Positions 1-64,000 of a stretch of DNA of 64,000 bases are shown piece by piece. The first letter of the stretch is position 1; each line of letters opens with the position of its first letter. Position numbers and translations under genes: made by a program. This DNA comes from Planctomycetota bacterium. GTDB lineage: Bacteria > Planctomycetota > UBA1135 > GCA-002686595. The notes beneath the pieces were generated by a model that was not told where the DNA came from, searched no databases, and saw nothing but the letters and a program-made list of their open reading frames with translations. Location of the stretch: positions 62,001-126,000 of the forward strand of contig JAKVCD010000041.1 in NCBI GenBank assembly GCA_022446815.1, written 5' to 3'.

Positions 1-1
1 G

Positions 2-889
2 GCGTCATTGGAGGGGGTCTCACGCTCGCGTGCGCAGGCATGGATCCGAGCTGGGAGGGTCTCTCTAGACGGTGAAGTCTGTCTCCGCCCTGGCCAGCAG
101 GTCAAGGCAGGGCAGGCGGTCTTGCTCCGCGCGCCGGAGCCTAGCGAGGAGCCCGCGGAGCCCGAGCTCTCACCCCTCGAGGTGCTCCACGAAGACGAAG
201 ATGTCCTCGTCGTTTGTAAGCCGGCGGGCCTCCTAACCCACGCCAACCGTGATGGTGACCGGTCCGTCTCAGGGAGTCTGCTTGAGAGCCACGGCCCGCT
301 CCCTGAGGGGGATGTCCCTCTGAGGGCCGGGATCGTTCATCGTCTCGACCGCGATACGAGCGGTGTGCTCGTCGTCGCTCGCACTGAGGACGCGCTCAAG
401 TCCTTGCAGGCCGCGTTCCGCGATCGTGTCGTGAAGAAGGTCTACGAGGGCCTCGTCAAAGGAGCGCCTCGCTTCGACTCAGACTGGGTCGACGCTCCCC
501 TCGGCCGCAGCCAGCGGCACCCCGACCGTCAGAGCGTGCTTTCAGCAGAGGAGGGGCGTGAGGCGCTCACCTATTGGGAGGTCATGGAGCGCTTCGACGG
601 CTACGCCCACCTCCGCTTAGAGCCGAAGACTGGCCGGACACACCAGCTCCGTGTTCACCTTGCTTCGATCGACCTCGCGATCGTGAGCGACCCGGTCTAT
701 CGCTCGAAGGGGGGTCGGCCCGCTCATCTCCCGCCCAGCGCGCCAGCGATGGAGCGGCATGCGTTGCACGCTGCCAGCCTCTCTTTCCCTCACCCGCGCT
801 CCGGCGCAGAGGTCAGCTTCAGCGCGCCGCTCCCTGGAGACATGCAAGCTGCCCTCACCTGGCTCCGCGCTGAGCGAGGGCGCTCCTAG
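2..889 (+). CDS. RluA-family RNA pseudouridine synthase (5' end outside window)
   Basis: Converts specific uridines in rRNA or tRNA to pseudouridine. The reading frame is open to the left edge and the first residues (SRSRAQAWIRAGRVSLDG) lie inside an S4 RNA-binding domain, so the true start is upstream and the TTG at 8 is not the natural start. The catalytic motif HRLDRDTSG lies at about residues 111-119 counted from that TTG, with the RLD aspartate as expected catalytic residue. Further on are the usual KVYEGLVKG and GRTHQLRVHL segments. Its stop overlaps the stop of the convergent lipoyl-ligase gene by three bases. Family is certain; RluC/RluD-type substrate specificity cannot be told from sequence alone. 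A second RluA-type gene without S4 lies at 54793. Confidence 0.9.
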   Translation, partial: ASLEGVSRSRAQAWIRAGRVSLDGEVCLRPGQQVKAGQAVLLRAPEPSEEPAEPELSPLEVLHEDEDVLVVCKPAGLLTHANRDGDRSVSGSLLESHGPLPEGDVPLRAGIVHRLDRDTSGVLVVARTEDALKSLQAAFRDRVVKKVYEGLVKGAPRFDSDWVDAPLGRSQRHPDRQSVLSAEEGREALTYWEVMERFDGYAHLRLEPKTGRTHQLRVHLASIDLAIVSDPVYRSKGGRPAHLPPSAPAMERHALHAASLSFPHPRSGAEVSFSAPLPGDMQAALTWLRAERGRS

Positions 890-1605
890 CGACGACGGAC
901 GAAGTCCTGGTCGATAGCCCGGGCGCCAAGCTCTTCGGCTAGCTCGCGCTCCTCCGGGCTGGGGACGCCAGGGGAGAGCTTGATACCAGCGATCTTGCGC
1001 ATCGCACCTTGGAGGGCGCGCGCGACCTCTCCAGGGTCATCCACACCCGCGAGCGAAGCGATGTCTGTGTCGTACTTCGAGGGCCCTAGCTTGATCGACC
1101 CGTGGTGCAAGACGCGCCCGCGACGGCGGCGCTGCGCTGAGCCCACGCCTTTGCGCGCACCCCAGGCGAGGTCCAAGGCCGTCGAGTGGTGAAAGCACAT
1201 CCCCGTGTCTGGCGCGTCGGAGCTCAGCTCGCCAGCGCCTTTCAGCTCGGCCTCGCAGCCAAGCTCTAAGAGCGCTCCCTTGACGATCTCGTGAACGCGC
1301 TCATAAGAGCGCGCAACAGGCCCCTCGAAGAGGGGGTGCTCTCGGCTCGCAGACAGGGAGAAGGTGAGCTCGTTCGTGTGATGGATCGCGCCACCGCCCG
1401 TGATCCTGCGCACCACGACGAAGGCGTCTGACGCAGCAGGCACCTCCTCGAAGCGCTGGAAGTAGCCTAGGCTCAGCGCGGCGGGGGTCCAGGTGTAGAA
1501 CCGAAGCGTCGGCGGGCCCTCGGGGTCTTCGAGCAGCGCTCCATCGAGCCCCATGTTGAACTCGGGAGGGGCGCCCCAGGTCGTGATGAGGCGCCAAGTC
1601 TCCAC
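886..1605 (-). CDS. Lipoate-protein ligase / octanoyltransferase (LplA/LipM-like)
   Basis: Member of the BPL_LplA_LipB cofactor-transferase fold, attaching lipoate or octanoate to a lysine of a carrier protein. Visible motifs are RRITGGGAIHH at residues 66-76 (the RRxxGGG signature), RKGVGSAQ at 151-158 with the expected binding lysine, and HHGSI at 167-171. At 239 residues it lacks the C-terminal accessory domain of E. coli LplA. A cysteine (C137, in MCFHH) is placed like the acyl-accepting Cys of LipM-type octanoyltransferases, so either activity is possible. The GTG start has a GAGGAG box 9 nt upstream, and the gene follows gcvH by 13 bp, so its obvious partner is the GcvH protein encoded just upstream. 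Confidence 0.85.
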   Translation of the reverse strand: METWRLITTWGAPPEFNMGLDGALLEDPEGPPTLRFYTWTPAALSLGYFQRFEEVPAASDAFVVVRRITGGGAIHHTNELTFSLSASREHPLFEGPVARSYERVHEIVKGALLELGCEAELKGAGELSSDAPDTGMCFHHSTALDLAWGARKGVGSAQRRRRGRVLHHGSIKLGPSKYDTDIASLAGVDDPGEVARALQGAMRKIAGIKLSPGVPSPEERELAEELGARAIDQDFVRRR

Positions 1606-1618
1606 GGCGCTCTACTCC

Positions 1619-2014
1619 TCAGGCCTTCTCGGCGATGAGCTCTTCGTAGGCGGTCGCGTCGAGGAGGCTCGCGCCGTCACCTTTGCCGACCTTGACCCTG
1701 ATCAGCCAGCCTCGGTCCCACGGATCATCAGAGAGGATCTCGAGGTGGTCCTCGATGTCAGGGTTCACCTCTACGATCTCACCGGCGACGGGAGAGTTGA
1801 GGTCGCTCACGGCCTTGACGGACTCGATCTCGCCGAAGGTCTCACCAGCCTCGACCTGGCGGCCGAGCTCCGGGAGGTCGCAGTAGACGAGGTCGCCCTC
1901 GTTTCCGCTGCACAGCTCGTCGACCGCGAAGTCGGTGATGCCGATGGTCGCGGTGTCGTCTTCAATCTTGACCCACTCGTGGGAGGACAGGTACTGGCGA
2001 TCGTCGGGACGCAT
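1619..2014 (-). CDS. gcvH: Glycine cleavage system H protein
   Basis: Lipoyl carrier of the glycine cleavage complex, shuttling the aminomethyl group from GcvP to GcvT and then being reoxidised by dihydrolipoamide dehydrogenase. The 131-residue length is normal. The lipoylation site is ESVKAVSD with K67 as the modified lysine, and the N-terminal HEWV segment and the GITDFAVDEL segment are typical. It lies between gcvT and a lipoyl ligase on the same strand, so synthesis of the apo-carrier and its lipoylation are coupled. An AAGGAA box precedes the ATG. No gcvP is present in the window. Confidence 0.97.
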   Translation of the reverse strand: MRPDDRQYLSSHEWVKIEDDTATIGITDFAVDELCSGNEGDLVYCDLPELGRQVEAGETFGEIESVKAVSDLNSPVAGEIVEVNPDIEDHLEILSDDPWDRGWLIRVKVGKGDGASLLDATAYEELIAEKA

Positions 2015-2065
2015 ATTTCGTTCCTTGGTGTCTAACGGTTCTTGGGTGTGAAGTGTGTGGACGTC

Positions 2066-3172
2066 TCAGCTCTTCTTGGGCTTGCGAGTCCTAGAATAGA
2101 AGGGGAGGGGATGGACCAAGATCGGCGCGGCCTTACCGCGGAGGTCCATCGCGAGCTCGGTCCCTGGCGCCGAGAACTCTTGCTCGACGTACGCGGTCCC
2201 GATGTTCGTACCGAGGGTAGGCGAGATAGAGCCAGAGCGGATCTCTCCGACCTGTACGCCGTCAGCGAGGACGGGGTAGCCCATGCGCGGGGGTCGCTTG
2301 CCCTCCGCGGTCACCCCGACGAGCGTCCTCGTGCTGCTCTCGCCGAGCGCCTTCAGCGCGTCTCTCCCGACCCAGTCGCCCTTCTCCTCTGCGAAGGAGA
2401 CGGCGAAGTCTAGGCCGGCCTCGAGGGCATGGTGTGCTGGGCTCAGCTCGTGCCCGTAGAGCGCCATCCCTGCCTCAAGGCGCAGGGTGTCGCGCGCGCC
2501 GAGCCCGATGGGCTGGAGGCCCCTGGGGCGCCCGATCTCAAGGAGCGCGTTCCAGACGTCGACGCCGTCCTCTTCGCGCAAGTAGATCTCGAAGCCGTCC
2601 TCCCCGGTGTACCCAGTCCGCGAGAGCAGCGTGTTGGGGATCGAGCAGACCGTGGAGCGCCCGAAGCGGTAGTAGCCGATCTTGCTGAGGTCTGAGTCGC
2701 AAGCTGACTGCAGGATCTCGAGCGCCTCGGGCCCCTGGACAGCGATCATCGTCGTGCGGTCCGTACGATCCTCGATCGTGACGTTGAAGCCTTCGGCGTG
2801 CTCGTGGAGGAAGGCGAGGTCTGCCTCAGTGTTGGCTGCGTTGATGACGAGGCGGACGTACTCAGGGTCTACGTAGACCAAGAGGTCGTCGATCGGGTAC
2901 CCGTCACGCCCGCAGAACAAGGAGTAGCGGATCGCGCCGTCAGGGATCCGCGCCACGAAGTTGCTCGTGATGGAGTCTAGGAAGCTCACCCTGTCCGGGC
3001 CGAAGACGCGCACGCGCCCCATGTGTCCGAGGTCGAAGATGCCGGCGCGCTCGCGCACGCACTTCACCTCCTCAAGGATGGGACCGTATTGCACAGGCAT
3101 GTGCCAGCCGCCGAACTCGACGAGGCGAGCTCCGAGCGCGGCGTGCGTGTCGTGTAGGGTTGTCTGCTTCAT
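2066..3172 (-). CDS. gcvT: Glycine cleavage system T protein (aminomethyltransferase)
   Basis: Folate-dependent aminomethyltransferase that releases ammonia and forms methylene-tetrahydrofolate from aminomethylated GcvH. The 368-residue protein begins MKQTTLHDTHAALGARLVEF and shows GcvT hallmarks: FGGWHMPVQY, FDLGHMGRVRVFG, the SRTGYTGEDGFEIY segment and a C-terminal GCV_T barrel. The frame is open further upstream, but that part translates the riboswitch and its hairpin, so the ATG at 3172 is chosen. It is the first gene of a gcvT-gcvH-ligase operon and is preceded by a glycine riboswitch, so expression should rise with glycine. Confidence 0.96.
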   Translation of the reverse strand: MKQTTLHDTHAALGARLVEFGGWHMPVQYGPILEEVKCVRERAGIFDLGHMGRVRVFGPDRVSFLDSITSNFVARIPDGAIRYSLFCGRDGYPIDDLLVYVDPEYVRLVINAANTEADLAFLHEHAEGFNVTIEDRTDRTTMIAVQGPEALEILQSACDSDLSKIGYYRFGRSTVCSIPNTLLSRTGYTGEDGFEIYLREEDGVDVWNALLEIGRPRGLQPIGLGARDTLRLEAGMALYGHELSPAHHALEAGLDFAVSFAEEKGDWVGRDALKALGESSTRTLVGVTAEGKRPPRMGYPVLADGVQVGEIRSGSISPTLGTNIGTAYVEQEFSAPGTELAMDLRGKAAPILVHPLPFYSRTRKPKKS

Positions 3173-3185
3173 GGTTCTCGTGCAA

Positions 3186-3229
3186 CGAACAGGGGCGCAT
3201 CGGAGGTGTCTCCGGTGCGCCCCTGTTCG
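3186..3229 (-). promoter_or_regulatory. 19-bp hairpin between riboswitch and gcvT (probable expression platform)
   Basis: Arms 3186-3204 and 3211-3229 are fully complementary apart from one G-U pair, with a 6-nt loop. On the minus strand it follows the aptamer and ends 13 nt before the gcvT ATG. No U-run follows, so it is not a classical intrinsic terminator; it could block ribosome access or act as an attenuator with another factor. The structure is seen directly; the role is inferred. Confidence 0.6.
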
Positions 3230-3278
3230 AAGGCCCCTTCCGGGGTCGTTCAGGCGGCTCCCGACCTCGAGTCCTGGG

Positions 3279-3371
3279 TGCCTGAGAGATTCGCTGGGGT
3301 TGACCAGCTTGCCCCTTCGGCGTCCGCAGCGCTCGCCCCGCTCTGGGGCGCCCGCTGCGAAGCTCTCCTCT
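3279..3371 (-). promoter_or_regulatory. Glycine riboswitch (single visible aptamer) upstream of gcvT
   Basis: Read on the minus strand, the segment carries the glycine-aptamer signature: a 5' AGGAGAG arm (3363-3369), the conserved CGCCGAAGGGGCAA core, a CUGGU...CCCAG-like P3 region, and the closing CUCUCAGGCA. The 5' and 3' GAGAG/CUCUC arms pair as P1. Only one aptamer is recognisable between the open end at about 3420 and gcvT; no second tandem copy is seen. Position and the downstream gene (gcvT) match known gcvT-type glycine riboswitches, which usually activate expression on glycine binding. Confidence 0.9.
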
Positions 3372-3506
3372 AGGTCGCCGCGAGGGAGGATCCTAGTGGA
3401 TCGGCCGGCGCGGGCCAAGTCCGAGTCCCCTCCGACCTCCTCCCAATCTGGGGGGTAGGCTTGGTTTGGATCCCCCTAGACACAGGAGAACACCACCGCA
3501 AAGAAC

Positions 3507-5099
3507 ATGAGGCCGATCCAAAGAACCAAACCTCTGAGGGCCCTCTGGGCCTCCCTAGCTATCACCTCCGTCGCCGCCGTGGGGGCGGCGCAGCACGTGG
3601 TAGACCCCTTCGAGCCGGGCTTGCGCTGGAGTCGGCAGAGCGCAGCAGACACCCCTTGGATCCCTGGGAGGGTGCTCTTCACGGATGGAGATCAGCTCGC
3701 TTGGGCCTCCTCTGGCCCCCTGGGAGCGTGCATAGAGGCATACTCTGCCTGGGGGACAGGGCAGCAAGAGGTGCTCTCTAGGAGCGAGGAGCAGAGCGCG
3801 GGCGCTCGGGTCTGGGATCTGGCGGGCAGCCCGGGATCTGACGCGCTCTTCGCTGTCATCCACGCCCCCGCCCTGCTGGGAGGGGAGGTGCGGCTCGTCC
3901 GCTATCCGGCGCCTAGCGCTCAGGGCGCGAGCGCCTCGCAGCCGCTCTGGAGCGTCCCCTCGCCTGCGATCGAGACCGGCTCGGCGCGGGTCGCTTGTGA
4001 CTCCTTAGGGGACCGGGTCTGCTTCGCGAGCTGGGACGCTCAGCAGAAGCGGACCTACGTGCGGTGGCACCGCGCTTCGGACGGCGGGATCGTCGGCGCG
4101 ACAGAGGTCGTCGCGGCTGACCTCGACCTCCTCATCATGAGCGCTGACGGGGGCTTCACCCTCGCTACCGCAGGGGAACGAGTCTGGGTCTGGGATTCGA
4201 GCAGTGCGCTCATTCACTACGAGGTGACTGGCGCAGAGGTGCGCATCGCCGACTTCGACGCTGACGGGGCTCATCTCCTCCTAGGGCACGGCTCACGAGC
4301 CCGCCTCCTCACACGGACGACAGGGGGCTTCCTTGAGCTGGCGCGCGTCGATGGCGCGAGTACGGAGCTCGCCGCCTGTGGTGCGCTCAGTGAGAGCGGC
4401 GGAGGCTGGGCTGTCGCTTGGTGTGATGACTCTCTGAGTACGGCCCGCTTCAGCCTCTATGAGGGCTTGAGCGACGTCCTCCTGAGCGAGCACCAGCAGA
4501 GCGGAGCAGCGGGCAGGAGGCAGAACATCCCACAGGCTGTGAGTATCACTCCCGGCGGAGAACGCGCGGCCTTCGCGACCTGGGGTGACGGAGAGCAGGA
4601 AGAGCTCCTCCTCTTGGACACTGCTGGGTTCGTCTGGGCTGTAGATCTTCCTGGCAGCGCGACAGACGTAGCCCTCGATCGCTCCGGCCGTCGCTTGCTT
4701 GTCTCTCACAAGGACGCGCACGCCAATGAGGCTAGCGCGGGAGGTGCTGTGCGCCTCTTCGATACGGGAGAGGGGGACCTCGCGCTCATCGCAGCGCCGC
4801 GGCCTGGCGGCGCCCTCTCGGTGGAGTGTGAGGCGGCTGGGGCTAGCGTCGCCTTCTTCCTCTTTGGTGAACCCGTTGAGACAGCAGTAGACCTGCCGTT
4901 CGTATACGGTGAGCTCTGGGTCTCCTTGCACTCACGACTGCTCGTGCGGGCGAGGCGCCCCGGGCGTGATGGCCACGCGCGCTGTGAGCTCAACTTGCCA
5001 GAGAGCGCTGCAGGCCTCGAGCTCGCGGTGCAGGCTGTGATGCGGCGTGAGGGCGCGCTGGAGGCGAGCGCAGACCACCTCATCGTGCGTCCTCGCTGA
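3507..5099 (+). CDS. Exported beta-propeller-like protein of unknown function
   Basis: 530 residues. The N-terminus (MRPIQRTKPLRALWASLAIT followed by SVAAVGAAQ) is a good signal peptide with likely cleavage after an AxA site near residue 28, so the protein is exported. The mature part is a run of short beta-type repeats rich in VRWH, VWVWDSS, LLLGHGSRARLLTR and AFATWGDGEQEELLLLD segments, resembling WD40/YVTN-type blades, with no catalytic motif that I recognise. The ATG at 3507 has an AGGAG box about 18 nt upstream, longer than usual. It stands alone on the plus strand, divergent from the glycine-cleavage operon. Function not recognised; propeller fold is an inference from repeat texture. 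Confidence 0.7.
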   Translation: MRPIQRTKPLRALWASLAITSVAAVGAAQHVVDPFEPGLRWSRQSAADTPWIPGRVLFTDGDQLAWASSGPLGACIEAYSAWGTGQQEVLSRSEEQSAGARVWDLAGSPGSDALFAVIHAPALLGGEVRLVRYPAPSAQGASASQPLWSVPSPAIETGSARVACDSLGDRVCFASWDAQQKRTYVRWHRASDGGIVGATEVVAADLDLLIMSADGGFTLATAGERVWVWDSSSALIHYEVTGAEVRIADFDADGAHLLLGHGSRARLLTRTTGGFLELARVDGASTELAACGALSESGGGWAVAWCDDSLSTARFSLYEGLSDVLLSEHQQSGAAGRRQNIPQAVSITPGGERAAFATWGDGEQEELLLLDTAGFVWAVDLPGSATDVALDRSGRRLLVSHKDAHANEASAGGAVRLFDTGEGDLALIAAPRPGGALSVECEAAGASVAFFLFGEPVETAVDLPFVYGELWVSLHSRLLVRARRPGRDGHARCELNLPESAAGLELAVQAVMRREGALEASADHLIVRPR

Positions 5100-5377
5100 T
5101 CTCGGAGCGCCTTATGTATGTGGCGCGATCAACCGCGCCGATTCGGCTGTAAGTAATTGCCCTCTAATCGCTTAAGGGCGTTTACGCCCGAGTGTGGGCG
5201 TGGCTACGGGGTCCCCTCAGGAGAAAAGTCTCCCTCTCTCTAAAGAGCGACTTCCTAAGGGGACGAAGTTTGACCTCAGGTGGAGTCCCCAATCCACCTG
5301 AACCAAGGCTCTCCCTCCCCGACCGTCACTTGGCGCCGGGGGAATACCCAAACCCAAGCCATCAGGCTCCCAAAGCA

Positions 5378-8300
5378 ATGCACACATTCACCGCGATCTC
5401 TCGCGCCTTCGTCTTCGGGACGGCGCTCCTCTTTACAGCCTGCTCGAGCAGTGATGACTCGACAGGCGGCTCCCAGAGCTTTTTGACTTCAGCCACCCAA
5501 GATCAGGGCATCGACCCTAGCGGTCGGACGACGGTCTTCAACTTCAACAAGGCCCCCAAGAACGCCACAGCAGGTGACTTCTTCGCGAGCTCTGGACAGA
5601 CCGCTCAGACGGTCAGCATCTCTGGCGATACCGCTGTGGTGACTTGGAGTGAGCGCGTCAGCCCCTCTCACGAGGTGCGCTTCTCAGGCGGATCTTCTGA
5701 GAACAGCTGGGTCAGCGTGACGACTAGCGACTCGAACGCGAGCTCATTCGCGATCACCTCCGCCTCTCAGGTCGGCCTCGGCGCTGACGAGGTCACCCTC
5801 TCCGTCACCGGCCCGTGGCTCATCGAGTCCGAGGTCGAGGACCCGACGAACTGGAACTACTCCGTCTCCGGCTACGCACAGGATCTCTCTGGCTCGACGT
5901 TCGCATACGACGCGGCCGCCTCGAACCTGACGATCACCTTTGGCAGCTCCGCGAGCCTCCACAGCGAGTTCACGCTGACGCCGGCAGGCATCCGCACGGT
6001 CGCGGATGTCGACGCCGTTTACGACGTCTTGAACGGAACGAGCGCAGGTGACTCCGTCGCGCCGACGCTGGTCTCTGTCGAGCAGAACCTTACCGAGAGC
6101 GAGTTCGGACAGGTCATCGACTTCACCTTCAGCGAGGAGATGCACCCCTTCTTCTCTACGCCCGGGATCTACTTCCAGGTCGACGGCAACATCGCGATGT
6201 CCGTCTCGCAGCCCTCTGGTGAGGTCTTGCGCGTCTCCTACTCCCAGCCTGTGATCCCTGGCTTCGACACCGTCGAGGTCTCCAGCAGCCTGATGGACTT
6301 GCGCGGCAACGCGCTCTCCAACTCCGGTAGCTTCGCAGTCACGCAGCCTGCGCCGATCGCCAACGCTTTCAGCAGCGAGAGCAAGGCCACGACGACGCAG
6401 AACGAAGGCGGTGACTTCATCGTGGTGTACACGGACCAAGCCTTCGATGAGTCCGCCGCGAACAACCCCACGGCTTGGACCTTCACCGTAGACGGCGCCC
6501 TCATCAACCTGGGCTCACAGAGCTTCTCCTATGACTTCAGCGAGCGCTGCTTCCGCGTCGACCTCGGCTTCGACATGGAGAACGGTACCGACTGGATGGT
6601 GACCGCTCTGGGCATCCTCGAGGTCGACGGCGAGACCTTCGCTGGCTCCTTCAGCGGGACGGTCTCCGGTGATGCTGAGACTCCCTATGTGATCGCCGCG
6701 GTCCAGAACCGCTCCTTCGACAGCGCTGGCGCGACCATCGATGTTCGCCTGAGCGAAGACTGCGACTCGACATCTGCTGAGGACGTGAGCAACTGGAGCT
6801 TCACCGGAGGCCCCGCTGTCACCAGCGCGACCTTCCTCGGCAACAACCGCGTCGTGCGCCTGGTCTGCGACGAGACTGTCCTCCCTGGCGAGCACAGCTT
6901 GACCTGTGTCGCCCTCACGGACTTCGCCGGCAACGTGATGAGCGTCGCCCAAAACGGTGTCGAGGTCGTCTCCACTGACTCGACCACTCCCGCCGTCTTG
7001 GCCTCCACGGCCAGCGCCTTTGAGGGTGCGGGCAACGACGAGATCTTCGTCGTCTTCAGCGAAGACATGTACGAGGCCGACTGTGAGGACGCCTCAAAGT
7101 GGACCTTCGAGTCACCGCAAGGTACCGCGCTCGATCTCTCTGGCGCGAGCTTCGAGTACAGCTCCACGCACCGCACCTGCACGGTCACCTTCGGGACCTC
7201 AACAGGCGTGAACTTGAAGCGTGGCGATGACTTCTCGATCTCCTTCGACGTGGTCCGTGACCTCGGTGGCAACGTCCTCAGCACTGCCCCTGCGACTGGC
7301 ACAATCTCCGCTGAGACGACGCAGCCTCGCGTGGTCGACTGCTGGCGCGACGCGATCGGCGACAATGTCATCGTTCGCTTCAGTGAGCCCTGCGACTGGA
7401 CTGAAGACATCTCTGGCGCCACCCGCTACGTCCTCCGTGACGGCGCAGGGATGGTCCTCTCAGAGAACCCTCTCTCGGCGACGTCTCTCGACGACGGCCT
7501 CGGCGTGCGCGTCCACTTCGGCGTCACGATCCAGCCTGACTACACCATGGACGTCTTCGGGATCACCGACCTCGCTGGCAACCACCTCTACCCTGATACG
7601 GGCCGCGGCCTCTCTGTCTCTGACAGTTCCATGCCCTCCTTTGCGGGTGGCACGACCGTCCTCGACGTGCAGAGCGGTGAGAACAACGACACCGTGATCT
7701 TGGAGTTCGACCGGAAGATGAGCCCCTGGGGCATCACCGACCACGAGAACTACACTATCTCTACGGGTGGGGAAGACTTCGATCTCAGCGCAGCGAGCTT
7801 TGGCTTCGACGGTGACCGCATGGTCTGGATCGACCTGGGCCGTGGTACGAGCGACAACCTGCAGGACGGGGCGAGCTACACCGTGACGGTGTCGGGCGTT
7901 CAGACCGCGCAGGGAGTCGAGCGTGGCTTCGCTGACAGCGACCTGGCTGTCGCCTCTGGCGACAACGCCTTCCCTACAGCCTTCGTCGGCGACGTCCGCC
8001 TAGACCCGCTCTACCAGAACTGCGTGCTGATCAGCTGCACCGAGGCCCTCGACGAGGCCCTCGCTTCGGACGCCACTCGCTACGCTCTCAACGGGAGCCC
8101 CGCGACAGCTGCAGAGCTGGTCAGCCCCCGCTGCTGCCGAGTGACCTTCTCGACTATTCCTGCAGAGCTCGACACGGTGAGCTTCACCCTGACCGACTTG
8201 GCTGGGAACGAGTCTGGCTCCATCAGCCGCGCTGTCTCCGCTGCGGACTTCACCGCGCCCCTCCTCGTCAACGTCGAGGGTACAGCGATCTCCGGCAACG

Positions 8301-8875
8301 GCGGCGATGTGATCCGCGTGGAGTTCAGCGAGGACATCGACGTGAGCACGAGCTACGACCCCTCGAACTATCAGTTCTTGAACGGGTCCACCTTGGTCTC
8401 GCTCGCGACCGCTGACTACGAGTACGACAGCACCAGCTACACAGTGACGATCTACCTCGGCGAGAGCTTCGAGTTGGACCCGAGCCAGGGACTCACCGCG
8501 ACGATCCAGGGCGTCGCTGACTGCGCCGGGAACGCGATCGGTGCTCCCGGGGTCTCCCTCTCGGGGACCTGCGGCGGCGACAGCATCGCCCCGTTCATCG
8601 TCGACGCCTTCTTGAACTTCCGCGCCGACTCAAGCGGGGGCACCGTCGAGGTGCTCTTCAACGAAGACGTGGACATGAGCTGGTGTGGTGACGCCACCAA
8701 CTGGAGCGCTGCTGGCGGCGCGGCCATCGCCGACGTCGAGGTCACTGGTGACAACAGCTGCACCTTGTACCTCCTCGCCCCTCTCAGCGAAGGACAGACG
8801 ATCGACCTCAGCGCAGGCCTCGAGGACAACGCCGGTAACACCGCTGGCGCCCTCTCTTTCTCGCCGATCTTCTGA
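5378..8875 (+). CDS. Large multi-domain Ig-like (Big_5/SbsA-like) lipoprotein
   Basis: 1165 residues. It starts MHTFTAISRAFVFGTALLFTACSSS, a lipoprotein signal peptide with lipobox LFTAC; the open frame upstream of 5378 does not look like coding sequence. After a short Ser/Gly linker come roughly ten tandem units of about 100 residues with the pattern of bacterial Ig-like domains: a start such as P-x-V-x-S-V-x-x, then DxIxVxFSEDM or similar, a NWxF strand and a closing DLAGN motif (LADFAGN, DLAGNHL, DLAGNES, DNAGNT). This is a surface-exposed, probably Ca-stabilised stalk or adhesin-like protein. No enzymatic domain is seen. A strong hairpin terminator follows. Confidence 0.85.
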   Translation: MHTFTAISRAFVFGTALLFTACSSSDDSTGGSQSFLTSATQDQGIDPSGRTTVFNFNKAPKNATAGDFFASSGQTAQTVSISGDTAVVTWSERVSPSHEVRFSGGSSENSWVSVTTSDSNASSFAITSASQVGLGADEVTLSVTGPWLIESEVEDPTNWNYSVSGYAQDLSGSTFAYDAAASNLTITFGSSASLHSEFTLTPAGIRTVADVDAVYDVLNGTSAGDSVAPTLVSVEQNLTESEFGQVIDFTFSEEMHPFFSTPGIYFQVDGNIAMSVSQPSGEVLRVSYSQPVIPGFDTVEVSSSLMDLRGNALSNSGSFAVTQPAPIANAFSSESKATTTQNEGGDFIVVYTDQAFDESAANNPTAWTFTVDGALINLGSQSFSYDFSERCFRVDLGFDMENGTDWMVTALGILEVDGETFAGSFSGTVSGDAETPYVIAAVQNRSFDSAGATIDVRLSEDCDSTSAEDVSNWSFTGGPAVTSATFLGNNRVVRLVCDETVLPGEHSLTCVALTDFAGNVMSVAQNGVEVVSTDSTTPAVLASTASAFEGAGNDEIFVVFSEDMYEADCEDASKWTFESPQGTALDLSGASFEYSSTHRTCTVTFGTSTGVNLKRGDDFSISFDVVRDLGGNVLSTAPATGTISAETTQPRVVDCWRDAIGDNVIVRFSEPCDWTEDISGATRYVLRDGAGMVLSENPLSATSLDDGLGVRVHFGVTIQPDYTMDVFGITDLAGNHLYPDTGRGLSVSDSSMPSFAGGTTVLDVQSGENNDTVILEFDRKMSPWGITDHENYTISTGGEDFDLSAASFGFDGDRMVWIDLGRGTSDNLQDGASYTVTVSGVQTAQGVERGFADSDLAVASGDNAFPTAFVGDVRLDPLYQNCVLISCTEALDEALASDATRYALNGSPATAAELVSPRCCRVTFSTIPAELDTVSFTLTDLAGNESGSISRAVSAADFTAPLLVNVEGTAISGNGGDVIRVEFSEDIDVSTSYDPSNYQFLNGSTLVSLATADYEYDSTSYTVTIYLGESFELDPSQGLTATIQGVADCAGNAIGAPGVSLSGTCGGDSIAPFIVDAFLNFRADSSGGTVEVLFNEDVDMSWCGDATNWSAAGGAAIADVEVTGDNSCTLYLLAPLSEGQTIDLSAGLEDNAGNTAGALSFSPIF

Positions 8876-8924
8876 TCCACGCACTCTGACCGATCCGGGG
8901 GTGTGTGCCCCCGGGGGAGCCGAA

Positions 8925-8958
8925 GAGGCCCCACATCACCTCGGTGATGTGGGGCCTC
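8925..8958 (+). terminator. Strong hairpin after the Ig-like lipoprotein
   Basis: Arms 8925-8939 and 8944-8958 are perfectly complementary over 15 bp with a CTCG tetraloop, 50 bp downstream of the stop codon at 8875. The following bases (TGTGCGTCTATTCTT) are moderately T-rich. A shorter G/C hairpin (about 8896-8916) precedes it. Confidence 0.8.
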
Positions 8959-9052
8959 TGTGCGTCTATTCTTAGGAAGCGGCACTCTCTCTTCAGAGTG
9001 AGCGAGCGCGCCGCCGATAGTTCGTTAGCGGGGCGCAGGGCCTCGCATAGGC

Positions 9053-9982
9053 ATGGAAAGTTCATCGAGGGCAGGGGCCTTCGGGGCGCGAGAGCTCATT
9101 CGAGCGGTCAGCGGCTGGGTGCTGCTCTCTCACCCCCCGGCAGAGGCCGCTAAGAGGCTGGCTCAGGCGCGCGCGAACGTGGATGAGGCGCTCGCTGAGG
9201 CTTTTCTACCACCGCTCCTAGGGCACTTAGAGGAGCACCCGAGGGACGCGGAGGCGCTGCTAGCGCTCCTGCTGATAGGCAGCGCCCACCCACGAGCCTT
9301 CGAAGAGCTCAGGTGCTCAGCAACCGGAGAGGCTGCGCGACTGGTTGAGCTCCTAGAGAGCGAGGGGGCGTGCGGATGGGCAGCCGCTGTGAGGGACCTC
9401 TTTGGTGTGGGCAAAGAGAGCGTCCCCCGCGCGCTACCTGAGCCACCCCGCAGGGGCATCTCGCTTCGACCGAAGGTGCCCCAGCGGCTCCTCGTGGCGG
9501 GGCTCGTCGCTGCGTTGCTCGGCGGCGGCGTCTGGCGTGAGGTGGCGCTCCGTGACCGGTGGGCCGCTGTCCCCGCGGCGATGCCAGGAGACCTCGAGTC
9601 AGTCGAGGCACGCCTAGCGAGCTTGCATCCGCTCGTTGAAGAGAGCGGACCATGGCTCGGGCTCCCCGGCGTCGCGGCCGAGCGGCTTCGCTTGGAGGGA
9701 GAGCGCAAGAGGCTCGCGCGGGCTGAGCTCGTCTTGGCAGAGGAGGCTGAGCGAGCGCGAGAGCTGCGTTGGGTGGAGGCGGAGCGCGCGAGGGAGCGTG
9801 GCCTCTTGGCGCTAGAGGCCGGCTCGCCTGCAGAGGCGCGGCGGTGGTTCGCCGAGGCCTTGGAGCGGGGTGGCGAGCGCTGGAGAGGCGCACCCCAGCT
9901 CGCCGTCGACATCATGAGGCTTAATGATGCCCAGCTGGTGCGAGGAGCTGCAGACCTCCAGAGAGGTGATGTGGTCCGATGA
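9053..9982 (+). CDS. Membrane-anchored protein coupled to an MglA-like GTPase; function unknown
   Basis: 309 residues with three visible parts: a helical Ala/Leu/Glu-rich N-terminal region (1-120) that reads like helical repeats, a single transmembrane segment at about 144-161 (RLLVAGLVAALLGGGVW), and a C-terminal region (about 200-275) very rich in Glu, Arg and Ala with coiled-coil character. No named family is recognised. The gene ends in an ATGA overlap with the GTPase gene, which suggests translational coupling and a functional pair, for example a membrane platform or effector for the GTPase. Start ATG at 9053 is the first in frame; no clear Shine-Dalgarno sequence is seen. Confidence 0.7.
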   Translation: MESSSRAGAFGARELIRAVSGWVLLSHPPAEAAKRLAQARANVDEALAEAFLPPLLGHLEEHPRDAEALLALLLIGSAHPRAFEELRCSATGEAARLVELLESEGACGWAAAVRDLFGVGKESVPRALPEPPRRGISLRPKVPQRLLVAGLVAALLGGGVWREVALRDRWAAVPAAMPGDLESVEARLASLHPLVEESGPWLGLPGVAAERLRLEGERKRLARAELVLAEEAERARELRWVEAERARERGLLALEAGSPAEARRWFAEALERGGERWRGAPQLAVDIMRLNDAQLVRGAADLQRGDVVR

Positions 9983-10749
9983 GAGCGCGCGCTGTGATCG
10001 CCTATTGGGGGCCAGGCTTGTCGGGGAAGTCGACGAACCTCGCCGTTGTGAACGAAGTCATCGCGAAGAGAGGCGGAGCCGAGCAGGATCGTAGGGTCGC
10101 CTTCGGGGCAGAGCCTGTGCTCTTGCACCTCGGAAGTGAGGGAGAGATCTTCGAGCTCGTCGCACCGCCTGGGCAAGGTCATCACCGCCTCCTCCGCCAA
10201 GATCTTTTTGGGCGGGTAGACGGCGTGATCTTTGTCGCGGACTCCTCCGCGAGCGCGGTGGGGGTGAACCTCGCCGCTCTGGAAGAGCTAGAGCTCCTCG
10301 TCGCCGCACGTCATCAAGAGCTCTCAGAGCTCCCCCTAGTCTTCCAGTTCAACAAGCGTGACTTGTGTGACGCCCTGGACCTCTCGCGATTACAAGAGCT
10401 CCTCAACCCCTCCGGTCGGCCGAGCCTCGAAGCGATCGCTACGAGAGGTGTTGGGGTGTTCCCTGCGCTGAAGCTGGTCGCAGGAGAGCTAAAGCGCAGT
10501 GGGAGGAAGAGGCGGGCTGAGCTGGTGGGGGACAGCGACTCCTCAGGCTCAGCCTGCGCTGCCGAGGCAGGGGGACCTGAAGAGTCGCTCATCGGACAGA
10601 CCTCTCCAGGCGTCAGCGCTTTTGGCGGCCTCACTGCGCGGGATGGAGGACCGATCACTGCCCGAGCGCTCGCGCTGGCATGTCTGGTGGGAGCGCTCTT
10701 GCGAGAGCTGATAGAGCTAGGCTGGAGGCTCTCAGGTGGTGGTGAGTGA
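9979..10749 (+). CDS. MglA-like small Ras-superfamily GTPase with C-terminal extension
   Basis: 256 residues. G1 is GPGLSGKST (11-19), the phosphate-binding loop in the form typical of MglA (YxGPGxxGKTT). G3 is APPGQ (62-66), matching the TVPGQ variant of MglA instead of DxxGQ, followed by LFGRVDGVIFVADSS; G4 is NKRD (125-128). MglA proteins are cytoplasmic switches that set polarity or direct motility and usually have a Roadblock GAP (MglB). No MglB is encoded here. After about residue 185 there is a low-complexity linker and a hydrophobic/amphipathic C-terminal helix (ALALACLVGALLREL, roughly 230-245) not usual for MglA, possibly a membrane contact. Start overlaps the upstream stop as ATGA. 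Confidence 0.85.
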   Translation: MRARAVIAYWGPGLSGKSTNLAVVNEVIAKRGGAEQDRRVAFGAEPVLLHLGSEGEIFELVAPPGQGHHRLLRQDLFGRVDGVIFVADSSASAVGVNLAALEELELLVAARHQELSELPLVFQFNKRDLCDALDLSRLQELLNPSGRPSLEAIATRGVGVFPALKLVAGELKRSGRKRRAELVGDSDSSGSACAAEAGGPEESLIGQTSPGVSAFGGLTARDGGPITARALALACLVGALLRELIELGWRLSGGGE

Positions 10750-11308
10750 GCCGTTGAGGGGCTACACCTCGCCTGGACGACTCATTTTTGCGCCACGTTC
10801 CCACTCTTGGGATAGCTCCGAGGGGGCACGGATGAGGTCGATCCTTGCCGGTTCCATCACGCCTATAGAGGGAGGTTCACCCAGGCATTCGCGGGCCCAG
10901 GCTCTAGGGCGCGGGGGTCCCTGAGGAGGAGAGACAGAGCGCTGATGAGCAACCTTGAACAAGGCCCTAAGTGCTCTTTTTTGCCCTTATTCGTCGATTT
11001 TCATAGGGCTGCCTAATTCATTCGAGGGAGCCTGAGGCCTGACCCTGTTCTGAGAGAGTGATCAGGAGGAGGGCTGATGCAAGTTCGCAGGAGAGCGCGG
11101 AGTCACCTGGAAGCTATGAGATGAGCTGCTTAGGGAGGCCCAATTCTGTCGCTGGGAGAACCTTGACCAGCCCAACACTCGCTTTTCACCCTCAGATTCA
11201 GGCAAGCGGTCCCCAACAGGCGCCGATTGCAGCCTTGATGTTGTGCAAACGGTGTCCTCGGGCACCATCCTCAGATCTCGAGTCTGACTCCTAAGGAGAC
11301 AAACCACT
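10750..11308. other. 559-bp intergenic region upstream of the histone-like gene
   Basis: No convincing coding frame, tRNA or known RNA motif is seen. The stretch 10970-11015 is AT-richer than its surroundings with a run of six T (10977-10982). A palindromic CCTTGAACAAGG occurs at about 10953. A TTGACC hexamer at 11162 lacks a good -10 partner. The AAGGAG box of the next gene lies at 11293-11298. The region could contain the promoter and a long leader for the H1-like/HU pair. Confidence 0.4.
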
Positions 11309-11710
11309 ATGGCGAAGAAGAAGACCAAGCGTAAGGCCGCAAAGAAGGCCACTAAACGCAAGGCCAAGAAGAAGGCGGCTCCCAAGCGGAAAGCCACCAA
11401 GAAGAAGGCCGCTAAGAAGAAGGCAACGAAGAAGAAGGCCACCAAGAAGAAGGCCACCAAGAAGAAGGCCAAGAAGAAGGCCACTAACAAGAAGCCCAAG
11501 AAGAAGCCAGCGCCCAAGAGCAAGGCCAAGAACAAGGCCGCGACCAAGCCCAAGCCCACCAAGAAGAAGGCCAAGAAGAAGGCCACCAAGAAGAAGGCCA
11601 AGAAGAAGGCTGCGCCCAAGCGCAAGGCCAAGAAGAAGGCCGCGAAGAAGAAGGCCGCGCCCAAGCGCAAGGCCGCCAAGAAGAAGGCGACCCGGCGCAA
11701 GAAGCGCTGA
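11309..11710 (+). CDS. Lysine-rich histone H1-like DNA-binding protein
   Basis: 133 residues, almost entirely Lys, Ala, Arg, Thr and Pro in KKKA/KKAT/APKRKA repeats, like the C-terminal tail of eukaryotic histone H1 and bacterial Hc1/Hc2- or AlgP-type proteins. Such proteins bind and condense DNA non-specifically; there is no globular domain here. The ATG is preceded by a good AAGGAGA box. The repeat units also give the DNA a strong AAGAAGGCC periodicity. The next gene encodes HU, so this is a two-gene nucleoid locus. A similar Lys-rich tail occurs at the N-terminus of topoisomerase VI subunit A at 47367-48626. Confidence 0.9.
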   Translation: MAKKKTKRKAAKKATKRKAKKKAAPKRKATKKKAAKKKATKKKATKKKATKKKAKKKATNKKPKKKPAPKSKAKNKAATKPKPTKKKAKKKATKKKAKKKAAPKRKAKKKAAKKKAAPKRKAAKKKATRRKKR

Positions 11711-11742
11711 GTCCTAGGACCCCTTAACGAACTGAGGCCAAA

Positions 11743-12012
11743 GTGAACAAGAGCCATCTCATCGCTCACGTCGCGAAGGAGCTGCATACCTCGCGGCTCC
11801 AGGCCCAGTACCTCGTCGACACCGTCCTGGGTGGTATCCGTCAGGGATTACAGAACGACCGCAGCGTGACCCTCACAGGGTTCGGCACCTTCGAAGTGAA
11901 GGAGCGCAAAGCTCGCGTCGGACGAAACCCTCAGACTGGAGAGCCCATCCAGATCCAGCCCGGAAGACGGGTTGGGTTCCGAGTCGGCAAGGCGCTGAAG
12001 GAATCCGTCTAG
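11743..12012 (+). CDS. HU/IHF-family DNA-binding protein
   Basis: 89 residues, the standard HU length. It begins MNKSHLIAHVAKEL and carries the family signature GFGTFEVKERKARVGRNPQTG in the DNA-binding arm region (around 46-66). It bends and compacts DNA as a dimer. The start is a GTG at 11743 with only a weak upstream GAGG. It follows the H1-like gene by 32 bp on the same strand and is closed by a hairpin terminator, so both are probably co-transcribed. Confidence 0.95.
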   Translation: MNKSHLIAHVAKELHTSRLQAQYLVDTVLGGIRQGLQNDRSVTLTGFGTFEVKERKARVGRNPQTGEPIQIQPGRRVGFRVGKALKESV

Positions 12013-12037
12013 AGAGCGCGCGTCGCTCAGCAGAACA

Positions 12038-12077
12038 GGGGGCTGGCCGGCGCGACCGGGCGGCCCCCTTCTCTTTT
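12038..12077 (+). terminator. Intrinsic terminator after HU gene
   Basis: GGGGGCTGGCCGG pairs with CCGGGCGGCCCCC (one mismatch and a wobble) around a short loop, followed by TTCTCTTTT. It lies 25 bp after the HU stop and 15 bp before the end of the convergent metG gene. Confidence 0.8.
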
Positions 12078-12092
12078 AGGGGCTCTCGACCC

Positions 12093-13820
12093 TCAGCTGG
12101 TCGGGGAGCTAGCCTCGAGCTTCTCTATCTCGACCTGAATCTGCTCATCGTCGAGCTTGTCGAAGAGCCCTGCGATCTCTCCGAAGCCCTGGCCAGGGGT
12201 GAGCAGCTGCCACGTGTCACGGCTCGGAGTCCCCGGCCAGGGGAGCGCCGCGACGTCTCCTCGCTGTCCGAGCATCTCCCAGAGCGCTTGGGCCTTACCT
12301 GGCATGAACGGTGTCATCCAGTGCGCTATCCAGGCCAGGTAGTGGCAGCAGGTCCCAAGGACGCTCGCTGCCTCCGTGGGATCTGTCTTGCGCAGCTTCC
12401 AAGGAGCGGTCCTGTCGATGAACACGTTCGCGACAGCTGCGTTAGCGAGGAGCTGCTCCGCGCCCTTGCGGAAGTGGAAGTCTTTGATGTGTACAGCCGG
12501 GTCGCGGATCTCTCCGCACTCCTCAAGCAGGAGCCCCTCAAGGCGCTCTCGGTGGGCCTCGTCGATCTCGGGTACGACCCCCTCAAAGTGCTTGTCGAGG
12601 AAGCGCAAGACACGTGTCACGAGGTTCCCGATGGTGTCTGCGAGGCCCGCGTTGGCAGTGGCTTGGAACTCTCTCCAGCGCCACTCGCTGTCAGAGGTCT
12701 CAGGCATACTCGTGATGAGGTGGAAGCGCGCTACCTCTGTGTCATAGCGCTCAACAAACTCAGATGGCGGGATCGTGCGCCCCTCAGAGGTTGAGAACTT
12801 GCCTCCCTCGAGGTTGTAGAACTCATTCGCGGGGACTTGCCACGGCAGGACGAAGCGCCGCCCCTCCTCGTCCTCTCCGACCCCGTGCAGCATCGAGGGG
12901 AAGACGAGCGTGTGGAAGGGGATGTTGTCCTTGCCGATGAAGTGGACTAGGCGAGTCTCAGGGTCTTGCCACCAGCGGCGCCAGCCCTCGGGATCTCCTT
13001 GTTGGGCTGTCCACTCAGCGGTCATCGAGACATAGCCGATGGGGGCGTCGAACCAGACGTACAAGACCTTCCCCTCCTCACCGTCGACGAGCTCGCTCGG
13101 GAGCTCGACGCCCCAGCGCATGTCGCGAGTGATCGGGCGTGAGTGGACGTCTTCAAGGAGTCTACGCACGAAGGCGTCGACGTTCGGCTTCCAATCTTTG
13201 GAGTTGAACCACTCTCCAACGGCCTCGTCGCGGAGCTTCGGGAGGTCGAGGAAGAAGTGCGTGGTGTCACGCCGCTCAGGCTCTTCACCACAGATCTTGC
13301 AAGTGGGAGAGATGAGCTTTAATGGGTCGAGCCAAGCGCCACACTTGGGGCATTCGTCTCCGCGTGCGTGCTCGTATCCGCACTCAGGGCAGCCACCAAT
13401 GACATAGCGGTCAGCGAGGAAGAGATCGCAAGACTTGCAGTAGAGCTGCTCAGAGGTCTGCTTTTGCAAGTAGCCGCCGTCGCGCAGGCGCTCGAAGAAC
13501 TCCAAGCTGAACTCTGCGTGACGCGGACTCGTGCTCGTGCCAGAGAAGAGGTCAAACTCGATCCCGAAGGCTGCGAAGGTCGCCTCAATCTCTCCACGCC
13601 AGCGCGCGACATACTCGGAGTAGCTCACCCCCTCTTTGTCTGCTCCGATCGTGATCGCGACGCCGTGCTCGTCCGTACCGCAGATGAAGTGGACCTCCTC
13701 ACCTAGTCGCCGGAGAGTGCGGACGTAAACGTCCGCAGGGAGGTAGGCGCCGACCACATGTCCGAAGTGAATAGCGCCGTTCGCGTAGGGGAGGGCTGAT
13801 GTGACGAGATACTTACTCAT
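12093..13820 (-). CDS. metG: Methionyl-tRNA synthetase
   Basis: 575 residues; class I synthetase charging tRNA-Met. The HIGH-type motif is HFGH at 18-21 and the KMSKS-type loop is KFSTS at 341-345, the form found in several MetRS of the long-connective-peptide type. The connective domain has four zinc-knuckle Cys pairs (C128/C131, C144/C147, C157/C160, C174/C177), so two zinc sites are expected. The usual DTTHFF and WFDAPIGY segments are present. No C-terminal tRNA-binding (Trbp111-like) domain follows the anticodon-binding region. The frame is open 11 codons further upstream, but MSKYLVTSALPYANG is the conserved N-terminus. Confidence 0.97.
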   Translation of the reverse strand: MSKYLVTSALPYANGAIHFGHVVGAYLPADVYVRTLRRLGEEVHFICGTDEHGVAITIGADKEGVSYSEYVARWRGEIEATFAAFGIEFDLFSGTSTSPRHAEFSLEFFERLRDGGYLQKQTSEQLYCKSCDLFLADRYVIGGCPECGYEHARGDECPKCGAWLDPLKLISPTCKICGEEPERRDTTHFFLDLPKLRDEAVGEWFNSKDWKPNVDAFVRRLLEDVHSRPITRDMRWGVELPSELVDGEEGKVLYVWFDAPIGYVSMTAEWTAQQGDPEGWRRWWQDPETRLVHFIGKDNIPFHTLVFPSMLHGVGEDEEGRRFVLPWQVPANEFYNLEGGKFSTSEGRTIPPSEFVERYDTEVARFHLITSMPETSDSEWRWREFQATANAGLADTIGNLVTRVLRFLDKHFEGVVPEIDEAHRERLEGLLLEECGEIRDPAVHIKDFHFRKGAEQLLANAAVANVFIDRTAPWKLRKTDPTEAASVLGTCCHYLAWIAHWMTPFMPGKAQALWEMLGQRGDVAALPWPGTPSRDTWQLLTPGQGFGEIAGLFDKLDDEQIQVEIEKLEASSPTS

Positions 13821-13865
13821 TGGGTGCTCACTGCGCGCACATCCTACGGGCAATCGCCTGCAGAG

Positions 13866-14972
13866 TCAGGCGGTAGGCTCGCTGAAGGGCGAGGACCGCA
13901 GGGCTGACTTGTCGAAGCGGCAAATCAGCCAGAGACCTCCTACGGAGGCAGAGGGCACCATGATGATCGGTCCCAGCACGGGGATCACAAAGAGGAGCCC
14001 GCAGACCGCTCCGAAGGTCGTGACGGGGAGAAAGTTCTTGCGGACAAACGCGAGGCGCTGCGACGTCGACCATTGCCGCCTTGAGAAGGGGATGTCGAGG
14101 AGTGTGATGGCAGTGGGGAAGCCAGCGAGGAGGCCGAACAGGAAGCTCCCGATGCCAGGGATGAAGTGGAGCGGAGTGAGGAGGATGAGGACGAGTCCTG
14201 CGAGCAAAGCGGCCTTTACGCTGACCCAGAGCGTGCCCGCTTCGGTGCGCACGACCCAAGAGAGCCACCTGCCATAGTTGCGATGAAGGAGCGCTGTCAT
14301 AAGCAGCGGCGCTGGGACAACGAGGACACGCAAGAAGGTGCTCTCAATGCCCCCCGCGAAGGAGATGATGACGCCGACGATGAGCTGGCTCAGGGTGATC
14401 AGGACGCAGCGTGTGACGGAGAGCTCGTCCGGACGTTGGATCGTGTCTCGAGGGTCGGCGCCGAACCAGCGTCGCTCGAAGCGCCCGTGGATCTCGTCCA
14501 GGAAGGGGCCAGCGATCGCCTCATAGAGCACAGAGAAGGTGTAGAAGGAGAGCAGCGCGAAAAGGAGGAGGAAGGTGAAGAAGCTCACCGTGTAGCCCGT
14601 CGCTGCGAGGGCCCCTGTCTCGATCAGCCAGATCGAGGCATCACGAATCCACCCCTCCTCTAAGTTCAAGGCGCTAATGTCATTAAGGTTCGCAGCGTCG
14701 AGGATCTGCTCTATCCAGATCCAGGCGTGATAGAAGAGGAAGCTGAAGGCCAGGCTGGTCAGGATGAGCGGAGGGAGGAGGAAGCGCTTGACGCCGCCGG
14801 TCATGAGGAGGAGCCCTAGGCCCTTTGGGAGCGCCGCTAGGCCGATCCCGAGCCGCTGAGGCAGCCCCTGCTCGGGGTCGCCGATGATCGATCCAGCGGG
14901 GCGCTCATGACAGTGCGGGCAGATGTCGCCTGGAGAGTCGTAGCCGCAGGTCTTACAGGGGGTTATCAGCAT
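13866..14972 (-). CDS. EI24/CysZ-family membrane protein with N-terminal zinc ribbon
   Basis: 368 residues. The first 25 residues hold a zinc ribbon (CKTC at 6-9 and CPHC at 18-21). The rest is an integral membrane protein with about five to six hydrophobic segments and the family landmarks AGPFLDEIHGRFE and DIPFSRRQWSTSQRLAFVRKN characteristic of EI24/CysZ proteins. CysZ is a sulfate permease in Enterobacteria, but most EI24 members are uncharacterised, so transport of sulfate is only a possibility. It is 45 bp upstream of metG on the same strand; no functional link is apparent. The added zinc ribbon is uncommon. Confidence 0.8.
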   Translation of the reverse strand: MLITPCKTCGYDSPGDICPHCHERPAGSIIGDPEQGLPQRLGIGLAALPKGLGLLLMTGGVKRFLLPPLILTSLAFSFLFYHAWIWIEQILDAANLNDISALNLEEGWIRDASIWLIETGALAATGYTVSFFTFLLLFALLSFYTFSVLYEAIAGPFLDEIHGRFERRWFGADPRDTIQRPDELSVTRCVLITLSQLIVGVIISFAGGIESTFLRVLVVPAPLLMTALLHRNYGRWLSWVVRTEAGTLWVSVKAALLAGLVLILLTPLHFIPGIGSFLFGLLAGFPTAITLLDIPFSRRQWSTSQRLAFVRKNFLPVTTFGAVCGLLFVIPVLGPIIMVPSASVGGLWLICRFDKSALRSSPFSEPTA

Positions 14973-15002
14973 GGGGGAGTGTCCAGGAGTTGCTCTGGCA
15001 GT

Positions 15003-15008
15003 TACAAT
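15003..15008 (+). promoter_or_regulatory. Candidate -10 box (TACAAT) for gcdH
   Basis: TACAAT lies 78 nt before the ATG at 15086, giving a predicted transcript start near 15015. No good -35 hexamer is visible. It argues against the in-frame TTG at 14990 being the start codon. Confidence 0.3.
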
Positions 15009-15085
15009 GCAACCTCTATCGTGCGTACGTCCAAGACCTCTCGCACATTCCTGAAAAACCTCCGGCGCAGCGCCTAAAAGACCTC

Positions 15086-16261
15086 ATGGAACCCTATCGC
15101 CCCCTCGACTTCTTCGGACTGGAGCAGAGTCTCAGCGAGGACCATCTCATGGTCCGTGACGCCGTACGTGCTTGGGTAGGAGAGCGTTTCCTCCCTGTCG
15201 TGGCAGACCACTTTGAGGCTGGCACCTTTCCCATGGAGCTCGTGGGAGAGATCGCTGAGCTCGGCGTCTTCGGCCCCAACCTCCCTGAAGAGTACGGCTG
15301 TGCTGGTCTCGACAACGTGGCCTACGGCTTGATCTGCCAAGAACTCGAGCGTGGAGACAGCGGTCTCCGCTCGTTCGTCTCGGTGCAGGGCTCGCTCGTC
15401 ATGTGGCCGATCTTTGCCTACGGCAGCGAGGAGCAGAAGCAGCGCTGGCTGCCTGCGCTCGCGAAGGGTGAGGCGATCGGCTGCTTCGGGCTGACCGAGC
15501 CTGACTTCGGCTCAAACCCCGGCGGGATGCTGACCACTGCAAAGCGTGACGGCGATGACTGGATCATCGACGGCCGCAAGATGTGGATCACGAACGGCAC
15601 GATCAGTGATGTCGCCGTCGTCTGGGCGCGGACCGAAGAGGGGATACGAGGCTTCCTCGTCGAGGCTGGCACCCCCGGCTTCAGCGCTCCTGAGCAGAAG
15701 AAGAAGTGGAGCCTGCGCGCCTCGATCACGAGCGAGCTCGTCCTCGAGGGCGTGCGCGTCCCGGACTCGGCGAGGCTCCCTGCCCCTGGGGCTGAAGGTC
15801 TCAAGGGTCCCCTCAACTGCCTCACTCAGGCTCGCTACGGCATCGCCTGGGGTGCGCTCGGTGCCGCGACCTCCTGCTTCCATGAGGGCCTCAACTACGC
15901 CAAAGAGCGGATCGTCTTCGACAAGCCCCTCGCTGGTTTCCAGCTCGCCCAGAAGAAGCTCGCAGACGTCGCGACCCGTATCACTTGCGGACAGCTGCTC
16001 GCCTATGAGCTTGGACGAAGGAAGGACGCGGGGGAGGCCACTCCTCAGCAAGTCTCGATGGCCAAGCGCAACAACGTCGAGGTCGGCCTCGAGACCGCGC
16101 GGATCGTCCGGGACATGCTCGGCGGGAACGGCATCAGCCTCGAGTACCAGACTGGGCGTCACATGTTGAACCTCGAGTCGGTCTACACCTACGAGGGGAC
16201 CCACGACATCCACACCCTCGCGATAGGCGAGGCGCTGACTGGGCTGCCCGCTTACCGCTAG
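15086..16261 (+). CDS. gcdH: Glutaryl-CoA dehydrogenase (acyl-CoA dehydrogenase family)
   Basis: 391 residues; FAD enzyme that oxidises and decarboxylates glutaryl-CoA to crotonyl-CoA in lysine/tryptophan breakdown. It matches the glutaryl-specific subfamily: SVQGSLVMWPIFAYGSEEQ near 99-117, the substrate-binding arginine in GLRSF (R95), CFGLTEPDFGSNP, and the catalytic glutamate E370 in YEGTHDIHTLA. C-terminal RDMLGGNGI is conserved. I chose ATG 15086 because MEPYRPLDFFGLEQ gives the family's normal length and a -10-like box lies between it and the upstream TTG at 14990. It is divergent from the EI24 gene. Other members of the family are possible but the subfamily motifs fit well. Confidence 0.92.
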   Translation: MEPYRPLDFFGLEQSLSEDHLMVRDAVRAWVGERFLPVVADHFEAGTFPMELVGEIAELGVFGPNLPEEYGCAGLDNVAYGLICQELERGDSGLRSFVSVQGSLVMWPIFAYGSEEQKQRWLPALAKGEAIGCFGLTEPDFGSNPGGMLTTAKRDGDDWIIDGRKMWITNGTISDVAVVWARTEEGIRGFLVEAGTPGFSAPEQKKKWSLRASITSELVLEGVRVPDSARLPAPGAEGLKGPLNCLTQARYGIAWGALGAATSCFHEGLNYAKERIVFDKPLAGFQLAQKKLADVATRITCGQLLAYELGRRKDAGEATPQQVSMAKRNNVEVGLETARIVRDMLGGNGISLEYQTGRHMLNLESVYTYEGTHDIHTLAIGEALTGLPAYR

Positions 16262-16353
16262 GCGACCTGCTCTTCTCGAGGAGTCTCGGGCTGAGGGAAG
16301 ACCTTAGGCTGAGGGAAGACTCTGAGACCTGAAGTTGGTCTCATGAGGGTGCC

Positions 16354-18655
16354 GTGCCCGTCCTCCGTCCTCTCTCGAGATCCTCTGCCCTCCTGAGCCT
16401 CCTCCTAGTTGCCGGCTGTGGCGGTGGAGGGATCTCAGAGGAGTCCTCCGGGACCTATGAGCGCCTAGAGTTAGAGCCCGTAGACGCGCCCCTTGAAGCG
16501 CCCGCGGTGACCTTGCTCGCTAGCCTGGGGGACCTCGGTGGCCTCACAAGCTGCGAAGACTGGTCCCTCGAAGGCCCGAACTTTGAGTTCCTCACTCCCA
16601 AAGAGGGGCGCGTCATGAAGGTCGGCCGCGCGCGCTCTGCTCGTGTCGCGATCCCTGGAAAGCACCGCTTTGAGGGAGCCTGTGAGGTGACCGTCAGGTT
16701 GATCTCTAGGGTTTTGCCCTTCGAGATGACAAGTCGACTCGTGTCCAAGGGACAAGTGATCGCTCAAGTCGCAGTGCAGGTGGCGCCATGGAAGAATCAG
16801 CAGGAGGTGCGGTTACGTTTCGCGGCGGACGATACTGCAGGGCGGGAGATCGACCACCTCGTGTTGGACTTCGCTCCAGGGGTCGAGCCAGCCTTCTTAT
16901 ATGCGGTGGAGCTTCGTGACGTGATCCCTGGGGGGAGGCTCCCGCGCGCGGCCTTCGGGGGATGGGAGCTCTTCGAGGTCGGCACTGACGCGCGACGCTC
17001 TACTTTTCTAGCGCCTAGCAGAAGCCTTCGGGCACGGCATGTGGTGCGACGGCGAGGGGAGACCCTTCGCTTCTCACAAACGGCACCAGAGGTCTTCCAT
17101 GACCCCCTCGGAGGCGCCCCACTGCGGCTAGAGATCTCCGGAGCGAACGGAGAGTCGCAGACTCTCATCTCTAGGCTCGCACCAGCAGAGGAGCCTAGGT
17201 GGCTGGACTCATCGATCTCTCTGGACCCGTGGCTGGGTGAGGAGATCACTCTCGAGTTCCGTTTAGACCCCGCGGCGGCGGGCTACCGTGCACTCGCACA
17301 ACCAGCGATCAGCGCAGCAAGCGCTACCCCAAAGACGGTCGTGCTTATCACCTCTGACACCCACCGTGCGGATCACATCGGCTTCCTCTTCGAGGGGGGT
17401 GGGCTCAGAACGGAGGCGCTAGACAATCTGGCTGCCCGTGGGGTCACGTTCACTGACGCGGTGGCAAGCATTAACAATACGACACCATCGCACGTCACCC
17501 TTATGACAGGGCTCTCGCCAAGGGATACAGGCTCGATTTCCAATGCTCTTCCCATCAGCGATGTGGCACCTACCTTGGCGGAGGCCTTTCGAGACCTCGG
17601 GTATGCGACCTTGGCGGCGGTCAGCGCTTCTCCAGTGAGCTATCGCTATAGCGGCCTAGGGCAAGGCTTCGATCGCTATTCGGGCCCGGGGACGCGGAGT
17701 TCGCGTGACTCCATAGAGACCTTTCAGCAGCTTGAAGGTTGGCTCGCAGATTACAGGGATGCGCCGCTCTTCCTCTGGCTTCACATCTACGACGCTCACG
17801 CGCCGTACGATCCTCCGGCGACTTACAAGCATCTCTACTACTCAGAAGAGCTCGACCCATACGCTGCGCAAGTCACGACGGAGCCGCTGCGCCCGCCACA
17901 ATGGGATAGACGGCTCAAGGACCTGGACTATGCCGAGGCTCTTTACCGCTCGGAGATCACCTACCTCGACGAGCTCCTCGCCAGCTTCTTAGCGCGCGCG
18001 AGGTTTCAAGATGCGGTGATCGCCTTCACCTCGGATCACGGCGAGACCCTCTCGCGTGGCCTTGAGGAGCCCTTTGGTCACCTGAGCCTCACCTACAACA
18101 CTCTCGCGATCCCGTTGATCCTTGTAGCGCCTGGGCTCGAGGGAAGTGAGGTGCGCGACGTCCCTGTGCAGCAGCTGAACGTGGGACGAACACTCCTCAA
18201 CCTCGCGGGGCATCCCGGGATGGACTTCCCCGGCGAAGACCTCCTCAACGCTGTTGGAGAGGATGTGAGACCACGTTATGGGGTGCAGGGGAACGGCGAC
18301 GGCGCGACGATCCTTCATGGCCGCTGGCTCTTGGTCTTAAACCTCACCGGTTTGCAGCAGGACTGGGGAGCCCCAGAGGAGACCCGCCACGCCACACGCC
18401 TCTTCGATATCCAAGCTGACCCCTTCTGTGAGCGCGACGTCTTGGCAGAGAACATGGCTGAGGCGACTCAGCTCCGGCGCTCGCTCATCGAGTGGTTGAA
18501 CTCTGGTGAGCAGAACAACTGGCTCAGTGAGTCAGACGGCAACCGCGCTGCGATCCAGCGGCAGCTTGAGGAGCTCGGCTACACCGACTCTGGCGGTGCA
18601 TCGAACGCGGAGAGCTGGATCGACCCGGCCTGCGATTGCGCGCGCTGCCTGGAGT

Positions 18656-18663
<8 letters not shown>
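16354..18663 (+). CDS. Sulfatase/alkaline-phosphatase-fold lipoprotein with N-terminal extension
   Basis: 769 residues. Lipoprotein signal peptide with lipobox LVAGC (Cys22). Residues about 30-320 are a beta-rich region of unknown family; residues about 327-700 form a sulfatase-type domain starting KTVVLITSDTHRADHIG, with a second metal motif FTSDHGETLSRG. At the place where sulfatases have the formylglycine Cys or Ser (CxPSR), this protein has TTPSH (376-380), so the usual nucleophile is absent. It may be a phospho-transfer enzyme, a hydrolase using Thr, or non-sulfatase. GTG start at 16354; a hairpin with arms TGAGACC/GGTCTCA sits just upstream (16323-16343). Its end overlaps the convergent DUF1844 gene by 8 bp. 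Confidence 0.85.
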
Positions 18664-21419
<2,756 letters not shown>

Positions 21420-21421
21420 CT

Positions 21422-21979
21422 CTACTGGCGAAGCTCCGGCTTCTTGAAGACCTCTCCTGGCCCGGCGTCAACGCGCTGGAGCTGGAAGGTATTGCTCCAG
21501 AGAGTGACATGGTTCATGTAGCAGTCGATGAAGAGCTGCCTGTCTGCTGCTGAGGTCTGATCTCCGACGATCATGTACTTGGTCACGCCGCGTTGCTCGA
21601 TCTCACCGCCCCAGAGGTAGGTGTCGCTGCTGCGCGGAGCAGAGCCAGCCCTGGTCTTGCTGTGGAAGCCCGCGTCTTGGAGGTATTCCAAGAGGGCGTC
21701 CATCACCTCGTCGCTCGTGACCTTTGTCTCTGTGTTCGAGCGCAGCTCGGAGTAGAGCTCGACTCGATCAGTGTGGGCCTCATTCACGAGCTCAAAGACG
21801 GTCCCTTGCCGGTAGTCCATGAAGCGTACGCGCGAAGGAGCGCTGGCTTCCGGAGCGACCGTGGCGCCCTGGCAAGCAGTGAGGAGCGCGAGTGAGAAGA
21901 AGAGCACTGCGCGTTGAGCGCGCCTGAGAGGCGTCGTTCGTGACGACGCGACATGCTTATGTTGGTTCATCCGAAACAT
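21422..21979 (-). CDS. Small lipoprotein of unknown function
   Basis: About 185 residues. The signal peptide ends in a lipobox ALLTAC; two starts are possible (ATG 21979 or ATG 21970) and codons further upstream look non-coding. The mature part contains a conserved-looking SDEVMDALLEYLQDAGF helix and a strand-rich half (YLWGGEIEQRGVTKYMIVGD, QLFIDCYMNHVTLW). No family recognised. It is the first gene before kdsB-pyrG, separated by 2 bp, so it belongs to an envelope operon and probably sits in the outer or cytoplasmic membrane as a lipoprotein. Confidence 0.7.
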   Translation of the reverse strand: MFRMNQHKHVASSRTTPLRRAQRAVLFFSLALLTACQGATVAPEASAPSRVRFMDYRQGTVFELVNEAHTDRVELYSELRSNTETKVTSDEVMDALLEYLQDAGFHSKTRAGSAPRSSDTYLWGGEIEQRGVTKYMIVGDQTSAADRQLFIDCYMNHVTLWSNTFQLQRVDAGPGEVFKKPELRQ

Positions 21980-22090
21980 GGCGGGAGGAGAAGCGGGGAG
22001 CGGAAGAGCCCATCTCGGACTCCCGTCCTCGTTCCGGGACCACACGATACGGTCGGAATCGAGGAGTCTCAAGCGCGCTCTGGCGCTCTC

Positions 22091-24475
22091 TCACTCAGGG
22101 TCTGGAGAGCCGTCGTCGGGCCAGCGGTCCTCGTCGCGGATACGCGCTATGAAGCCGCCGACGCGGAGCAGTCTGTCAGGGCTGAACCACCAGCCATCGC
22201 TCGTTAGGAGTCGATCTCCCTGGAGGGTGATCGCGTCGGAGAGATCAAAGGGGACATCCTCTCCGGGCCTGCAAGGTGTCAGGCGCCGCTTGACCACGGG
22301 CGACCCGTCGATGATCCGAGGCTCTCCTGTCGCATCTCGTTCAAGCTCAACTACTTGGATCCAGAGCTTGGCTGGCATGAGGTCTCCACGGCGCCAAGGA
22401 CCGCCCATGGGGATGAACTCTGCCTGGAAGGGCTCCTCGCCGAGGTGGACGAGGTGCGCCTCGGAGTAGACGAGGTCAGTCGACCACTGCGTGAGGGGCG
22501 AGATGCGTCGGAGGAAGCTGGAGTTACTCTGCCAAGCGTGCTTGCCGTCCCAAGTGGTGATGCGGGTGACGACGGTGTAGTCCGTCTCAAAGCCCGTGTC
22601 CGTACTCCAATGGCAGTTGAGCCAGCCAAATCCAGAATCGGGCAGGGTCTCCCAGTTCCAGCCAAGCAGGGTGAGTCGCTCTGCGGAGCTCCCATCCGGG
22701 CCGGGCTCAGAGACGAAGTCGATGGGCTCCTCTAGGGTGCGCTGTAGCCCGACCTCCCTACGCCAACGCTCCGGCTGGAATTGCTCATCCATCACCACGG
22801 CTAAGGGGCGCTTAGGGCTCCCTTGTCTACGCTTGAGGACGAGCACAGCCCCCATGTCAGGGTGAGAGTCCCGGTCCCAGAGGGCGGTCTCTAGCTCGAA
22901 GTCTTGCGCTATGCGATCGGTGATCTCAGGCGCAACCTCGAGCAGGGGCTCGTGGAGTAAGAGCCAGTGCTGTTGTGAGATAGAAAAGAGGAGGGTTTCG
23001 CGCTCTTCAGGATCCATGGAGTCCCAAGCAGAGAAGTGGTGGGGGAGCTTCACGAGTGCGACCTTGGGGTCCTGTCGGAGGAACACTGCCCAGTGGTATG
23101 CAGAGGCCACGGTGCGCATGCCCCAGTACTCAGCGCCGGGCTCGTCCTCGCCGGGCTCAGGTCCGGGATCGAGGCTCTTGAGCTCTTCCGCAGCCAGTTC
23201 GTTCACGCGCTCCATGGCGACCCAGTAGCTACCGAAGACCCGGGTGTTGGCTTGGCTGAAGACCTCAATGCCGAGCACGCCGATGGCGAGGAGGGTGCTC
23301 GCGCCCAAGGCTCCGGCAAATTTGCGGCTCTGTTGGGAGACCGCGCGCTGTAGACCGTCCCAGCCTAGGGCGAGTAAGACTGCGATCATGGGCAGGAGGG
23401 GGAGCCAGAGCCTGAAGGACTTGGCGCCCTTCAGGCTCATCACTACTACGCTTGCGAGGAGGGTGAGCGCGGGGAGCGTACGACTCCACGACGGTCGCGT
23501 GATGCAGCGAGCGAGGCCGAGAGCTGCGAGACCGATGGCGGGCCAGACGATCATCTGCGGCAGCTCAAGCAAGTAGTAGAGCGGGCTTTGGAGGTCTGTC
23601 GCGTCGATCCCGCTCGCCGCGGCTTCATCGTTTGTCACCTCCCGCTGGAACTCCAGCGCGCGCTCCATGACGTGATAGATCTTCGCGGCGAGGTCGATCA
23701 TCCCGACCTCGACCAAGATCCGGACGAGCACGGCTCCGACGTTCTCAACGATGTAGTTGGTGAGGCTGAGTCCCCACTCTCCCCAGGTGAGGCGGTCGAT
23801 GCCGATCTGGGTCAAGACGCCGACGCTGAAGCCGCCGCCGCAAGCTAAGAGGTGCCCCTTGTACTGCCAGCGATCGCGCAGGAGCAGGATGCCGAAGATC
23901 GCGAGGGTGGGGAGGAGAGTTTGATAGGCCATTAAGAGGGCCGCGCCCAGCCAGAGCCCGCCCCTAAAGGTCGCGCCTTGGGAGCGGCGCTCGATGAGCT
24001 CGTTCAGAGCGAGGGCGAGGAACAACCCCGCTGCCACTCCGGAGACCGGCGAGACCGTGTACTGCAGAAACACTGGGTTACAGCCGATGAGGAGCGCCAC
24101 AGCCCAGCCGACTTGGCTCCCCGTGACGCGCTCGGCGAGGCGCGCGCATTGCGCGACCAAGCAGAGGCCGACGCCCATCTGGACGAGGCGGACGATCCAA
24201 ACGAGCCCTGGCCAGCTCTCTCCACCGAACAAGCTCGCGAGCCAGAAGACCGGGGTGATCAGGAGTGAGAAGCCGAAGGATCGCACGGCGCCGTCGACGC
24301 GGACCTCTTGCCCTATGGCGAGGTTCCTCGCGCGCTCCATGTACTCGACGCTGTCGGCGAGCTGATAGCCCTCGAGAGAGCTCCATGAGAAGAGCTGTAA
24401 GCAAAAGGTGACGAGGAGCGCCAAGCGCAGAGCGCGAGAGTTCGCGGTGCTTTGATTGGATTCGAGAGAGTTCAT
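22091..24475 (-). CDS. GT-C-type polytopic glycosyltransferase-like membrane protein
   Basis: 794 residues. Residues about 15-430 have around ten hydrophobic segments. The first external loop carries an acidic cluster (LADSVEYMERARNL, near 40-53) of the kind used as catalytic Asp in GT-C transferases (PMT/ArnT/ALG9-like), which use polyprenyl-phosphate sugars. Residues about 430-790 form a soluble, presumably periplasmic domain with Trp-rich beta segments and no family that I recognise. It stands alone, upstream of the lipoprotein-kdsB operon on the same strand, so a role in envelope glycan or protein glycosylation is plausible. Donor and acceptor unknown. Confidence 0.7.
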   Translation of the reverse strand: MNSLESNQSTANSRALRLALLVTFCLQLFSWSSLEGYQLADSVEYMERARNLAIGQEVRVDGAVRSFGFSLLITPVFWLASLFGGESWPGLVWIVRLVQMGVGLCLVAQCARLAERVTGSQVGWAVALLIGCNPVFLQYTVSPVSGVAAGLFLALALNELIERRSQGATFRGGLWLGAALLMAYQTLLPTLAIFGILLLRDRWQYKGHLLACGGGFSVGVLTQIGIDRLTWGEWGLSLTNYIVENVGAVLVRILVEVGMIDLAAKIYHVMERALEFQREVTNDEAAASGIDATDLQSPLYYLLELPQMIVWPAIGLAALGLARCITRPSWSRTLPALTLLASVVVMSLKGAKSFRLWLPLLPMIAVLLALGWDGLQRAVSQQSRKFAGALGASTLLAIGVLGIEVFSQANTRVFGSYWVAMERVNELAAEELKSLDPGPEPGEDEPGAEYWGMRTVASAYHWAVFLRQDPKVALVKLPHHFSAWDSMDPEERETLLFSISQQHWLLLHEPLLEVAPEITDRIAQDFELETALWDRDSHPDMGAVLVLKRRQGSPKRPLAVVMDEQFQPERWRREVGLQRTLEEPIDFVSEPGPDGSSAERLTLLGWNWETLPDSGFGWLNCHWSTDTGFETDYTVVTRITTWDGKHAWQSNSSFLRRISPLTQWSTDLVYSEAHLVHLGEEPFQAEFIPMGGPWRRGDLMPAKLWIQVVELERDATGEPRIIDGSPVVKRRLTPCRPGEDVPFDLSDAITLQGDRLLTSDGWWFSPDRLLRVGGFIARIRDEDRWPDDGSPDPE

Positions 24476-24745
24476 GGTGCGAGCTTCGCTCGGCTGTGAA
24501 CGAGAATAGCGATCCGAACGCTCGGGCTGTATCCAGACTTCTGCGAGCTGAGTCAGGATGAGAATTGGGAACGCACCTCACTCCATCGTCAAAAGGTGGC
24601 GGTTTCTTTTGACTCGGCGCCTCGTGGTTCAGATAAGGAAAGCGAACTCCCTGCCTCGCAGCGTCTGCTCTCAGTCGGTGCGCGCAGTGGGAGCGCTCGC
24701 CCCCCCCGCCCCCGCATCATGACCCGCACCCCCACCCCCGCAGCC

Positions 24746-25489
24746 ATGGGCAAGTTTGAGAAGCTCGTCGTACTCGTCGTACTCTTCCTCGTCACCCTCA
24801 TCTTGGTCGTCTCCCTGAACACAGAGGAGCCAACGACCCTGGCCCAAGCCTCCTTAGGGGGCACCTCTGAGGTGGTTATGGATGTGACGCCTGAGCCCAT
24901 GCCCGAGCCTGTCGTCCTCTGGGAGCCTGTCGAGCCTATCGCGGAAGAGCCCCTCGGAGAGCCCGCGCCTGAGGCTGTTGAGGAGGAGGTCTTTGACCCC
25001 TCGACCGCCCTGCTCTCAAGCCATGTCCAGGTGGAGCTTGAAGGAGGGGAGGAGCGAGTCCCCGTCGAGCTCGTGGACCTGGTCGCCCTCCCTGAGGGGA
25101 GCATCCTCTTGCAGCGTGCGGAGCTGACAGAGACCTTGGACCCGCACACCTTCAAGGCCGCGGTGGAGGCGGGTGAGACCTACAAGTCCATCGCGCTCAA
25201 GTTCTACGGCGACGAGTCCTACGCGGGCATGATCCGTCAAGCGAACGACGATCCGATGACCGCGCCTGAGATGGAGATGGTCTTTCTCCCTGCGTTCGAC
25301 ATGCGCCTGCAGCGCAGAGGCCGTGTGGGAGGAAAGTCCCACTTGGTGACGACCGGAGACACCTTCACGGGTATCGCCTTGGAGTACTACGGCGACGCGA
25401 GCAAGTGGCGGAGGATCTTCGACGCGAACGAGGACAAGGTCTCTAGCGAGACCGGCCTGCGCCCTGGCATGACGCTCGTGATCCCCTAA
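24746..25489 (+). CDS. Membrane-anchored LysM-domain protein
   Basis: About 247 residues from ATG 24746; ATG 24719 is an alternative start. It begins MGKFEKLVVLVVLFLVTLIL, a single signal-anchor helix, followed by an acidic Pro/Glu-rich linker (about 45-95) that would span the periplasm. Two LysM-like units follow: GETYKSIALKFYGDESYAGMIRQAN and GDTFTGIALEYYGDASKWRRIFDAN, the second ending in RPGMTLVIP. LysM binds peptidoglycan-type glycans, so this protein probably tethers the inner membrane to the cell wall or helps localise other proteins. It is convergent with the response-regulator gene. Confidence 0.85.
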   Translation: MGKFEKLVVLVVLFLVTLILVVSLNTEEPTTLAQASLGGTSEVVMDVTPEPMPEPVVLWEPVEPIAEEPLGEPAPEAVEEEVFDPSTALLSSHVQVELEGGEERVPVELVDLVALPEGSILLQRAELTETLDPHTFKAAVEAGETYKSIALKFYGDESYAGMIRQANDDPMTAPEMEMVFLPAFDMRLQRRGRVGGKSHLVTTGDTFTGIALEYYGDASKWRRIFDANEDKVSSETGLRPGMTLVIP

Positions 25490-25517
25490 GGGGGGAGGTC
25501 GGGCGCAGAGCGCATCC

Positions 25518-26936
25518 TCAGTCGCGGATCCGGTAGCGGTCTAGCTTCTTGTAGAGGTGGCTGCGCTGCATCCCGAGGTTCTCGGCGGTGCGCTTGACGT
25601 TTCCTCCGTTCTCTTCGAGCTTCCTCCGGAAGAAGAGCGTCTCGCTCTCCTCCTTGAACTCCTCGAAGGTGTCGGCGGCAAAGGGGTCTTCTGCTCCAGA
25701 TGATGGGGCCCGCCTGCCGCTGAGCTCAGGGTGCGCGCCCTGAACCTGGTCGACGTCCTCTAGGCTCAGCTCTGCGCCCTCAGCGAAGACGGACGCACCC
25801 TCTAAGAGGTTGCGCAGTTGCCGCACGTTCCCTGCCCAGTCTGCAGACATCAGGCGCTCCTCAGCCTCTGCGGAGAGCCCGAGCGGAGCGCGCCCTTGTC
25901 GCCCTGCGCTCGCCTCAAGGAAGTGACGCGCGAGGAGCGGGATGTCCTCCCGTCGCTCGCGCAGCGGCGGGATGACGAGGGGGACGACGTTCAAGCGGTA
26001 GAAGAGGTCCATCCTGAAGGTCTTGGCTTCGACCGCCTCTGCTAGGTCCGCGTTCGTGGCGGCAAGGACTCGGATGTTCACCGGGACGGTCTCGCTGGCA
26101 CCGACGCGAGTGACCTCGTGGTTCTCGAGGGCTCGCAGGACCTTCGCCTGGGCTTCCAAGGGCATATCTCCGATCTCGTCGAGAAAGAGGGTGCCTCCGT
26201 CTGCGGCCTCGAAGTGACCTGTGCGGCGCTCATTCGCTCCTGTGAAGCTGCCCTTCTCATGACCGAATAGCTCTGACTCAATCAGCTCTTCAGGGATAGC
26301 GGCGCAGTTGACCGTAACGAACGGCTCGGAGGCGCGAGGGCCGAGGAGGTGGAGGTTGCGTGCCACGACCTCTTTCCCAGTCCCGTTCTCGCCGGTGATG
26401 AGCACGGACGCCTCGGCGCCAGCGACCTGCTCCACCTGCTTCTTCAGGCGCTGCATCACCTCGCTCTCACCGATGAGCTCCCAGCGAGAGCCGAGCTGCT
26501 TCTTCAGCGCGGTGTTTTGGAGCGCGAGCCTTCGCTCACGGATCGCGGCGCGTAGCGTTACGAGCACGTGGTTGTCGTCGAGCGGCTTCTCGAGGAAGTT
26601 GACCGCGCCGCGTCGTACGGCCTCAACCGCGGTCTTTACGTCTCCATGCCCCGAGATCATGACGACGGGGGGAGCCTCTGCCCGCTCTCCGAGGGCCTCG
26701 AGGAACTCGAGCCCGTCCATGCCAGGCATCTTCATGTCAGAGAGGACGCACGCCGGCCGCCTGCCTTGAGCGTCCTCAGCGTCGAGGCGGGCGAGGGCCT
26801 CTGCACCATCCTTTGCTGTCCAAACCTCGTAGCCCTCATAGGAGAGGAGCATCTCGAGGGCCATGCGAATGTCCCCGTCGTCATCCACGACGAGGATGGG
26901 GGCGCGATCAAGGGCTCTGGGTTCTTCTTTGGCCAT
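25518..26936 (-). CDS. NtrC-family sigma-54 response regulator
   Basis: 472 residues from ATG 26936 (MAKEEPRALDRAPILVVDDD). Receiver domain 12-130 with acidic pair D18-D20 and phospho-acceptor D67 (VLSDMKMPGMDG) and the KPL lysine. Central AAA+ domain about 155-390 with Walker A GENGTGKE, Walker B-type FLDEIGDM, and GSFTGA in place of the usual GAFTGA sigma-54 contact loop (a known natural variant). A Fis-type helix-turn-helix (NVKRTAENLGMQRSHLYKKL) ends the protein. It should activate RpoN promoters after phosphorylation. No histidine kinase is adjacent; the divergent gene is anmK, only 25 bp away. Confidence 0.95.
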   Translation of the reverse strand: MAKEEPRALDRAPILVVDDDGDIRMALEMLLSYEGYEVWTAKDGAEALARLDAEDAQGRRPACVLSDMKMPGMDGLEFLEALGERAEAPPVVMISGHGDVKTAVEAVRRGAVNFLEKPLDDNHVLVTLRAAIRERRLALQNTALKKQLGSRWELIGESEVMQRLKKQVEQVAGAEASVLITGENGTGKEVVARNLHLLGPRASEPFVTVNCAAIPEELIESELFGHEKGSFTGANERRTGHFEAADGGTLFLDEIGDMPLEAQAKVLRALENHEVTRVGASETVPVNIRVLAATNADLAEAVEAKTFRMDLFYRLNVVPLVIPPLRERREDIPLLARHFLEASAGRQGRAPLGLSAEAEERLMSADWAGNVRQLRNLLEGASVFAEGAELSLEDVDQVQGAHPELSGRRAPSSGAEDPFAADTFEEFKEESETLFFRRKLEENGGNVKRTAENLGMQRSHLYKKLDRYRIRD

Positions 26937-26961
26937 CGCTTGAGAGGGTAACCTGCAGAGC

Positions 26962-28137
26962 GTGAGGAACCTCGCGCGATCCTTGGAGTCAGGCGACGCC
27001 GTCGTCGGGGGGGTGCTCTCTGGCACCTCAGGAGACGGCGTGGATGTGGCCTTCGCTCGTCTGCGAGTGAGAGAGGAGGGAGGCTGCTTGCGGCCAGCGG
27101 CGCTCGAACCGCTCGCTTTTCGCTGCAGCCCCTTCCCCTTGGAGCTTGCAGAGCGCCTGCGAGCTGTCTTGGACGGAGTGGCGCCTTCCCTGCGAGAGGT
27201 CGCGATGTTGCACCGAGATCTCGGGGTCGCCTTTGGCGAGGCGGTGGCGTCACTCGCAGCTGATGTTGGTCTCGCGCCGGTGCTCATCGGGAGTCATGGT
27301 CAAACCGTATGGCATCACGACGGCGCGCCTCCGGCGGAGCGCGCGACGTTGCAGCTAGGCGACGCTGATCACCTCGCAGAGCGTGTGGGGTGCTGGGTCG
27401 TGAGTGACTTCCGCCAAGCTGACCTCGCCTCAGGAGGGGAGGGGGCGCCTCTGTCCGCGCTCGTGGAAGATCTCCTCTTTCCGGGGCTAGAGAGGCCCAT
27501 CTGTGTCCTCAATCTTGGGGGGATCGGAAACCTCACCCTCCTTGGAGAGGGTGGTGAACTCTTAGGAGCGCGAGACACGGGGCCGGCTGGTGCGCTCCTA
27601 GACGGGCTCGCACGCAGGCTCCTCGGGGCACCTATGGATCAAGGTGGAGAGGCGGCGCAGCAGGGGGAGGTGAGCTCGGCAGTCTTAGAGCGCTGGCTGC
27701 GGCATCCCTTTTTCGAGGGCGGCGCCCGCAGCACCGGTCGCGACACCTTCGGGGAGGCGTGGGTCTCGAGCTGCCTTGAGGAGGCTCGGAGTGTGGGAGT
27801 CGCTCGGCCAGAGGACGTCCTCGCGACCGCGGCCGCGCTCGTCGCCCAGGCGGTAGCTCGGTCTCTTGAGCGCGAGGCGCCTCATGGCCTAAAGCAGCTG
27901 GTTGTGGCTGGCGGCGGGGTTCACAATGCCAGGGTGCTTGCAGAGCTCAGGGCTCGGACGGGCTTGACCGTTCAATCCTCCGAGGCCCACGGGGTCGATC
28001 CGGACGCGCGGGAGGCTCTGGGCTTTGCCGCCCTGGGCGCTGGTTTTGGCTTGGGGTGGGGGTGGGGCGCTCCAGAGGCCACCGGGGGTGCTGATGGGCG
28101 TATCTTGGGCCGTCTGAGCCCTCCAGGGGCAGGTTAG
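26962..28137 (+). CDS. anmK: Anhydro-N-acetylmuramic acid kinase
   Basis: 391 residues; phosphorylates and opens 1,6-anhydro-MurNAc during cell-wall recycling. The ATP-binding start of the fold is GVLSGTSGDGVDVAF (family consensus SGTSxDGvD), followed by IGSHGQTVWH, LQLGDADHLAE, VLNLGGIGN, DTGPAGALLD and the late VVAGGGVHN, all conserved AnmK motifs in order. Start is GTG at 26962. It is divergent from the sigma-54 regulator, with 25 bp between the start codons, leaving almost no room for separate promoters, so at least one transcript may be leaderless or start inside the other gene. Confidence 0.93.
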   Translation: MRNLARSLESGDAVVGGVLSGTSGDGVDVAFARLRVREEGGCLRPAALEPLAFRCSPFPLELAERLRAVLDGVAPSLREVAMLHRDLGVAFGEAVASLAADVGLAPVLIGSHGQTVWHHDGAPPAERATLQLGDADHLAERVGCWVVSDFRQADLASGGEGAPLSALVEDLLFPGLERPICVLNLGGIGNLTLLGEGGELLGARDTGPAGALLDGLARRLLGAPMDQGGEAAQQGEVSSAVLERWLRHPFFEGGARSTGRDTFGEAWVSSCLEEARSVGVARPEDVLATAAALVAQAVARSLEREAPHGLKQLVVAGGGVHNARVLAELRARTGLTVQSSEAHGVDPDAREALGFAALGAGFGLGWGWGAPEATGGADGRILGRLSPPGAG

Positions 28138-28216
28138 GGGCTGAAAGAACCTGTATCCAAGGGCCTTCGGAGGGGTATGAGGGCATGAGAATCGGGTCTC
28201 ATCGGGCCTGGGTGAC

Positions 28217-28244
28217 TTGATCCCCCACAGGACCCCGGTATGAT
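28217..28244 (+). promoter_or_regulatory. Sigma-70-type promoter for the HEAT-repeat gene
   Basis: TTGATC (28217-28222), a 16-bp spacer and TATGAT (28239-28244) are followed by a predicted start near 28251, about 120 nt before the ATG at 28370. A small hairpin (CTACTTG/CAAGTAG, 28252-28268) would form at the 5' end of the RNA. Confidence 0.5.
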
Positions 28245-28369
28245 CCCGGATCTACTTGTCTCAAGTAGAGTTAGCGTTCCCAGGGGGGTGTCCCCTGATC
28301 GCGCTCCACAACACGCCAAGCTGCGCGCCGCGCAGCCCTCTCCCTCAGCACAACTCCAGGATCGATATC

Positions 28370-30466
28370 ATGACCGGACTTCGCCGGAATCTGGGCCTCC
28401 TCGTCGCGTTCACCGCCCTCTCAACAGGCGCCTTGGCGACCCCTGCCCTAGACATCGACCAAGACTTCCGTCAGGGCGTAGAGCTCCTTCGCCGCGGTAA
28501 CGACGCCGCCGCCCTCAAGAAGTTTGCCGCCGTCCTCGCCGCAGACCCCAGCCACGAGAAAGCCTACGAGCTCTGGAAGACCACGGATCACCAGATCTGG
28601 CTCGACCTCCTCGTCAAGGGTGGCCAGTACGAGCTCGTCGCGAAGCGCCTCATGGGGCTGGCTGAGCTCTCTCGGAACGAGCGCAAGAACGACAAGGACG
28701 CGATCCGCGGACTCCTCAGCGATGTCGAGAGCGATGACGTCCTCGTGCGTCGCCGCGCGCTGCGTGAGCTGTCTGCAAACCACGGCGAGTACGCGGTCCA
28801 GTACATGTTGAGCGGCTTGGGTGACCAAAACGACGATGAGCGCCGCGTGAAGTACATGCACGCCCTCACGGAGATGAGCACGGACGTCGTCCTGCCTCTG
28901 GTCGCAGCGCTCAGCACACAAGACGGTTATCTGCGCCGCAACATCGCGCTCACCCTCGGCCATATCGGTGACCCCCGCGCGGCAGCTGCCCTCACGCACA
29001 CCGCTGACAAGGATGGCGACCCCGGCGTGCAAGAGGCCGCTCGTATGGCGGCGAAGAAGTGTGGCTCTACTGGTGATGCCCACGGTCTCTTCCTCGCCCT
29101 CGGTGACGACTACCACGCGGGCCGCGCGAGCGTGCTCCGCGCCATGGACTACTCTGACGTGGTCTGGTCCTACGACGATGGGCTCGTCGCGACCCCTTGC
29201 CACCGCGCGGTCTATGCTGACGAGCTCAGCAAGAACGCTTATCACAGCGCTCTCCAGGCGAATCCCGGCAGCCTCGCGGCTCGCGCTGGTATTGCCCGGG
29301 CATACATCTCTCAGGGAGCCATCGTCGACGCTCTCGCTCAGCAGGGCGCAGACGTCGGTGACCTCGCGAGCCAGCTCGCGGAGGGCAACCTCGCTGTGAG
29401 CACCCTCGGTACGGACGCCGTCGATCTCGCCCTCAGCTGGTGTACGGCCTCTAACGACGGCGCCACGGGTGCCGCCGCTTGCAAGGTCCTCGCCCACATG
29501 GCGACCAGCGCGACCACCGGCCTCCAGGCTGCGCTCTCCTCTGGTGACGGCGCCCTTCGCTCCGAAGCGGCTGTCGCGCTCGGACACATCGCGCACCGTG
29601 AAGGCGGCGCTGTCGCGGCTGCGACGGTCTCTGCCCTCGGCGAGGCTGTCGGTCGTGAGGTGATGCGTATCGGAGTCGTCATCGACTCAGACGAAGCGCG
29701 CGGCGCCTCGGTCGCCTCTGCCCTGACGAACGCGGGCATGATGGCGCACCACTGGAAGACTGGCGCCAGCGGCGTCTCTCTCCTGCACCGCGTCCCTGGC
29801 GTGGACGTGATCGTTGTCGCTGAGACCCTGAACGACCTCACCGCAGATCAGGTGCTCGACGAGGTCGCGCGTGATGATCGCACTGCGAACGTGCCCGTCG
29901 TCATGATCGCTAACGACGCCGAGACCGGCTCTGACAACTGGGGCGACCGCTGCGCAGCCGTCATCACTGGCGCGGGTGATGCCAGCGCTGTGGAGGAGGT
30001 CCTCGCGGACACCATGAACGAAGACCGCCTGCGCGCCAACGATCTGGCGGCTCGCGCTGCCGGGACCTTGCTCGCCCTCGCGCAAGCAGGACGTGACCTC
30101 TCTAGCGCCGTCTCAGGCGTCTCTGGCGCGCTCAACGGTCGCCCTGATGAGGTCGCCATTCCCGCGATCGACGCGCTCGCTGCCATCGGTGGTGCGGACC
30201 AGCTCTCGGCGCTCACCGCTGTCATCAGCGACTCGGACCGCTCCGACGCGGTTCGGATCTCGGCTGCTGGCGCCCTCGGTGACATCGCGACTCGTACCAA
30301 GCTCAAGCCCGCGGGTGACGCCCTCGCAACTCTCGCGAACGTCCTCTCTTCGGACGCCTCGATCGAGGTCCGGCAGGCGACTGCGCTCGGCCTCGGCCGC
30401 GCGAATCTCGACGCCGAGCAGCGCGCGGCCCTCGCGCGCCGCATGAAGGTCAACCTCGGCGGCTGA
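28370..30466 (+). CDS. Exported HEAT-repeat protein with embedded receiver-like domain
   Basis: 698 residues from ATG 28370 (MTGLRRNLGLLVAFTALSTG), which gives a signal peptide; the open frame upstream is not coding. Residues about 130-430 and 550-698 are HEAT/PBS-lyase-like helical repeats (RRNIALTLGHIGDPRAAAAL, RSEAAVALGHIAH, VRISAAGALGDIAT, VRQATALGLGRA). Between them, residues about 432-548 look like a CheY-like alpha/beta domain: RIGVVIDSDEARGASVASAL, GVDVIVVAETLNDLTADQVL, NVPVVMIANDAE. The phospho-acceptor Asp is not conserved (A/E at that place), so it is a pseudo-receiver. Exported scaffold of unknown partner. Confidence 0.8.
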   Translation: MTGLRRNLGLLVAFTALSTGALATPALDIDQDFRQGVELLRRGNDAAALKKFAAVLAADPSHEKAYELWKTTDHQIWLDLLVKGGQYELVAKRLMGLAELSRNERKNDKDAIRGLLSDVESDDVLVRRRALRELSANHGEYAVQYMLSGLGDQNDDERRVKYMHALTEMSTDVVLPLVAALSTQDGYLRRNIALTLGHIGDPRAAAALTHTADKDGDPGVQEAARMAAKKCGSTGDAHGLFLALGDDYHAGRASVLRAMDYSDVVWSYDDGLVATPCHRAVYADELSKNAYHSALQANPGSLAARAGIARAYISQGAIVDALAQQGADVGDLASQLAEGNLAVSTLGTDAVDLALSWCTASNDGATGAAACKVLAHMATSATTGLQAALSSGDGALRSEAAVALGHIAHREGGAVAAATVSALGEAVGREVMRIGVVIDSDEARGASVASALTNAGMMAHHWKTGASGVSLLHRVPGVDVIVVAETLNDLTADQVLDEVARDDRTANVPVVMIANDAETGSDNWGDRCAAVITGAGDASAVEEVLADTMNEDRLRANDLAARAAGTLLALAQAGRDLSSAVSGVSGALNGRPDEVAIPAIDALAAIGGADQLSALTAVISDSDRSDAVRISAAGALGDIATRTKLKPAGDALATLANVLSSDASIEVRQATALGLGRANLDAEQRAALARRMKVNLGG

Positions 30467-30481
30467 TCCTTTTGAAGCCTA

Positions 30482-30530
30482 GGCGCCCTCGGCGGGCGCC
30501 GTTAGAGCCTTGAGCCCCCGGCGAACGGGG
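30482..30530 (+). terminator. Tandem hairpins after the HEAT-repeat gene
   Basis: GGCGCCC/GGGCGCC (30482-30500, 5-nt loop, perfect 7-bp stem) is followed by CCCCCG/CGGGGG at about 30513-30530. No U-run follows either, so termination may be Rho-assisted. Confidence 0.45.
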
Positions 30531-30659
30531 GTCTCGGGGTCACGGGCTCTCACGCGACTCGCGCGTGGATGGTCCGTGTGCCATAATTCCGCCGAGCGGT
30601 CCTTCGTGGACCGTGAGCGACCTCTGCTCTCTCAGCAGAGGACCCGCTCAACCCGGCAG

Positions 30660-30734
30660 CCAGATTAGCTCAGTGGTAGAGCACAGCTTTCGTAAAGCTG
30701 GGGTCATCGGTTCAAATCCGATATCTGGCTCCAT
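30660..30734 (+). tRNA. tRNA-Thr (anticodon CGT), CCA encoded
   Basis: A full cloverleaf folds: acceptor GCCAGAT/ATCTGGC, D arm GCTC/GAGC, anticodon stem CAGCT/AGCTG with loop TTCGTAA giving anticodon CGT, and T arm ATCGG/CCGAT with loop TTCAAAT, ending in encoded CCA (30732-30734). It reads ACG threonine codons. A CATAAT box at 30582-30587 may be its -10 element. The AGCAGAGG hairpin just upstream (30632-30652) may be a leader structure. Confidence 0.97.
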
Positions 30735-30797
30735 CCCCCTAGGGAAGCGCAGGGGCCTCCCTTAGGACATGGACGAGAGGGACACCCTCTAGCGCGG

Positions 30798-32867
30798 CTA
30801 CTTCTGTTGCTGCTGCTGGTACTGCTCGATCTCTTCTAGGCTGTTGATCTTGATCGGCGTCGGTCCGTTGACGATCCCGTCGTGAATAGCCTGCAGCTCC
30901 TTGTCGCCAGGGAAGATGACCAAGGCCTTCTTCGCGAGCTCTAAGGCCTCCTCCTCACGGCGTACAGAATAGAGCGCGGAGATCTTCGTGCGGATGAGGG
31001 GGCGAGATTCCGGTTCGATCGAGAGCCCGGCGTCCAGCTCCTTCAAGCCCTCCCTGGGCATCCCCATCGCGCACAGCGCGTTGGCGAGGTTGCAGCGGGC
31101 GTTCACTGAGTTCGGATCGAGCTCGACGCAGCGGGTGAAGTGATCGAGGGCCTCCGACCACTCTTGCCGGGTCGCGAGGATCCAGCCCAGTCGACTGTGC
31201 GCTGCTCCGAACTGGGGGTCGATGGCTAAGACTGCTCTATAGCACTCCTCCGCCTTTTCATAGTTTCGCTGCTTCTTGTAGCAGTTCCCGAGGCGCGTCA
31301 GGTGGTGGGGGTTGTCTCCTCTCCCCTCGAGGGCGCGCTCGTAGTTCTCTCTGGCACGATCGAACTGCTCCAGCTGGAAGTAGCAGTTACCAAGCAAGCC
31401 GTATATCTCGCTGGACTCGGGGCTCCGCTCAACCATCCACTGGATCAAGGGGAGGGCCTCAGTCGCCTCTTTACGCTTCAGCATCCAATCGGCGCGGATC
31501 ATGCCCTTGAAGACGTCGACCATCTCGCGGGGCTCTTTGAGGTCCATGGGGTCATCATCGATGGTGCCACCCTCTCCTGCGACGTAGCCGAGCGCAGCGA
31601 GCGCGGCGTCCGCTTCGCCAGATGCGTTCAAGGCGACCGCATCGCGGACTCTCTTGGTGGAGAGGTAGTCGAGCATCGCCTCACGCATCCTCAAGACGCG
31701 CTCGGGCTCGCTCTCTGCGAGGTTGTTCGTCTCGCCGAGGTCTTCGGAGAGCTTGAATAGCTCGGGCTTCGGAGAGTCAATGAGCTTCCAGTCACCGATG
31801 ATGATCGAGCGCAGCCGGGCCCAGTTGAATGAGCGCCTCGAGTACTCACCTTCAGCGAAGAAGGGCAGCTCCGCTCTCTCCTCGCCGTCGATCGCCGGGA
31901 CCAAGCTGCTCCCGTCCATCTCACCAGGGCCGCTCAGGTCAAGGAGCTCACAGACGGTAGGGGCGAGGTCGATCAGCCCTACTGTGTCCTCAATGACGCT
32001 GTGCTTGATGCGGCCGGGCATCCTGGCGAGCAGAGGGACCCGCAGGGTCGCGTCGTAGATCAACAGCCCGTGCGTCCCCTCGCCGTGCTGGTCGAGGTCT
32101 TCGCCGTGGTCGCCGACGACGATGACGAGGGTGTTGTCCTTCTTGCCGTTCTCCTCGAGCCAGGTGAGCAGCCGGCCGACCTGGTGGTCCGTGAAGGAGA
32201 TCTCCCCGTCATAGGGGTCCTCGAAGTCTTGGTAGCCCACCGGCGGAACGTAGGGGTCGTGCGGGTCAAAGTAGTGGGCCCAATAGAAGAACGGCCCGTC
32301 CTTATTCTCGTCGAGCCAAGCGAGGGTCTCGTCCGTGATCTCTCCGCCAGGGCGCTCCTTGTGGTCGGTCACGTTGTCGACGTCCTCGTTGACGTCGTTG
32401 TAGGTGTCAAAGCCGCGCGAGACTCCGAAGCGCTCAGCGAGGACCCAAGCCGCCACAGAGGCGCCGGTCTCATAGCCGGCCTGTTGAAAGGACTGGCCGA
32501 GGGTCTTTACGTCCTCGGGGAGCGCGCCCTGCATGTTGACGTGGATCCCGTGACTCGTGGGGAGCAGCCCGGTCATCATGCAGGCGTGCGAGGGGAGGGT
32601 CAGCGGGACGTGGCAGCGCGCGTCGGAAAAGACGGCCGATTCGAGCGCGAGGTTATCGAGGTGCGGCGTGCGGGCCTTCTCATAGCCTGCATAGCCCAGT
32701 CGGTCTGCGCGGGTCGTATCGAGGGTGACCAGCAGGAAGTTGGTCTTGGCTCCTCTCCCACGTGAGGACTCGCTCGCCGATCCGCTGCCCGCGTCTCCAG
32801 GGTCGCTTGTGCAGGAGGCGACGAAGAGGCCGAGGAGGAGCGCTTGGATGGGGGTGATACGGAGCAT
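30798..32867 (-). CDS. Sulfatase-fold lipoprotein fused to C-terminal TPR repeats
   Basis: 689 residues from ATG 32867; signal peptide with lipobox FVASC (Cys19). The sulfatase-type domain (about 40-400) starts TNFLLVTLDTTRADRLGYAG and has the second metal motif VVGDHGEDLDQHGEGTHG. The nucleophile position reads TLPSH (90-94), without the Cys or Ser converted to formylglycine. Residues about 480-660 hold at least five TPR units (YGLLGNCYFQLEQFDRA, LTRLGNCYKKQRNYEKA, HSRLGWILATRQEWSEA, RCNLANALCAMGM). This sulfatase-TPR architecture is a recognisable family of unknown substrate. A short Gln-rich tail (QYQQQQQK) ends the protein. Alternative upstream starts would destroy the signal peptide. Confidence 0.88.
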   Translation of the reverse strand: MLRITPIQALLLGLFVASCTSDPGDAGSGSASESSRGRGAKTNFLLVTLDTTRADRLGYAGYEKARTPHLDNLALESAVFSDARCHVPLTLPSHACMMTGLLPTSHGIHVNMQGALPEDVKTLGQSFQQAGYETGASVAAWVLAERFGVSRGFDTYNDVNEDVDNVTDHKERPGGEITDETLAWLDENKDGPFFYWAHYFDPHDPYVPPVGYQDFEDPYDGEISFTDHQVGRLLTWLEENGKKDNTLVIVVGDHGEDLDQHGEGTHGLLIYDATLRVPLLARMPGRIKHSVIEDTVGLIDLAPTVCELLDLSGPGEMDGSSLVPAIDGEERAELPFFAEGEYSRRSFNWARLRSIIIGDWKLIDSPKPELFKLSEDLGETNNLAESEPERVLRMREAMLDYLSTKRVRDAVALNASGEADAALAALGYVAGEGGTIDDDPMDLKEPREMVDVFKGMIRADWMLKRKEATEALPLIQWMVERSPESSEIYGLLGNCYFQLEQFDRARENYERALEGRGDNPHHLTRLGNCYKKQRNYEKAEECYRAVLAIDPQFGAAHSRLGWILATRQEWSEALDHFTRCVELDPNSVNARCNLANALCAMGMPREGLKELDAGLSIEPESRPLIRTKISALYSVRREEEALELAKKALVIFPGDKELQAIHDGIVNGPTPIKINSLEEIEQYQQQQQK

Positions 32868-32945
32868 GTCTGAGGGAGAGTGAGGTCTGTCGAGTCTCGT
32901 TGAGAGAGGTGACTGGAGGAGCGGGGCTTGGCATCCTCTCACACG

Positions 32946-33989
32946 ATGGATTCATCGCCCGAGATTCGCATCCCCGTAGCCCTTTACGGCGCAACGGGGG
33001 TGGTTGGTCAGCGCTTTCTGAGGCTTTTGTCTGACCACCCCTGGTTTGAGCTTACAGATGTCCGCTCATCGTCTCATTCGGCAGGTCAGACCCTCAGGAA
33101 GCGCCTTGGAGAGGGGGCTCCGGAGGGTCTCCAGGATCTGGTCCTAGGAGACCCCAGCGCTGAGCCCTCCTGCAGGTTGGTGTTCTCAGCCATGAACCCT
33201 GAGGTCGCTGGCGAGCGGGAAGCCGCCCTGCGAGACGCCGGGCACTTGGTGGTCACAAACGCCTCAGCTCACAGGATGGACGAGGACGTCCCGCTCATCG
33301 TGCCTGAGGTCAATTCAGGGCACTTAGGGCTGATTGAGGACCCCAGCGCAGGAGCGATCCTCGCTAACCCCAACTGCTCGACCATGGGAATCGTCCTGGC
33401 CCTCGCGCCCCTTTGGGAGGCCTTTGGCATAGAGGCGATCCATACGGTGACTCTGCAGGCGCTCTCGGGGATGGGGGCGGCTGCTCCGAGCGTCAGCGAG
33501 TTCGCCGGGAGCCTCTCCCCGAGCATCCCCGGTGAGGAGGAGAAGATCGAGAGTGAGACCTGCCGCATCCTCGGGCGACTGGATGGCGGCCGGGTTCGTC
33601 ACGCTTCGATCAAGGTCGCCGCTACGACGAACCGCGTCGCGGTCGCAGACGGGCACACGGCCTGCGTCTCTGTGGCCTTGCAAGGCGCTGTAAGCCGCGC
33701 TCAGATCCTCGAGGCCTGGCAGGACTACAGCAGCACCCCCCAAGAGCTAGAGCTGCCTAGCGCGCCGCAGAGGCCTGTGGTCTGGTTGGAGGGGGAGGAG
33801 GTCCCCCGACCTGAGCTTCACGTCGACACAGCGCAGGGGATGGCCGTTACGGTCGGGCGCTTGCGTGAGTGTCCGGTGCTCGACTGGCGCTTTACGACCC
33901 TGTCTCACAACGCGATCAGGGGAGCGGCCGGCGGCGCGCTCCTGCTGGCAGAGCTGGCTGTCGCGCACGGCCTCGTGGCAGAAGCCTGA
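32946..33989 (+). CDS. asd: Aspartate-semialdehyde dehydrogenase (archaeal/fungal-type)
   Basis: 347 residues from ATG 32946. Reduces aspartyl phosphate to aspartate semialdehyde for Lys, Met, Thr and diaminopimelate synthesis. N-terminal Rossmann motif ALYGATGVVGQRFLRLL, then FSAMNPEVAGEREAAL, the catalytic cysteine in ANPNCSTMG (about residue 144), and VTLQALSGMGAAAPS, all of which point to the archaeal/fungal clade of Asd and not the E. coli type. The C-terminal catalytic histidine region (RVAVADGHTACVSVAL) is present. It is divergent from the sulfatase-TPR gene with 78 bp between starts. Confidence 0.93.
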   Translation: MDSSPEIRIPVALYGATGVVGQRFLRLLSDHPWFELTDVRSSSHSAGQTLRKRLGEGAPEGLQDLVLGDPSAEPSCRLVFSAMNPEVAGEREAALRDAGHLVVTNASAHRMDEDVPLIVPEVNSGHLGLIEDPSAGAILANPNCSTMGIVLALAPLWEAFGIEAIHTVTLQALSGMGAAAPSVSEFAGSLSPSIPGEEEKIESETCRILGRLDGGRVRHASIKVAATTNRVAVADGHTACVSVALQGAVSRAQILEAWQDYSSTPQELELPSAPQRPVVWLEGEEVPRPELHVDTAQGMAVTVGRLRECPVLDWRFTTLSHNAIRGAAGGALLLAELAVAHGLVAEA

Positions 33990-34282
33990 GACTCGATGGC
34001 CCCCGCGCGCGCTCCGCTCCTCGCTCGGGCTGGCGGAAGACGGACCTGATGAAGGGTTCTGAGCTCACCTAGTTGGAGGCCTGAGCTCCTGCTGCTTAGG
34101 GGAGGGGGCTACTGGCCTAGTCAGGGCGGCTTTGGCGCTCCCATGGGAGAGAGAGGTTCGTTGATTTTGTGGTGGCAGCCCTATATAGGAAGTTCTATTA
34201 TGTCTCTCTCTCGGGCGCAGGGGCGTCCGGGGAAAGAAGGTAGGAACTACAGAGGCCATCAGGGCCTCCACAGGAGGAGATC

Positions 34283-35434
34283 ATGCGGCCGAAGGCCGTG
34301 GCAGGTCGCGTTGCGCGGGGACTCCGTGTGGCGCTTGTCTCACTGTGCCTCGCGTGGGGTGCAGGTGAGCTAGGGGTCCGCTGGCTCATCTTCGGCGAGG
34401 GCGCTCTGCCCGAGGCGCTTGGGGAGGGCCTGCGAGATCCGAATCGCTTTGCGGATCCGCTCTCTGAGGACGACTTCTGGACGCTCCAGCGGCGCTTCCA
34501 CTCAGAGGGAGATCGAGATCGGTTTGACCGGGCGCACTCAGAGCTAGGCTGGCTCCCCGCGAGCGTCCGCGAGCGCTCCCTGGCGCACAAGGGAGAGCGC
34601 ACGCTGGGGGGGAGGCGCCCCGTCCTCATGTATGGGGACTCCTTCACGCGCTGTGTGGTGCCTGAGGAAGATTGCTGGCAGAGCCTGCTGGATGAGAGCT
34701 CGCTTGGGGATGAGCTCTGCATGTTGAACTATGGAGCCTGCGCATATGGGCTGGATCAGATCGTCCTGCTCCTCGAGAAGAGCGTGAGCCGCTATGAGGG
34801 CGAAGACCCGATCGTCGTGATCGGCGTGCTCGTGGACGAGGACATCGACCGCTGCTCGCTCTCCTTTCGAGGTCACCCAAAGCCGATCGCACGAGAGCGC
34901 CTCGACAGCTTCACCTGGGAGTTTCCTGGGGACCTGACTGCTGAGGAGTGGATCGACGCAAACCCGCCGGAGATCTCGAGCTACCTAGGTCGTCTCTTCC
35001 GCACCTCGGCGCTCTTTCCACGCTCACTCGCTGAAGAGGAGAAGGCGCGGATGATCGCGCTGAAGCAGCGCAGAGCGACCTGGCTCCTTGAGCGGGCGCG
35101 TGACCTGCTCCGCGAGCGGGAGCTAGAGCACTTCGTCGTCCTCTTCCACAGCGAGCGCCTCGCGATGGGGCGCGAGGGGAGGAGCTGGCGTGAGACCTTC
35201 CTCATCAGGACCCTGGAAGAGCTCGAGGTCCCGTTCGTCTCTAGCCGGGCCGCACTCTTCCAAGATCACGTGGCGACCGGTCGCAGCGCTCGCGACTACT
35301 TCATGGACGAAGGCGCGCTGAGCGGCCACCTCACAGCGGCCGGGAATGAGGCGGTCTTCCCGGCGTTGGTCGAGGGGCTGAGCCGGCGATACCACCGGCC
35401 AGTGGATATAGCTGACGCGCAGGCGTCGCGTTGA
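34283..35434 (+). CDS. SGNH/GDSL-like hydrolase fold protein, membrane-anchored or exported
   Basis: 383 residues. A hydrophobic N-terminal segment (about 14-36) can serve as signal anchor. The block I motif is VLMYGDSFTRC with the candidate nucleophile Ser, block II/III-like LNYGACAYGLDQ follows, and near the end SGHLTAAGNEAVF supplies the histidine of an SGNH catalytic set. The middle has VIGVLVDEDIDRCSLS. Such proteins act as esterases or O-acetyl-transferring/hydrolysing enzymes on envelope glycans; substrate unknown. A clear AGGAGGAG box lies 5 nt before the ATG. It precedes the BtpA-family gene by 29 bp on the same strand. Confidence 0.75.
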   Translation: MRPKAVAGRVARGLRVALVSLCLAWGAGELGVRWLIFGEGALPEALGEGLRDPNRFADPLSEDDFWTLQRRFHSEGDRDRFDRAHSELGWLPASVRERSLAHKGERTLGGRRPVLMYGDSFTRCVVPEEDCWQSLLDESSLGDELCMLNYGACAYGLDQIVLLLEKSVSRYEGEDPIVVIGVLVDEDIDRCSLSFRGHPKPIARERLDSFTWEFPGDLTAEEWIDANPPEISSYLGRLFRTSALFPRSLAEEEKARMIALKQRRATWLLERARDLLRERELEHFVVLFHSERLAMGREGRSWRETFLIRTLEELEVPFVSSRAALFQDHVATGRSARDYFMDEGALSGHLTAAGNEAVFPALVEGLSRRYHRPVDIADAQASR

Positions 35435-35463
35435 GGGGCCGAGGGCCTTATCCTCCGCGCACC

Positions 35464-36261
35464 ATGACCGGACTCTTTGATCAGGAGCGTCGCAAGCTCA
35501 TCGGTGTCGTCCATCTCAAGCCTCTCCCCGGCGCGCCTGGGTATGAGGGGAGCATGGGAGCTGTCCTAGAGGCGGCGGCGCTAGACGCCAGCCGGCTCGC
35601 AGAGGGCGGCGCCGACGCCATCATCGTCGAGAACTTTGGCGACACGCCCTTCTTCGCGGACGCGGTCCCTAGCGAGACGATCGCAGCTATGACCATCGCG
35701 GTTGAGCGTGTGCGCCGCTCTGCTGCTGAGCTCGAGGTAGGCGTGAATGTCCTGCGCAACGACGCGCGCGGGGCCTTAGGAGTCTGCGCCGCGACTGGCG
35801 CGAGCTTCTTGCGAGTCAATGTACTCTGCGGGGCGGCAGCGACCGATCAGGGCGTCATCACCGGTGAGGCTGCCGCGCTCTTGAGAGAGCGCGCGCGGGT
35901 CGCACCGGAGGTCAAGATCTTCGCAGATGTGCATGTGAAGCACGCTACCCCGATCGGCTCGACGAGCTTGGTCGAGAGCGCCGCGGAGACCGCTGGCCGT
36001 GGCGGCGCAGACGCGCTGATCTTTACTGGCTCGCGCACCGGGAGCCCTCCTGAGGTGAGTGAGCTCGATGACGTGCGAGAGCGCCTCGGAGCTCACCCGA
36101 TCTTCATTGGCTCCGGCTTGGACGCAGAGAACGCCGCTGGGCTCTTGGCGTATGCTACGGGCGCGATCGTTGGGAGCTCTCTGAAAGAGGACGGGGTACA
36201 CAGCCCTGTAGACCTAAAGAAGGTCCAGCGCCTGCGGGCGGCGATGGACGCGACGAGCTAA
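35464..36261 (+). CDS. BtpA/SgcQ-family TIM-barrel protein
   Basis: 265 residues from ATG 35464. The whole sequence fits the BtpA family: start LIGVVHLKPLPGAPGY, GADAIIVENFGDTPF, GVNVLRNDARGALGVCAATGASFLRVNVLCGAAATDQG, DVHVKHATP, and IFIGSGLDAENA. In cyanobacteria BtpA is needed for photosystem I stability; elsewhere SgcQ-like members are putative nucleosidase/aldolase-like TIM barrels, so the function here is open. A TATCCT -10-like box ends 10 nt before the ATG, giving a nearly leaderless transcript. Its stop region overlaps the convergent peptidase gene by 4 bp. Confidence 0.88.
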   Translation: MTGLFDQERRKLIGVVHLKPLPGAPGYEGSMGAVLEAAALDASRLAEGGADAIIVENFGDTPFFADAVPSETIAAMTIAVERVRRSAAELEVGVNVLRNDARGALGVCAATGASFLRVNVLCGAAATDQGVITGEAAALLRERARVAPEVKIFADVHVKHATPIGSTSLVESAAETAGRGGADALIFTGSRTGSPPEVSELDDVRERLGAHPIFIGSGLDAENAAGLLAYATGAIVGSSLKEDGVHSPVDLKKVQRLRAAMDATS

Positions 36262-38276
36262 GGCTCCTGGAAGAGCGCTTCGTCGAGCTCAGGGTGCAGC
36301 ACAAATTTGCTGAGGTGCCGCTCGATGGGGCGCTCCTGCACTTGGGTGGCTCGCTTGGCGTACGCCACACCGTCCTCAAAGGACCAGTCAGCGTAGCGCG
36401 TTAGGAACTCCTCACCGCTTGCTCTAATGCTGAGGCTTATGGGGAATCCGTCTTCGTTCAGCTCGAGCTCGAAGCGCTCACCTGATGAGAGCGCGCCGCT
36501 GAGGCGGCCCTCCTGATCCAGGCGCAGGCTCTCCGCCTCACCCCCTGCGAGGACGCGGAGGAGCCTGTAAAGGTTCGTCCGCGCTCTGCCGCGTGCTCGC
36601 TCGCATATCTCCTGCGGGAACTCTGTGAGCGTCTGGGGCGTCTTAGCCCAGCCACGCTCCCTCCCGATGACCATCGTTGTCTTGGAGCCGGCCACCTGAG
36701 TCTCGGTGCGACTCGAGGCGTCGAGGAAGGAGATCCAAGAGTGCGAACGAGCTGCGCTCGCGCCGACCGCGACCCCTGTCATCTCGCTGACGTACTCGAC
36801 GCCCTCGGCCTCGGCCCAGCGCGCGCGCGGACCGACCGCAGCGTAGAGTCGCTCGAGCCATTCAGAGGGCGCGTCAGCCGGCGGCTCGCGATCTAGCCGG
36901 AGGACCTCACCGAGCTCTTCGAGTTGAGGCGCGAGGATTTCGGCAGGCCCGACGGCGACGACGACGAAGCGCTCTGGGTCGACGTGACGCCTAGAAGCAG
37001 CCGCCACCTGTTCAGGATCTAGCTGCGCGAGCCGACCCCAGCTCTTATCCCAGAAGTCCTCTGGATACCCGTGCAAGAGGAGGAGCATGGCGCGGTCGAG
37101 GACCTCATGGGGCGTGTCCACTCTGAAGACCTCTGCGTTACGATGTCGCTCCAAGGCCTCAGCGAGCTCTTCTGCTTCGAAGGGGTCAACGCTCGCTTTG
37201 ATCACCTCCAGCATCGATGAGAGCGCGGTCCCTGCTGCCTCGTTACGGGTCCCGATGAAGCCGACGAGGCGCCCTGAGTGCTCCCAACCTGGCCGAAAAT
37301 ATGCGCCCACGGTGTATGCGAGGCCAAGCTGCGTGCGAAGCCGGACCATCATCCTGTTGGTCGCGCCGCCTATCCCGACGACATCTGACCAGAGCAGAAG
37401 AGGCGCGTAGTCCGGGTGCAGGCGCAGGATGCCAGGGCCAGCAAAGCGCAGCTCTGTCTGCGGGACCCCGGGGCGGTCGTAGAGGTGGATCGTTGTGCTC
37501 GCGGGGACATTGAAGACCGGCGCTGGCGTAGCAGCTCGCTCCGGCGCAGCCTGCCATCCCTCGAGCAGTTCGGTGAGGAGGGCGGAGACGACATCTGCGC
37601 TGACGTCACCGGTGACTCCGGTGACGAGGCGGTCTGGACCGAAGTAGGCCTTATGCCAAAGTTGGAGGTCTTCGCGCTCGATAGCGTTGACGCTCGCAGC
37701 GGTGGGTCGTCGAGCCCAGGGCGAGGAGGCGCCATAGACGACCTCGAGCAGGAGGGCGTCAGCGAAGGAGCTGGGGTCATCTTCCATTCGCGCGACGGCG
37801 CTCTGAGCTCGCTGCTTGCTCTGCACCAAGACTTCTTGAGGGAAGAGCGGTGTCCTCACGAGGTTGATAACGCGGCTGAGGAGCTCTCTCAGGTCTTCAG
37901 AGGCACACGAGAAGCGGATCGTCAGGGTCTCTTCTGCGGGCGTGAGCTCCAAGGTGGCCGCGCGCAGGTCCAGCCACGCGTCCAGCTCTGCGCCTGAGGA
38001 AGACTCAGAGCCCCCCTCCCGCATACAGTCTGCCGCGACAGCGGTGAGACCGACCTTCTCAGCCGGGTCGAGCACCGAGCCCACGCGGAAGACGAGGGCC
38101 CCATCAACGAGGGGGAGGGAGCTGTCCTCGATGACGAGGAGCTCTGCGCCGCCAGGCAGTGAGGTGTGCGTAGGCGCGCTCGCGCTGTAGGAGCGAAGGG
38201 CGGGCGGGCTGAGCTCGCGGGGGTGCTGGGGGAGCGGGTCTTGCGCCAGCGTCAGCATGATGAGCAGGGGGATCAT
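36258..38276 (-). CDS. M16-family peptidase-like subunit lacking the zinc motif
   Basis: 672 residues with a short signal peptide (MIPLLIMLTLAQ). It has two M16-type halves but no HxxEH motif; the corresponding place reads LTAVAADCMREGG. It keeps the R/Y substrate-binding pair of the C-terminal half (NRMMVRLRTQLGLAYTVGAY). The C-terminal 150 residues are an extra domain outside the normal M16 pattern. Its ATG overlaps the stop of the upstream M16 gene as ATGA. The pair resembles two-protein M16 systems in which one chain carries HxxEH and the other R/Y, forming an active heterodimer in the periplasm. Confidence 0.85.
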   Translation of the reverse strand: MIPLLIMLTLAQDPLPQHPRELSPPALRSYSASAPTHTSLPGGAELLVIEDSSLPLVDGALVFRVGSVLDPAEKVGLTAVAADCMREGGSESSSGAELDAWLDLRAATLELTPAEETLTIRFSCASEDLRELLSRVINLVRTPLFPQEVLVQSKQRAQSAVARMEDDPSSFADALLLEVVYGASSPWARRPTAASVNAIEREDLQLWHKAYFGPDRLVTGVTGDVSADVVSALLTELLEGWQAAPERAATPAPVFNVPASTTIHLYDRPGVPQTELRFAGPGILRLHPDYAPLLLWSDVVGIGGATNRMMVRLRTQLGLAYTVGAYFRPGWEHSGRLVGFIGTRNEAAGTALSSMLEVIKASVDPFEAEELAEALERHRNAEVFRVDTPHEVLDRAMLLLLHGYPEDFWDKSWGRLAQLDPEQVAAASRRHVDPERFVVVAVGPAEILAPQLEELGEVLRLDREPPADAPSEWLERLYAAVGPRARWAEAEGVEYVSEMTGVAVGASAARSHSWISFLDASSRTETQVAGSKTTMVIGRERGWAKTPQTLTEFPQEICERARGRARTNLYRLLRVLAGGEAESLRLDQEGRLSGALSSGERFELELNEDGFPISLSIRASGEEFLTRYADWSFEDGVAYAKRATQVQERPIERHLSKFVLHPELDEALFQEP

Positions 38277-39784
38277 CGCTGCTCCTCCGCGCCTTCAAGG
38301 GCGGGGTCAGGCTCTGAGAGCAGGAGGACAAGGCTGCTGTTGTTGGGGATGAAGCGCTCCTTTAGGACGCGCTGAACGTCCGCCGCGCTCACGCCCTCAA
38401 GGCGCGCGCTGCGTTGGAAGTGGGCTCGCCAGTCCCCGAGAGAGGCCTGGGCGCTCAATAGGCCCTCAGCGATGGCCTCGTTCCGCCTGAGAGAGCGGAG
38501 GTGCTCGACGCGGGCGACGCGCTGAACCCCCTCCAACTCCTCTGGCAGCGGACCCTCCTCTGCGAGGCGCTGCACCTCAGCGAGGACGGTCTCCTCTATT
38601 GCTTGGAGGTCAGCGCCTCCGAGGGGCTCGGCGAGGACAAAGGCGAGGTGCTCGTGACGTTCACCAGGCCAGCCGCTTTGGACGAAGACGCGCGCGCAGA
38701 GAGGCTCTTCTCGGATCAGGCGACGCTCGAGGCGAGAGCTACGAGAGGCTCCGAGCAGCCGGATGGCGACCTCAACCGCTGGAGCGTCGGGGTGCTGAGC
38801 CGGGGGGACCCTCCACCCGAGCGCTAGGAGCGGCTGGGCGGGAAAGTCGATCCGGCTGCGGCGGGCGCCCCGCTGCACAGGCTCTGCCGGAGCCTCGCTC
38901 ACCGAGGACTCTCTCGCAGAGATCCGCCCGAAGTAGCTCTCCAGCATCGGGATCAAGACCTCTGGGTCCACGTCGCCGACGATGGCCGTCGTGCAGCGCG
39001 CGGGCGAGAACTTCTCCGCGAAGAAGTCCTTGGCGCTCTGACGGTCGTAGCGTTCGATGTCCGCGCGAGCGCCGATCACCGGCCGTCCATAGGGGTGAAC
39101 TCTGAAGGCGCTCGCGGCGAGCTCCTCAAGGACAGTGCCGAGCGGGTTGGAGTCAACGCGCATGTTTCGTTCCTCCAAGACGGCGTCTCGTTCGAGGTAG
39201 AACTCGCGCAGTACAGGCCGAAGGAAGCGCTCGGACTCGAGCCAGCACCACAGCTCGACCTGGTTTGAAGGCAGGGAGACGACGAAGCGGCAATGGTCGG
39301 CGCTCGTCATAGCGTTCAAGCTGTCCGCGCCTCCCGCGCGCTCGATGAGCTTGGAGAACTCCTCTCGCTGGACCAGCTCGCTCGCGACCTCTACGGCCTG
39401 CGCCCACTGCAGCTCGAGCGCGGCTTCTTCTTGTGGCGCTAGTTCTTTGTCTACTCTCGTGAGCTCAGCGTAGAGGCGGTCAACCTCCTCCAGCGCAGCC
39501 TCCTCCGCAGCCCAGTCGAGAGTCCCGATCCGATCCGAGCCTTTAAAGGCCATGTGCTCGAACATGTGTACGAGCCCGCTCATCCCTGCCGGCTCCTCGC
39601 TAACGCCGAGGTCCAAGAGGGTCTCAAAGGAGACGATCGGTGGACCCTCTCTAGGCAAGATCAGGAAGGTCCAGCCGCTCTCGAGGCGATGTTCGATCAC
39701 GGCCTCCTCAAGGGCTTGGGGCCCGAGGACTTCGGAGGGGCCTGGAGCCTGTGCAGCGAGAAAGAGAGCGAGGGAGGTGATCAT
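38273..39784 (-). CDS. M16-family zinc metallopeptidase, catalytic subunit
   Basis: 503 residues with a short N-terminal signal-like segment (MITSLALFLAAQAPG). The inverted zinc motif HMFEH is at 73-77 inside GLVHMFEHMAFKG, the M16 hallmark, and the ERNMRVDSNPLGTVLEEL segment follows. The C-terminal half has the second M16 fold (ALGWRVPPAQHPD) but the tyrosine of the R/Y pair is missing (RRLIREEPLCARVF), which the downstream partner supplies. Probably processes or degrades peptides in the periplasm as a heterodimer. It is the first gene of a two-gene minus-strand operon. Confidence 0.9.
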   Translation of the reverse strand: MITSLALFLAAQAPGPSEVLGPQALEEAVIEHRLESGWTFLILPREGPPIVSFETLLDLGVSEEPAGMSGLVHMFEHMAFKGSDRIGTLDWAAEEAALEEVDRLYAELTRVDKELAPQEEAALELQWAQAVEVASELVQREEFSKLIERAGGADSLNAMTSADHCRFVVSLPSNQVELWCWLESERFLRPVLREFYLERDAVLEERNMRVDSNPLGTVLEELAASAFRVHPYGRPVIGARADIERYDRQSAKDFFAEKFSPARCTTAIVGDVDPEVLIPMLESYFGRISARESSVSEAPAEPVQRGARRSRIDFPAQPLLALGWRVPPAQHPDAPAVEVAIRLLGASRSSRLERRLIREEPLCARVFVQSGWPGERHEHLAFVLAEPLGGADLQAIEETVLAEVQRLAEEGPLPEELEGVQRVARVEHLRSLRRNEAIAEGLLSAQASLGDWRAHFQRSARLEGVSAADVQRVLKERFIPNNSSLVLLLSEPDPALEGAEEQR

Positions 39785-40051
39785 GGCGGGGTCAGAGGGG
39801 GCGCATTCTAGGGCCTCTCAGGGCCCGCAAGTGGCTTCTCCCTGTTGAGGAATAATTTTCTCTGTTCCAAAACGGCTTCAGGATCCGTTTAGGAAGCCTC
39901 AATTGGCCATGCGCGCCTAAGAGGGATATCCTCGAAGTGGACGTTCTGCTGGCTCTGCAAATGAGCCTCGGCAGGAGGCCGTGAAGAGAGGAGTGCTGCT
40001 CGTGAACGACCCGGACGCGGGTCCTGAACTTCTCTGAATACCGCCTCGAAC

Positions 40052-41719
40052 ATGAACGCACCCTCTTCTCATCACATCCTCGGTCTCGCGCTCGGTCTCT
40101 CTCTCGCGAACCTTGCCTCGGCTCAGTCTGAGCTCTTCCAGGTGACAGGCGACAAGCCTGCTGACCGCTTCGGTATCGCCACGGCTCCGGCAGGAGACTT
40201 CAACGGTGACGGATATGCGGACATCGTCGTCGGCGCGCCTGAAGACGCGAACATCTTCTCTTCGGGGGCGGGCTTCGCCCGAGTCCATTCAGGGTTCAAC
40301 GGATCCGTTCTCTTTACTGCTGAGGGGATCGCAAACTATGAGTGCTATGGAGCAGCCCTCGCTGGGGGCTTGGACCTCAACGGTGACGGCGTCTCAGACT
40401 TCTTGGTCGGCGCTCCGAAGTCCTCACTCTTTGCGCAGCGGGCTGGGCGGGTCGAGGCTCGCTCAGGCGTCTCAGGGGCACTGATCTTCTCGATCAACGG
40501 ACTCAACGAAGGTGAGGAGTTCGGGTCGTCCATCGCAGCAATCGGTGACGTCAACTTTGACGGCCGCGATGACTTCGCTGTCGGCGCTCCGAATGCCCCT
40601 GCGGGTCTGATTAACGAGGTCGGGCGCGTGACGATCCACTCCGGACTGAACGGCGCCATCATTCACAGCATCTCAGGCTCGGGTAGCAGTGACCGCTTCG
40701 GGTACGACGTAGCGTGGGCTGGCGACTTGACGGGTGATGGCCGTGATGACGTCATCGCGGGCTCCCTCTTCGGGGGCGTAAAGGTGATCTCAGGTGCGAG
40801 CGGCGCCGTCGTGAATACGATCGGCGCGAACTCATCCGACGTCTATGGCCGCTCCGTAGGCTCGATCTCTGACTTGAACGGTGACGGCGTCAGAGACCTC
40901 GTCATCGGGGCGACCGAAGAGGACTTCTTCTCCCCTGGGATCGGTTACGTGGACGTGGTCTCAGGTACCTCGGGCTTCTCTCTCTTCACCGTCAACGGAC
41001 AGAGCGTCGGCGATCGCTTCGGATGGGATGTCGCCGTGCTTGGAGACTGGGATGGAGATGGGACAGAGGACTTCGCGGTCTCCGCGGTGCCGAATAGCTC
41101 CTCGGTCAACAGCTACGTGCGAGTGATCTCTGGGGCCACTCAGCAGATCCTCTTCGAGCTCCCCGGGAGCGTCGCGAGTGATAACTACGGCGCCTCTCTT
41201 ACGGCCCTAGGGGACACCACCGGTGACGGCCGCATCGAGCTCGCCATCGGTGCGCCGAACGCCGACCAGAACGGCAGCTCCTCTGGCTATGTACAGGTGT
41301 ACTCGAGCGGCGTCGTCGCCTGTGGGGCTGTGCAGAACTACTGCCAGACCTCGCCCAACTCATTCGGCACCGGGGCGCTCATCCTTCACTCAGGGAGCGT
41401 GAACGTGAGCGATAACACTCTCGTGCTCCTCTCCGTGTTTTGCCCCTTCAATCAGTTCGGAGTCTTCTACTTCGGGAACAATCAGCTGAGCGCGCCCTTC
41501 GGAAACGGGGTGCGCTGCGTTGGCGGCGGCATCCGCAGGCTGCCTGTCGTGAACACTGGGGCCACGGGCTCAGCGGCCTCCGTAGTCGACTTGCAGAACC
41601 CCGTCTACGGGATCTCAGGAGGTGTCACGAAGAGGTTCCAGTTCTGGTACAGGGACACTCCCGCAGGAGGCGCTGGCTTCAACCTCTCGGACGCTTTGAG
41701 CATTCAGTTCTGCCCTTGA
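40052..41719 (+). CDS. Secreted FG-GAP (integrin-alpha-type) beta-propeller protein
   Basis: 555 residues. Signal peptide at 1-24 (LGLALGLSLANLASAQ). About seven FG-GAP repeats follow with Ca-binding loops DFNGDGYAD, DLNGDGVSD, DVNFDGRDD, DLTGDGRDD, DLNGDGVRD, DWDGDGTED and DTTGDGRIE, each followed by a GAP or GAPN-like turn and a VHSG/VISG strand. After residue about 425 comes a Cys-containing domain (CGAVQNYC to the final CP) with NQFGVFYFGNNQ and FNLSDAL motifs that I recall from secreted planctomycete proteins; it may be a sorting or surface-attachment domain. Likely surface binding or scaffold function. No catalytic residues seen. Convergent with the nuclease gene, overlapping by 16 bp. 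Confidence 0.88.
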   Translation: MNAPSSHHILGLALGLSLANLASAQSELFQVTGDKPADRFGIATAPAGDFNGDGYADIVVGAPEDANIFSSGAGFARVHSGFNGSVLFTAEGIANYECYGAALAGGLDLNGDGVSDFLVGAPKSSLFAQRAGRVEARSGVSGALIFSINGLNEGEEFGSSIAAIGDVNFDGRDDFAVGAPNAPAGLINEVGRVTIHSGLNGAIIHSISGSGSSDRFGYDVAWAGDLTGDGRDDVIAGSLFGGVKVISGASGAVVNTIGANSSDVYGRSVGSISDLNGDGVRDLVIGATEEDFFSPGIGYVDVVSGTSGFSLFTVNGQSVGDRFGWDVAVLGDWDGDGTEDFAVSAVPNSSSVNSYVRVISGATQQILFELPGSVASDNYGASLTALGDTTGDGRIELAIGAPNADQNGSSSGYVQVYSSGVVACGAVQNYCQTSPNSFGTGALILHSGSVNVSDNTLVLLSVFCPFNQFGVFYFGNNQLSAPFGNGVRCVGGGIRRLPVVNTGATGSAASVVDLQNPVYGISGGVTKRFQFWYRDTPAGGAGFNLSDALSIQFCP

Positions 41720-42810
41720 GGGGCGGCGATGCGCCATGCGTCGACACCTCCAGAGGTGAACTCATAGCCGCGGCCAGTCCAGCGCAGCGGGCCCTTGACC
41801 CAGACGTAGTTCTGGCGGAGCTCCTCGGAGATATCCTCTAGCTCGAGCTCTGCGTGAGCGGCGATTGCGTCTTTGGGGATCCGGACGCGCAGCGCGCGCT
41901 TGCGGTCTGAGGTCCTGAAGAGGACCGTCTTGCTCCCGTCCTTCTCGTCGAAGACGCGGTCAGGGGCGCCGAAGACCTCGACTGTCGTGGGCTTCTTCTT
42001 TGCAGCACGAGTCACAGCCTCGAGCTGCTCAGGGTCGCCAGCGTCAACGTAGAGCAGAGGGTCCGCTGCGTGCTTCACGCGGTACTCATCGATCGCGCGC
42101 GCCCGCGACTCCCACCAGGGCATCAAGATGTCGTAGGGACGCTTCGCAGAGGGCTGGTCCGGCGTCGTCGCTTGATTGGTCTTCGGATCCCAGATGCCTA
42201 TGCTCGCCGCGCGAGCAGCGCTCTGCGCAGCGCGGAACTCAGCGTCGAACTCGGTGCTGTTTCCGTACTTGTTGAAGTAGGGGCTCTTACCTTCTTCAAG
42301 GAGTAGGAGGTTGAAGTCTGTGCCATCGCTCAGGACCACATGGCAGAGCAGTCTGCCGTAGATATCTCGCGTCTCTGTGTCTCCTGGGAACCAGAGCCCA
42401 ACCCGCGTCACTCCGTCCTCGCCCGCTTGGCCTACGAAGAACTCTTTGGCCCACTCTGCGCACTTGTCTCCAAAGACCGTCTGGGGCTTCGTCTCGCTCG
42501 AGTAACCTCCGCTCCGGATGACCTCTTCGGTATCTACGGAGAGCAGCCTGAGTTTCTCTGTTACGCCTTCGCGCTCGATGTGAATCGTGTCTCCGTCGAC
42601 GACCTTGGTCACGACATAGAGCTGCTTGGGCGCCTCATGAAGGGGCTGCGCTCGGAGCTTTCGCTCTGCTGCATCATCGCTGGCTAGCGTGACCTCTCCG
42701 TCGTGTGGCTCTTGTCCGACACGGGCAGAGAGCTCGACGTCGAACTGGCAGGAGATGAAGAGGAGCGAGAGGAGAGGGAGCGCCATGAAGAGGGGGGAGG
42801 GGAGTCGCAT
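41704..42810 (-). CDS. Thermonuclease-like (SNase-domain) lipoprotein
   Basis: 368 residues; signal peptide with lipobox LLFISC (Cys21). Residues about 65-210 form a staphylococcal-nuclease-type domain: VTKVVDGDTIHI, LRLLSVDTEEV and DIYGRLLCHVVLSDGTDFNLLLLEEG. These carry the usual Ca-binding Asp and the first Arg (RLL), so activity is possible. Residues about 225-368 are an extra region with a Lys-rich stretch (RAAKKKPTTVEV) and OB-like strands (SKTVLFRTSDRKRALRVRIP), perhaps a second nucleic-acid-binding domain. It would act outside the cell or in the periplasm on DNA/RNA. Three-prime end overlaps the FG-GAP gene. Confidence 0.85.
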   Translation of the reverse strand: MRLPSPLFMALPLLSLLFISCQFDVELSARVGQEPHDGEVTLASDDAAERKLRAQPLHEAPKQLYVVTKVVDGDTIHIEREGVTEKLRLLSVDTEEVIRSGGYSSETKPQTVFGDKCAEWAKEFFVGQAGEDGVTRVGLWFPGDTETRDIYGRLLCHVVLSDGTDFNLLLLEEGKSPYFNKYGNSTEFDAEFRAAQSAARAASIGIWDPKTNQATTPDQPSAKRPYDILMPWWESRARAIDEYRVKHAADPLLYVDAGDPEQLEAVTRAAKKKPTTVEVFGAPDRVFDEKDGSKTVLFRTSDRKRALRVRIPKDAIAAHAELELEDISEELRQNYVWVKGPLRWTGRGYEFTSGGVDAWRIAAPQGQN

Positions 42811-42869
42811 TTTCTGGTCGGTTTCTTGCGTTGGTGAGCGAGGTGTTCGTCGCTATCCTAACCGCAGCG

Positions 42870-43349
42870 ATGGAATCACATCCCGCAGCAACCCTGGGCG
42901 ATAAGAAAGCAGAGCGCCAACCCTCAGCCAGAGCTGATCAGGCTGAGCGCAGAAGGCGCGCCCAGGGCATGGAGGTTGATATGAACCGCTTTCATGCGGC
43001 GTTACGCGTCGTGAGGCATGAGCTTCGGGATGCTCGTCGCGGTGCCGCAGCGGCTCAAGCTGAGGAGGAAGAGGTGGCGCTCGCTGAGGAGGATTCGCTC
43101 CTCAGGGACTCACTGGTCTTGCTCGAGGTTGAGCGCACGATCATCGACGAGCGCCTTCGAGCAGAGAGCGCGCTCTCCAAGGTCCTGGAGGAGCGCGTGC
43201 GCTTGGCGCGCTTGCTCGCGGGTGACCCAGCGATCCGCGAGGTCGCTGCGCTCGGACGCGCGTTCAGGCGAGTCCAAGTCGCGCTCGAGGCTCAGGCCTC
43301 TGAGCCGAGCTTCCCGGACGGGAGAAGCTCAAAATACTCTGCCAGGTAG
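42870..43349 (+). CDS. Small coiled-coil protein of unknown function
   Basis: About 159 residues from ATG 42870. Almost entirely charged and helical (AERRRRAQGMEVDMNRFHAAL, RDARRGAAAAQAEEEEVALAEE, EERVRLARLLAGDPAIREVAALGRAF), so a coiled coil is likely from about residue 25 to 135. No signal peptide or known family. A TATCCT box ends 10 nt before the ATG, so the transcript may be nearly leaderless. It is divergent from the nuclease gene. Codon choice looks like that of neighbours, but with no homology signal the call is moderate. Confidence 0.5.
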   Translation: MESHPAATLGDKKAERQPSARADQAERRRRAQGMEVDMNRFHAALRVVRHELRDARRGAAAAQAEEEEVALAEEDSLLRDSLVLLEVERTIIDERLRAESALSKVLEERVRLARLLAGDPAIREVAALGRAFRRVQVALEAQASEPSFPDGRSSKYSAR

Positions 43350-43519
43350 TGCTTGGATCGGACTCCTCTACTACATAGAGTGGGTCCGGAGGGATTTCTA
43401 GCGCAGTCCATCAGTGCGACGCGAGTCGTGCTCACTTTGGAAGGCTCTAGACGATCTCCAAACACACACTCCAATAGGAGTTCCCCACACCACCCACCAG
43501 CCAAGAGGAGATAGCGATA

Positions 43520-43789
43520 GTGGACCCGATGATGGATCAAGAGAAGGAACGATTCTGCTCTAGGCTCGCCTCCATCCCGGGGATTCGTCCCCTCCCTTCC
43601 CCGCAGACGGGTGACTGGATCCTCTTGAAGGTGCCTGCTCCCGCAGATCTCGCACGCAAGGTCAATCGACGCCTCGAGCCCGGGACCCTCAGCGTCCCTC
43701 GCACGATCTCAGGCACGGTCCGTGTGCACGTCTCTGACCCGAAGCGCAACGAGGCGCTCCTAAAGACGCTTCGTGACGTCGTCGCCTAG
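43520..43789 (+). CDS. Stand-alone mini-protein resembling the C-terminal subdomain of HisC-type aminotransferases
   Basis: 89 residues, GTG start at 43520 with a GAGGAG box 10 nt upstream. The pattern IPGIRPLPSPQTGDWILLKVP, then ARKVNRR, then GTVRVHVSDPKRNEALLKTLRD follows the small C-terminal subdomain of histidinol-phosphate/class I-II aminotransferases (a PSxxNFxLVRxP strand, then LRISxGTPEEN and a final helix). The PLP-binding large domain is absent here and upstream. It could be a regulatory domain or a remnant with a proper ribosome-binding site. The M28 peptidase gene follows closely. Function not assignable. Confidence 0.7.
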   Translation: MDPMMDQEKERFCSRLASIPGIRPLPSPQTGDWILLKVPAPADLARKVNRRLEPGTLSVPRTISGTVRVHVSDPKRNEALLKTLRDVVA

Positions 43790-43808
43790 GCGGCGCGAAG
43801 GCAGCGCT

Positions 43809-45248
43809 ATGATGGGAGGCATGTCGCCTCTCATCCTGCTCCTCTTCCTCGCGCCGACCGCGCAGGACGAGCTCAAGCTCATCGACGCTCCTGGCTTGCA
43901 GGAGACGGTGAAATTCCTCGCCTCGGATGAGCTCCGAGGTCGCTCGACAGGCACCCCAGAGAATGAGGAGGCAGCTCGCTATCTCGCTGATGCCTTCCGC
44001 GAGCTCGGCCTAGCCCCTGGAATGGGGGAGAGCTATCTCCAGCCAGTTCCTCTCAGGCGAGTCGGTGCAGCGCGCGCAGCCGAGCTCGACGTCTACATCT
44101 CGGACGAAGAGGTGGGGAAGCATCTTCAGGGCGAGTGGTTTGATCCCATCGGTGCTCCAGGCTCGACAGAGAAGCTGCGCGTCTTGAAGGTGGAAGAGCT
44201 CGAGGAGCTCCCCCTTGAGTCCGATCCCGGCGTAGCGGTCTTCCTCTCAGGCTCTAGCCGAGAGGGTCGCAAGTGGCTCAGCGAGCGCGGACACGAGGGC
44301 GGTGAGGGCTGGGGCGCGGTCCTCAGCCGCGGCTCCAAGCGAAACGGTCGCGCTTGGGCCCAGCGTGATCCTCGCCTGGTCTTGGGGGCAGAGGAGGAGA
44401 GCGAGGAGGAGTCGACGCCATGGATGAGGGTGCACGGCGAGCTTCGCGCCGCCTGCGAAGAGGGTCGCGTCGAGCACATCCAGCTCCGGACCTACGCGCT
44501 CGAGGAGAAGGTCCCCGCGCACAACGTCGTAGCCCTCATTCCGGGGGTCGGTACGAAGGAGCGCCGAGAGCTCGCGGAGGAGGTGGTCGTCTTCACGGCC
44601 CACTATGACCACATCGGCGTCAGCAAGGAGCGCCAGAGGGCTGACGCGGAGCCTGTGGAGGGAGAGGAGCCTGACCTCATTCGTAACGGCGCAGATGACG
44701 ACGCCTCAGGGGTCGCAGGCGTCCTCGCCCTGGCTGAGGCTTTTGCGGCTGGTGCCCCCCCCGCAAGGACACTGCTCTTCCTCCTCGTCACTGGCGAGGA
44801 GGTCGGGCTCCTAGGTACAAAGCACTACATCGCTGAGCCACTCTTTCCCCTCGAGCGCACCGCCTGCAATCTCAACTACGAGATGATCGGGCGGCCGGAT
44901 GAGCTGGTCGGGGGCGCGGGACGGCTCTGGCTCAGCGGTCACGAGCGCAGCAACCTTATGGGCGCTATCGAAGAGCGGGGCATCTCGATCTCTCCTGATC
45001 TCCGCCCAGAACAGAACTTCTTCCAGCGCTCCGACAACTACGCCTTCGCGGTCGAAGGGGTCGTGGCGCAGACCTTCTCTACGTACAACATGCACTCGGA
45101 CTATCACCAAGTGACGGACGAATGGCAGACCCTCGACTATGAGCACATGGCGAAGGCGACCCGCGAGGCGTATCGGATCGCACGCCTCGTAGCAGACGGA
45201 GTCATAGACCCGGCGTGGTTGCCAGGTGGGAATCCGAAGCGACGCTGA
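43809..45248 (+). CDS. M28-family zinc aminopeptidase/carboxypeptidase, exported
   Basis: About 479 residues. Starts at 43809, 43812 or 43821 are all possible; the last, MSPLILLLFLAPTAQ, gives a signal peptide and sits 7 nt after a TATGAT box, so a leaderless start is conceivable. Zinc-ligand segments of M28 are present in order: TAHYDHIG, GADDDASGV, TGEEVGLLG (general base plus ligand Glu), LNYEMIGR, and the final HSDYHQVTDEW. A PA-like insert is not obvious. Substrate is probably peptides in the periplasm. It follows the mini-protein gene by about 20 bp. Confidence 0.92.
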   Translation: MMGGMSPLILLLFLAPTAQDELKLIDAPGLQETVKFLASDELRGRSTGTPENEEAARYLADAFRELGLAPGMGESYLQPVPLRRVGAARAAELDVYISDEEVGKHLQGEWFDPIGAPGSTEKLRVLKVEELEELPLESDPGVAVFLSGSSREGRKWLSERGHEGGEGWGAVLSRGSKRNGRAWAQRDPRLVLGAEEESEEESTPWMRVHGELRAACEEGRVEHIQLRTYALEEKVPAHNVVALIPGVGTKERRELAEEVVVFTAHYDHIGVSKERQRADAEPVEGEEPDLIRNGADDDASGVAGVLALAEAFAAGAPPARTLLFLLVTGEEVGLLGTKHYIAEPLFPLERTACNLNYEMIGRPDELVGGAGRLWLSGHERSNLMGAIEERGISISPDLRPEQNFFQRSDNYAFAVEGVVAQTFSTYNMHSDYHQVTDEWQTLDYEHMAKATREAYRIARLVADGVIDPAWLPGGNPKRR

Positions 45249-45309
45249 GCTTCCTCTGCCCGTGGGCGCGCGATAGCATCTGTGCTCACAACCTGTAGAG
45301 GAGACAACT

Positions 45310-46200
45310 GTGGAAGAGATGAACGCGAGCGCGAGCGCCACCGAGGTGGACGAGGAGATGTCCGTGAGCGAGGAGAAGGGGGGCAAGCGCCCGGGGCGTA
45401 AGGGCAAGAAGTCCAAATACACGGCGCACACCGCTGACAAGTACGAGCTCTATCAGCACGCGGTCCAGTCTCCGGAGACGGACGTTGAGTTCGTTCAGCG
45501 GGTGTACCGCGACCTGCGAGGCGAAGAGGCGATGCACTTCCGTGAAGACTTCTGCGGTACAGCGATCCTCTCTGCCACCTGGGTCAAGACTGATGACGGG
45601 CGGACGGCCGAGGGCTATGACCTCGACCCGGAGCCCATCGAATGGGGAGAGAAGCACAATCTCGCGCCTCTAGGAGATGCGGGTGAGCGCGTGCAGCTCT
45701 TCTTAGAGGACGCGCGAGCTGACGGCCGGCGCGCTCCGGATGTGCGGATCGCTCAGAACTTCTCGTATTGGATCTTCAAGGAGCGCGCCGTGCTCCTCGA
45801 CTACTTCAAGAAGGCGCATGAAAGCCTCGCTGAAGGGGGCATCTTCGTGATCGATCTCTGGGGCGGGAGCGAGACCCAGGACAAGATGCGGGAGAAGCGT
45901 AAGGTGGACGAGGGCTTTACCTACATCTGGGACCAAGGGGAGTACTTCCCGGGCTCAGGTGACTTCACCTGCAAGATCCACTTCAAGTTCAAGGACGGCA
46001 CGAAGATGAAGGAGGCCTTCGTCTACGAGTGGCGTGTCTGGCACCTCACCGAGCTGCGCGACATGTTCTTAGAGGCTGGCTTCTCACAGGTCGACAGCTA
46101 CTTCGAAGAGGACGATGACGACAGGGACGCGGAGTACCACCTCGACAATGAGGGGGAGCACGCCGCGGCCTGGATCGCCTACCTCGTCGGTCAGAAGTGA
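45310..46200 (+). CDS. Class I SAM-dependent methyltransferase
   Basis: 296 residues; GTG start with a GAGGAG box 7 nt before. An N-terminal 40-residue basic/acidic low-complexity region precedes a Rossmann-type methyltransferase: motif I region FREDFCGTAILSATW, acidic motif II YDLDPEPIEWG, then LEDARAD, QNFSYWIFKERAVLLDYFKKAHESLAEGGIFVIDLWGG. The C-terminal end has a very acidic stretch (EEDDDDRD). The substrate is unknown; small molecule and protein substrates are both possible. A TAGCAT -10-like box lies at 45274-45279. Confidence 0.82.
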   Translation: MEEMNASASATEVDEEMSVSEEKGGKRPGRKGKKSKYTAHTADKYELYQHAVQSPETDVEFVQRVYRDLRGEEAMHFREDFCGTAILSATWVKTDDGRTAEGYDLDPEPIEWGEKHNLAPLGDAGERVQLFLEDARADGRRAPDVRIAQNFSYWIFKERAVLLDYFKKAHESLAEGGIFVIDLWGGSETQDKMREKRKVDEGFTYIWDQGEYFPGSGDFTCKIHFKFKDGTKMKEAFVYEWRVWHLTELRDMFLEAGFSQVDSYFEEDDDDRDAEYHLDNEGEHAAAWIAYLVGQK

Positions 46201-46220
46201 TCGCCGCCCGCGGCGCGGGC

Positions 46221-47156
46221 TCACTCCTTTCCGATGCCCTCTTCGCCGCGGATGACCACGCCGCCGGCGAGCTCGATGTCTGCCGGGGTCTCGATCACCC
46301 ACTCGATCTCAGGGTCGAGCTCGATCTCGATGATGTGAGGGCCTGAGGGCTTCACATTGATGAGGTTGTTCTCATCGTTGTCACCCTTCTCGTTGATCTT
46401 GACGAGCACCATTGGGAGGCCGATGTCTTGCTCGAAGAGCTGCATCAGGTGATCTACGCAGTGGTCGCAGGTCTGGCGGTAAAAGACGTAGAGGCCGTCG
46501 ATCGGTAGGGCGCCTGACTCGAAGTCCACCCAGCTCGCTAGGGGAGTGGAGAAGACGTCTTGATCGACCCACTCCTCAGGTTCGAGGACGACGTAGCGCG
46601 GCTTCTCAGTCACCGCCGCCGGCGCCTGCTCGCCAGCCTCAGCGGGAGCGGGCGCAGGGGACGGTGAGCCCGCGTCGATGTAGATCCAAGGGAATGCCAT
46701 TAAGAAGAGCACCGCAGCAGGCGCGAGCCAGCCGGGGCCACAGCTCGTGAGCGCGCGCTGCCAAGGCTTCGAGAGGAGGAGCAGCGCCAAGAGGACGCCG
46801 TCAATGGCCATCATGGTGAGCGGGGTGAGGGTCATGCTGGACCCCATGCATCCGCACGACTCTGCCCCGCTAGCTTGGAGTTGGACGAGCAGGCCGAGGA
46901 AGATCACGTACTGCAGGGCGAGCAGGCGCCAGCCGATGGCTGGACGCAGGAGCGCGAGAGACACGATCGATAGCTCAACCCCGATCGCTAAGCGGAACAC
47001 CAGATCGATGTCGAGGCCTAGATCGAAGAGGACCGGGGGGAGGTCCTTGGGCGTACCCGCGAAGAGCTTGAAGGAGGCCCCGATAGCGAGCCACAGGGTA
47101 GGAAGCAGGATCGAGAGGCGGGCACCGAGGCCCATGCTGGGTCTTTCATCACTCAT
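46221..47156 (-). CDS. MauE/DoxX-like membrane domain fused to a thioredoxin-like domain
   Basis: 311 residues from ATG 47156, with an AAGGAG box 7 nt upstream. Residues about 8-165 have four membrane helices with the CGCMG loop (in GAESCGCMGSS) usual in MauE/DoxX-type redox membrane proteins. After a Pro/Ala-rich linker (about 168-195), a thioredoxin-like region shows FYRQTCDHCVDHL with the CxxC motif CDHC. MauE proteins support disulfide formation in the periplasm; the fusion suggests a self-contained membrane electron carrier to thiols. Its fold partner and substrates are unknown. It is convergent with the methyltransferase gene. Confidence 0.78.
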   Translation of the reverse strand: MSDERPSMGLGARLSILLPTLWLAIGASFKLFAGTPKDLPPVLFDLGLDIDLVFRLAIGVELSIVSLALLRPAIGWRLLALQYVIFLGLLVQLQASGAESCGCMGSSMTLTPLTMMAIDGVLLALLLLSKPWQRALTSCGPGWLAPAAVLFLMAFPWIYIDAGSPSPAPAPAEAGEQAPAAVTEKPRYVVLEPEEWVDQDVFSTPLASWVDFESGALPIDGLYVFYRQTCDHCVDHLMQLFEQDIGLPMVLVKINEKGDNDENNLINVKPSGPHIIEIELDPEIEWVIETPADIELAGGVVIRGEEGIGKE

Positions 47157-47366
47157 GGGAGTCTCCTTTGGAGAGCCTACGGGAGCTAGCCGGGATCGTT
47201 GGCGCACTCCACCCGTCTCCCATCGGCGATTTCAGGGCCCCACTGACCCCTTGAGTGCCCTCACTCTCCAGTAGAAGGGCCCCGGGGCGGGCTGGTAGGC
47301 CCGCGCGTGGTCTCACGAGCTCGAAGAACGCATCGATCTGCCCGTAGGGGGCAGCTATGAGGTGGC

Positions 47367-48626
47367 TCAGGGCAGGAAGCTCTTCTTGTTCTTGAGCTTC
47401 TTAGGAAGGTACTCCTGGATCACGAAGTTGAGTCCCCACTTCGCGAGGGCCTGCTGCTCGGCGCGGACACCCATCTTCAGGAGCTGCTTGATGGCCTTCA
47501 CCCAGGGAAGGTGGGCCTTAAAGAAGGGGTCGTTCTTGAGGGCGTCCTTCGCGCGCTTGATGTCGACGGGCTGCAGCTTGTGCGTCGCGTCTTCGAGCTT
47601 GAAGTCGATGATGTCTTGCGGCGTGACGCCCAAGAACTGTGCTTGAGGCACACAGAAGAAGCGGTTGATGTGCGCTGCGTTACCAGAGCCCACCTTGAGG
47701 GTCCGGTAGATGTTCGCGATGCCGTAGGGATCGCAGTCGACGAAGCAGTAGACGGGGATCTTCTTGGCATCCGAGAGGCGCCGGATGAAGCGCCGGGTCG
47801 CGCGGGTCGGTACTCCCGCGAGCTCAATCAGGATGCACTGGCTGGACTTCCAGAACTTGTGGTTGTTCAGGCGCTGGAACATGCCGCCCGTCTCGACGGT
47901 GAGGATGAACTTCGCGTCTGTCTCAAACTTCAGGTGCTCCACCGAGTGTGGGATGGAGTAGGAGCCTGTCCCGAAGGCGGTGCAGTCGATGCGGATGGGT
48001 TGGCCGGTCTCGGTATCCCGGTCGACGACGACGAGGTTTCCTGCGACAGAGCCTCCGTGTTCCTCTGGGAAGTAGCGGAGCTGTTCGCGGCTCAGACCCT
48101 CGAGAGAGGCGAGGGCTTCGATGTCGTCCATCACCGCGTCAGACTCGGTCTGCTCGTTGAACTTGGCCTCTGCCCAGTTCTTGCTGACGTAGTAGGCCTC
48201 TCGCTTGGTCGCGAAGTCGTTGTTCTCGACCATCTCCTTTGAGATGGACATGAGCCTCAGCGTCTGAGCGAAGTTCTTCACCGTGTTGACGCTCAGCGCG
48301 CGCGCTTTGCGCCCTTTTCCCAGCTCGAAGAATCCCTTGCGCTTGTCGTACGTGACATTCGAGAGGCTGCGGACAGGGAACTTTAGCTCAGGCAGATCGC
48401 GCTTGAAGATCGACTTTTGGACACGTTCCGCGGTCCGCTCGATCAGCTCGAGTGTCTTTTTGTCGAGGGGGCCGAGCTTCGCACGCGCGCGCGCGGTCCC
48501 TCCGGTCAAGGTCGCTTGGCTCGGGGCCTTCTTGGCGACCTTCTTCGTGGTCTTCTTGGTCGCCTTCTTGGTGGTCTTCTTCGCCGCCTTCTTAGCCGTC
48601 TTCTTGGTGGGCTTCTTCTTGGCCAT
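47367..48626 (-). CDS. top6A: DNA topoisomerase VI subunit A with histone-like N-terminal tail
   Basis: 419 residues. Residues 1-35 are a Lys/Ala/Thr tail (KKTAKKAAKKTTKKATKK) like a histone H1 tail. The Spo11/TopoVIA core follows: winged-helix CAP region with catalytic tyrosine in REAYYVSKNW (Y146, Y145 as alternative), then the Toprim domain with E245 in TVETGGMF and the DxD pair D297/D299 in FVDCDPYG. This subunit makes and reseals the double-strand break in type IIB topoisomerase. Encoded 36 bp downstream of subunit B on the same strand. Topoisomerase VI is typical of archaea and plants and rare in bacteria. Confidence 0.93.
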   Translation of the reverse strand: MAKKKPTKKTAKKAAKKTTKKATKKTTKKVAKKAPSQATLTGGTARARAKLGPLDKKTLELIERTAERVQKSIFKRDLPELKFPVRSLSNVTYDKRKGFFELGKGRKARALSVNTVKNFAQTLRLMSISKEMVENNDFATKREAYYVSKNWAEAKFNEQTESDAVMDDIEALASLEGLSREQLRYFPEEHGGSVAGNLVVVDRDTETGQPIRIDCTAFGTGSYSIPHSVEHLKFETDAKFILTVETGGMFQRLNNHKFWKSSQCILIELAGVPTRATRRFIRRLSDAKKIPVYCFVDCDPYGIANIYRTLKVGSGNAAHINRFFCVPQAQFLGVTPQDIIDFKLEDATHKLQPVDIKRAKDALKNDPFFKAHLPWVKAIKQLLKMGVRAEQQALAKWGLNFVIQEYLPKKLKNKKSFLP

Positions 48627-48662
48627 CGCTTTCTTGTCTCTCTCTGTTGCTCGTCGTGCGGT

Positions 48663-50402
48663 CTAGAACTTGCGGCTCTTGTGGAGGACGTCCTCGAGGG
48701 TCTTCACAGTCTGTCCCTTCTCCTTCTCAGAGAGGTCGAGGATCTCTTGGAGAGCGATGCCGATGTGCGGGATGTACTTCTCGATGTACTCACGCTTTTC
48801 ATACTCTCGCTTCAGGCGCTTGCCCTTCCTGATGTGTGTCCCGAGCTTCCGCCCGACCTCCTGCAGGGCGAGCTTGATCTCCTTCATGATCTCCGGATAG
48901 GAGGCGACGGCCTCCTTGGACTCGCTCGTGAAGGGGACCCAGACGGAGGCGATGTGCACGAGGATCGCGATGGGTCCGATGGGGAGAGCTCCGCGCGGCT
49001 GCGTGAGTCCGTAGGACTTCCAGTTGGTCTGGATCAGCGCCTTCGTCACGGCGCATGCAGACTGCTGATAGAGGAGCGGGACCCTGTTGGCGAAGCGCAT
49101 GACGCGCGCGGGCTCATCGGCGGCGCCGACGAGGTCCTCGGTCATCGCCTTGACCTTGTCTTTCTTTTTGATTCTGCCGCCGTCAGCGACCTCTAGGCCG
49201 ACCCCGCCAGGCTTGCCGAACGCGATCCCGACCTCGATCTGGAAGGGATTGCCGCGGTAGACGGCCGCGGGTCGCGTCGCTGCTGCATAGAAGTCCGCCT
49301 CGACCTCTTTCTTGAGGCCTGCGATCAAGAGATCCTCCCCGATCGGCGCGATGCAGTCGGTCGAGGGGGAGCTGATCTTGGTCTCTTGGATCGCAGCGTG
49401 GAGGGCAGAGGCTTCCTGCCGGGCGATGCGGCTGGGGTATGACTTCGTCGTGAGGGTGCCCGCGCCATCCTTCTTGGAGGCTGCCGTGATGATCTTCTTC
49501 GCGACGGTCGCTCCGACCCTCGAGAACTCCTCTTGGAGGAAGCCAGAGAGTGAGCGGCAGGTTGTGTCCTTGAGCATCGCGATCAAGATCCCTAGCTCGA
49601 TCCCGTGCGGGTGCGGCTTGATCTCGATCGTCTCCTTCGGCTTCTCCTTGGTATTGCGCTCGTAGGTCACCTTCTCCCCTGAGGGGTCCGTGAAGTGGAG
49701 CGTGAGGTGGGGGTTCGCGATGGCCGTCTGCTTGAGGTACATGTCCACCGAGCGCGCGCCCTTTTGGTAGCGCGCCTCCATCTCGATGGAGACCTTCGTC
49801 CCGTGATCCTTGTCCCACTTGACCTCTTCGCTCGAGTGCACCTCGGGTTTGTTTCGCGCGGTGTCAATCGAGAGGACGAACTCGTGCGCAGGCTTGCGCT
49901 TGCCCGTCTTTGAGAAGATGTGGATCGGTTTACCCGTAGTGAGTTGACCGTACATGCCAGCGGCGCTGATCCCGATGCCTTGCTGACCACGACTCTGCGA
50001 GAGCTTGTGAAACTTCGAGCCGTAGAGCAGCTTGCCGAAGATCTTGCCGATCTGTGTGTCGACGATCCCCGGCCCGTTGTCCTCGATCGTGACCTTGAAG
50101 ACCTTCTCTGAGGTCTGCGTGATCTCGACGGCGATCTCGGGGATGATGCCTGCCTCTTCGCAAGCGTCGAGCGAGTTGTCGACGGCCTCCTTGACGGTGG
50201 TCAAGAGGGCCTTGAGGGGAGAGTCAAACCCCAAGAGATGACGGTTCTTACTGAAGAACTCGCTGACGGAGATGTCGCGCTGCTTGGCCGCCATCGCCTC
50301 TGCGCTCTTCCCCCTAGGCGCTCTTGCGCGCGTCTTCGAGGTCTTCTTCTTGGATCGAGCCTTGGCCACTTGGGTGTTGTCGTCGAACAGGGTGTCGGTC
50401 AT
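48663..50402 (-). CDS. top6B: DNA topoisomerase VI subunit B (GHKL ATPase)
   Basis: 579 residues. A basic N-terminal stretch ([18 protein letters not shown]) precedes the GHKL ATPase: N-box [15 protein letters not shown] (N76 as Mg ligand), G1 IEDNGPGI (D108), and G2 [17 protein letters not shown]. The H2TH and transducer domains follow, with [12 protein letters not shown] and NWKSYG, which hold the switch-lysine region of TopoVIB. It drives ATP-dependent strand passage with subunit A. The gene precedes top6A in a two-gene operon. Length is normal for the family. Confidence 0.95.
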
Positions 50403-50539
50403 GCAGCGGTCATCGATGTCTCATGGAGCCGCGCGTCTTAGGGAGCCTCTCCCTCTCTGCGCGCCCCCGCCTCAGGAGAAGACCATCTAAGCGATGCTCG
50501 GCCCCCGGTGCAATGAAATGACCAGACCCCGCGACAGGC

Positions 50540-50728
50540 TCAGGAGGCGACCCACCAGAGGGCAGCCAGCGCGGCGAAGAGCAGGACGGGGCTCGAGGAG
50601 AGACAGCCTGCTTGGAGGTAGCGCTGCTGCAGGGAGCCGCCGCAGTGGGGGCAGGTGCGCAAGCCCCGCTCCGGGAGTTGCTCCCCGCAGTGCGGGCACT
50701 CATCGACGAGGAGGAGGCGGGGGCTCAT
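50540..50728 (-). CDS. Small zinc-ribbon membrane protein
   Basis: 62 residues from ATG 50728. Two CPHC pairs (CPHCGEQLPERG and CPHCGGSL) form a likely zinc ribbon, followed by one hydrophobic C-terminal helix (PVLLFAALAALWWVA). The start overlaps the mqnA stop as ATGA, which suggests real translation coupled to mqnA. The function is unknown. Similar tiny zinc-ribbon/TM proteins often sit in membrane-metabolism operons, but nothing in the sequence gives a role. Confidence 0.6.
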   Translation of the reverse strand: MSPRLLLVDECPHCGEQLPERGLRTCPHCGGSLQQRYLQAGCLSSSPVLLFAALAALWWVAS

Positions 50729-51552
50729 TTGCAAACGCCCTCCGAGCGTAGCGGCCCCACAGGGCCCGGGCTGAGGTCTGCCTCGCAGAGTCCCAAGCGG
50801 GCTGCGCGGTCGCGGAGCTCCCGGAGGGTCCCCGGGAGGGCCTCTCCCATGGAGTAGAGGCTCTCTTCAGCGAGGTAGCGGTGTACGTAGGCGTGGTCGA
50901 GTCCCCAGGTCTCTGCCCCCAGCTGCACGAAGGTCTCGAGGGCGGCGGCGCCGCGCTCCCTAGAGCGGAGGAAGGCCTCGCCATGCACGCTGAGGTCGAC
51001 CCCTTGGCGCACGATCCATACGGCGAAGGGGAAGGGCGCGCCGGTCATCTCCATCCAGGCCTCCGAGGGGCTGAAGGCCTCGGGTACGCTCGGATCGACA
51101 CGCTCGCGGAGGGCTGGGTCGCCGATACGGAGCCATGCATCACAGCCGGCCTCGCGGGGGTCTCTCCCTGGCTTGACGTCGACCCACTCCGGGTTCACGC
51201 CGCGCGCGGAGAGGACGACCTGTAAGAGCGCTCTGGCCGCGCGGCTGGCAGGGTCTAGGGCGACCGAGCGAAGCTCTCCTAGAGGCCGCTCGTGAAACAT
51301 GAGCACGCTGGATATGTACCCGTTCGCTGCGACCGTGAGGTCTGGGAGGTAGGCATAACCCGGCTGGCGGAAGAGCTCGATGGAGCTCACCAAGGCGACG
51401 TCTAGGTCGCCGCTCCGGAGGGAGCGCACGAGCTGGGCAGGCACGTCGCGGATGAGGTCAATACCAGGCTCTGCCTCGAGACCGCAGTCGAGCGGGCGCG
51501 CGACGAGGTAGGGGACTGTCCCTACGCGCAGGTTGCGATCAGGCTTGGACAC
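50725..51552 (-). CDS. mqnA: Chorismate dehydratase (futalosine pathway)
   Basis: 275 residues, GTG start. Removes water from chorismate to give 3-enolpyruvyl-benzoate, first step of the futalosine route to menaquinone. The periplasmic-binding-protein-like fold is recognised by LRVGTVPYLVARPLDCGL, IDLIRDVPAQLVRSLRSGDLDVALVSSIEL, and AWLRIGDPALRE, typical for MqnA. The other pathway genes mqnE and mqnC are 6-8 kb away at 57332-59715. Together they show this organism makes menaquinone via futalosine. The downstream small zinc-ribbon gene overlaps it. Confidence 0.9.
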   Translation of the reverse strand: MSKPDRNLRVGTVPYLVARPLDCGLEAEPGIDLIRDVPAQLVRSLRSGDLDVALVSSIELFRQPGYAYLPDLTVAANGYISSVLMFHERPLGELRSVALDPASRAARALLQVVLSARGVNPEWVDVKPGRDPREAGCDAWLRIGDPALRERVDPSVPEAFSPSEAWMEMTGAPFPFAVWIVRQGVDLSVHGEAFLRSRERGAAALETFVQLGAETWGLDHAYVHRYLAEESLYSMGEALPGTLRELRDRAARLGLCEADLSPGPVGPLRSEGVCK

Positions 51553-51613
51553 GTGGAGAGTTTAGGCCCTCAGATCACACGTTCGAGGCTGAATTGGGCG
51601 GGACATAGAAGGA

Positions 51614-51650
51614 CCCGGTCAGGAGAGCGCAGCGCGCTCCCCCGACCGGG
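51614..51650 (-). terminator. Terminator after the LpoB-like gene
   Basis: CCCGGTC (51614-51620) pairs with GACCGGG (51644-51650), continued inward by GGAG/CTCC and GCGC/GCGC pairs. On the minus strand it is followed by TCCTTCT. It lies 33 bp beyond the LpoB-like stop and separates that operon from mqnA. Confidence 0.7.
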
Positions 51651-51682
51651 CCGTTTGCTGCCGGGGCGACCCCCAGAGAGCG

Positions 51683-52306
51683 TTACCAGCCGATGCCCTT
51701 CTCGACCTGCCGCTTGGCGACAGGCGAGGAGAAATCTTCCCAAACGACCTCACCGTTGCGCACGTCAGTGACGAACATGCGGACCTCGTAGGTGTTCTGG
51801 CTCTTCTTGCCGGCTCCGGAGCGTGCCCAGAGGATCTGCGTACGCAGGGAGAGGCTCGCGACGGTCGCTTGACCTAGCTCAGGGATCTGCTTGGAGTCGA
51901 AGAGGGGATCCTCGCGCAAGAGTTGAGTGTCACGAGTCATCTCATCCGTCCCGTCTGTCCCGTAGGTGGAGACGAAGCGCACGAGCCCAGAGCTGAGGAG
52001 GTTCGAGCGCATCCGGCCCATCACCATCTCTGTGGGGAACTGTGAGAGGTCTGTCTTGTTCTCGATGTCGCTCACGACCATCTTGACCGGCTTCGGGCCA
52101 AACTCATCAGAGCGGAGGAAGCCGCTCTCGAGCATGCGCGTGGTCAGAGTCTCGCTCCACTCGACGATCTCTTTGTAGTCGACGCCCATGGACGTAACGC
52201 TCTCGTCCCCGAAGGGGTCGATCCTCTTGGGCGCGGAGCCACAGCTCGGAGTCAAGAGGAGGGCGGGGAGGAGGAGGGCGCTAGCTTTGAGGTTGAGGTT
52301 TCTCAT
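51683..52306 (-). CDS. LpoB-like lipoprotein (penicillin-binding-protein activator family)
   Basis: 207 residues; lipobox LLTPSC near residue 22. The mature part fits the LpoB/YcfM family: DYKEIVEWSETLTTRMLESGFL, VKMVVSDIENKTD, MRSNLLSSGLVRFVST, ATVASLSLRTQILWAR, and the final YEVRMFVTDVRNGEVVWED segment. In E. coli LpoB activates PBP1b from the outer membrane. Whether the same partner exists here is unknown. AGAGGA precedes the ATG by 7 nt. It follows the COG3014-like gene, which is the known neighbour of LpoB-type proteins in many genomes. Confidence 0.85.
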   Translation of the reverse strand: MRNLNLKASALLLPALLLTPSCGSAPKRIDPFGDESVTSMGVDYKEIVEWSETLTTRMLESGFLRSDEFGPKPVKMVVSDIENKTDLSQFPTEMVMGRMRSNLLSSGLVRFVSTYGTDGTDEMTRDTQLLREDPLFDSKQIPELGQATVASLSLRTQILWARSGAGKKSQNTYEVRMFVTDVRNGEVVWEDFSSPVAKRQVEKGIGW

Positions 52307-52353
52307 GGGTGTCCTCTTTTGAGGAGTCGGTCAGGTCTGGAATAGGACAGGTT

Positions 52354-53778
52354 TTAGGGTCTTGTGGATAAGAGCGAACCCCCGAGGGTCGCGGTCTGGA
52401 TGCTCACAGCGCCGGCTCCGTGAGAGCGGACCCTCACGAAGAGCAGCGGCGCCGCCTGCGGCTCTGTCTGATAGCTCGCAATCCGCGTGCCAACAGGGTC
52501 TAAGAGATGGAGTTGGGCGACCTCATCTGTGGGGATGAGGAACTGAGCGACCTCGATGCGCGCGCTCGGGCTGCGCCAAGTGCGCGTGTCGCAGCCAGCG
52601 CTGACGAGCTTGTAAATGTTACCGGCGAGGAAGCCCCAGCCATCGTCTCGACCGTCCTCGCGACGGTCTGCATCGACGAGAGCCTCGGTAGCGGCCTCTT
52701 TAAGGATCACGGACAGGAACGCGCGCAGGACGACTCCAGCGAGGCGCGCCTCATAGTCATTCGCGACGATAGCTTCGAAGTCAGAGACTGTCTCAGACTT
52801 CGCTATGAGCTCACCGCTTGGGGCTGTGATCTCGAAGCTACCGGGCTGGCGCGTCTCGTAGATGAGGGCCGGGAACACGATCGGGGTGTAGCCGAAGCGA
52901 GGCGTTTGGAGGACAAAGCCCGCCTCGGCACGAGAGGGCGCGTCTCCGGCCTCGTGTATGAAGAACACCCTCGTCATGCCGGGCACGACTGCTGTCGCAC
53001 CGCCTTCGACCTCGCGGAGCAAGTCGGCGACGCCCTCGGAGTCAGGATGCATCCCCGCGAGCTTGCGGAGGTCGACCTCGGCGCCAGCGTAGTCCTTGTC
53101 TATCCACTGCAAGACAGCTTGAAGCCACGTGGCGTAAGGGTTGACCCAGTCGGCGTAGGTCGGGTCCACGCGGGTGCGGGTGGGACCGACCGCCTCCTCA
53201 AGCTCGGGGTCACCCATGAGTTCGGTGAGCTTGAGGTCGTGCTGCTTGGCTGCGCGTTGCTCGTCGGCCAAGCGCTCTGCGTTTCGCTCGAGCGCCTCCG
53301 CCTGACGCACATAGGCTCGACGGCAGTGGACCAGCGCCTCCGAGAGGTCGCCGAAGGTGAGGTGGTTCCACGCCCGGTAGCACTCTAGGAGGATGCGGTC
53401 GTACTCCGTCCCTCGGTAGGTTCGGGCTCCGGGGTTTGAGAGCAGACCTCCGACCTCGCCGCCTATCCTGATGATGGGCTCAGCATCGAACTCACGCAGG
53501 CGGACGTCGGCTGCTCGAAACTGCCGCTCGCTCGCCTCGATCCTGCCTGCGTCTTGGAGCATCTTTCCGGCCTCTAAGCGCCACAGGAGTCCGTCGCGAC
53601 GGCCGCGGAGCTCCTCCTTCACGTCGTCATCTCCGAGGCGCTTGATCACAGCCTCCTCGGCCCCGGCGCGGTGCATCGCGACGAGCTCATTGAGCTCTGC
53701 AGAGGTCGCACAGCCGCTGAGGGCAGCGAGGGAGAGGGCCATGCAGGCTCTCAGGATCGGATGAGTAGGGGAGACCAT
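52354..53778 (-). CDS. COG3014-like TPR-containing lipoprotein
   Basis: 474 residues from ATG 53778; lipobox ALSGC near residue 23. Helical, TPR-like N-terminal half (LLECYRAWNHLTFGDLSEALVHCRRAYVRQ, LQWIDKDYAGAEVDLRKLAGMHP) and a beta-rich C-terminal half (RVFFIHEAGDAPSRAE, APSGELIAKSETV). This matches the family found next to LpoB/YcfM and YcfL proteins, of unknown function, probably in the same envelope complex. The LpoB-like gene follows 47 bp downstream. No YcfL-like gene was seen here. Confidence 0.78.
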   Translation of the reverse strand: MVSPTHPILRACMALSLAALSGCATSAELNELVAMHRAGAEEAVIKRLGDDDVKEELRGRRDGLLWRLEAGKMLQDAGRIEASERQFRAADVRLREFDAEPIIRIGGEVGGLLSNPGARTYRGTEYDRILLECYRAWNHLTFGDLSEALVHCRRAYVRQAEALERNAERLADEQRAAKQHDLKLTELMGDPELEEAVGPTRTRVDPTYADWVNPYATWLQAVLQWIDKDYAGAEVDLRKLAGMHPDSEGVADLLREVEGGATAVVPGMTRVFFIHEAGDAPSRAEAGFVLQTPRFGYTPIVFPALIYETRQPGSFEITAPSGELIAKSETVSDFEAIVANDYEARLAGVVLRAFLSVILKEAATEALVDADRREDGRDDGWGFLAGNIYKLVSAGCDTRTWRSPSARIEVAQFLIPTDEVAQLHLLDPVGTRIASYQTEPQAAPLLFVRVRSHGAGAVSIQTATLGGSLLSTRP

Positions 53779-53854
53779 GGGCACAGAGAGGTTAGTTGCA
53801 ATGGGCGTGCCATGCACCCGAGAAGCGGCAGCAGGCGAGCCCTAGGCGGTGTGA

Positions 53855-54796
53855 GTGTCGCCTCCTCCTGCTAGCATCCCATCTGTGCAGCCTGCCAAGT
53901 TCATCCACCCCGAGTTCCCCGACTACTCCCTCCTTGACTCAGGAGAGGGGGAGAAGCTCGAGCGTCTCGGCTCGGTTGTCATGCGTAGGCCAGACCCGCA
54001 GGCCCTCTGGCCGAGGCGAATGAGCCCGCAGGCCTGGCGCGAGGCAGACCTCAACTTCGTCCGAGAGTCAGATCGTGGTGGCCGCTGGGAGGCTCGAGAA
54101 GGCGCTCCCCAAGAAGCGCGCGGCAAGGAGCCTGAGTGGGAGATCTGTTGGAGGGAGGCTCGGATCATCGTGCGCCCGACGCCCTTCAAGCACGTCGGCG
54201 TCTTCCCAGAGCAAGCTGCGAACTGGGAGTGGCTCCGAGAGCTGAAGGGCTCATTCGGTGTGGAGCGGCCTAAGCTCTTGAACCTCTTCGGATATTCAGG
54301 TGTGGCCAGCGTCGTCGCGGCTCAAGCCGGGTACGAGGTCACTCACGTGGACGCTTCCCGAACCTCCCTCAACTGGGCTGGCGAGAACGCGGCGCGCTCA
54401 GGTCTCGGAGAGCGTCCTTGGCGCGTGCTCCTAGAAGACGCGCCCACCTTCGCGGCGCGAGAGGAACGTCGCGGCTCGCAGTACAACGTCGTCTTGCTCG
54501 ACCCCCCGCGTCATGGGCGCGGCCCATCCGGCGAGACCTGGGACCTCTCTGCCGGGCTCTCGCCGCTGCTCGCCTCGCTCTCGGGCGTGCTGGCAGAGCG
54601 CGCTGCTGTCTGCCTCTCGACCTACGCTGTAGGCCTCTCACCGCTCTCCCTCGTCGGCGCGCTCTCCGTCCTCGGTGAAGGAGAGGTGACAGCTGGAGAG
54701 CTTGCGCTCCACGAAGAGGGGAATGGAGAGGGCGCCCCTCGGCTCTTGCCTGCCGGCTTCTGCGCGAGGTTCACCCGCGGCCTCTCTGACTCATGA
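53855..54796 (+). CDS. RlmI-like class I RNA methyltransferase
   Basis: About 313 residues from GTG 53855; GTG 53885 is an alternative that sits 7 nt after a TAGCAT box and could be leaderless. Class I methyltransferase of the RlmI/RlmK type: AANWEWLREL, motif I LLNLFGYSGVASVVAAQAG, DASRTSLNWAGENAARSGL, motif IV LLDPPRHGRGPSGETWDL. The RNA-binding PUA domain of RlmI is not seen at the N-terminus. Likely modifies a rRNA base. Its end overlaps the next RluA-type gene as ATGA, so the two RNA-modification genes are coupled. Confidence 0.85.
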   Translation: MSPPPASIPSVQPAKFIHPEFPDYSLLDSGEGEKLERLGSVVMRRPDPQALWPRRMSPQAWREADLNFVRESDRGGRWEAREGAPQEARGKEPEWEICWREARIIVRPTPFKHVGVFPEQAANWEWLRELKGSFGVERPKLLNLFGYSGVASVVAAQAGYEVTHVDASRTSLNWAGENAARSGLGERPWRVLLEDAPTFAAREERRGSQYNVVLLDPPRHGRGPSGETWDLSAGLSPLLASLSGVLAERAAVCLSTYAVGLSPLSLVGALSVLGEGEVTAGELALHEEGNGEGAPRLLPAGFCARFTRGLSDS

Positions 54797-55470
54797 GTCA
54801 GCCGCGCGTCCTCTATGAGGACAACCACCTCTTAGCGCTGGACAAGCCAGCCGGCATGCCCTGCGTACCTGACTCGAGCGGTGACGAGAGCCTCCTCGAC
54901 TGGGGCAAGAGATACATCAAGGAGGCCTACGAGAAGCCCGGGGCGGTCTTCCTCGGTGTCGTGCATCGCTTGGATCGACCTGTCTCTGGCGTCGTCCTCT
55001 TCGCGCGCACGAGTAAGGCAGCTGATCGACTCACAGCGCAGTTCCGCGAGCGCAACGTGGAGAAGGTCTACCTCGCTGTCGCTCGTGGCGGCGCGCTCGG
55101 GGAGGGCGGCGTCCTCGAGCAGTGGCTCTGGAAGGACTCGGCGGCGAATCGCGTCTACCTCGCCACAGAGGACAGAGAGGGCGCACGCTCCGCGGTCACC
55201 GAGTGGCGGGCGCTGGAGCGGAGGGATGAGCTCACGCTGCTTGAGCTGCGGCCACGGACTGGCAGGCCGCATCAGCTGCGCGTCGCCTGCAAGTCCCTCG
55301 GCGCACCCCTAGCGGGCGACCTGAAATATGGCGCTCCCGAGCCGCTTCCCGACAAGAGCGTCGCCCTCCACGCAGCGCTCTTGGCCTTCACGCACCCCAC
55401 GAAGGGGGAGCGCGTTGAGCTCAGCGCAGGGCTGCCCAGCGCTCCAGTCTGGCGTGGCTGGCGGCGCTAG
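54793..55470 (+). CDS. RluA-family pseudouridine synthase without S4 domain
   Basis: 225 residues. Motifs LALDKPAGMP, VVHRLDRPVSG (RLD aspartate about residue 60) and RPRTGRPHQLRV define the RluA family. There is no N-terminal S4 domain, unlike the copy at the left edge of the window, so a smaller RluA/RluF-like or TruC-like substrate is possible. It begins in an ATGA overlap with the methyltransferase gene. Its end overlaps the convergent aminopeptidase gene by 4 bp. Confidence 0.92.
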   Translation: MSQPRVLYEDNHLLALDKPAGMPCVPDSSGDESLLDWGKRYIKEAYEKPGAVFLGVVHRLDRPVSGVVLFARTSKAADRLTAQFRERNVEKVYLAVARGGALGEGGVLEQWLWKDSAANRVYLATEDREGARSAVTEWRALERRDELTLLELRPRTGRPHQLRVACKSLGAPLAGDLKYGAPEPLPDKSVALHAALLAFTHPTKGERVELSAGLPSAPVWRGWRR

Positions 55471-57128
55471 TGGGCCTTGACCTTGTGGCGCCCAGGGAGG
55501 CGTCCGAGGTGGGGGACGGCGATGTCTTCAGGGGTCGCCTCGCAGTCGAGCTTGAAGGAGTTGAGGCCTTTGACGAGCTCAAAGCGGTGTGACTTGCTCG
55601 CCCCTGCCTCTGTCCAAGTGACGTCGAGCGGGAGGTGAAAGTCGCCCTGCATGCTCACGTCAACGCGCAGCGTGGCGCCGTCCGCTTGGACGTCACCGTT
55701 GAGGCGCGGGACGCCCTCCCCATAGAACCACTCCTTGAAGAACTGGCTCCACTCTCGCTCTGTGTTGGCCTCGAGCAGCGCTTGGAACTCATCCGTACCT
55801 GCGTTCTTGTAGCGGTAGGTCGTGTTGAACTCCCTGAGCGTCTTCCACCACGCCTCGTCGTCATTCACGCAGTGGCGAAGGTGGTGGAGGATCGCGGAGC
55901 CCTTGGAGTAGACGACGCCAGCGTAAGCGTCACCCGAGGCGGGGTGGTCGCCGCGGTAGACCGCGCCATTCTGAGGCATCCCGCGCATCTTGCGCTCGAA
56001 GAAGGCGTCGGCGGCCTCGAGGCCAGCGGTGAACTCGACCCAGACTCCCTCGGCGTAGGTCCCGAAGCCTTCATGGATCCAGAAGTTGCCCCAGTGGTCC
56101 GTGCTGACAGCGTTGCCCCACCACTCGTGAGCCATCTCGTGGATCAGGATGTAGTCAAACTCCCTGTTTCGTCTCGCGTAGGGGTCATGAGCGCCGTTCG
56201 CCTGACACCACGCGGGGAAGCTCGAGCCGTAGGCGACGGCGGTCGAGTGCTCCATGCCCCAAAAGTTCGTCTCAACGAGGGCGATCTTCGAGTCCGGGAA
56301 AGGCCAGGGGCCGAAGGCCTTGGAGAAGACCTCAATCAACTCAGGGACCTCTGCGAATTGCACCGCGGCCTTCTCAGCGCTCTCGGGCAAGACGTAGTAG
56401 ATAAACGGCACAGGCTCCTCGTGTCCGCTCACTTTGAGCTCTTGCTCCACGACGACGTAGGGCGCGACGTTCAGGGTGACGGTGTAGGTCTCTAGCGGGT
56501 AGTCGTGCCGCCATGAGAACGTCTCCCACTCCCCCTCGCGCGGCTCCGCCCATGCGGGCCAGGCCTCGCTCGTGCCGATCAGCTTGCCGTTGGTCACCGC
56601 GTAAAGCTCGGCGGGCACGGTGATGTCAGCGGAGACCCGCTCGGGCTTGTCGTCAGGGTGGAAGTAGCTCGCCTTGCCAGGCCACCACGCGTGGGAGCCG
56701 GTGCCTTGGCATGAGGTGTTGACCCAGGGGGCGCCGCTCTCGGTCTCTGCCCAGTGGAAGCCATCGAAGTTGTTCTGCGCTGTGGGGCTGCCGGTGTACT
56801 GGACACAGACTTTGAGCTGCTCCCCCTCTGAGAGCTCGCGCCCCATCTTGATCCGCAGGACGGCCTCCTCGCGCTCAAAGTCGCGGGGCTCCCCGCCCTC
56901 GGTGACCTCTAGGATCTCGAGCACCTCTTTGCAGTCGAGTTGCAACACATCCAGAGCTCTCGTCGTCGTCGCGGTCAGGGTTACGCGCCCGTCGAGGGTC
57001 TTAGTCTCGGGGGCGACGACCCAGTCAAAGTGATAAGACTCGACGTCATAGGACGTGCGAAGGTCTTCGACCTTGTCTTGGGGGAGGGCGAGCGTGAGAG
57101 CTGAGAGGAGGAGTGCTGCTGTGTTCAT
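55467..57128 (-). CDS. M1-family zinc aminopeptidase, exported
   Basis: 553 residues from ATG 57128 with a short signal peptide (MNTAALLLSALTLALPQ). Beta-sandwich N-terminal domain, then the M1 exopeptidase motif in the form GMEH (FWGMEHSTAVAYGSS, replacing GAMEN) and the zinc motif HEMAHEWWGNAVSTDHWGNF with the third ligand Glu in WIHEGFGTYAE (HExxH-x18-E). The middle-to-late helical part is shorter than in APN/LTA4H. Probably degrades peptides in the periplasm. No Shine-Dalgarno sequence is visible before the ATG. Confidence 0.93.
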   Translation of the reverse strand: MNTAALLLSALTLALPQDKVEDLRTSYDVESYHFDWVVAPETKTLDGRVTLTATTTRALDVLQLDCKEVLEILEVTEGGEPRDFEREEAVLRIKMGRELSEGEQLKVCVQYTGSPTAQNNFDGFHWAETESGAPWVNTSCQGTGSHAWWPGKASYFHPDDKPERVSADITVPAELYAVTNGKLIGTSEAWPAWAEPREGEWETFSWRHDYPLETYTVTLNVAPYVVVEQELKVSGHEEPVPFIYYVLPESAEKAAVQFAEVPELIEVFSKAFGPWPFPDSKIALVETNFWGMEHSTAVAYGSSFPAWCQANGAHDPYARRNREFDYILIHEMAHEWWGNAVSTDHWGNFWIHEGFGTYAEGVWVEFTAGLEAADAFFERKMRGMPQNGAVYRGDHPASGDAYAGVVYSKGSAILHHLRHCVNDDEAWWKTLREFNTTYRYKNAGTDEFQALLEANTEREWSQFFKEWFYGEGVPRLNGDVQADGATLRVDVSMQGDFHLPLDVTWTEAGASKSHRFELVKGLNSFKLDCEATPEDIAVPHLGRLPGRHKVKAH

Positions 57129-57331
57129 GTTTCGTTGTCTTGGCCGCATATCTTAGGGCTCTCGCGCTGAGCCGTCGCCTGCGCCGGAGGGTCGGTCTTT
57201 GGGAGGGCGAGCCCTAGGGGCTCTCTGGAGACCAGGCGCGCAGAGCTCTCGCGCCAAAGATCTATGCGCTGTGCTGTAGCCCAGGCCTCAAACGGAGCGC
57301 CCGATGCAGGCTAGCTGTCTGCTCGAAGCGC

Positions 57332-58474
57332 TCAGGCCTCTGTCAGCGCGGGCTCTTCCCAGACCACGTTGTAGAGCGTATCCCGCTCTACGGGGGTGCG
57401 GCCTGCGTCGCGGATCCATTGGATGAGCTCAGCGCGCTTGACCTCTTGCGGCGTCGTCGCGCCCGCCTCGTGGTAGATGCGCTCCTCGACCACCGTCCCG
57501 TCGACATCGTCCGAGCCGTAGGAGAGGGCAAGCTGGGCGATGGGGATGTCGAGCATGATCCAGTAGGACTTCACGTGCGGGATGTTGTCGAGCATCAGGC
57601 GCCCGACCGCGATCTCGCGCAGCTCGTCTAATGCCGTCGGCCCAGGCAGGTGCGCCCACTCCGTGTTCTCGGGGTGGAATGAGAGCGGGATATAGGTCTG
57701 AAGACCGCCGGTCTCGTCCTGCAAGAGGCGCAGGCGATCGAGGTGGTCGACGCGCTCTTCGATCGTCTCGATGTGCCCGTGCAGCATCGTGCAGTTGGAG
57801 CGCAGCCCGGCCTCGTGAACCTTACGAGCCGTGTCGATCCACTGCTGTCCGGTGTTCTTGAGGTGATAGCCCTCCACGTGGACGCGATCGGCAAAGACCT
57901 CTGCGCCGCCGCCTGGGCAGGAACCTAGGCCAGCCTCGATCAGCTCGGGCAGGACCTCTTCGAGCGGCCGCTTCGCGACGTGCGCGATCTGCATGAGCTC
58001 GATCATGGTGAAGGCCTTGATGTGGATCTCGGGCCGCGCACCTTTCACCGCGCCCAAGATGTCGAGGTAGTACTGGTAGTCGAGCTTCGGGTGGATCCCC
58101 GCGACCATGTGCACCTCAGTGACAGGCTCTGAGAGCTGCGCAGTGATCTTCTCGGCGATCACCTCTGGCGACATCACGTACGCGCCCTCTTGCTTCGGGA
58201 GGCGCTGGAAGGCGCAGAAGCGGCAGAGCTTGTTACAGATGTTCGTGTAGTTGATGTGCTGATTGACGTTGAAGTAGGCCTTGTCTCCGTGGAGCCGCTC
58301 GCGGACATGGTTCGCGAGGGCGCCTATGAGGTGGAGGTCCGGGGCCTCGTAGAGGCTGACCCCGTCCTCACGGCTGAGGCGCTCACCTTCGAAGACCTTT
58401 CGCGCGATCTCGCCGAGCCCAGCGGCGGCTGCGCGCTCTGAGATGGCGTCGGTGGAGAGGAGGCCGAGAGACAT
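57332..58474 (-). CDS. mqnE: Aminofutalosine synthase (radical SAM)
   Basis: 380 residues. Radical SAM enzyme joining the adenosyl group to enolpyruvyl-benzoate. Cluster motif CNKLCRFCAF (CxxxCxxC) follows INYTNI; VHMVAGIHPKLDYQYY, IKAFTMIELMQIA, GSCPGGGAEVF and RLMLDNIPHVKSYWIML are characteristic of MqnE and separate it from MqnC. ATG start overlaps the mqnC stop as TGATG. Together with mqnC and mqnA it forms the futalosine route in this window. Later steps (MqnB/MqnD) are not present here. Confidence 0.92.
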   Translation of the reverse strand: MSLGLLSTDAISERAAAAGLGEIARKVFEGERLSREDGVSLYEAPDLHLIGALANHVRERLHGDKAYFNVNQHINYTNICNKLCRFCAFQRLPKQEGAYVMSPEVIAEKITAQLSEPVTEVHMVAGIHPKLDYQYYLDILGAVKGARPEIHIKAFTMIELMQIAHVAKRPLEEVLPELIEAGLGSCPGGGAEVFADRVHVEGYHLKNTGQQWIDTARKVHEAGLRSNCTMLHGHIETIEERVDHLDRLRLLQDETGGLQTYIPLSFHPENTEWAHLPGPTALDELREIAVGRLMLDNIPHVKSYWIMLDIPIAQLALSYGSDDVDGTVVEERIYHEAGATTPQEVKRAELIQWIRDAGRTPVERDTLYNVVWEEPALTEA

Positions 58475-59715
58475 CAGGCCGCGCCTCCAGCGGTGATCTC
58501 GCAGGAGGCCTCTTGGGCGCTGCGAGGCGTGCCCTCGCCCTCGTGGCGCTCGTCACAGATCCCGTACCAGGAGTTGCGCTGACGGGGGGTGAAACCCGCG
58601 CGCGCGATGGCGTCTTCGATGCGCTGAACGCTCTGGAGGTGGAAGCACCCCGCGGCGGAGACGACGTTCTCTTCGAGCATGGTCCCTCCGAAGTCGTTGC
58701 ATCCATAGCGCAAGGTGACCGTGGCCATCTTCACGCCTTGGGTGACGTAGCTCGTCTGGATGTTCTTGAAGTTGTCGAGGAAGATCCGGCTCAGGGCTTG
58801 GACTCGGAGGTATACGCCGGGCGTCGCGCGTTCGGGATAGATCTCCTCTTGAGGGACGCCGTCTGGCTGCATGGTCCAGCACGCGAAGGCGGTGAAGCCG
58901 CCGGTCTCGTCTTGGAGGTCGCGCAGGCGCGCGAGGTGTTCGATGCGCTCAGCGGCGGTCTCGACGTGACCGAACATCATCGTGGCAGAGCTGCGTAGGC
59001 CTGCCTCGTGGACCTTGCGGTGGACGTCTAGCCAGGTGTCCGTGGTGGTCTTGCGCGGCGCGATGATAAGCCTGACGCGCTCCACGAGGATCTCAGCGCC
59101 AGCGCCGGGGACGCTGCCTAGTCCTGCGTCTTTGAGGTCTCGGATCACCTCTTCCACAGGGCGCTTGTCGACCTTGGAGAGGTGCTCGATCTCTGGCGCG
59201 GAGAGCGCGTGCGAGTTGACCTGGGGGAAGCGCTCGCGCAGATCAGCGATGAGGTCGCACCACCAGTCCGTCTTGAGGCGAGGGTGGTGTCCGCCTTGCA
59301 TCAAGATCTGGCGTCCACCCAGGTCGGCGGTCTCTTGCACCTTCGCGACGATCTCTTCTCGAGGGAGCACATACTCCTCGGGGTCCCCCGGGCGTCTGTA
59401 GAAGGCGCAGAAGCCGCAGTCTGTGACGCAGGAGTTCGTCGGGTTGACGTTTCTATCAACGATGTAGGTGACGCGTGGCTCAGGGTGAATGCGCCAGCGG
59501 ACCGCGTCGGCCAAGGTGCCGAGGGTGAGGAGGTCAGCCTCCTCGTGGAGGATCAGGGCCTCTTCAGGGGTGATCCGCTCACCCGAGAGGACCTTGTCAC
59601 AGATCGGTGCCAGGCGGGCGGCTGACATGCCACTTGAGGCTGCTGAGGCGCGGGGGGCGACCCACTCCTGATCCGGAGCGGGTCCTGCGGGGTCTTGGAT
59701 CGCTGTGGTGCTCAT
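58474..59715 (-). CDS. mqnC: Cyclic dehypoxanthinyl futalosine synthase (radical SAM)
   Basis: 413 residues. Radical SAM enzyme that cyclises dehypoxanthine futalosine. Motifs: TYIVDRNVNPTNSCVTDCGFCAFYRR with the CxxxCxxC cluster, ILMQGGHHPRLKTDWW, VNSHALSAPEIEHL, GSVPGAGAEILVERVR and TAFACWTMQPDG, all of MqnC. The N-terminal 30 residues are an unconserved extension. It is translationally coupled to mqnE downstream. The gene order mqnC-mqnE is on the minus strand, 25 kb from no other pathway gene than mqnA. Confidence 0.92.
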   Translation of the reverse strand: MSTTAIQDPAGPAPDQEWVAPRASAASSGMSAARLAPICDKVLSGERITPEEALILHEEADLLTLGTLADAVRWRIHPEPRVTYIVDRNVNPTNSCVTDCGFCAFYRRPGDPEEYVLPREEIVAKVQETADLGGRQILMQGGHHPRLKTDWWCDLIADLRERFPQVNSHALSAPEIEHLSKVDKRPVEEVIRDLKDAGLGSVPGAGAEILVERVRLIIAPRKTTTDTWLDVHRKVHEAGLRSSATMMFGHVETAAERIEHLARLRDLQDETGGFTAFACWTMQPDGVPQEEIYPERATPGVYLRVQALSRIFLDNFKNIQTSYVTQGVKMATVTLRYGCNDFGGTMLEENVVSAAGCFHLQSVQRIEDAIARAGFTPRQRNSWYGICDERHEGEGTPRSAQEASCEITAGGAA

Positions 59716-59807
59716 CTTGGTGCTCGGTCTGGGCCGATACAGGGTGTGAGAGTCTACTCGACGAGGCCTCCGCGCCCCTAGCCCCAGGGCCTGTTCAGCC
59801 CGCTGGC

Positions 59808-59813
59808 TATACT
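59808..59813 (+). promoter_or_regulatory. Candidate -10 box (TATACT) for the redoxin-domain gene
   Basis: TATACT 40 nt before the ATG at 59853; predicted start near 59821. No clear -35 hexamer 16-18 bp upstream. Confidence 0.35.
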
Positions 59814-59852
59814 CAGCTCCAACACGCCCTCAAACTACCCGTAAGCCACCCT

Positions 59853-61526
59853 ATGCCTGCGCTCAACGCCCTCTTCGCCGTGCTCCTCCTAGCGGCCCCC
59901 TCAACGGCCCAGCAAGACGAGGCCCCGGTCGCTCTGGACGCGGAGTATCAGCGCCTAGCGCTGCGTTATGCGAACGCCCTAGAGACTTGGTCGATCCTAG
60001 AGAAGCGCCAGCGGAAGCAGGGGGTGCCCAAAGCCCAACTCGCTGTGCCGCCGGGTTATGAGTATCAGCCGCTATTTGAGGACCTCGCTAAGCGAGGCAG
60101 CGCCTACGCCCGCCTCTGGATGGTTCAGAACCCTGGCTTCCACGGCGAGAGCCCTATTAAGCGACGCGCTGTTTTGCAGCGCTGGTACAAGGCACTCGTA
60201 GAGGAGAGCCCTGACTTCGAGCAGATGGGACACGTCATCGAGGAGCTCGGCAGCTCAAAACGGCGCCTCGGCGAAGAGTTCGTCTTGAGCACCCTAGCGA
60301 CCCTCTCTGAGCGCTCGACGAACCCCGAGTACATTGTTGGCGCGCTCTACCATCAAGGGTGGATACTCAGCGAAGGCATGGGGACCAAAGACCCCAAGCG
60401 CCGTGCGGAGGCGCTGGAGATCTTCTCGATCATCGTGGCCGGATACCCGACCTCTACCGAGGCGCAGCGGACGGCGGGGGTCCTCTATGCGGTCGAGAGC
60501 AAAGCCCTACGCCTCGCTCTCCACGAGTGGTGCGATGCTTGTCGCGCGGTGACTGCGCAGGGTGAGGGCCCTGAGAAGTGGCCCAAGAACCCTATGCACC
60601 AGACGCAGCCCAAGATGGCGAGCCTCGCTGCGGCAGGTAGCGGACAAGCGCAGCAGTGGGTCGCGCAGTTCTATCCAGCCTTCGACCAGCGAGATCGACG
60701 CGCGAGAGACCTCGGCACGCTCTGGCTAGGGCAAGAATTCTCGAAGCGTCGCTCTGCAGCAGAGTCCGATTGGATGGACCTGAAGTTCGACATCCTCGAC
60801 GTGGCCGCAGAGGTTGCTGCGGAGGCGGATTGGGCCTTCGGGCTCGTCAAGGGTCTCAACGAAGAGCTCCCCTTCTTCCTGCCGGAGCGCTACGCCCCGC
60901 TCCTACGAAAGCTGATAGATGCCACTCAGGAGACCCGCGTTCGCGAGCAGGCACAGGTCACGCTCGCGCGCTCACTCTCTAAGGGTGCCAGCGCTGCAGA
61001 GCTCGAGGAGGCGCTCGCGCTCTTCCGATCTCTTGAGGCAGAGGGGGAGATCGAGCGGATCCGCAAAGAGGCCGAGGAGCACCGCGAGGCCCTCGAGCGC
61101 GTCATGCCTGGCGCCTCTGTTCCAGCCCTCGTCGGAAAGGACGCAGAGGGCGTGAAGATCGACCTCGAGGCGTACGAGGGGAAGGTCTTGGTGCTTTGGT
61201 TCTGGTCCTTCAACCGCAAGGAGGAGGGCCAACTCGACGCTGTGCGGGCGTTCATCAAGAGCATGGAAGGTGAAGACTTCGCCTTCTTAGGCGTGAACTG
61301 TGATCTCCGCAGCCCCGTAGCCTTTCGGCGACAGGCTGCGAAAGAGGGCGTGGGCTGGCGCAACGCGCTTCAGTATCGGCGGGCCGGTCACATGACCGAA
61401 ACCTTCGGAGTCCATCACTGGCCGACCGCCTTCGTGATCGATGACGCTGGCGTTATCCGAGGCCGCGGCATCGACCTGAAGTCCTGTGAGGCGCTCTCAC
61501 GAGAGCTCCTCGCAGCTCGCGACTAG
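59853..61526 (+). CDS. Exported TlpA-like redoxin-domain protein without CxxC
   Basis: 557 residues from ATG 59853 with a signal peptide (NALFAVLLLAAPSTAQ); in-frame sequence upstream lies inside the mqnC antisense and is not coding. Residues about 25-420 are helical repeat-like sequence of unknown family. Residues about 420-557 are a TlpA/AhpC-type redoxin domain: VPALVGKDAEGVKIDLEAYEGKVLVLWFW, then SFNRKE where WCxxC would be, and HHWPTAFVIDDAGVIRGRG. Both active-site cysteines are missing, so it is not a classic thiol oxidoreductase. The N-terminal segment is similar to the one in the gene at 63193, so these are paralogs flanking glyS. Confidence 0.8.
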   Translation: MPALNALFAVLLLAAPSTAQQDEAPVALDAEYQRLALRYANALETWSILEKRQRKQGVPKAQLAVPPGYEYQPLFEDLAKRGSAYARLWMVQNPGFHGESPIKRRAVLQRWYKALVEESPDFEQMGHVIEELGSSKRRLGEEFVLSTLATLSERSTNPEYIVGALYHQGWILSEGMGTKDPKRRAEALEIFSIIVAGYPTSTEAQRTAGVLYAVESKALRLALHEWCDACRAVTAQGEGPEKWPKNPMHQTQPKMASLAAAGSGQAQQWVAQFYPAFDQRDRRARDLGTLWLGQEFSKRRSAAESDWMDLKFDILDVAAEVAAEADWAFGLVKGLNEELPFFLPERYAPLLRKLIDATQETRVREQAQVTLARSLSKGASAAELEEALALFRSLEAEGEIERIRKEAEEHREALERVMPGASVPALVGKDAEGVKIDLEAYEGKVLVLWFWSFNRKEEGQLDAVRAFIKSMEGEDFAFLGVNCDLRSPVAFRRQAAKEGVGWRNALQYRRAGHMTETFGVHHWPTAFVIDDAGVIRGRGIDLKSCEALSRELLAARD

Positions 61527-61617
61527 CTCCATCGCGCGAGGACTCCTCGACGCCTCCGCTGATAGACTCTCCGCCTGATCCTTAGCCCCTCGCAACCCCT
61601 CCCCGCCTGAAGACAAG

Positions 61618-63072
61618 ATGAGCACACTCCGCGCCGCCTCTATGGACAAGATCGTCTCCCTCTGCAAACGCAGAGGATTCGTCTACCAGGCCTCCGAGAT
61701 CTACGGCGGCATCGGCAACACCTACGACTATGGACCGCTCGGTGTTGAGCTCCTGCGGCGGGTCAAGGACGCCTGGTGGGACCGTATGGTGCGCTCCCGC
61801 CGCGACGTGGTGGGCCTCGACTCCGCGATCATCCAGAACCCCCAGACCTGGATCACCTCTGGTCACGTGGGCGGCTTCTCTGACCCCTTGATCGACAACA
61901 AGACCTCGAAGCAGCGCTACCGGGCGGACCACCTCGTCGAGGGGAAGATCGCGAAGTACGAGAAGAAGGGCCGCACTGAGCAAGCCTCTGCCTTGCAGGA
62001 GAAGCTCAACTCAGCGATCGGTGACAACGACGCGCTGCGAGAGCTGATCATGGAGGCGGGCATCAAGTGCCCTGTGAGCGGCACGGACGACTGGACCGAG
62101 GTGCGCCAATTCAACCTGATGTTCAAGACGCACATCGGGGCGATCCAGAGCGACGACAACATCGCCTACCTGCGCCCTGAGACAGCGCAGGGCATCTTTC
62201 TCAACTTCAAGAACGTGCTCGAGTCATCGCGTCAGAAGCCGCCCTTCGGCATCGCGCAGATCGGTAAGTCCTTCCGAAACGAGATCACGCCGGGCAACTT
62301 CGTCTTCCGCACGCGCGAGTTCGAGCAGGCGGAGATGGAGTTCTTTGTGCCGCCTGCTGAGAACGACCAGTGGTTCGAGTACTGGAAGAGCGAGCGCCAC
62401 CAGTGGTACGTAGACATGGGCATCGCACCCGAGCGCCTGCGCATGCGCGACCACGAGGAGGACGAGCTCGCTCACTACTCCACCGGCTGCACAGACGTCG
62501 AGTACGAGTACCCCTTCGGTTGGGGCGAGCTCGAAGGCATCGCCTGTCGCACGGACTTCGACCTGAAGCGTCACTCGGAGGCCTCCGGCACCGACCTCGT
62601 CTACTTCGACCCGCAGTCGAAGGAGAAGTACACGCCCTACGTCATCGAGCCCGCCGGCGGCATCAACCGCATGGCTTTGACTTTCCTCATCGACGCCTAC
62701 GATGAGGAGGAGCTCGAGAAGGACACGCGCGTGGTCTTGCGCTTCCACCCGAAGATCGCGCCGATCACGGTCGCGGTCTTCCCGCTCGTGAAGAAAGACG
62801 GTATGCCTGAGAAGGCGACCGAGCTCGAGGAGGGCCTGCGCGCCGCCGGCTTCAGCACCTTCTATGATGAGAAGGGCGCGATCGGCCGCCGCTACCGCCG
62901 CCAGGACGAGGTCGGCACTCCGTACTGCGTCACGGTAGACGGCGAGACTCTCGAGAGCGGCCTCGTCACGATCCGCGAGCGCGACTCCATGGAGCAGACG
63001 CAAGTCGCCATGGACGAGGTCGCGGCTCACCTCCGGGCCTCTATGGAGGCCTGGCAGCGCCCCGCGACCTGA
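61618..63072 (+). CDS. glyS: Glycyl-tRNA synthetase (alpha2 dimer type)
   Basis: 484 residues, class II synthetase of the eukaryote/archaea-like single-chain type (often called glyQS or GRS1). Motifs: MDKIVSLCKRRGFVYQASEIYGG at the start, GPLGVELLRRVKDAWW, motif 2 FRNEITPGNFVFRTREFEQAEMEFF, and motif 3-like region with GINRMAL. Anticodon-binding domain at the end: KIAPITVAVFPLVKK and FYDEKGAIGRRYRRQDEVGTP. Lies between the two redoxin-domain paralogs. Confidence 0.95.
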   Translation: MSTLRAASMDKIVSLCKRRGFVYQASEIYGGIGNTYDYGPLGVELLRRVKDAWWDRMVRSRRDVVGLDSAIIQNPQTWITSGHVGGFSDPLIDNKTSKQRYRADHLVEGKIAKYEKKGRTEQASALQEKLNSAIGDNDALRELIMEAGIKCPVSGTDDWTEVRQFNLMFKTHIGAIQSDDNIAYLRPETAQGIFLNFKNVLESSRQKPPFGIAQIGKSFRNEITPGNFVFRTREFEQAEMEFFVPPAENDQWFEYWKSERHQWYVDMGIAPERLRMRDHEEDELAHYSTGCTDVEYEYPFGWGELEGIACRTDFDLKRHSEASGTDLVYFDPQSKEKYTPYVIEPAGGINRMALTFLIDAYDEEELEKDTRVVLRFHPKIAPITVAVFPLVKKDGMPEKATELEEGLRAAGFSTFYDEKGAIGRRYRRQDEVGTPYCVTVDGETLESGLVTIRERDSMEQTQVAMDEVAAHLRASMEAWQRPAT

Positions 63073-63192
63073 GCTGCGAGCGTCCCCCGCAGGGTCAACT
63101 AGGGGAGTTTTCTGACAACACGCCGCGGGCCCCCGCGTAGTGTGAGAGACTGAGCGTCCCCTGACTGGGGCACCGAATCACTTGGAGATCTC

Positions 63193-64000
63193 ATGCTATT
63201 GACCATCGCTCTGACCTTCATCTCGCCTGCTCCGATCGCGCTCGATGACGAGCCGCCGAGGTGGGAGCGCCTCATGCAGGAGTCTGACTATGAGGCCCTC
63301 GTCGACGTCTACGAGGACGCCTACACCGCCTGGCGAAAGGAGCTCAAGGAGGCTGACGGTCTCAAAGAGCGTCGTGTTGTGCGTGAGCGCGAACCGGCCA
63401 AGCTGTTCAGGCCGCGCTTCGAAGAGCTCGCGGACGCCGGCAGCGGCCGGGCACTCGTGTGGCTGATCGAGAACGCACGCAAGATCGAGGAGCGGAAGCA
63501 GATCCCGGCCTTCAAGGAGGAGCTCTACGGCCGCCTCTTCAAGGCCTATCTCGACGCCGAGTGGTTCGATGAGGTCATCGCCATGTACACGAGGGAGCGC
63601 CGCGACGTGAGCCCTGAGGCTATCGAAGCCACGATGGCCTCGGCCCTCGAGCGCTCCGAAGGCTACGCGCGCGCGCAGCTCCTCCTCGGCCTCGCGCGCT
63701 ACCGACTCGCTGGGAATCGCGACTCTGGCCTCGAGCTATACGAGCAGCTCATCAAGGAGCACCCTGACTCAGAGGCCGCCAAGGTGGCGCAGGTCGAGTA
63801 CGACCGCCTGACTAAGTTTGGCGTCGGCGCGACGCCTCCGGACTTCAATGGGCAGACGATCGATGGGGCAGAGCTCTCGCTCTACGCCAACCGCGGCAAG
63901 ATCACGGTCATCGACTTCTGGGGCTACTGGTGAGGTCCCTGCCGAGGTGAGATCCCTCACCTCAACGCGCTCGTGAAGCGCCACAAGGACGACCCCTTTG
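63193..64000 (+). CDS. TlpA-like redoxin with in-frame TGA at the CxxC position (probable selenoprotein; 3' end outside window)
   Basis: The conventional frame ends at TGA 63931-63933 after 246 codons, but reading on gives GPCRGEIPHLNALVKRHKDD in the same frame to the window edge. The residues before are VIDFWGYW, so the TGA occupies the first cysteine of the TlpA WCGPC motif, i.e. W-U-G-P-C. A 20-nt perfect hairpin starts 10 nt later. The N-terminal part (signal peptide-like start MLLTIALTFISPAPI, then about 195 residues of helical repeats) is similar to the paralog at 59853. A GGAG box 6 nt before ATG 63193 supports the start. Alternatives: a nonsense mutation or a sequencing error (TGC/TGT to TGA). 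The expected product is an exported thiol/selenol oxidoreductase. Confidence 0.75.
63931..63963 (+). promoter_or_regulatory. Candidate SECIS-like element: TGA followed by hairpin
   Basis: TGA at 63931-63933 is followed after 10 nt by GAGGTGAG (63944-63951) and CTCACCTC (63956-63963), a perfect 8-bp stem with loop ATCC. Opening the top G-C pair gives loop GATCCC, with a G at its start, about 17 nt after the TGA. This fits my recollection of bacterial SECIS spacing. It lies inside the downstream coding sequence, as bacterial SECIS elements do. Confidence 0.6.

Follow-up and report, generated by a model that had tools for sequence, protein, structure and literature searches.

A very probable selenocysteine-containing TlpA/ResA-like redoxin with a helical N-terminal domain in a Planctomycetota bacterium

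We describe a gene at the end of a 64,000-nucleotide stretch of planctomycete DNA (the window; G000:C36:62001-126000, from a draft genome of 3.25 Mb in 44 contigs) that very probably encodes a selenoprotein of 351 residues. The UGA at 63931-63933 would be decoded as selenocysteine (Sec) within the UGPC active site of a redoxin that is probably exported. A sequence-only reading of this DNA had proposed a TlpA-type redoxin with Sec in a UxxC site, a proposal now supported by the domain assignment, dN/dS ratios, the TGA or Cys codons of homologues, RNA hairpins after the UGA, and the presence of selA and selB.

The gene starts on the forward strand with an ATG at 63193, and reading of the sequence places a Shine-Dalgarno-like GGAG (63184-63187, forward strand) 5 nt upstream of it. 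Residues 1-269 of the 351 lie in the window (63193-64000, forward strand), and the gene ends beyond it, at window-equivalent position 64248 (G000:C36:126248). Under translation table 11 the open reading frame ends at 63933 after 246 amino acids, so that standard annotation truncates the protein before its active site, as the sequence-only reading had anticipated. When the TGA (63931-63933, forward strand) is translated as Sec, the protein reads VIDFWGYW, then U247 of a WUGPC motif in place of the first Cys of WCGPC, then GPCRGEIPHLNALVKRHKDDPF, with the frame open up to base 64000. The assignment draws on the sequence, the aligned sites of homologues and dN/dS. Extending the sequence to the right, which that reading had also proposed, recovered a full redoxin domain downstream of the TGA: on the contig beyond the window the frame stays intact to residue 351 and closes with a terminal TGA at window-equivalent positions 64246-64248. 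A relative from the same genus (G001) carries TGA at the identical codon, and dN/dS against this relative is 0.181 for the 246 codons upstream of the TGA and 0.178 for the 104 codons downstream. The two other downstream frames give dN/dS values of 1.5 and 3.5 and contain three stops each in our sequence. The same TGA in the relative, together with matching dN/dS on either side of it, argues that the codon is not there by chance, and the substitution pattern indicates a downstream frame that is translated and under purifying selection.

The 351-residue product combines a helical N-terminal domain with a thioredoxin fold of the TlpA/ResA type, as seen in Pfam matches, an AlphaFold2 model and PDB matches. 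Approximately the first 20 residues (63193-63252, forward strand) form a probable signal peptide or unstructured N-terminus, hydrophobic by eye and with low pLDDT, which extends over the first three 10-residue blocks of the model. Many homologues also have starts that look signal-like by eye, and these sequence features suggest that the selenoprotein is probably exported. The helical domain covers residues 23-207 (63259-63813, forward strand; Pfam and model) and includes one TPR_6 match at residues 161-193. The redoxin domain follows at residues 211-351, its 5' part at 63823-64000 (forward strand), and is matched by Pfam AhpC-TSA (60.3 bits, cut-off 26, E 2.2e-16) and by sequences and folds in the PDB. 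Pfam Redoxin (PF08534) reaches 45.3 bits against a cut-off of 26.6, with UGPC as the UxxC active-site motif, and the AhpC-TSA, Thioredoxin_8, Redoxin and Thioredoxin matches all fall within residues 211-328. In the model (mean pLDDT 92.9), the helices of residues 23-207 are followed by the thioredoxin fold, and residue 247 immediately precedes a helix at 248-263. The first 34 PDB matches found with Foldseek are all chains of thiol-disulfide oxidoreductases or of thioredoxin-family proteins, with alignments of 131-147 columns and a TM-score on the target of 0.75-0.87 (0.81-0.87 for the ResA chains among them). PDB sequence matches span approximately residues 178-348, the best being thiol-disulfide oxidoreductases that include ResA. 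Three positions are invariant in 32 aligned sequences, namely 247 (Sec and Cys both counted as C), C250 and P313, the last presumably the cis-Pro. The UxxC that opens the active-site helix, together with the conserved Pro, places the protein with the TlpA/ResA-like oxidoreductases of thioredoxin fold. At the level of named NCBIfam subfamilies, scores stay below the cut-offs for ResA (65 of 170 bits), TlpA (49.8 of 230) and DsbE (45.6 of 123.15), and none of the NCBIfam models listed for the selenoprotein, selenoprotein models included, reaches its cut-off.

Homologues are common, and most carry the same interruption. A match was found in 95 of the 101 genomes searched, our own included, and 143 of the 150 matches listed have an in-frame TGA (two of them from our own genome), while six have no stop and one has a TAG only. 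These counts were made by hand on the matches listed, with weaker matches outside them, and the position of the TGA was verified in the loci that were fetched. Mapping by tblastn gave a site for 95 of 103 loci, corresponding to 92 distinct sites. At these, the aligned codon is TGA in 79, TGC in seven, TGT in five and AAC in one, so that the check proposed in the sequence-only reading, for Cys or TGA at this codon in homologues, found 79 TGA and 12 Cys sites, the single Asn belonging to a degenerate paralogue upstream in the window. The residue at +3 is Cys in 91 of the 92 sites. The fetched loci were mostly top matches, so that 79 of 92 should not be taken as an unbiased frequency, and the sequences are related, so that counts of sites and hairpins are not independent. 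The in-frame TGA aligns with a catalytic Cys of homologues, as expected of a bacterial selenoprotein. The 101 genomes account for seven of the 12 Cys sites; the other five stem from a scan of a contig database, in which all five relatives found have Cys at the matched site; in the genomes of these five relatives, TGA occurs in four of 28 matches. The match with a TAG only (G007:C4:1222-2250) was considered as a recoded Sec gene and rejected, the codon at its site being TGT.

Some members of the family stand in arrays of two or three neighbouring paralogues (L023/L119 in G007:C4, L122 in G005:C18 and L050 in G028:C22), and in the G007 array Sec and Cys versions are adjacent. The window itself also contains, immediately before glyS, a 548-aa gene (59880-61526, forward strand) whose C-terminal part matches AhpC-TSA at 35.6 bits (cut-off 26). 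Its active site reads FWSFNRKEEG, in which both catalytic Cys positions are lost (to Asn and Glu), and it is a degenerate paralogue that perhaps acts as a non-catalytic binding protein.

The sequence-only reading had pointed to selA, selB, selD and a tRNA-Sec as the genes to look for in this genome. The first two are present: SelB is intact (353.4 bits, cut-off 242.25), and SelA runs off the end of contig C14 and is truncated. The other two are not over their cut-offs in the draft, but both occur in G001. The best SelD match in our draft scores 48.4 bits against a cut-off of 125, and the best tRNA-Sec match, at 41.8 bits against 47, is an ordinary tRNA; eight of the 21 sub-cut-off tRNA-Sec matches were scanned and proved to be ordinary tRNAs (four Ser, two Gly, one Leu and one Tyr). 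SelA and SelB were searched for in our own genome, SelD and tRNA-Sec in all 101, where tRNA-Sec is over its cut-off in 95 and SelD in 94, our own genome missing both. In G001, tRNA-SeC shares one contig with SelD, which has a CAGU motif, and G001 and G002, the two relatives of the same genus that were searched, each have a tRNA-SeC with anticodon TCA. Used as a query against our genome, the G001 contig gives one match, G000:C21:1-915, which corresponds to bases 4839-5753 of the G001 contig; the G001 tRNA-Sec lies at 3867-3960, upstream of the stretch that matches the start of C21. Since base 1 of C21 falls inside the stretch that follows the tRNA-Sec in G001, our contig starts just past the place of that gene, and an assembly gap at the contig end is the likely explanation for the missing selD and tRNA-Sec. 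As far as it was read, the G001 contig does not contain selA, and therefore C14 and C21 do not necessarily adjoin at these ends. One in-frame TGA is present in 92 of the 95 SelD matches listed (counted by hand), and from these sequences selenophosphate synthetase looks to be a selenoprotein itself in most genomes searched.

Two candidate SECIS hairpins follow the UGA within the coding sequence. Hairpin 1 (63944-63963, forward strand) has an 8-bp stem, GAGGTGAG/CTCACCTC, which with its top pair open presents the loop GAUCCC at +17; hairpin 2 (63967-63981, forward strand) has a 5-bp stem and the loop CGUGA at +38. Structure was measured as z against redraws of synonymous codons. Across the 79 TGA genes, 30-nt windows at 0, +15 and +30 have mean z of -1.25, -1.05 and -1.05, compared with -0.28 to +0.55 in the remaining windows from -120 to +180. 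In the 12 Cys genes, the same three windows have mean z of -0.35, +0.03 and -0.17, and one structured window appears at +120 to +150 (mean z -1.03, n=12). A finer scan with 24-nt windows distinguishes two types. In type A (49 genes, the window's gene included), mean z is -2.40 at start +6 and -2.38 at start +27, whereas in type B (30 genes, in which HERSL follows the motif) the main peak starts at +18 to +24, with a mean of -2.94 at +18 and a weaker signal at 0 (z -1.61); the 12 Cys genes range from -0.54 to +0.15. Just downstream of the codon, RNA structure clearly exceeds synonymous controls in TGA genes and does not in Cys genes.

Counts of stems agree with this picture. Stems of at least 6 bp occur as hairpin 1 in 30 of 49 type A genes (control 10.0%), as hairpin 2 in 39 of 49 (control 13.5%) and as both in 24 of 49, and a hairpin of at least 6 bp is present in 30 of 30 type B genes (control 16.3%). 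In the same three windows, the Cys genes have 1, 0 and 1 of 12, under their controls, and two control windows further downstream showed no clear stem excess. At least one of the three windows, which together span +6 to +52, holds a stem of at least 6 bp in 75 of 79 TGA genes versus two of 12 Cys genes, with controls that apply per window and not to this union. In 27 of the 30 type B genes, the hairpin presents a GGUC loop at +31. GU occurs in 38 of 39 hairpin-2 loops, a regularity that follows in part from the Val codon at V261, which hardly varies. Within registers, both partners of several pairs are changed, and the register of hairpin 1 differs between genes. A SECIS rule given in the excerpted text of PMC13188914 asks for a loop of 3-9 nt, G in its first two positions, a spacing of 16-37 and an energy of at most -7.5. 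With constrained folding, this rule is passed by 28 of 30 type B genes, 17 of 49 type A genes and three of 12 Cys genes; the window's gene passes in this way and fails by plain minimum energy. Under plain minimum-energy folding of the first 42 sites, nine of 34 TGA genes pass (6.7 expected) and four of eight Cys genes (2.0 expected). With TGA genes barely above controls and Cys genes passing more often, the plain form of the rule does not separate the groups. An Rfam search gave three matches, far below gathering scores and none credible, and promoter and terminator scans found nothing.

Other accounts of the TGA can be weighed against this evidence. The source is a draft assembly of 44 contigs, and the codon could in principle reflect a mistake in sequencing or assembly, or a nonsense mutation of recent origin, in which case the gene would be a pseudogene or would truly read TGC or TGT. 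The same TGA in G001 and at 79 of the 92 aligned sites, with selection intact downstream, makes this extremely improbable. We give equally little credence to the idea that the TGA usually ends translation, with readthrough no more than occasional, and that the functional product is the helical protein of 246 residues. Table 11 does yield a 246-aa frame, and Sec insertion is in competition with termination, but the 104 downstream codons are constrained as strongly as the 246 upstream, and the aligned relatives show conservation of the domain that surrounds the site.

It is also very unlikely that a suppressor or reassigned tRNA reads the UGA as Cys or Trp. Cys-inserting UGA tRNAs occur naturally, and tRNA-Sec is not over its cut-off in the draft assembly; against this stand selA and selB in the genome, tRNA-SeC with anticodon TCA in G001 and G002, and hairpins near the UGA in TGA genes but not in Cys genes. 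A genome-wide reassignment of TGA was rejected, since the selenoprotein gene and glyS both end in TGA and UGA is thus still a stop. Decoding as Sec is the reading that we retain.

The mechanism we propose is that the UGA would be read by the SelA/SelB/SelD/tRNA-Sec system, guided by the RNA hairpins immediately downstream within the coding sequence. Sec247 may then attack a substrate disulfide or, alternatively, become oxidised and be resolved by Cys250. The product would most likely be a fast thiol-disulfide reductase or a peroxide-linked redoxin outside the cytoplasm. The decoding as Sec, the export, the direction of the redox reaction and the substrate are all what we infer.

Sec candidates extend beyond this gene. 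Half of the AhpC-TSA matches in our own genome (five of 10) contain TGA: the window's gene, a second helical-domain/TlpA gene (FWGDWUGPC), a TlpA-like gene with FWATWUGPC, and two peroxiredoxins with TFVU and DTPGU, in which the U presumably occupies the peroxidatic position. The four further genes lie at G000:C24:24028-24420, C10:90093-90461, C3:34829-35179 and C9:17617-17976 (L165, L166, L168 and L170). Within the window, other Sec motifs matched by a crude scan were judged by eye to be chance. Across 294 genomes of the phylum, the redoxin domain is matched in 204 and tRNA-Sec in 185. Outside the order, 46 genomes have a listed TGA match and tRNA-Sec was found in 40 of them, versus 11 of the 23 whose listed matches lack TGA (one-sided Fisher p 8e-4, a hand tally of the matches listed), which indicates a family that is mixed, Sec and non-Sec, beyond the order.

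The protein shares its thioredoxin fold and WCxxC-type active site with TlpA/ResA/CcmG-type oxidoreductases (PF00578, PF08534), from which it differs by having Sec for the first active-site Cys and an extra helical N-terminal domain of approximately 185 residues. UxxC selenoproteins of related kinds are on record in the excerpted text of several sources: a "Redoxin family protein" (PF08534) in PMC13188914, a 2026 review, and PMC9312934; Prx-like 1 and Prx-like 3 in PMC2398784, which also mentions fused domains, including a Prx-like 3 fusion; and selenoproteins of Prx-like thiol:disulfide oxidoreductase and thiol:disulfide interchange types in PMC1794560. The window's protein matches the published "Redoxin family" (PF08534) in both domain and UxxC motif. 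Compared by description and not by sequence, the published redoxins belong to the same superfamily and have Sec in UxxC where the motif is given, and the excerpted descriptions name neither a distribution in Planctomycetota nor the helical fusion. The family WAxxUGC_long (NCBIfam NF041054) is likewise a ResA-like selenoprotein family, with the motif UGC versus UGPC here; membership was rejected at 20.7 bits against a cut-off of 300. Selenoproteins have been reported in two planctomycetes (PMC4807772, in excerpt), and these may overlap with the present family. In the excerpted open-licence PMC literature, we found no description of widespread Sec use by the helical-domain/TlpA family in one Planctomycetota order; the excerpts of PMC5029168 and PMC8938466 held nothing further on the family, and a term search of the PMC12013277 text available gave no matches. 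UxxC selenoproteins of thioredoxin-like fold are already published, and so the kind is known: the sequence-only description of a new selenoprotein holds for the gene and probably for the family, but not for the kind.

For one Planctomycetota order, we put forward, with confidence evenly balanced, that Sec has become the rule among the exported redoxins of the helical-domain/TlpA family, that this family has expanded, many genomes having several Sec paralogues, and that it uses two distinct RNA signals. Type B would use the GGUC loop at +31, and type A two adjoining hairpins, of which the second places a GU-containing loop at +38/+39, slightly beyond the spacing published for SECIS elements. 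Because the standard code truncates this protein and no listed NCBIfam model reaches its cut-off, many planctomycete genomes are likely to carry wrong annotations for this redox family, which is matched in 95 of 101 genomes. Its numerous natural homologues with Sec or Cys, sometimes adjacent in one array, would be useful for learning under which circumstances Sec is retained and what a hairpin requires to be read by SelB. The widespread use of Sec in the helical-domain/TlpA family, together with its two-hairpin signal, emerges as the point most worth following.
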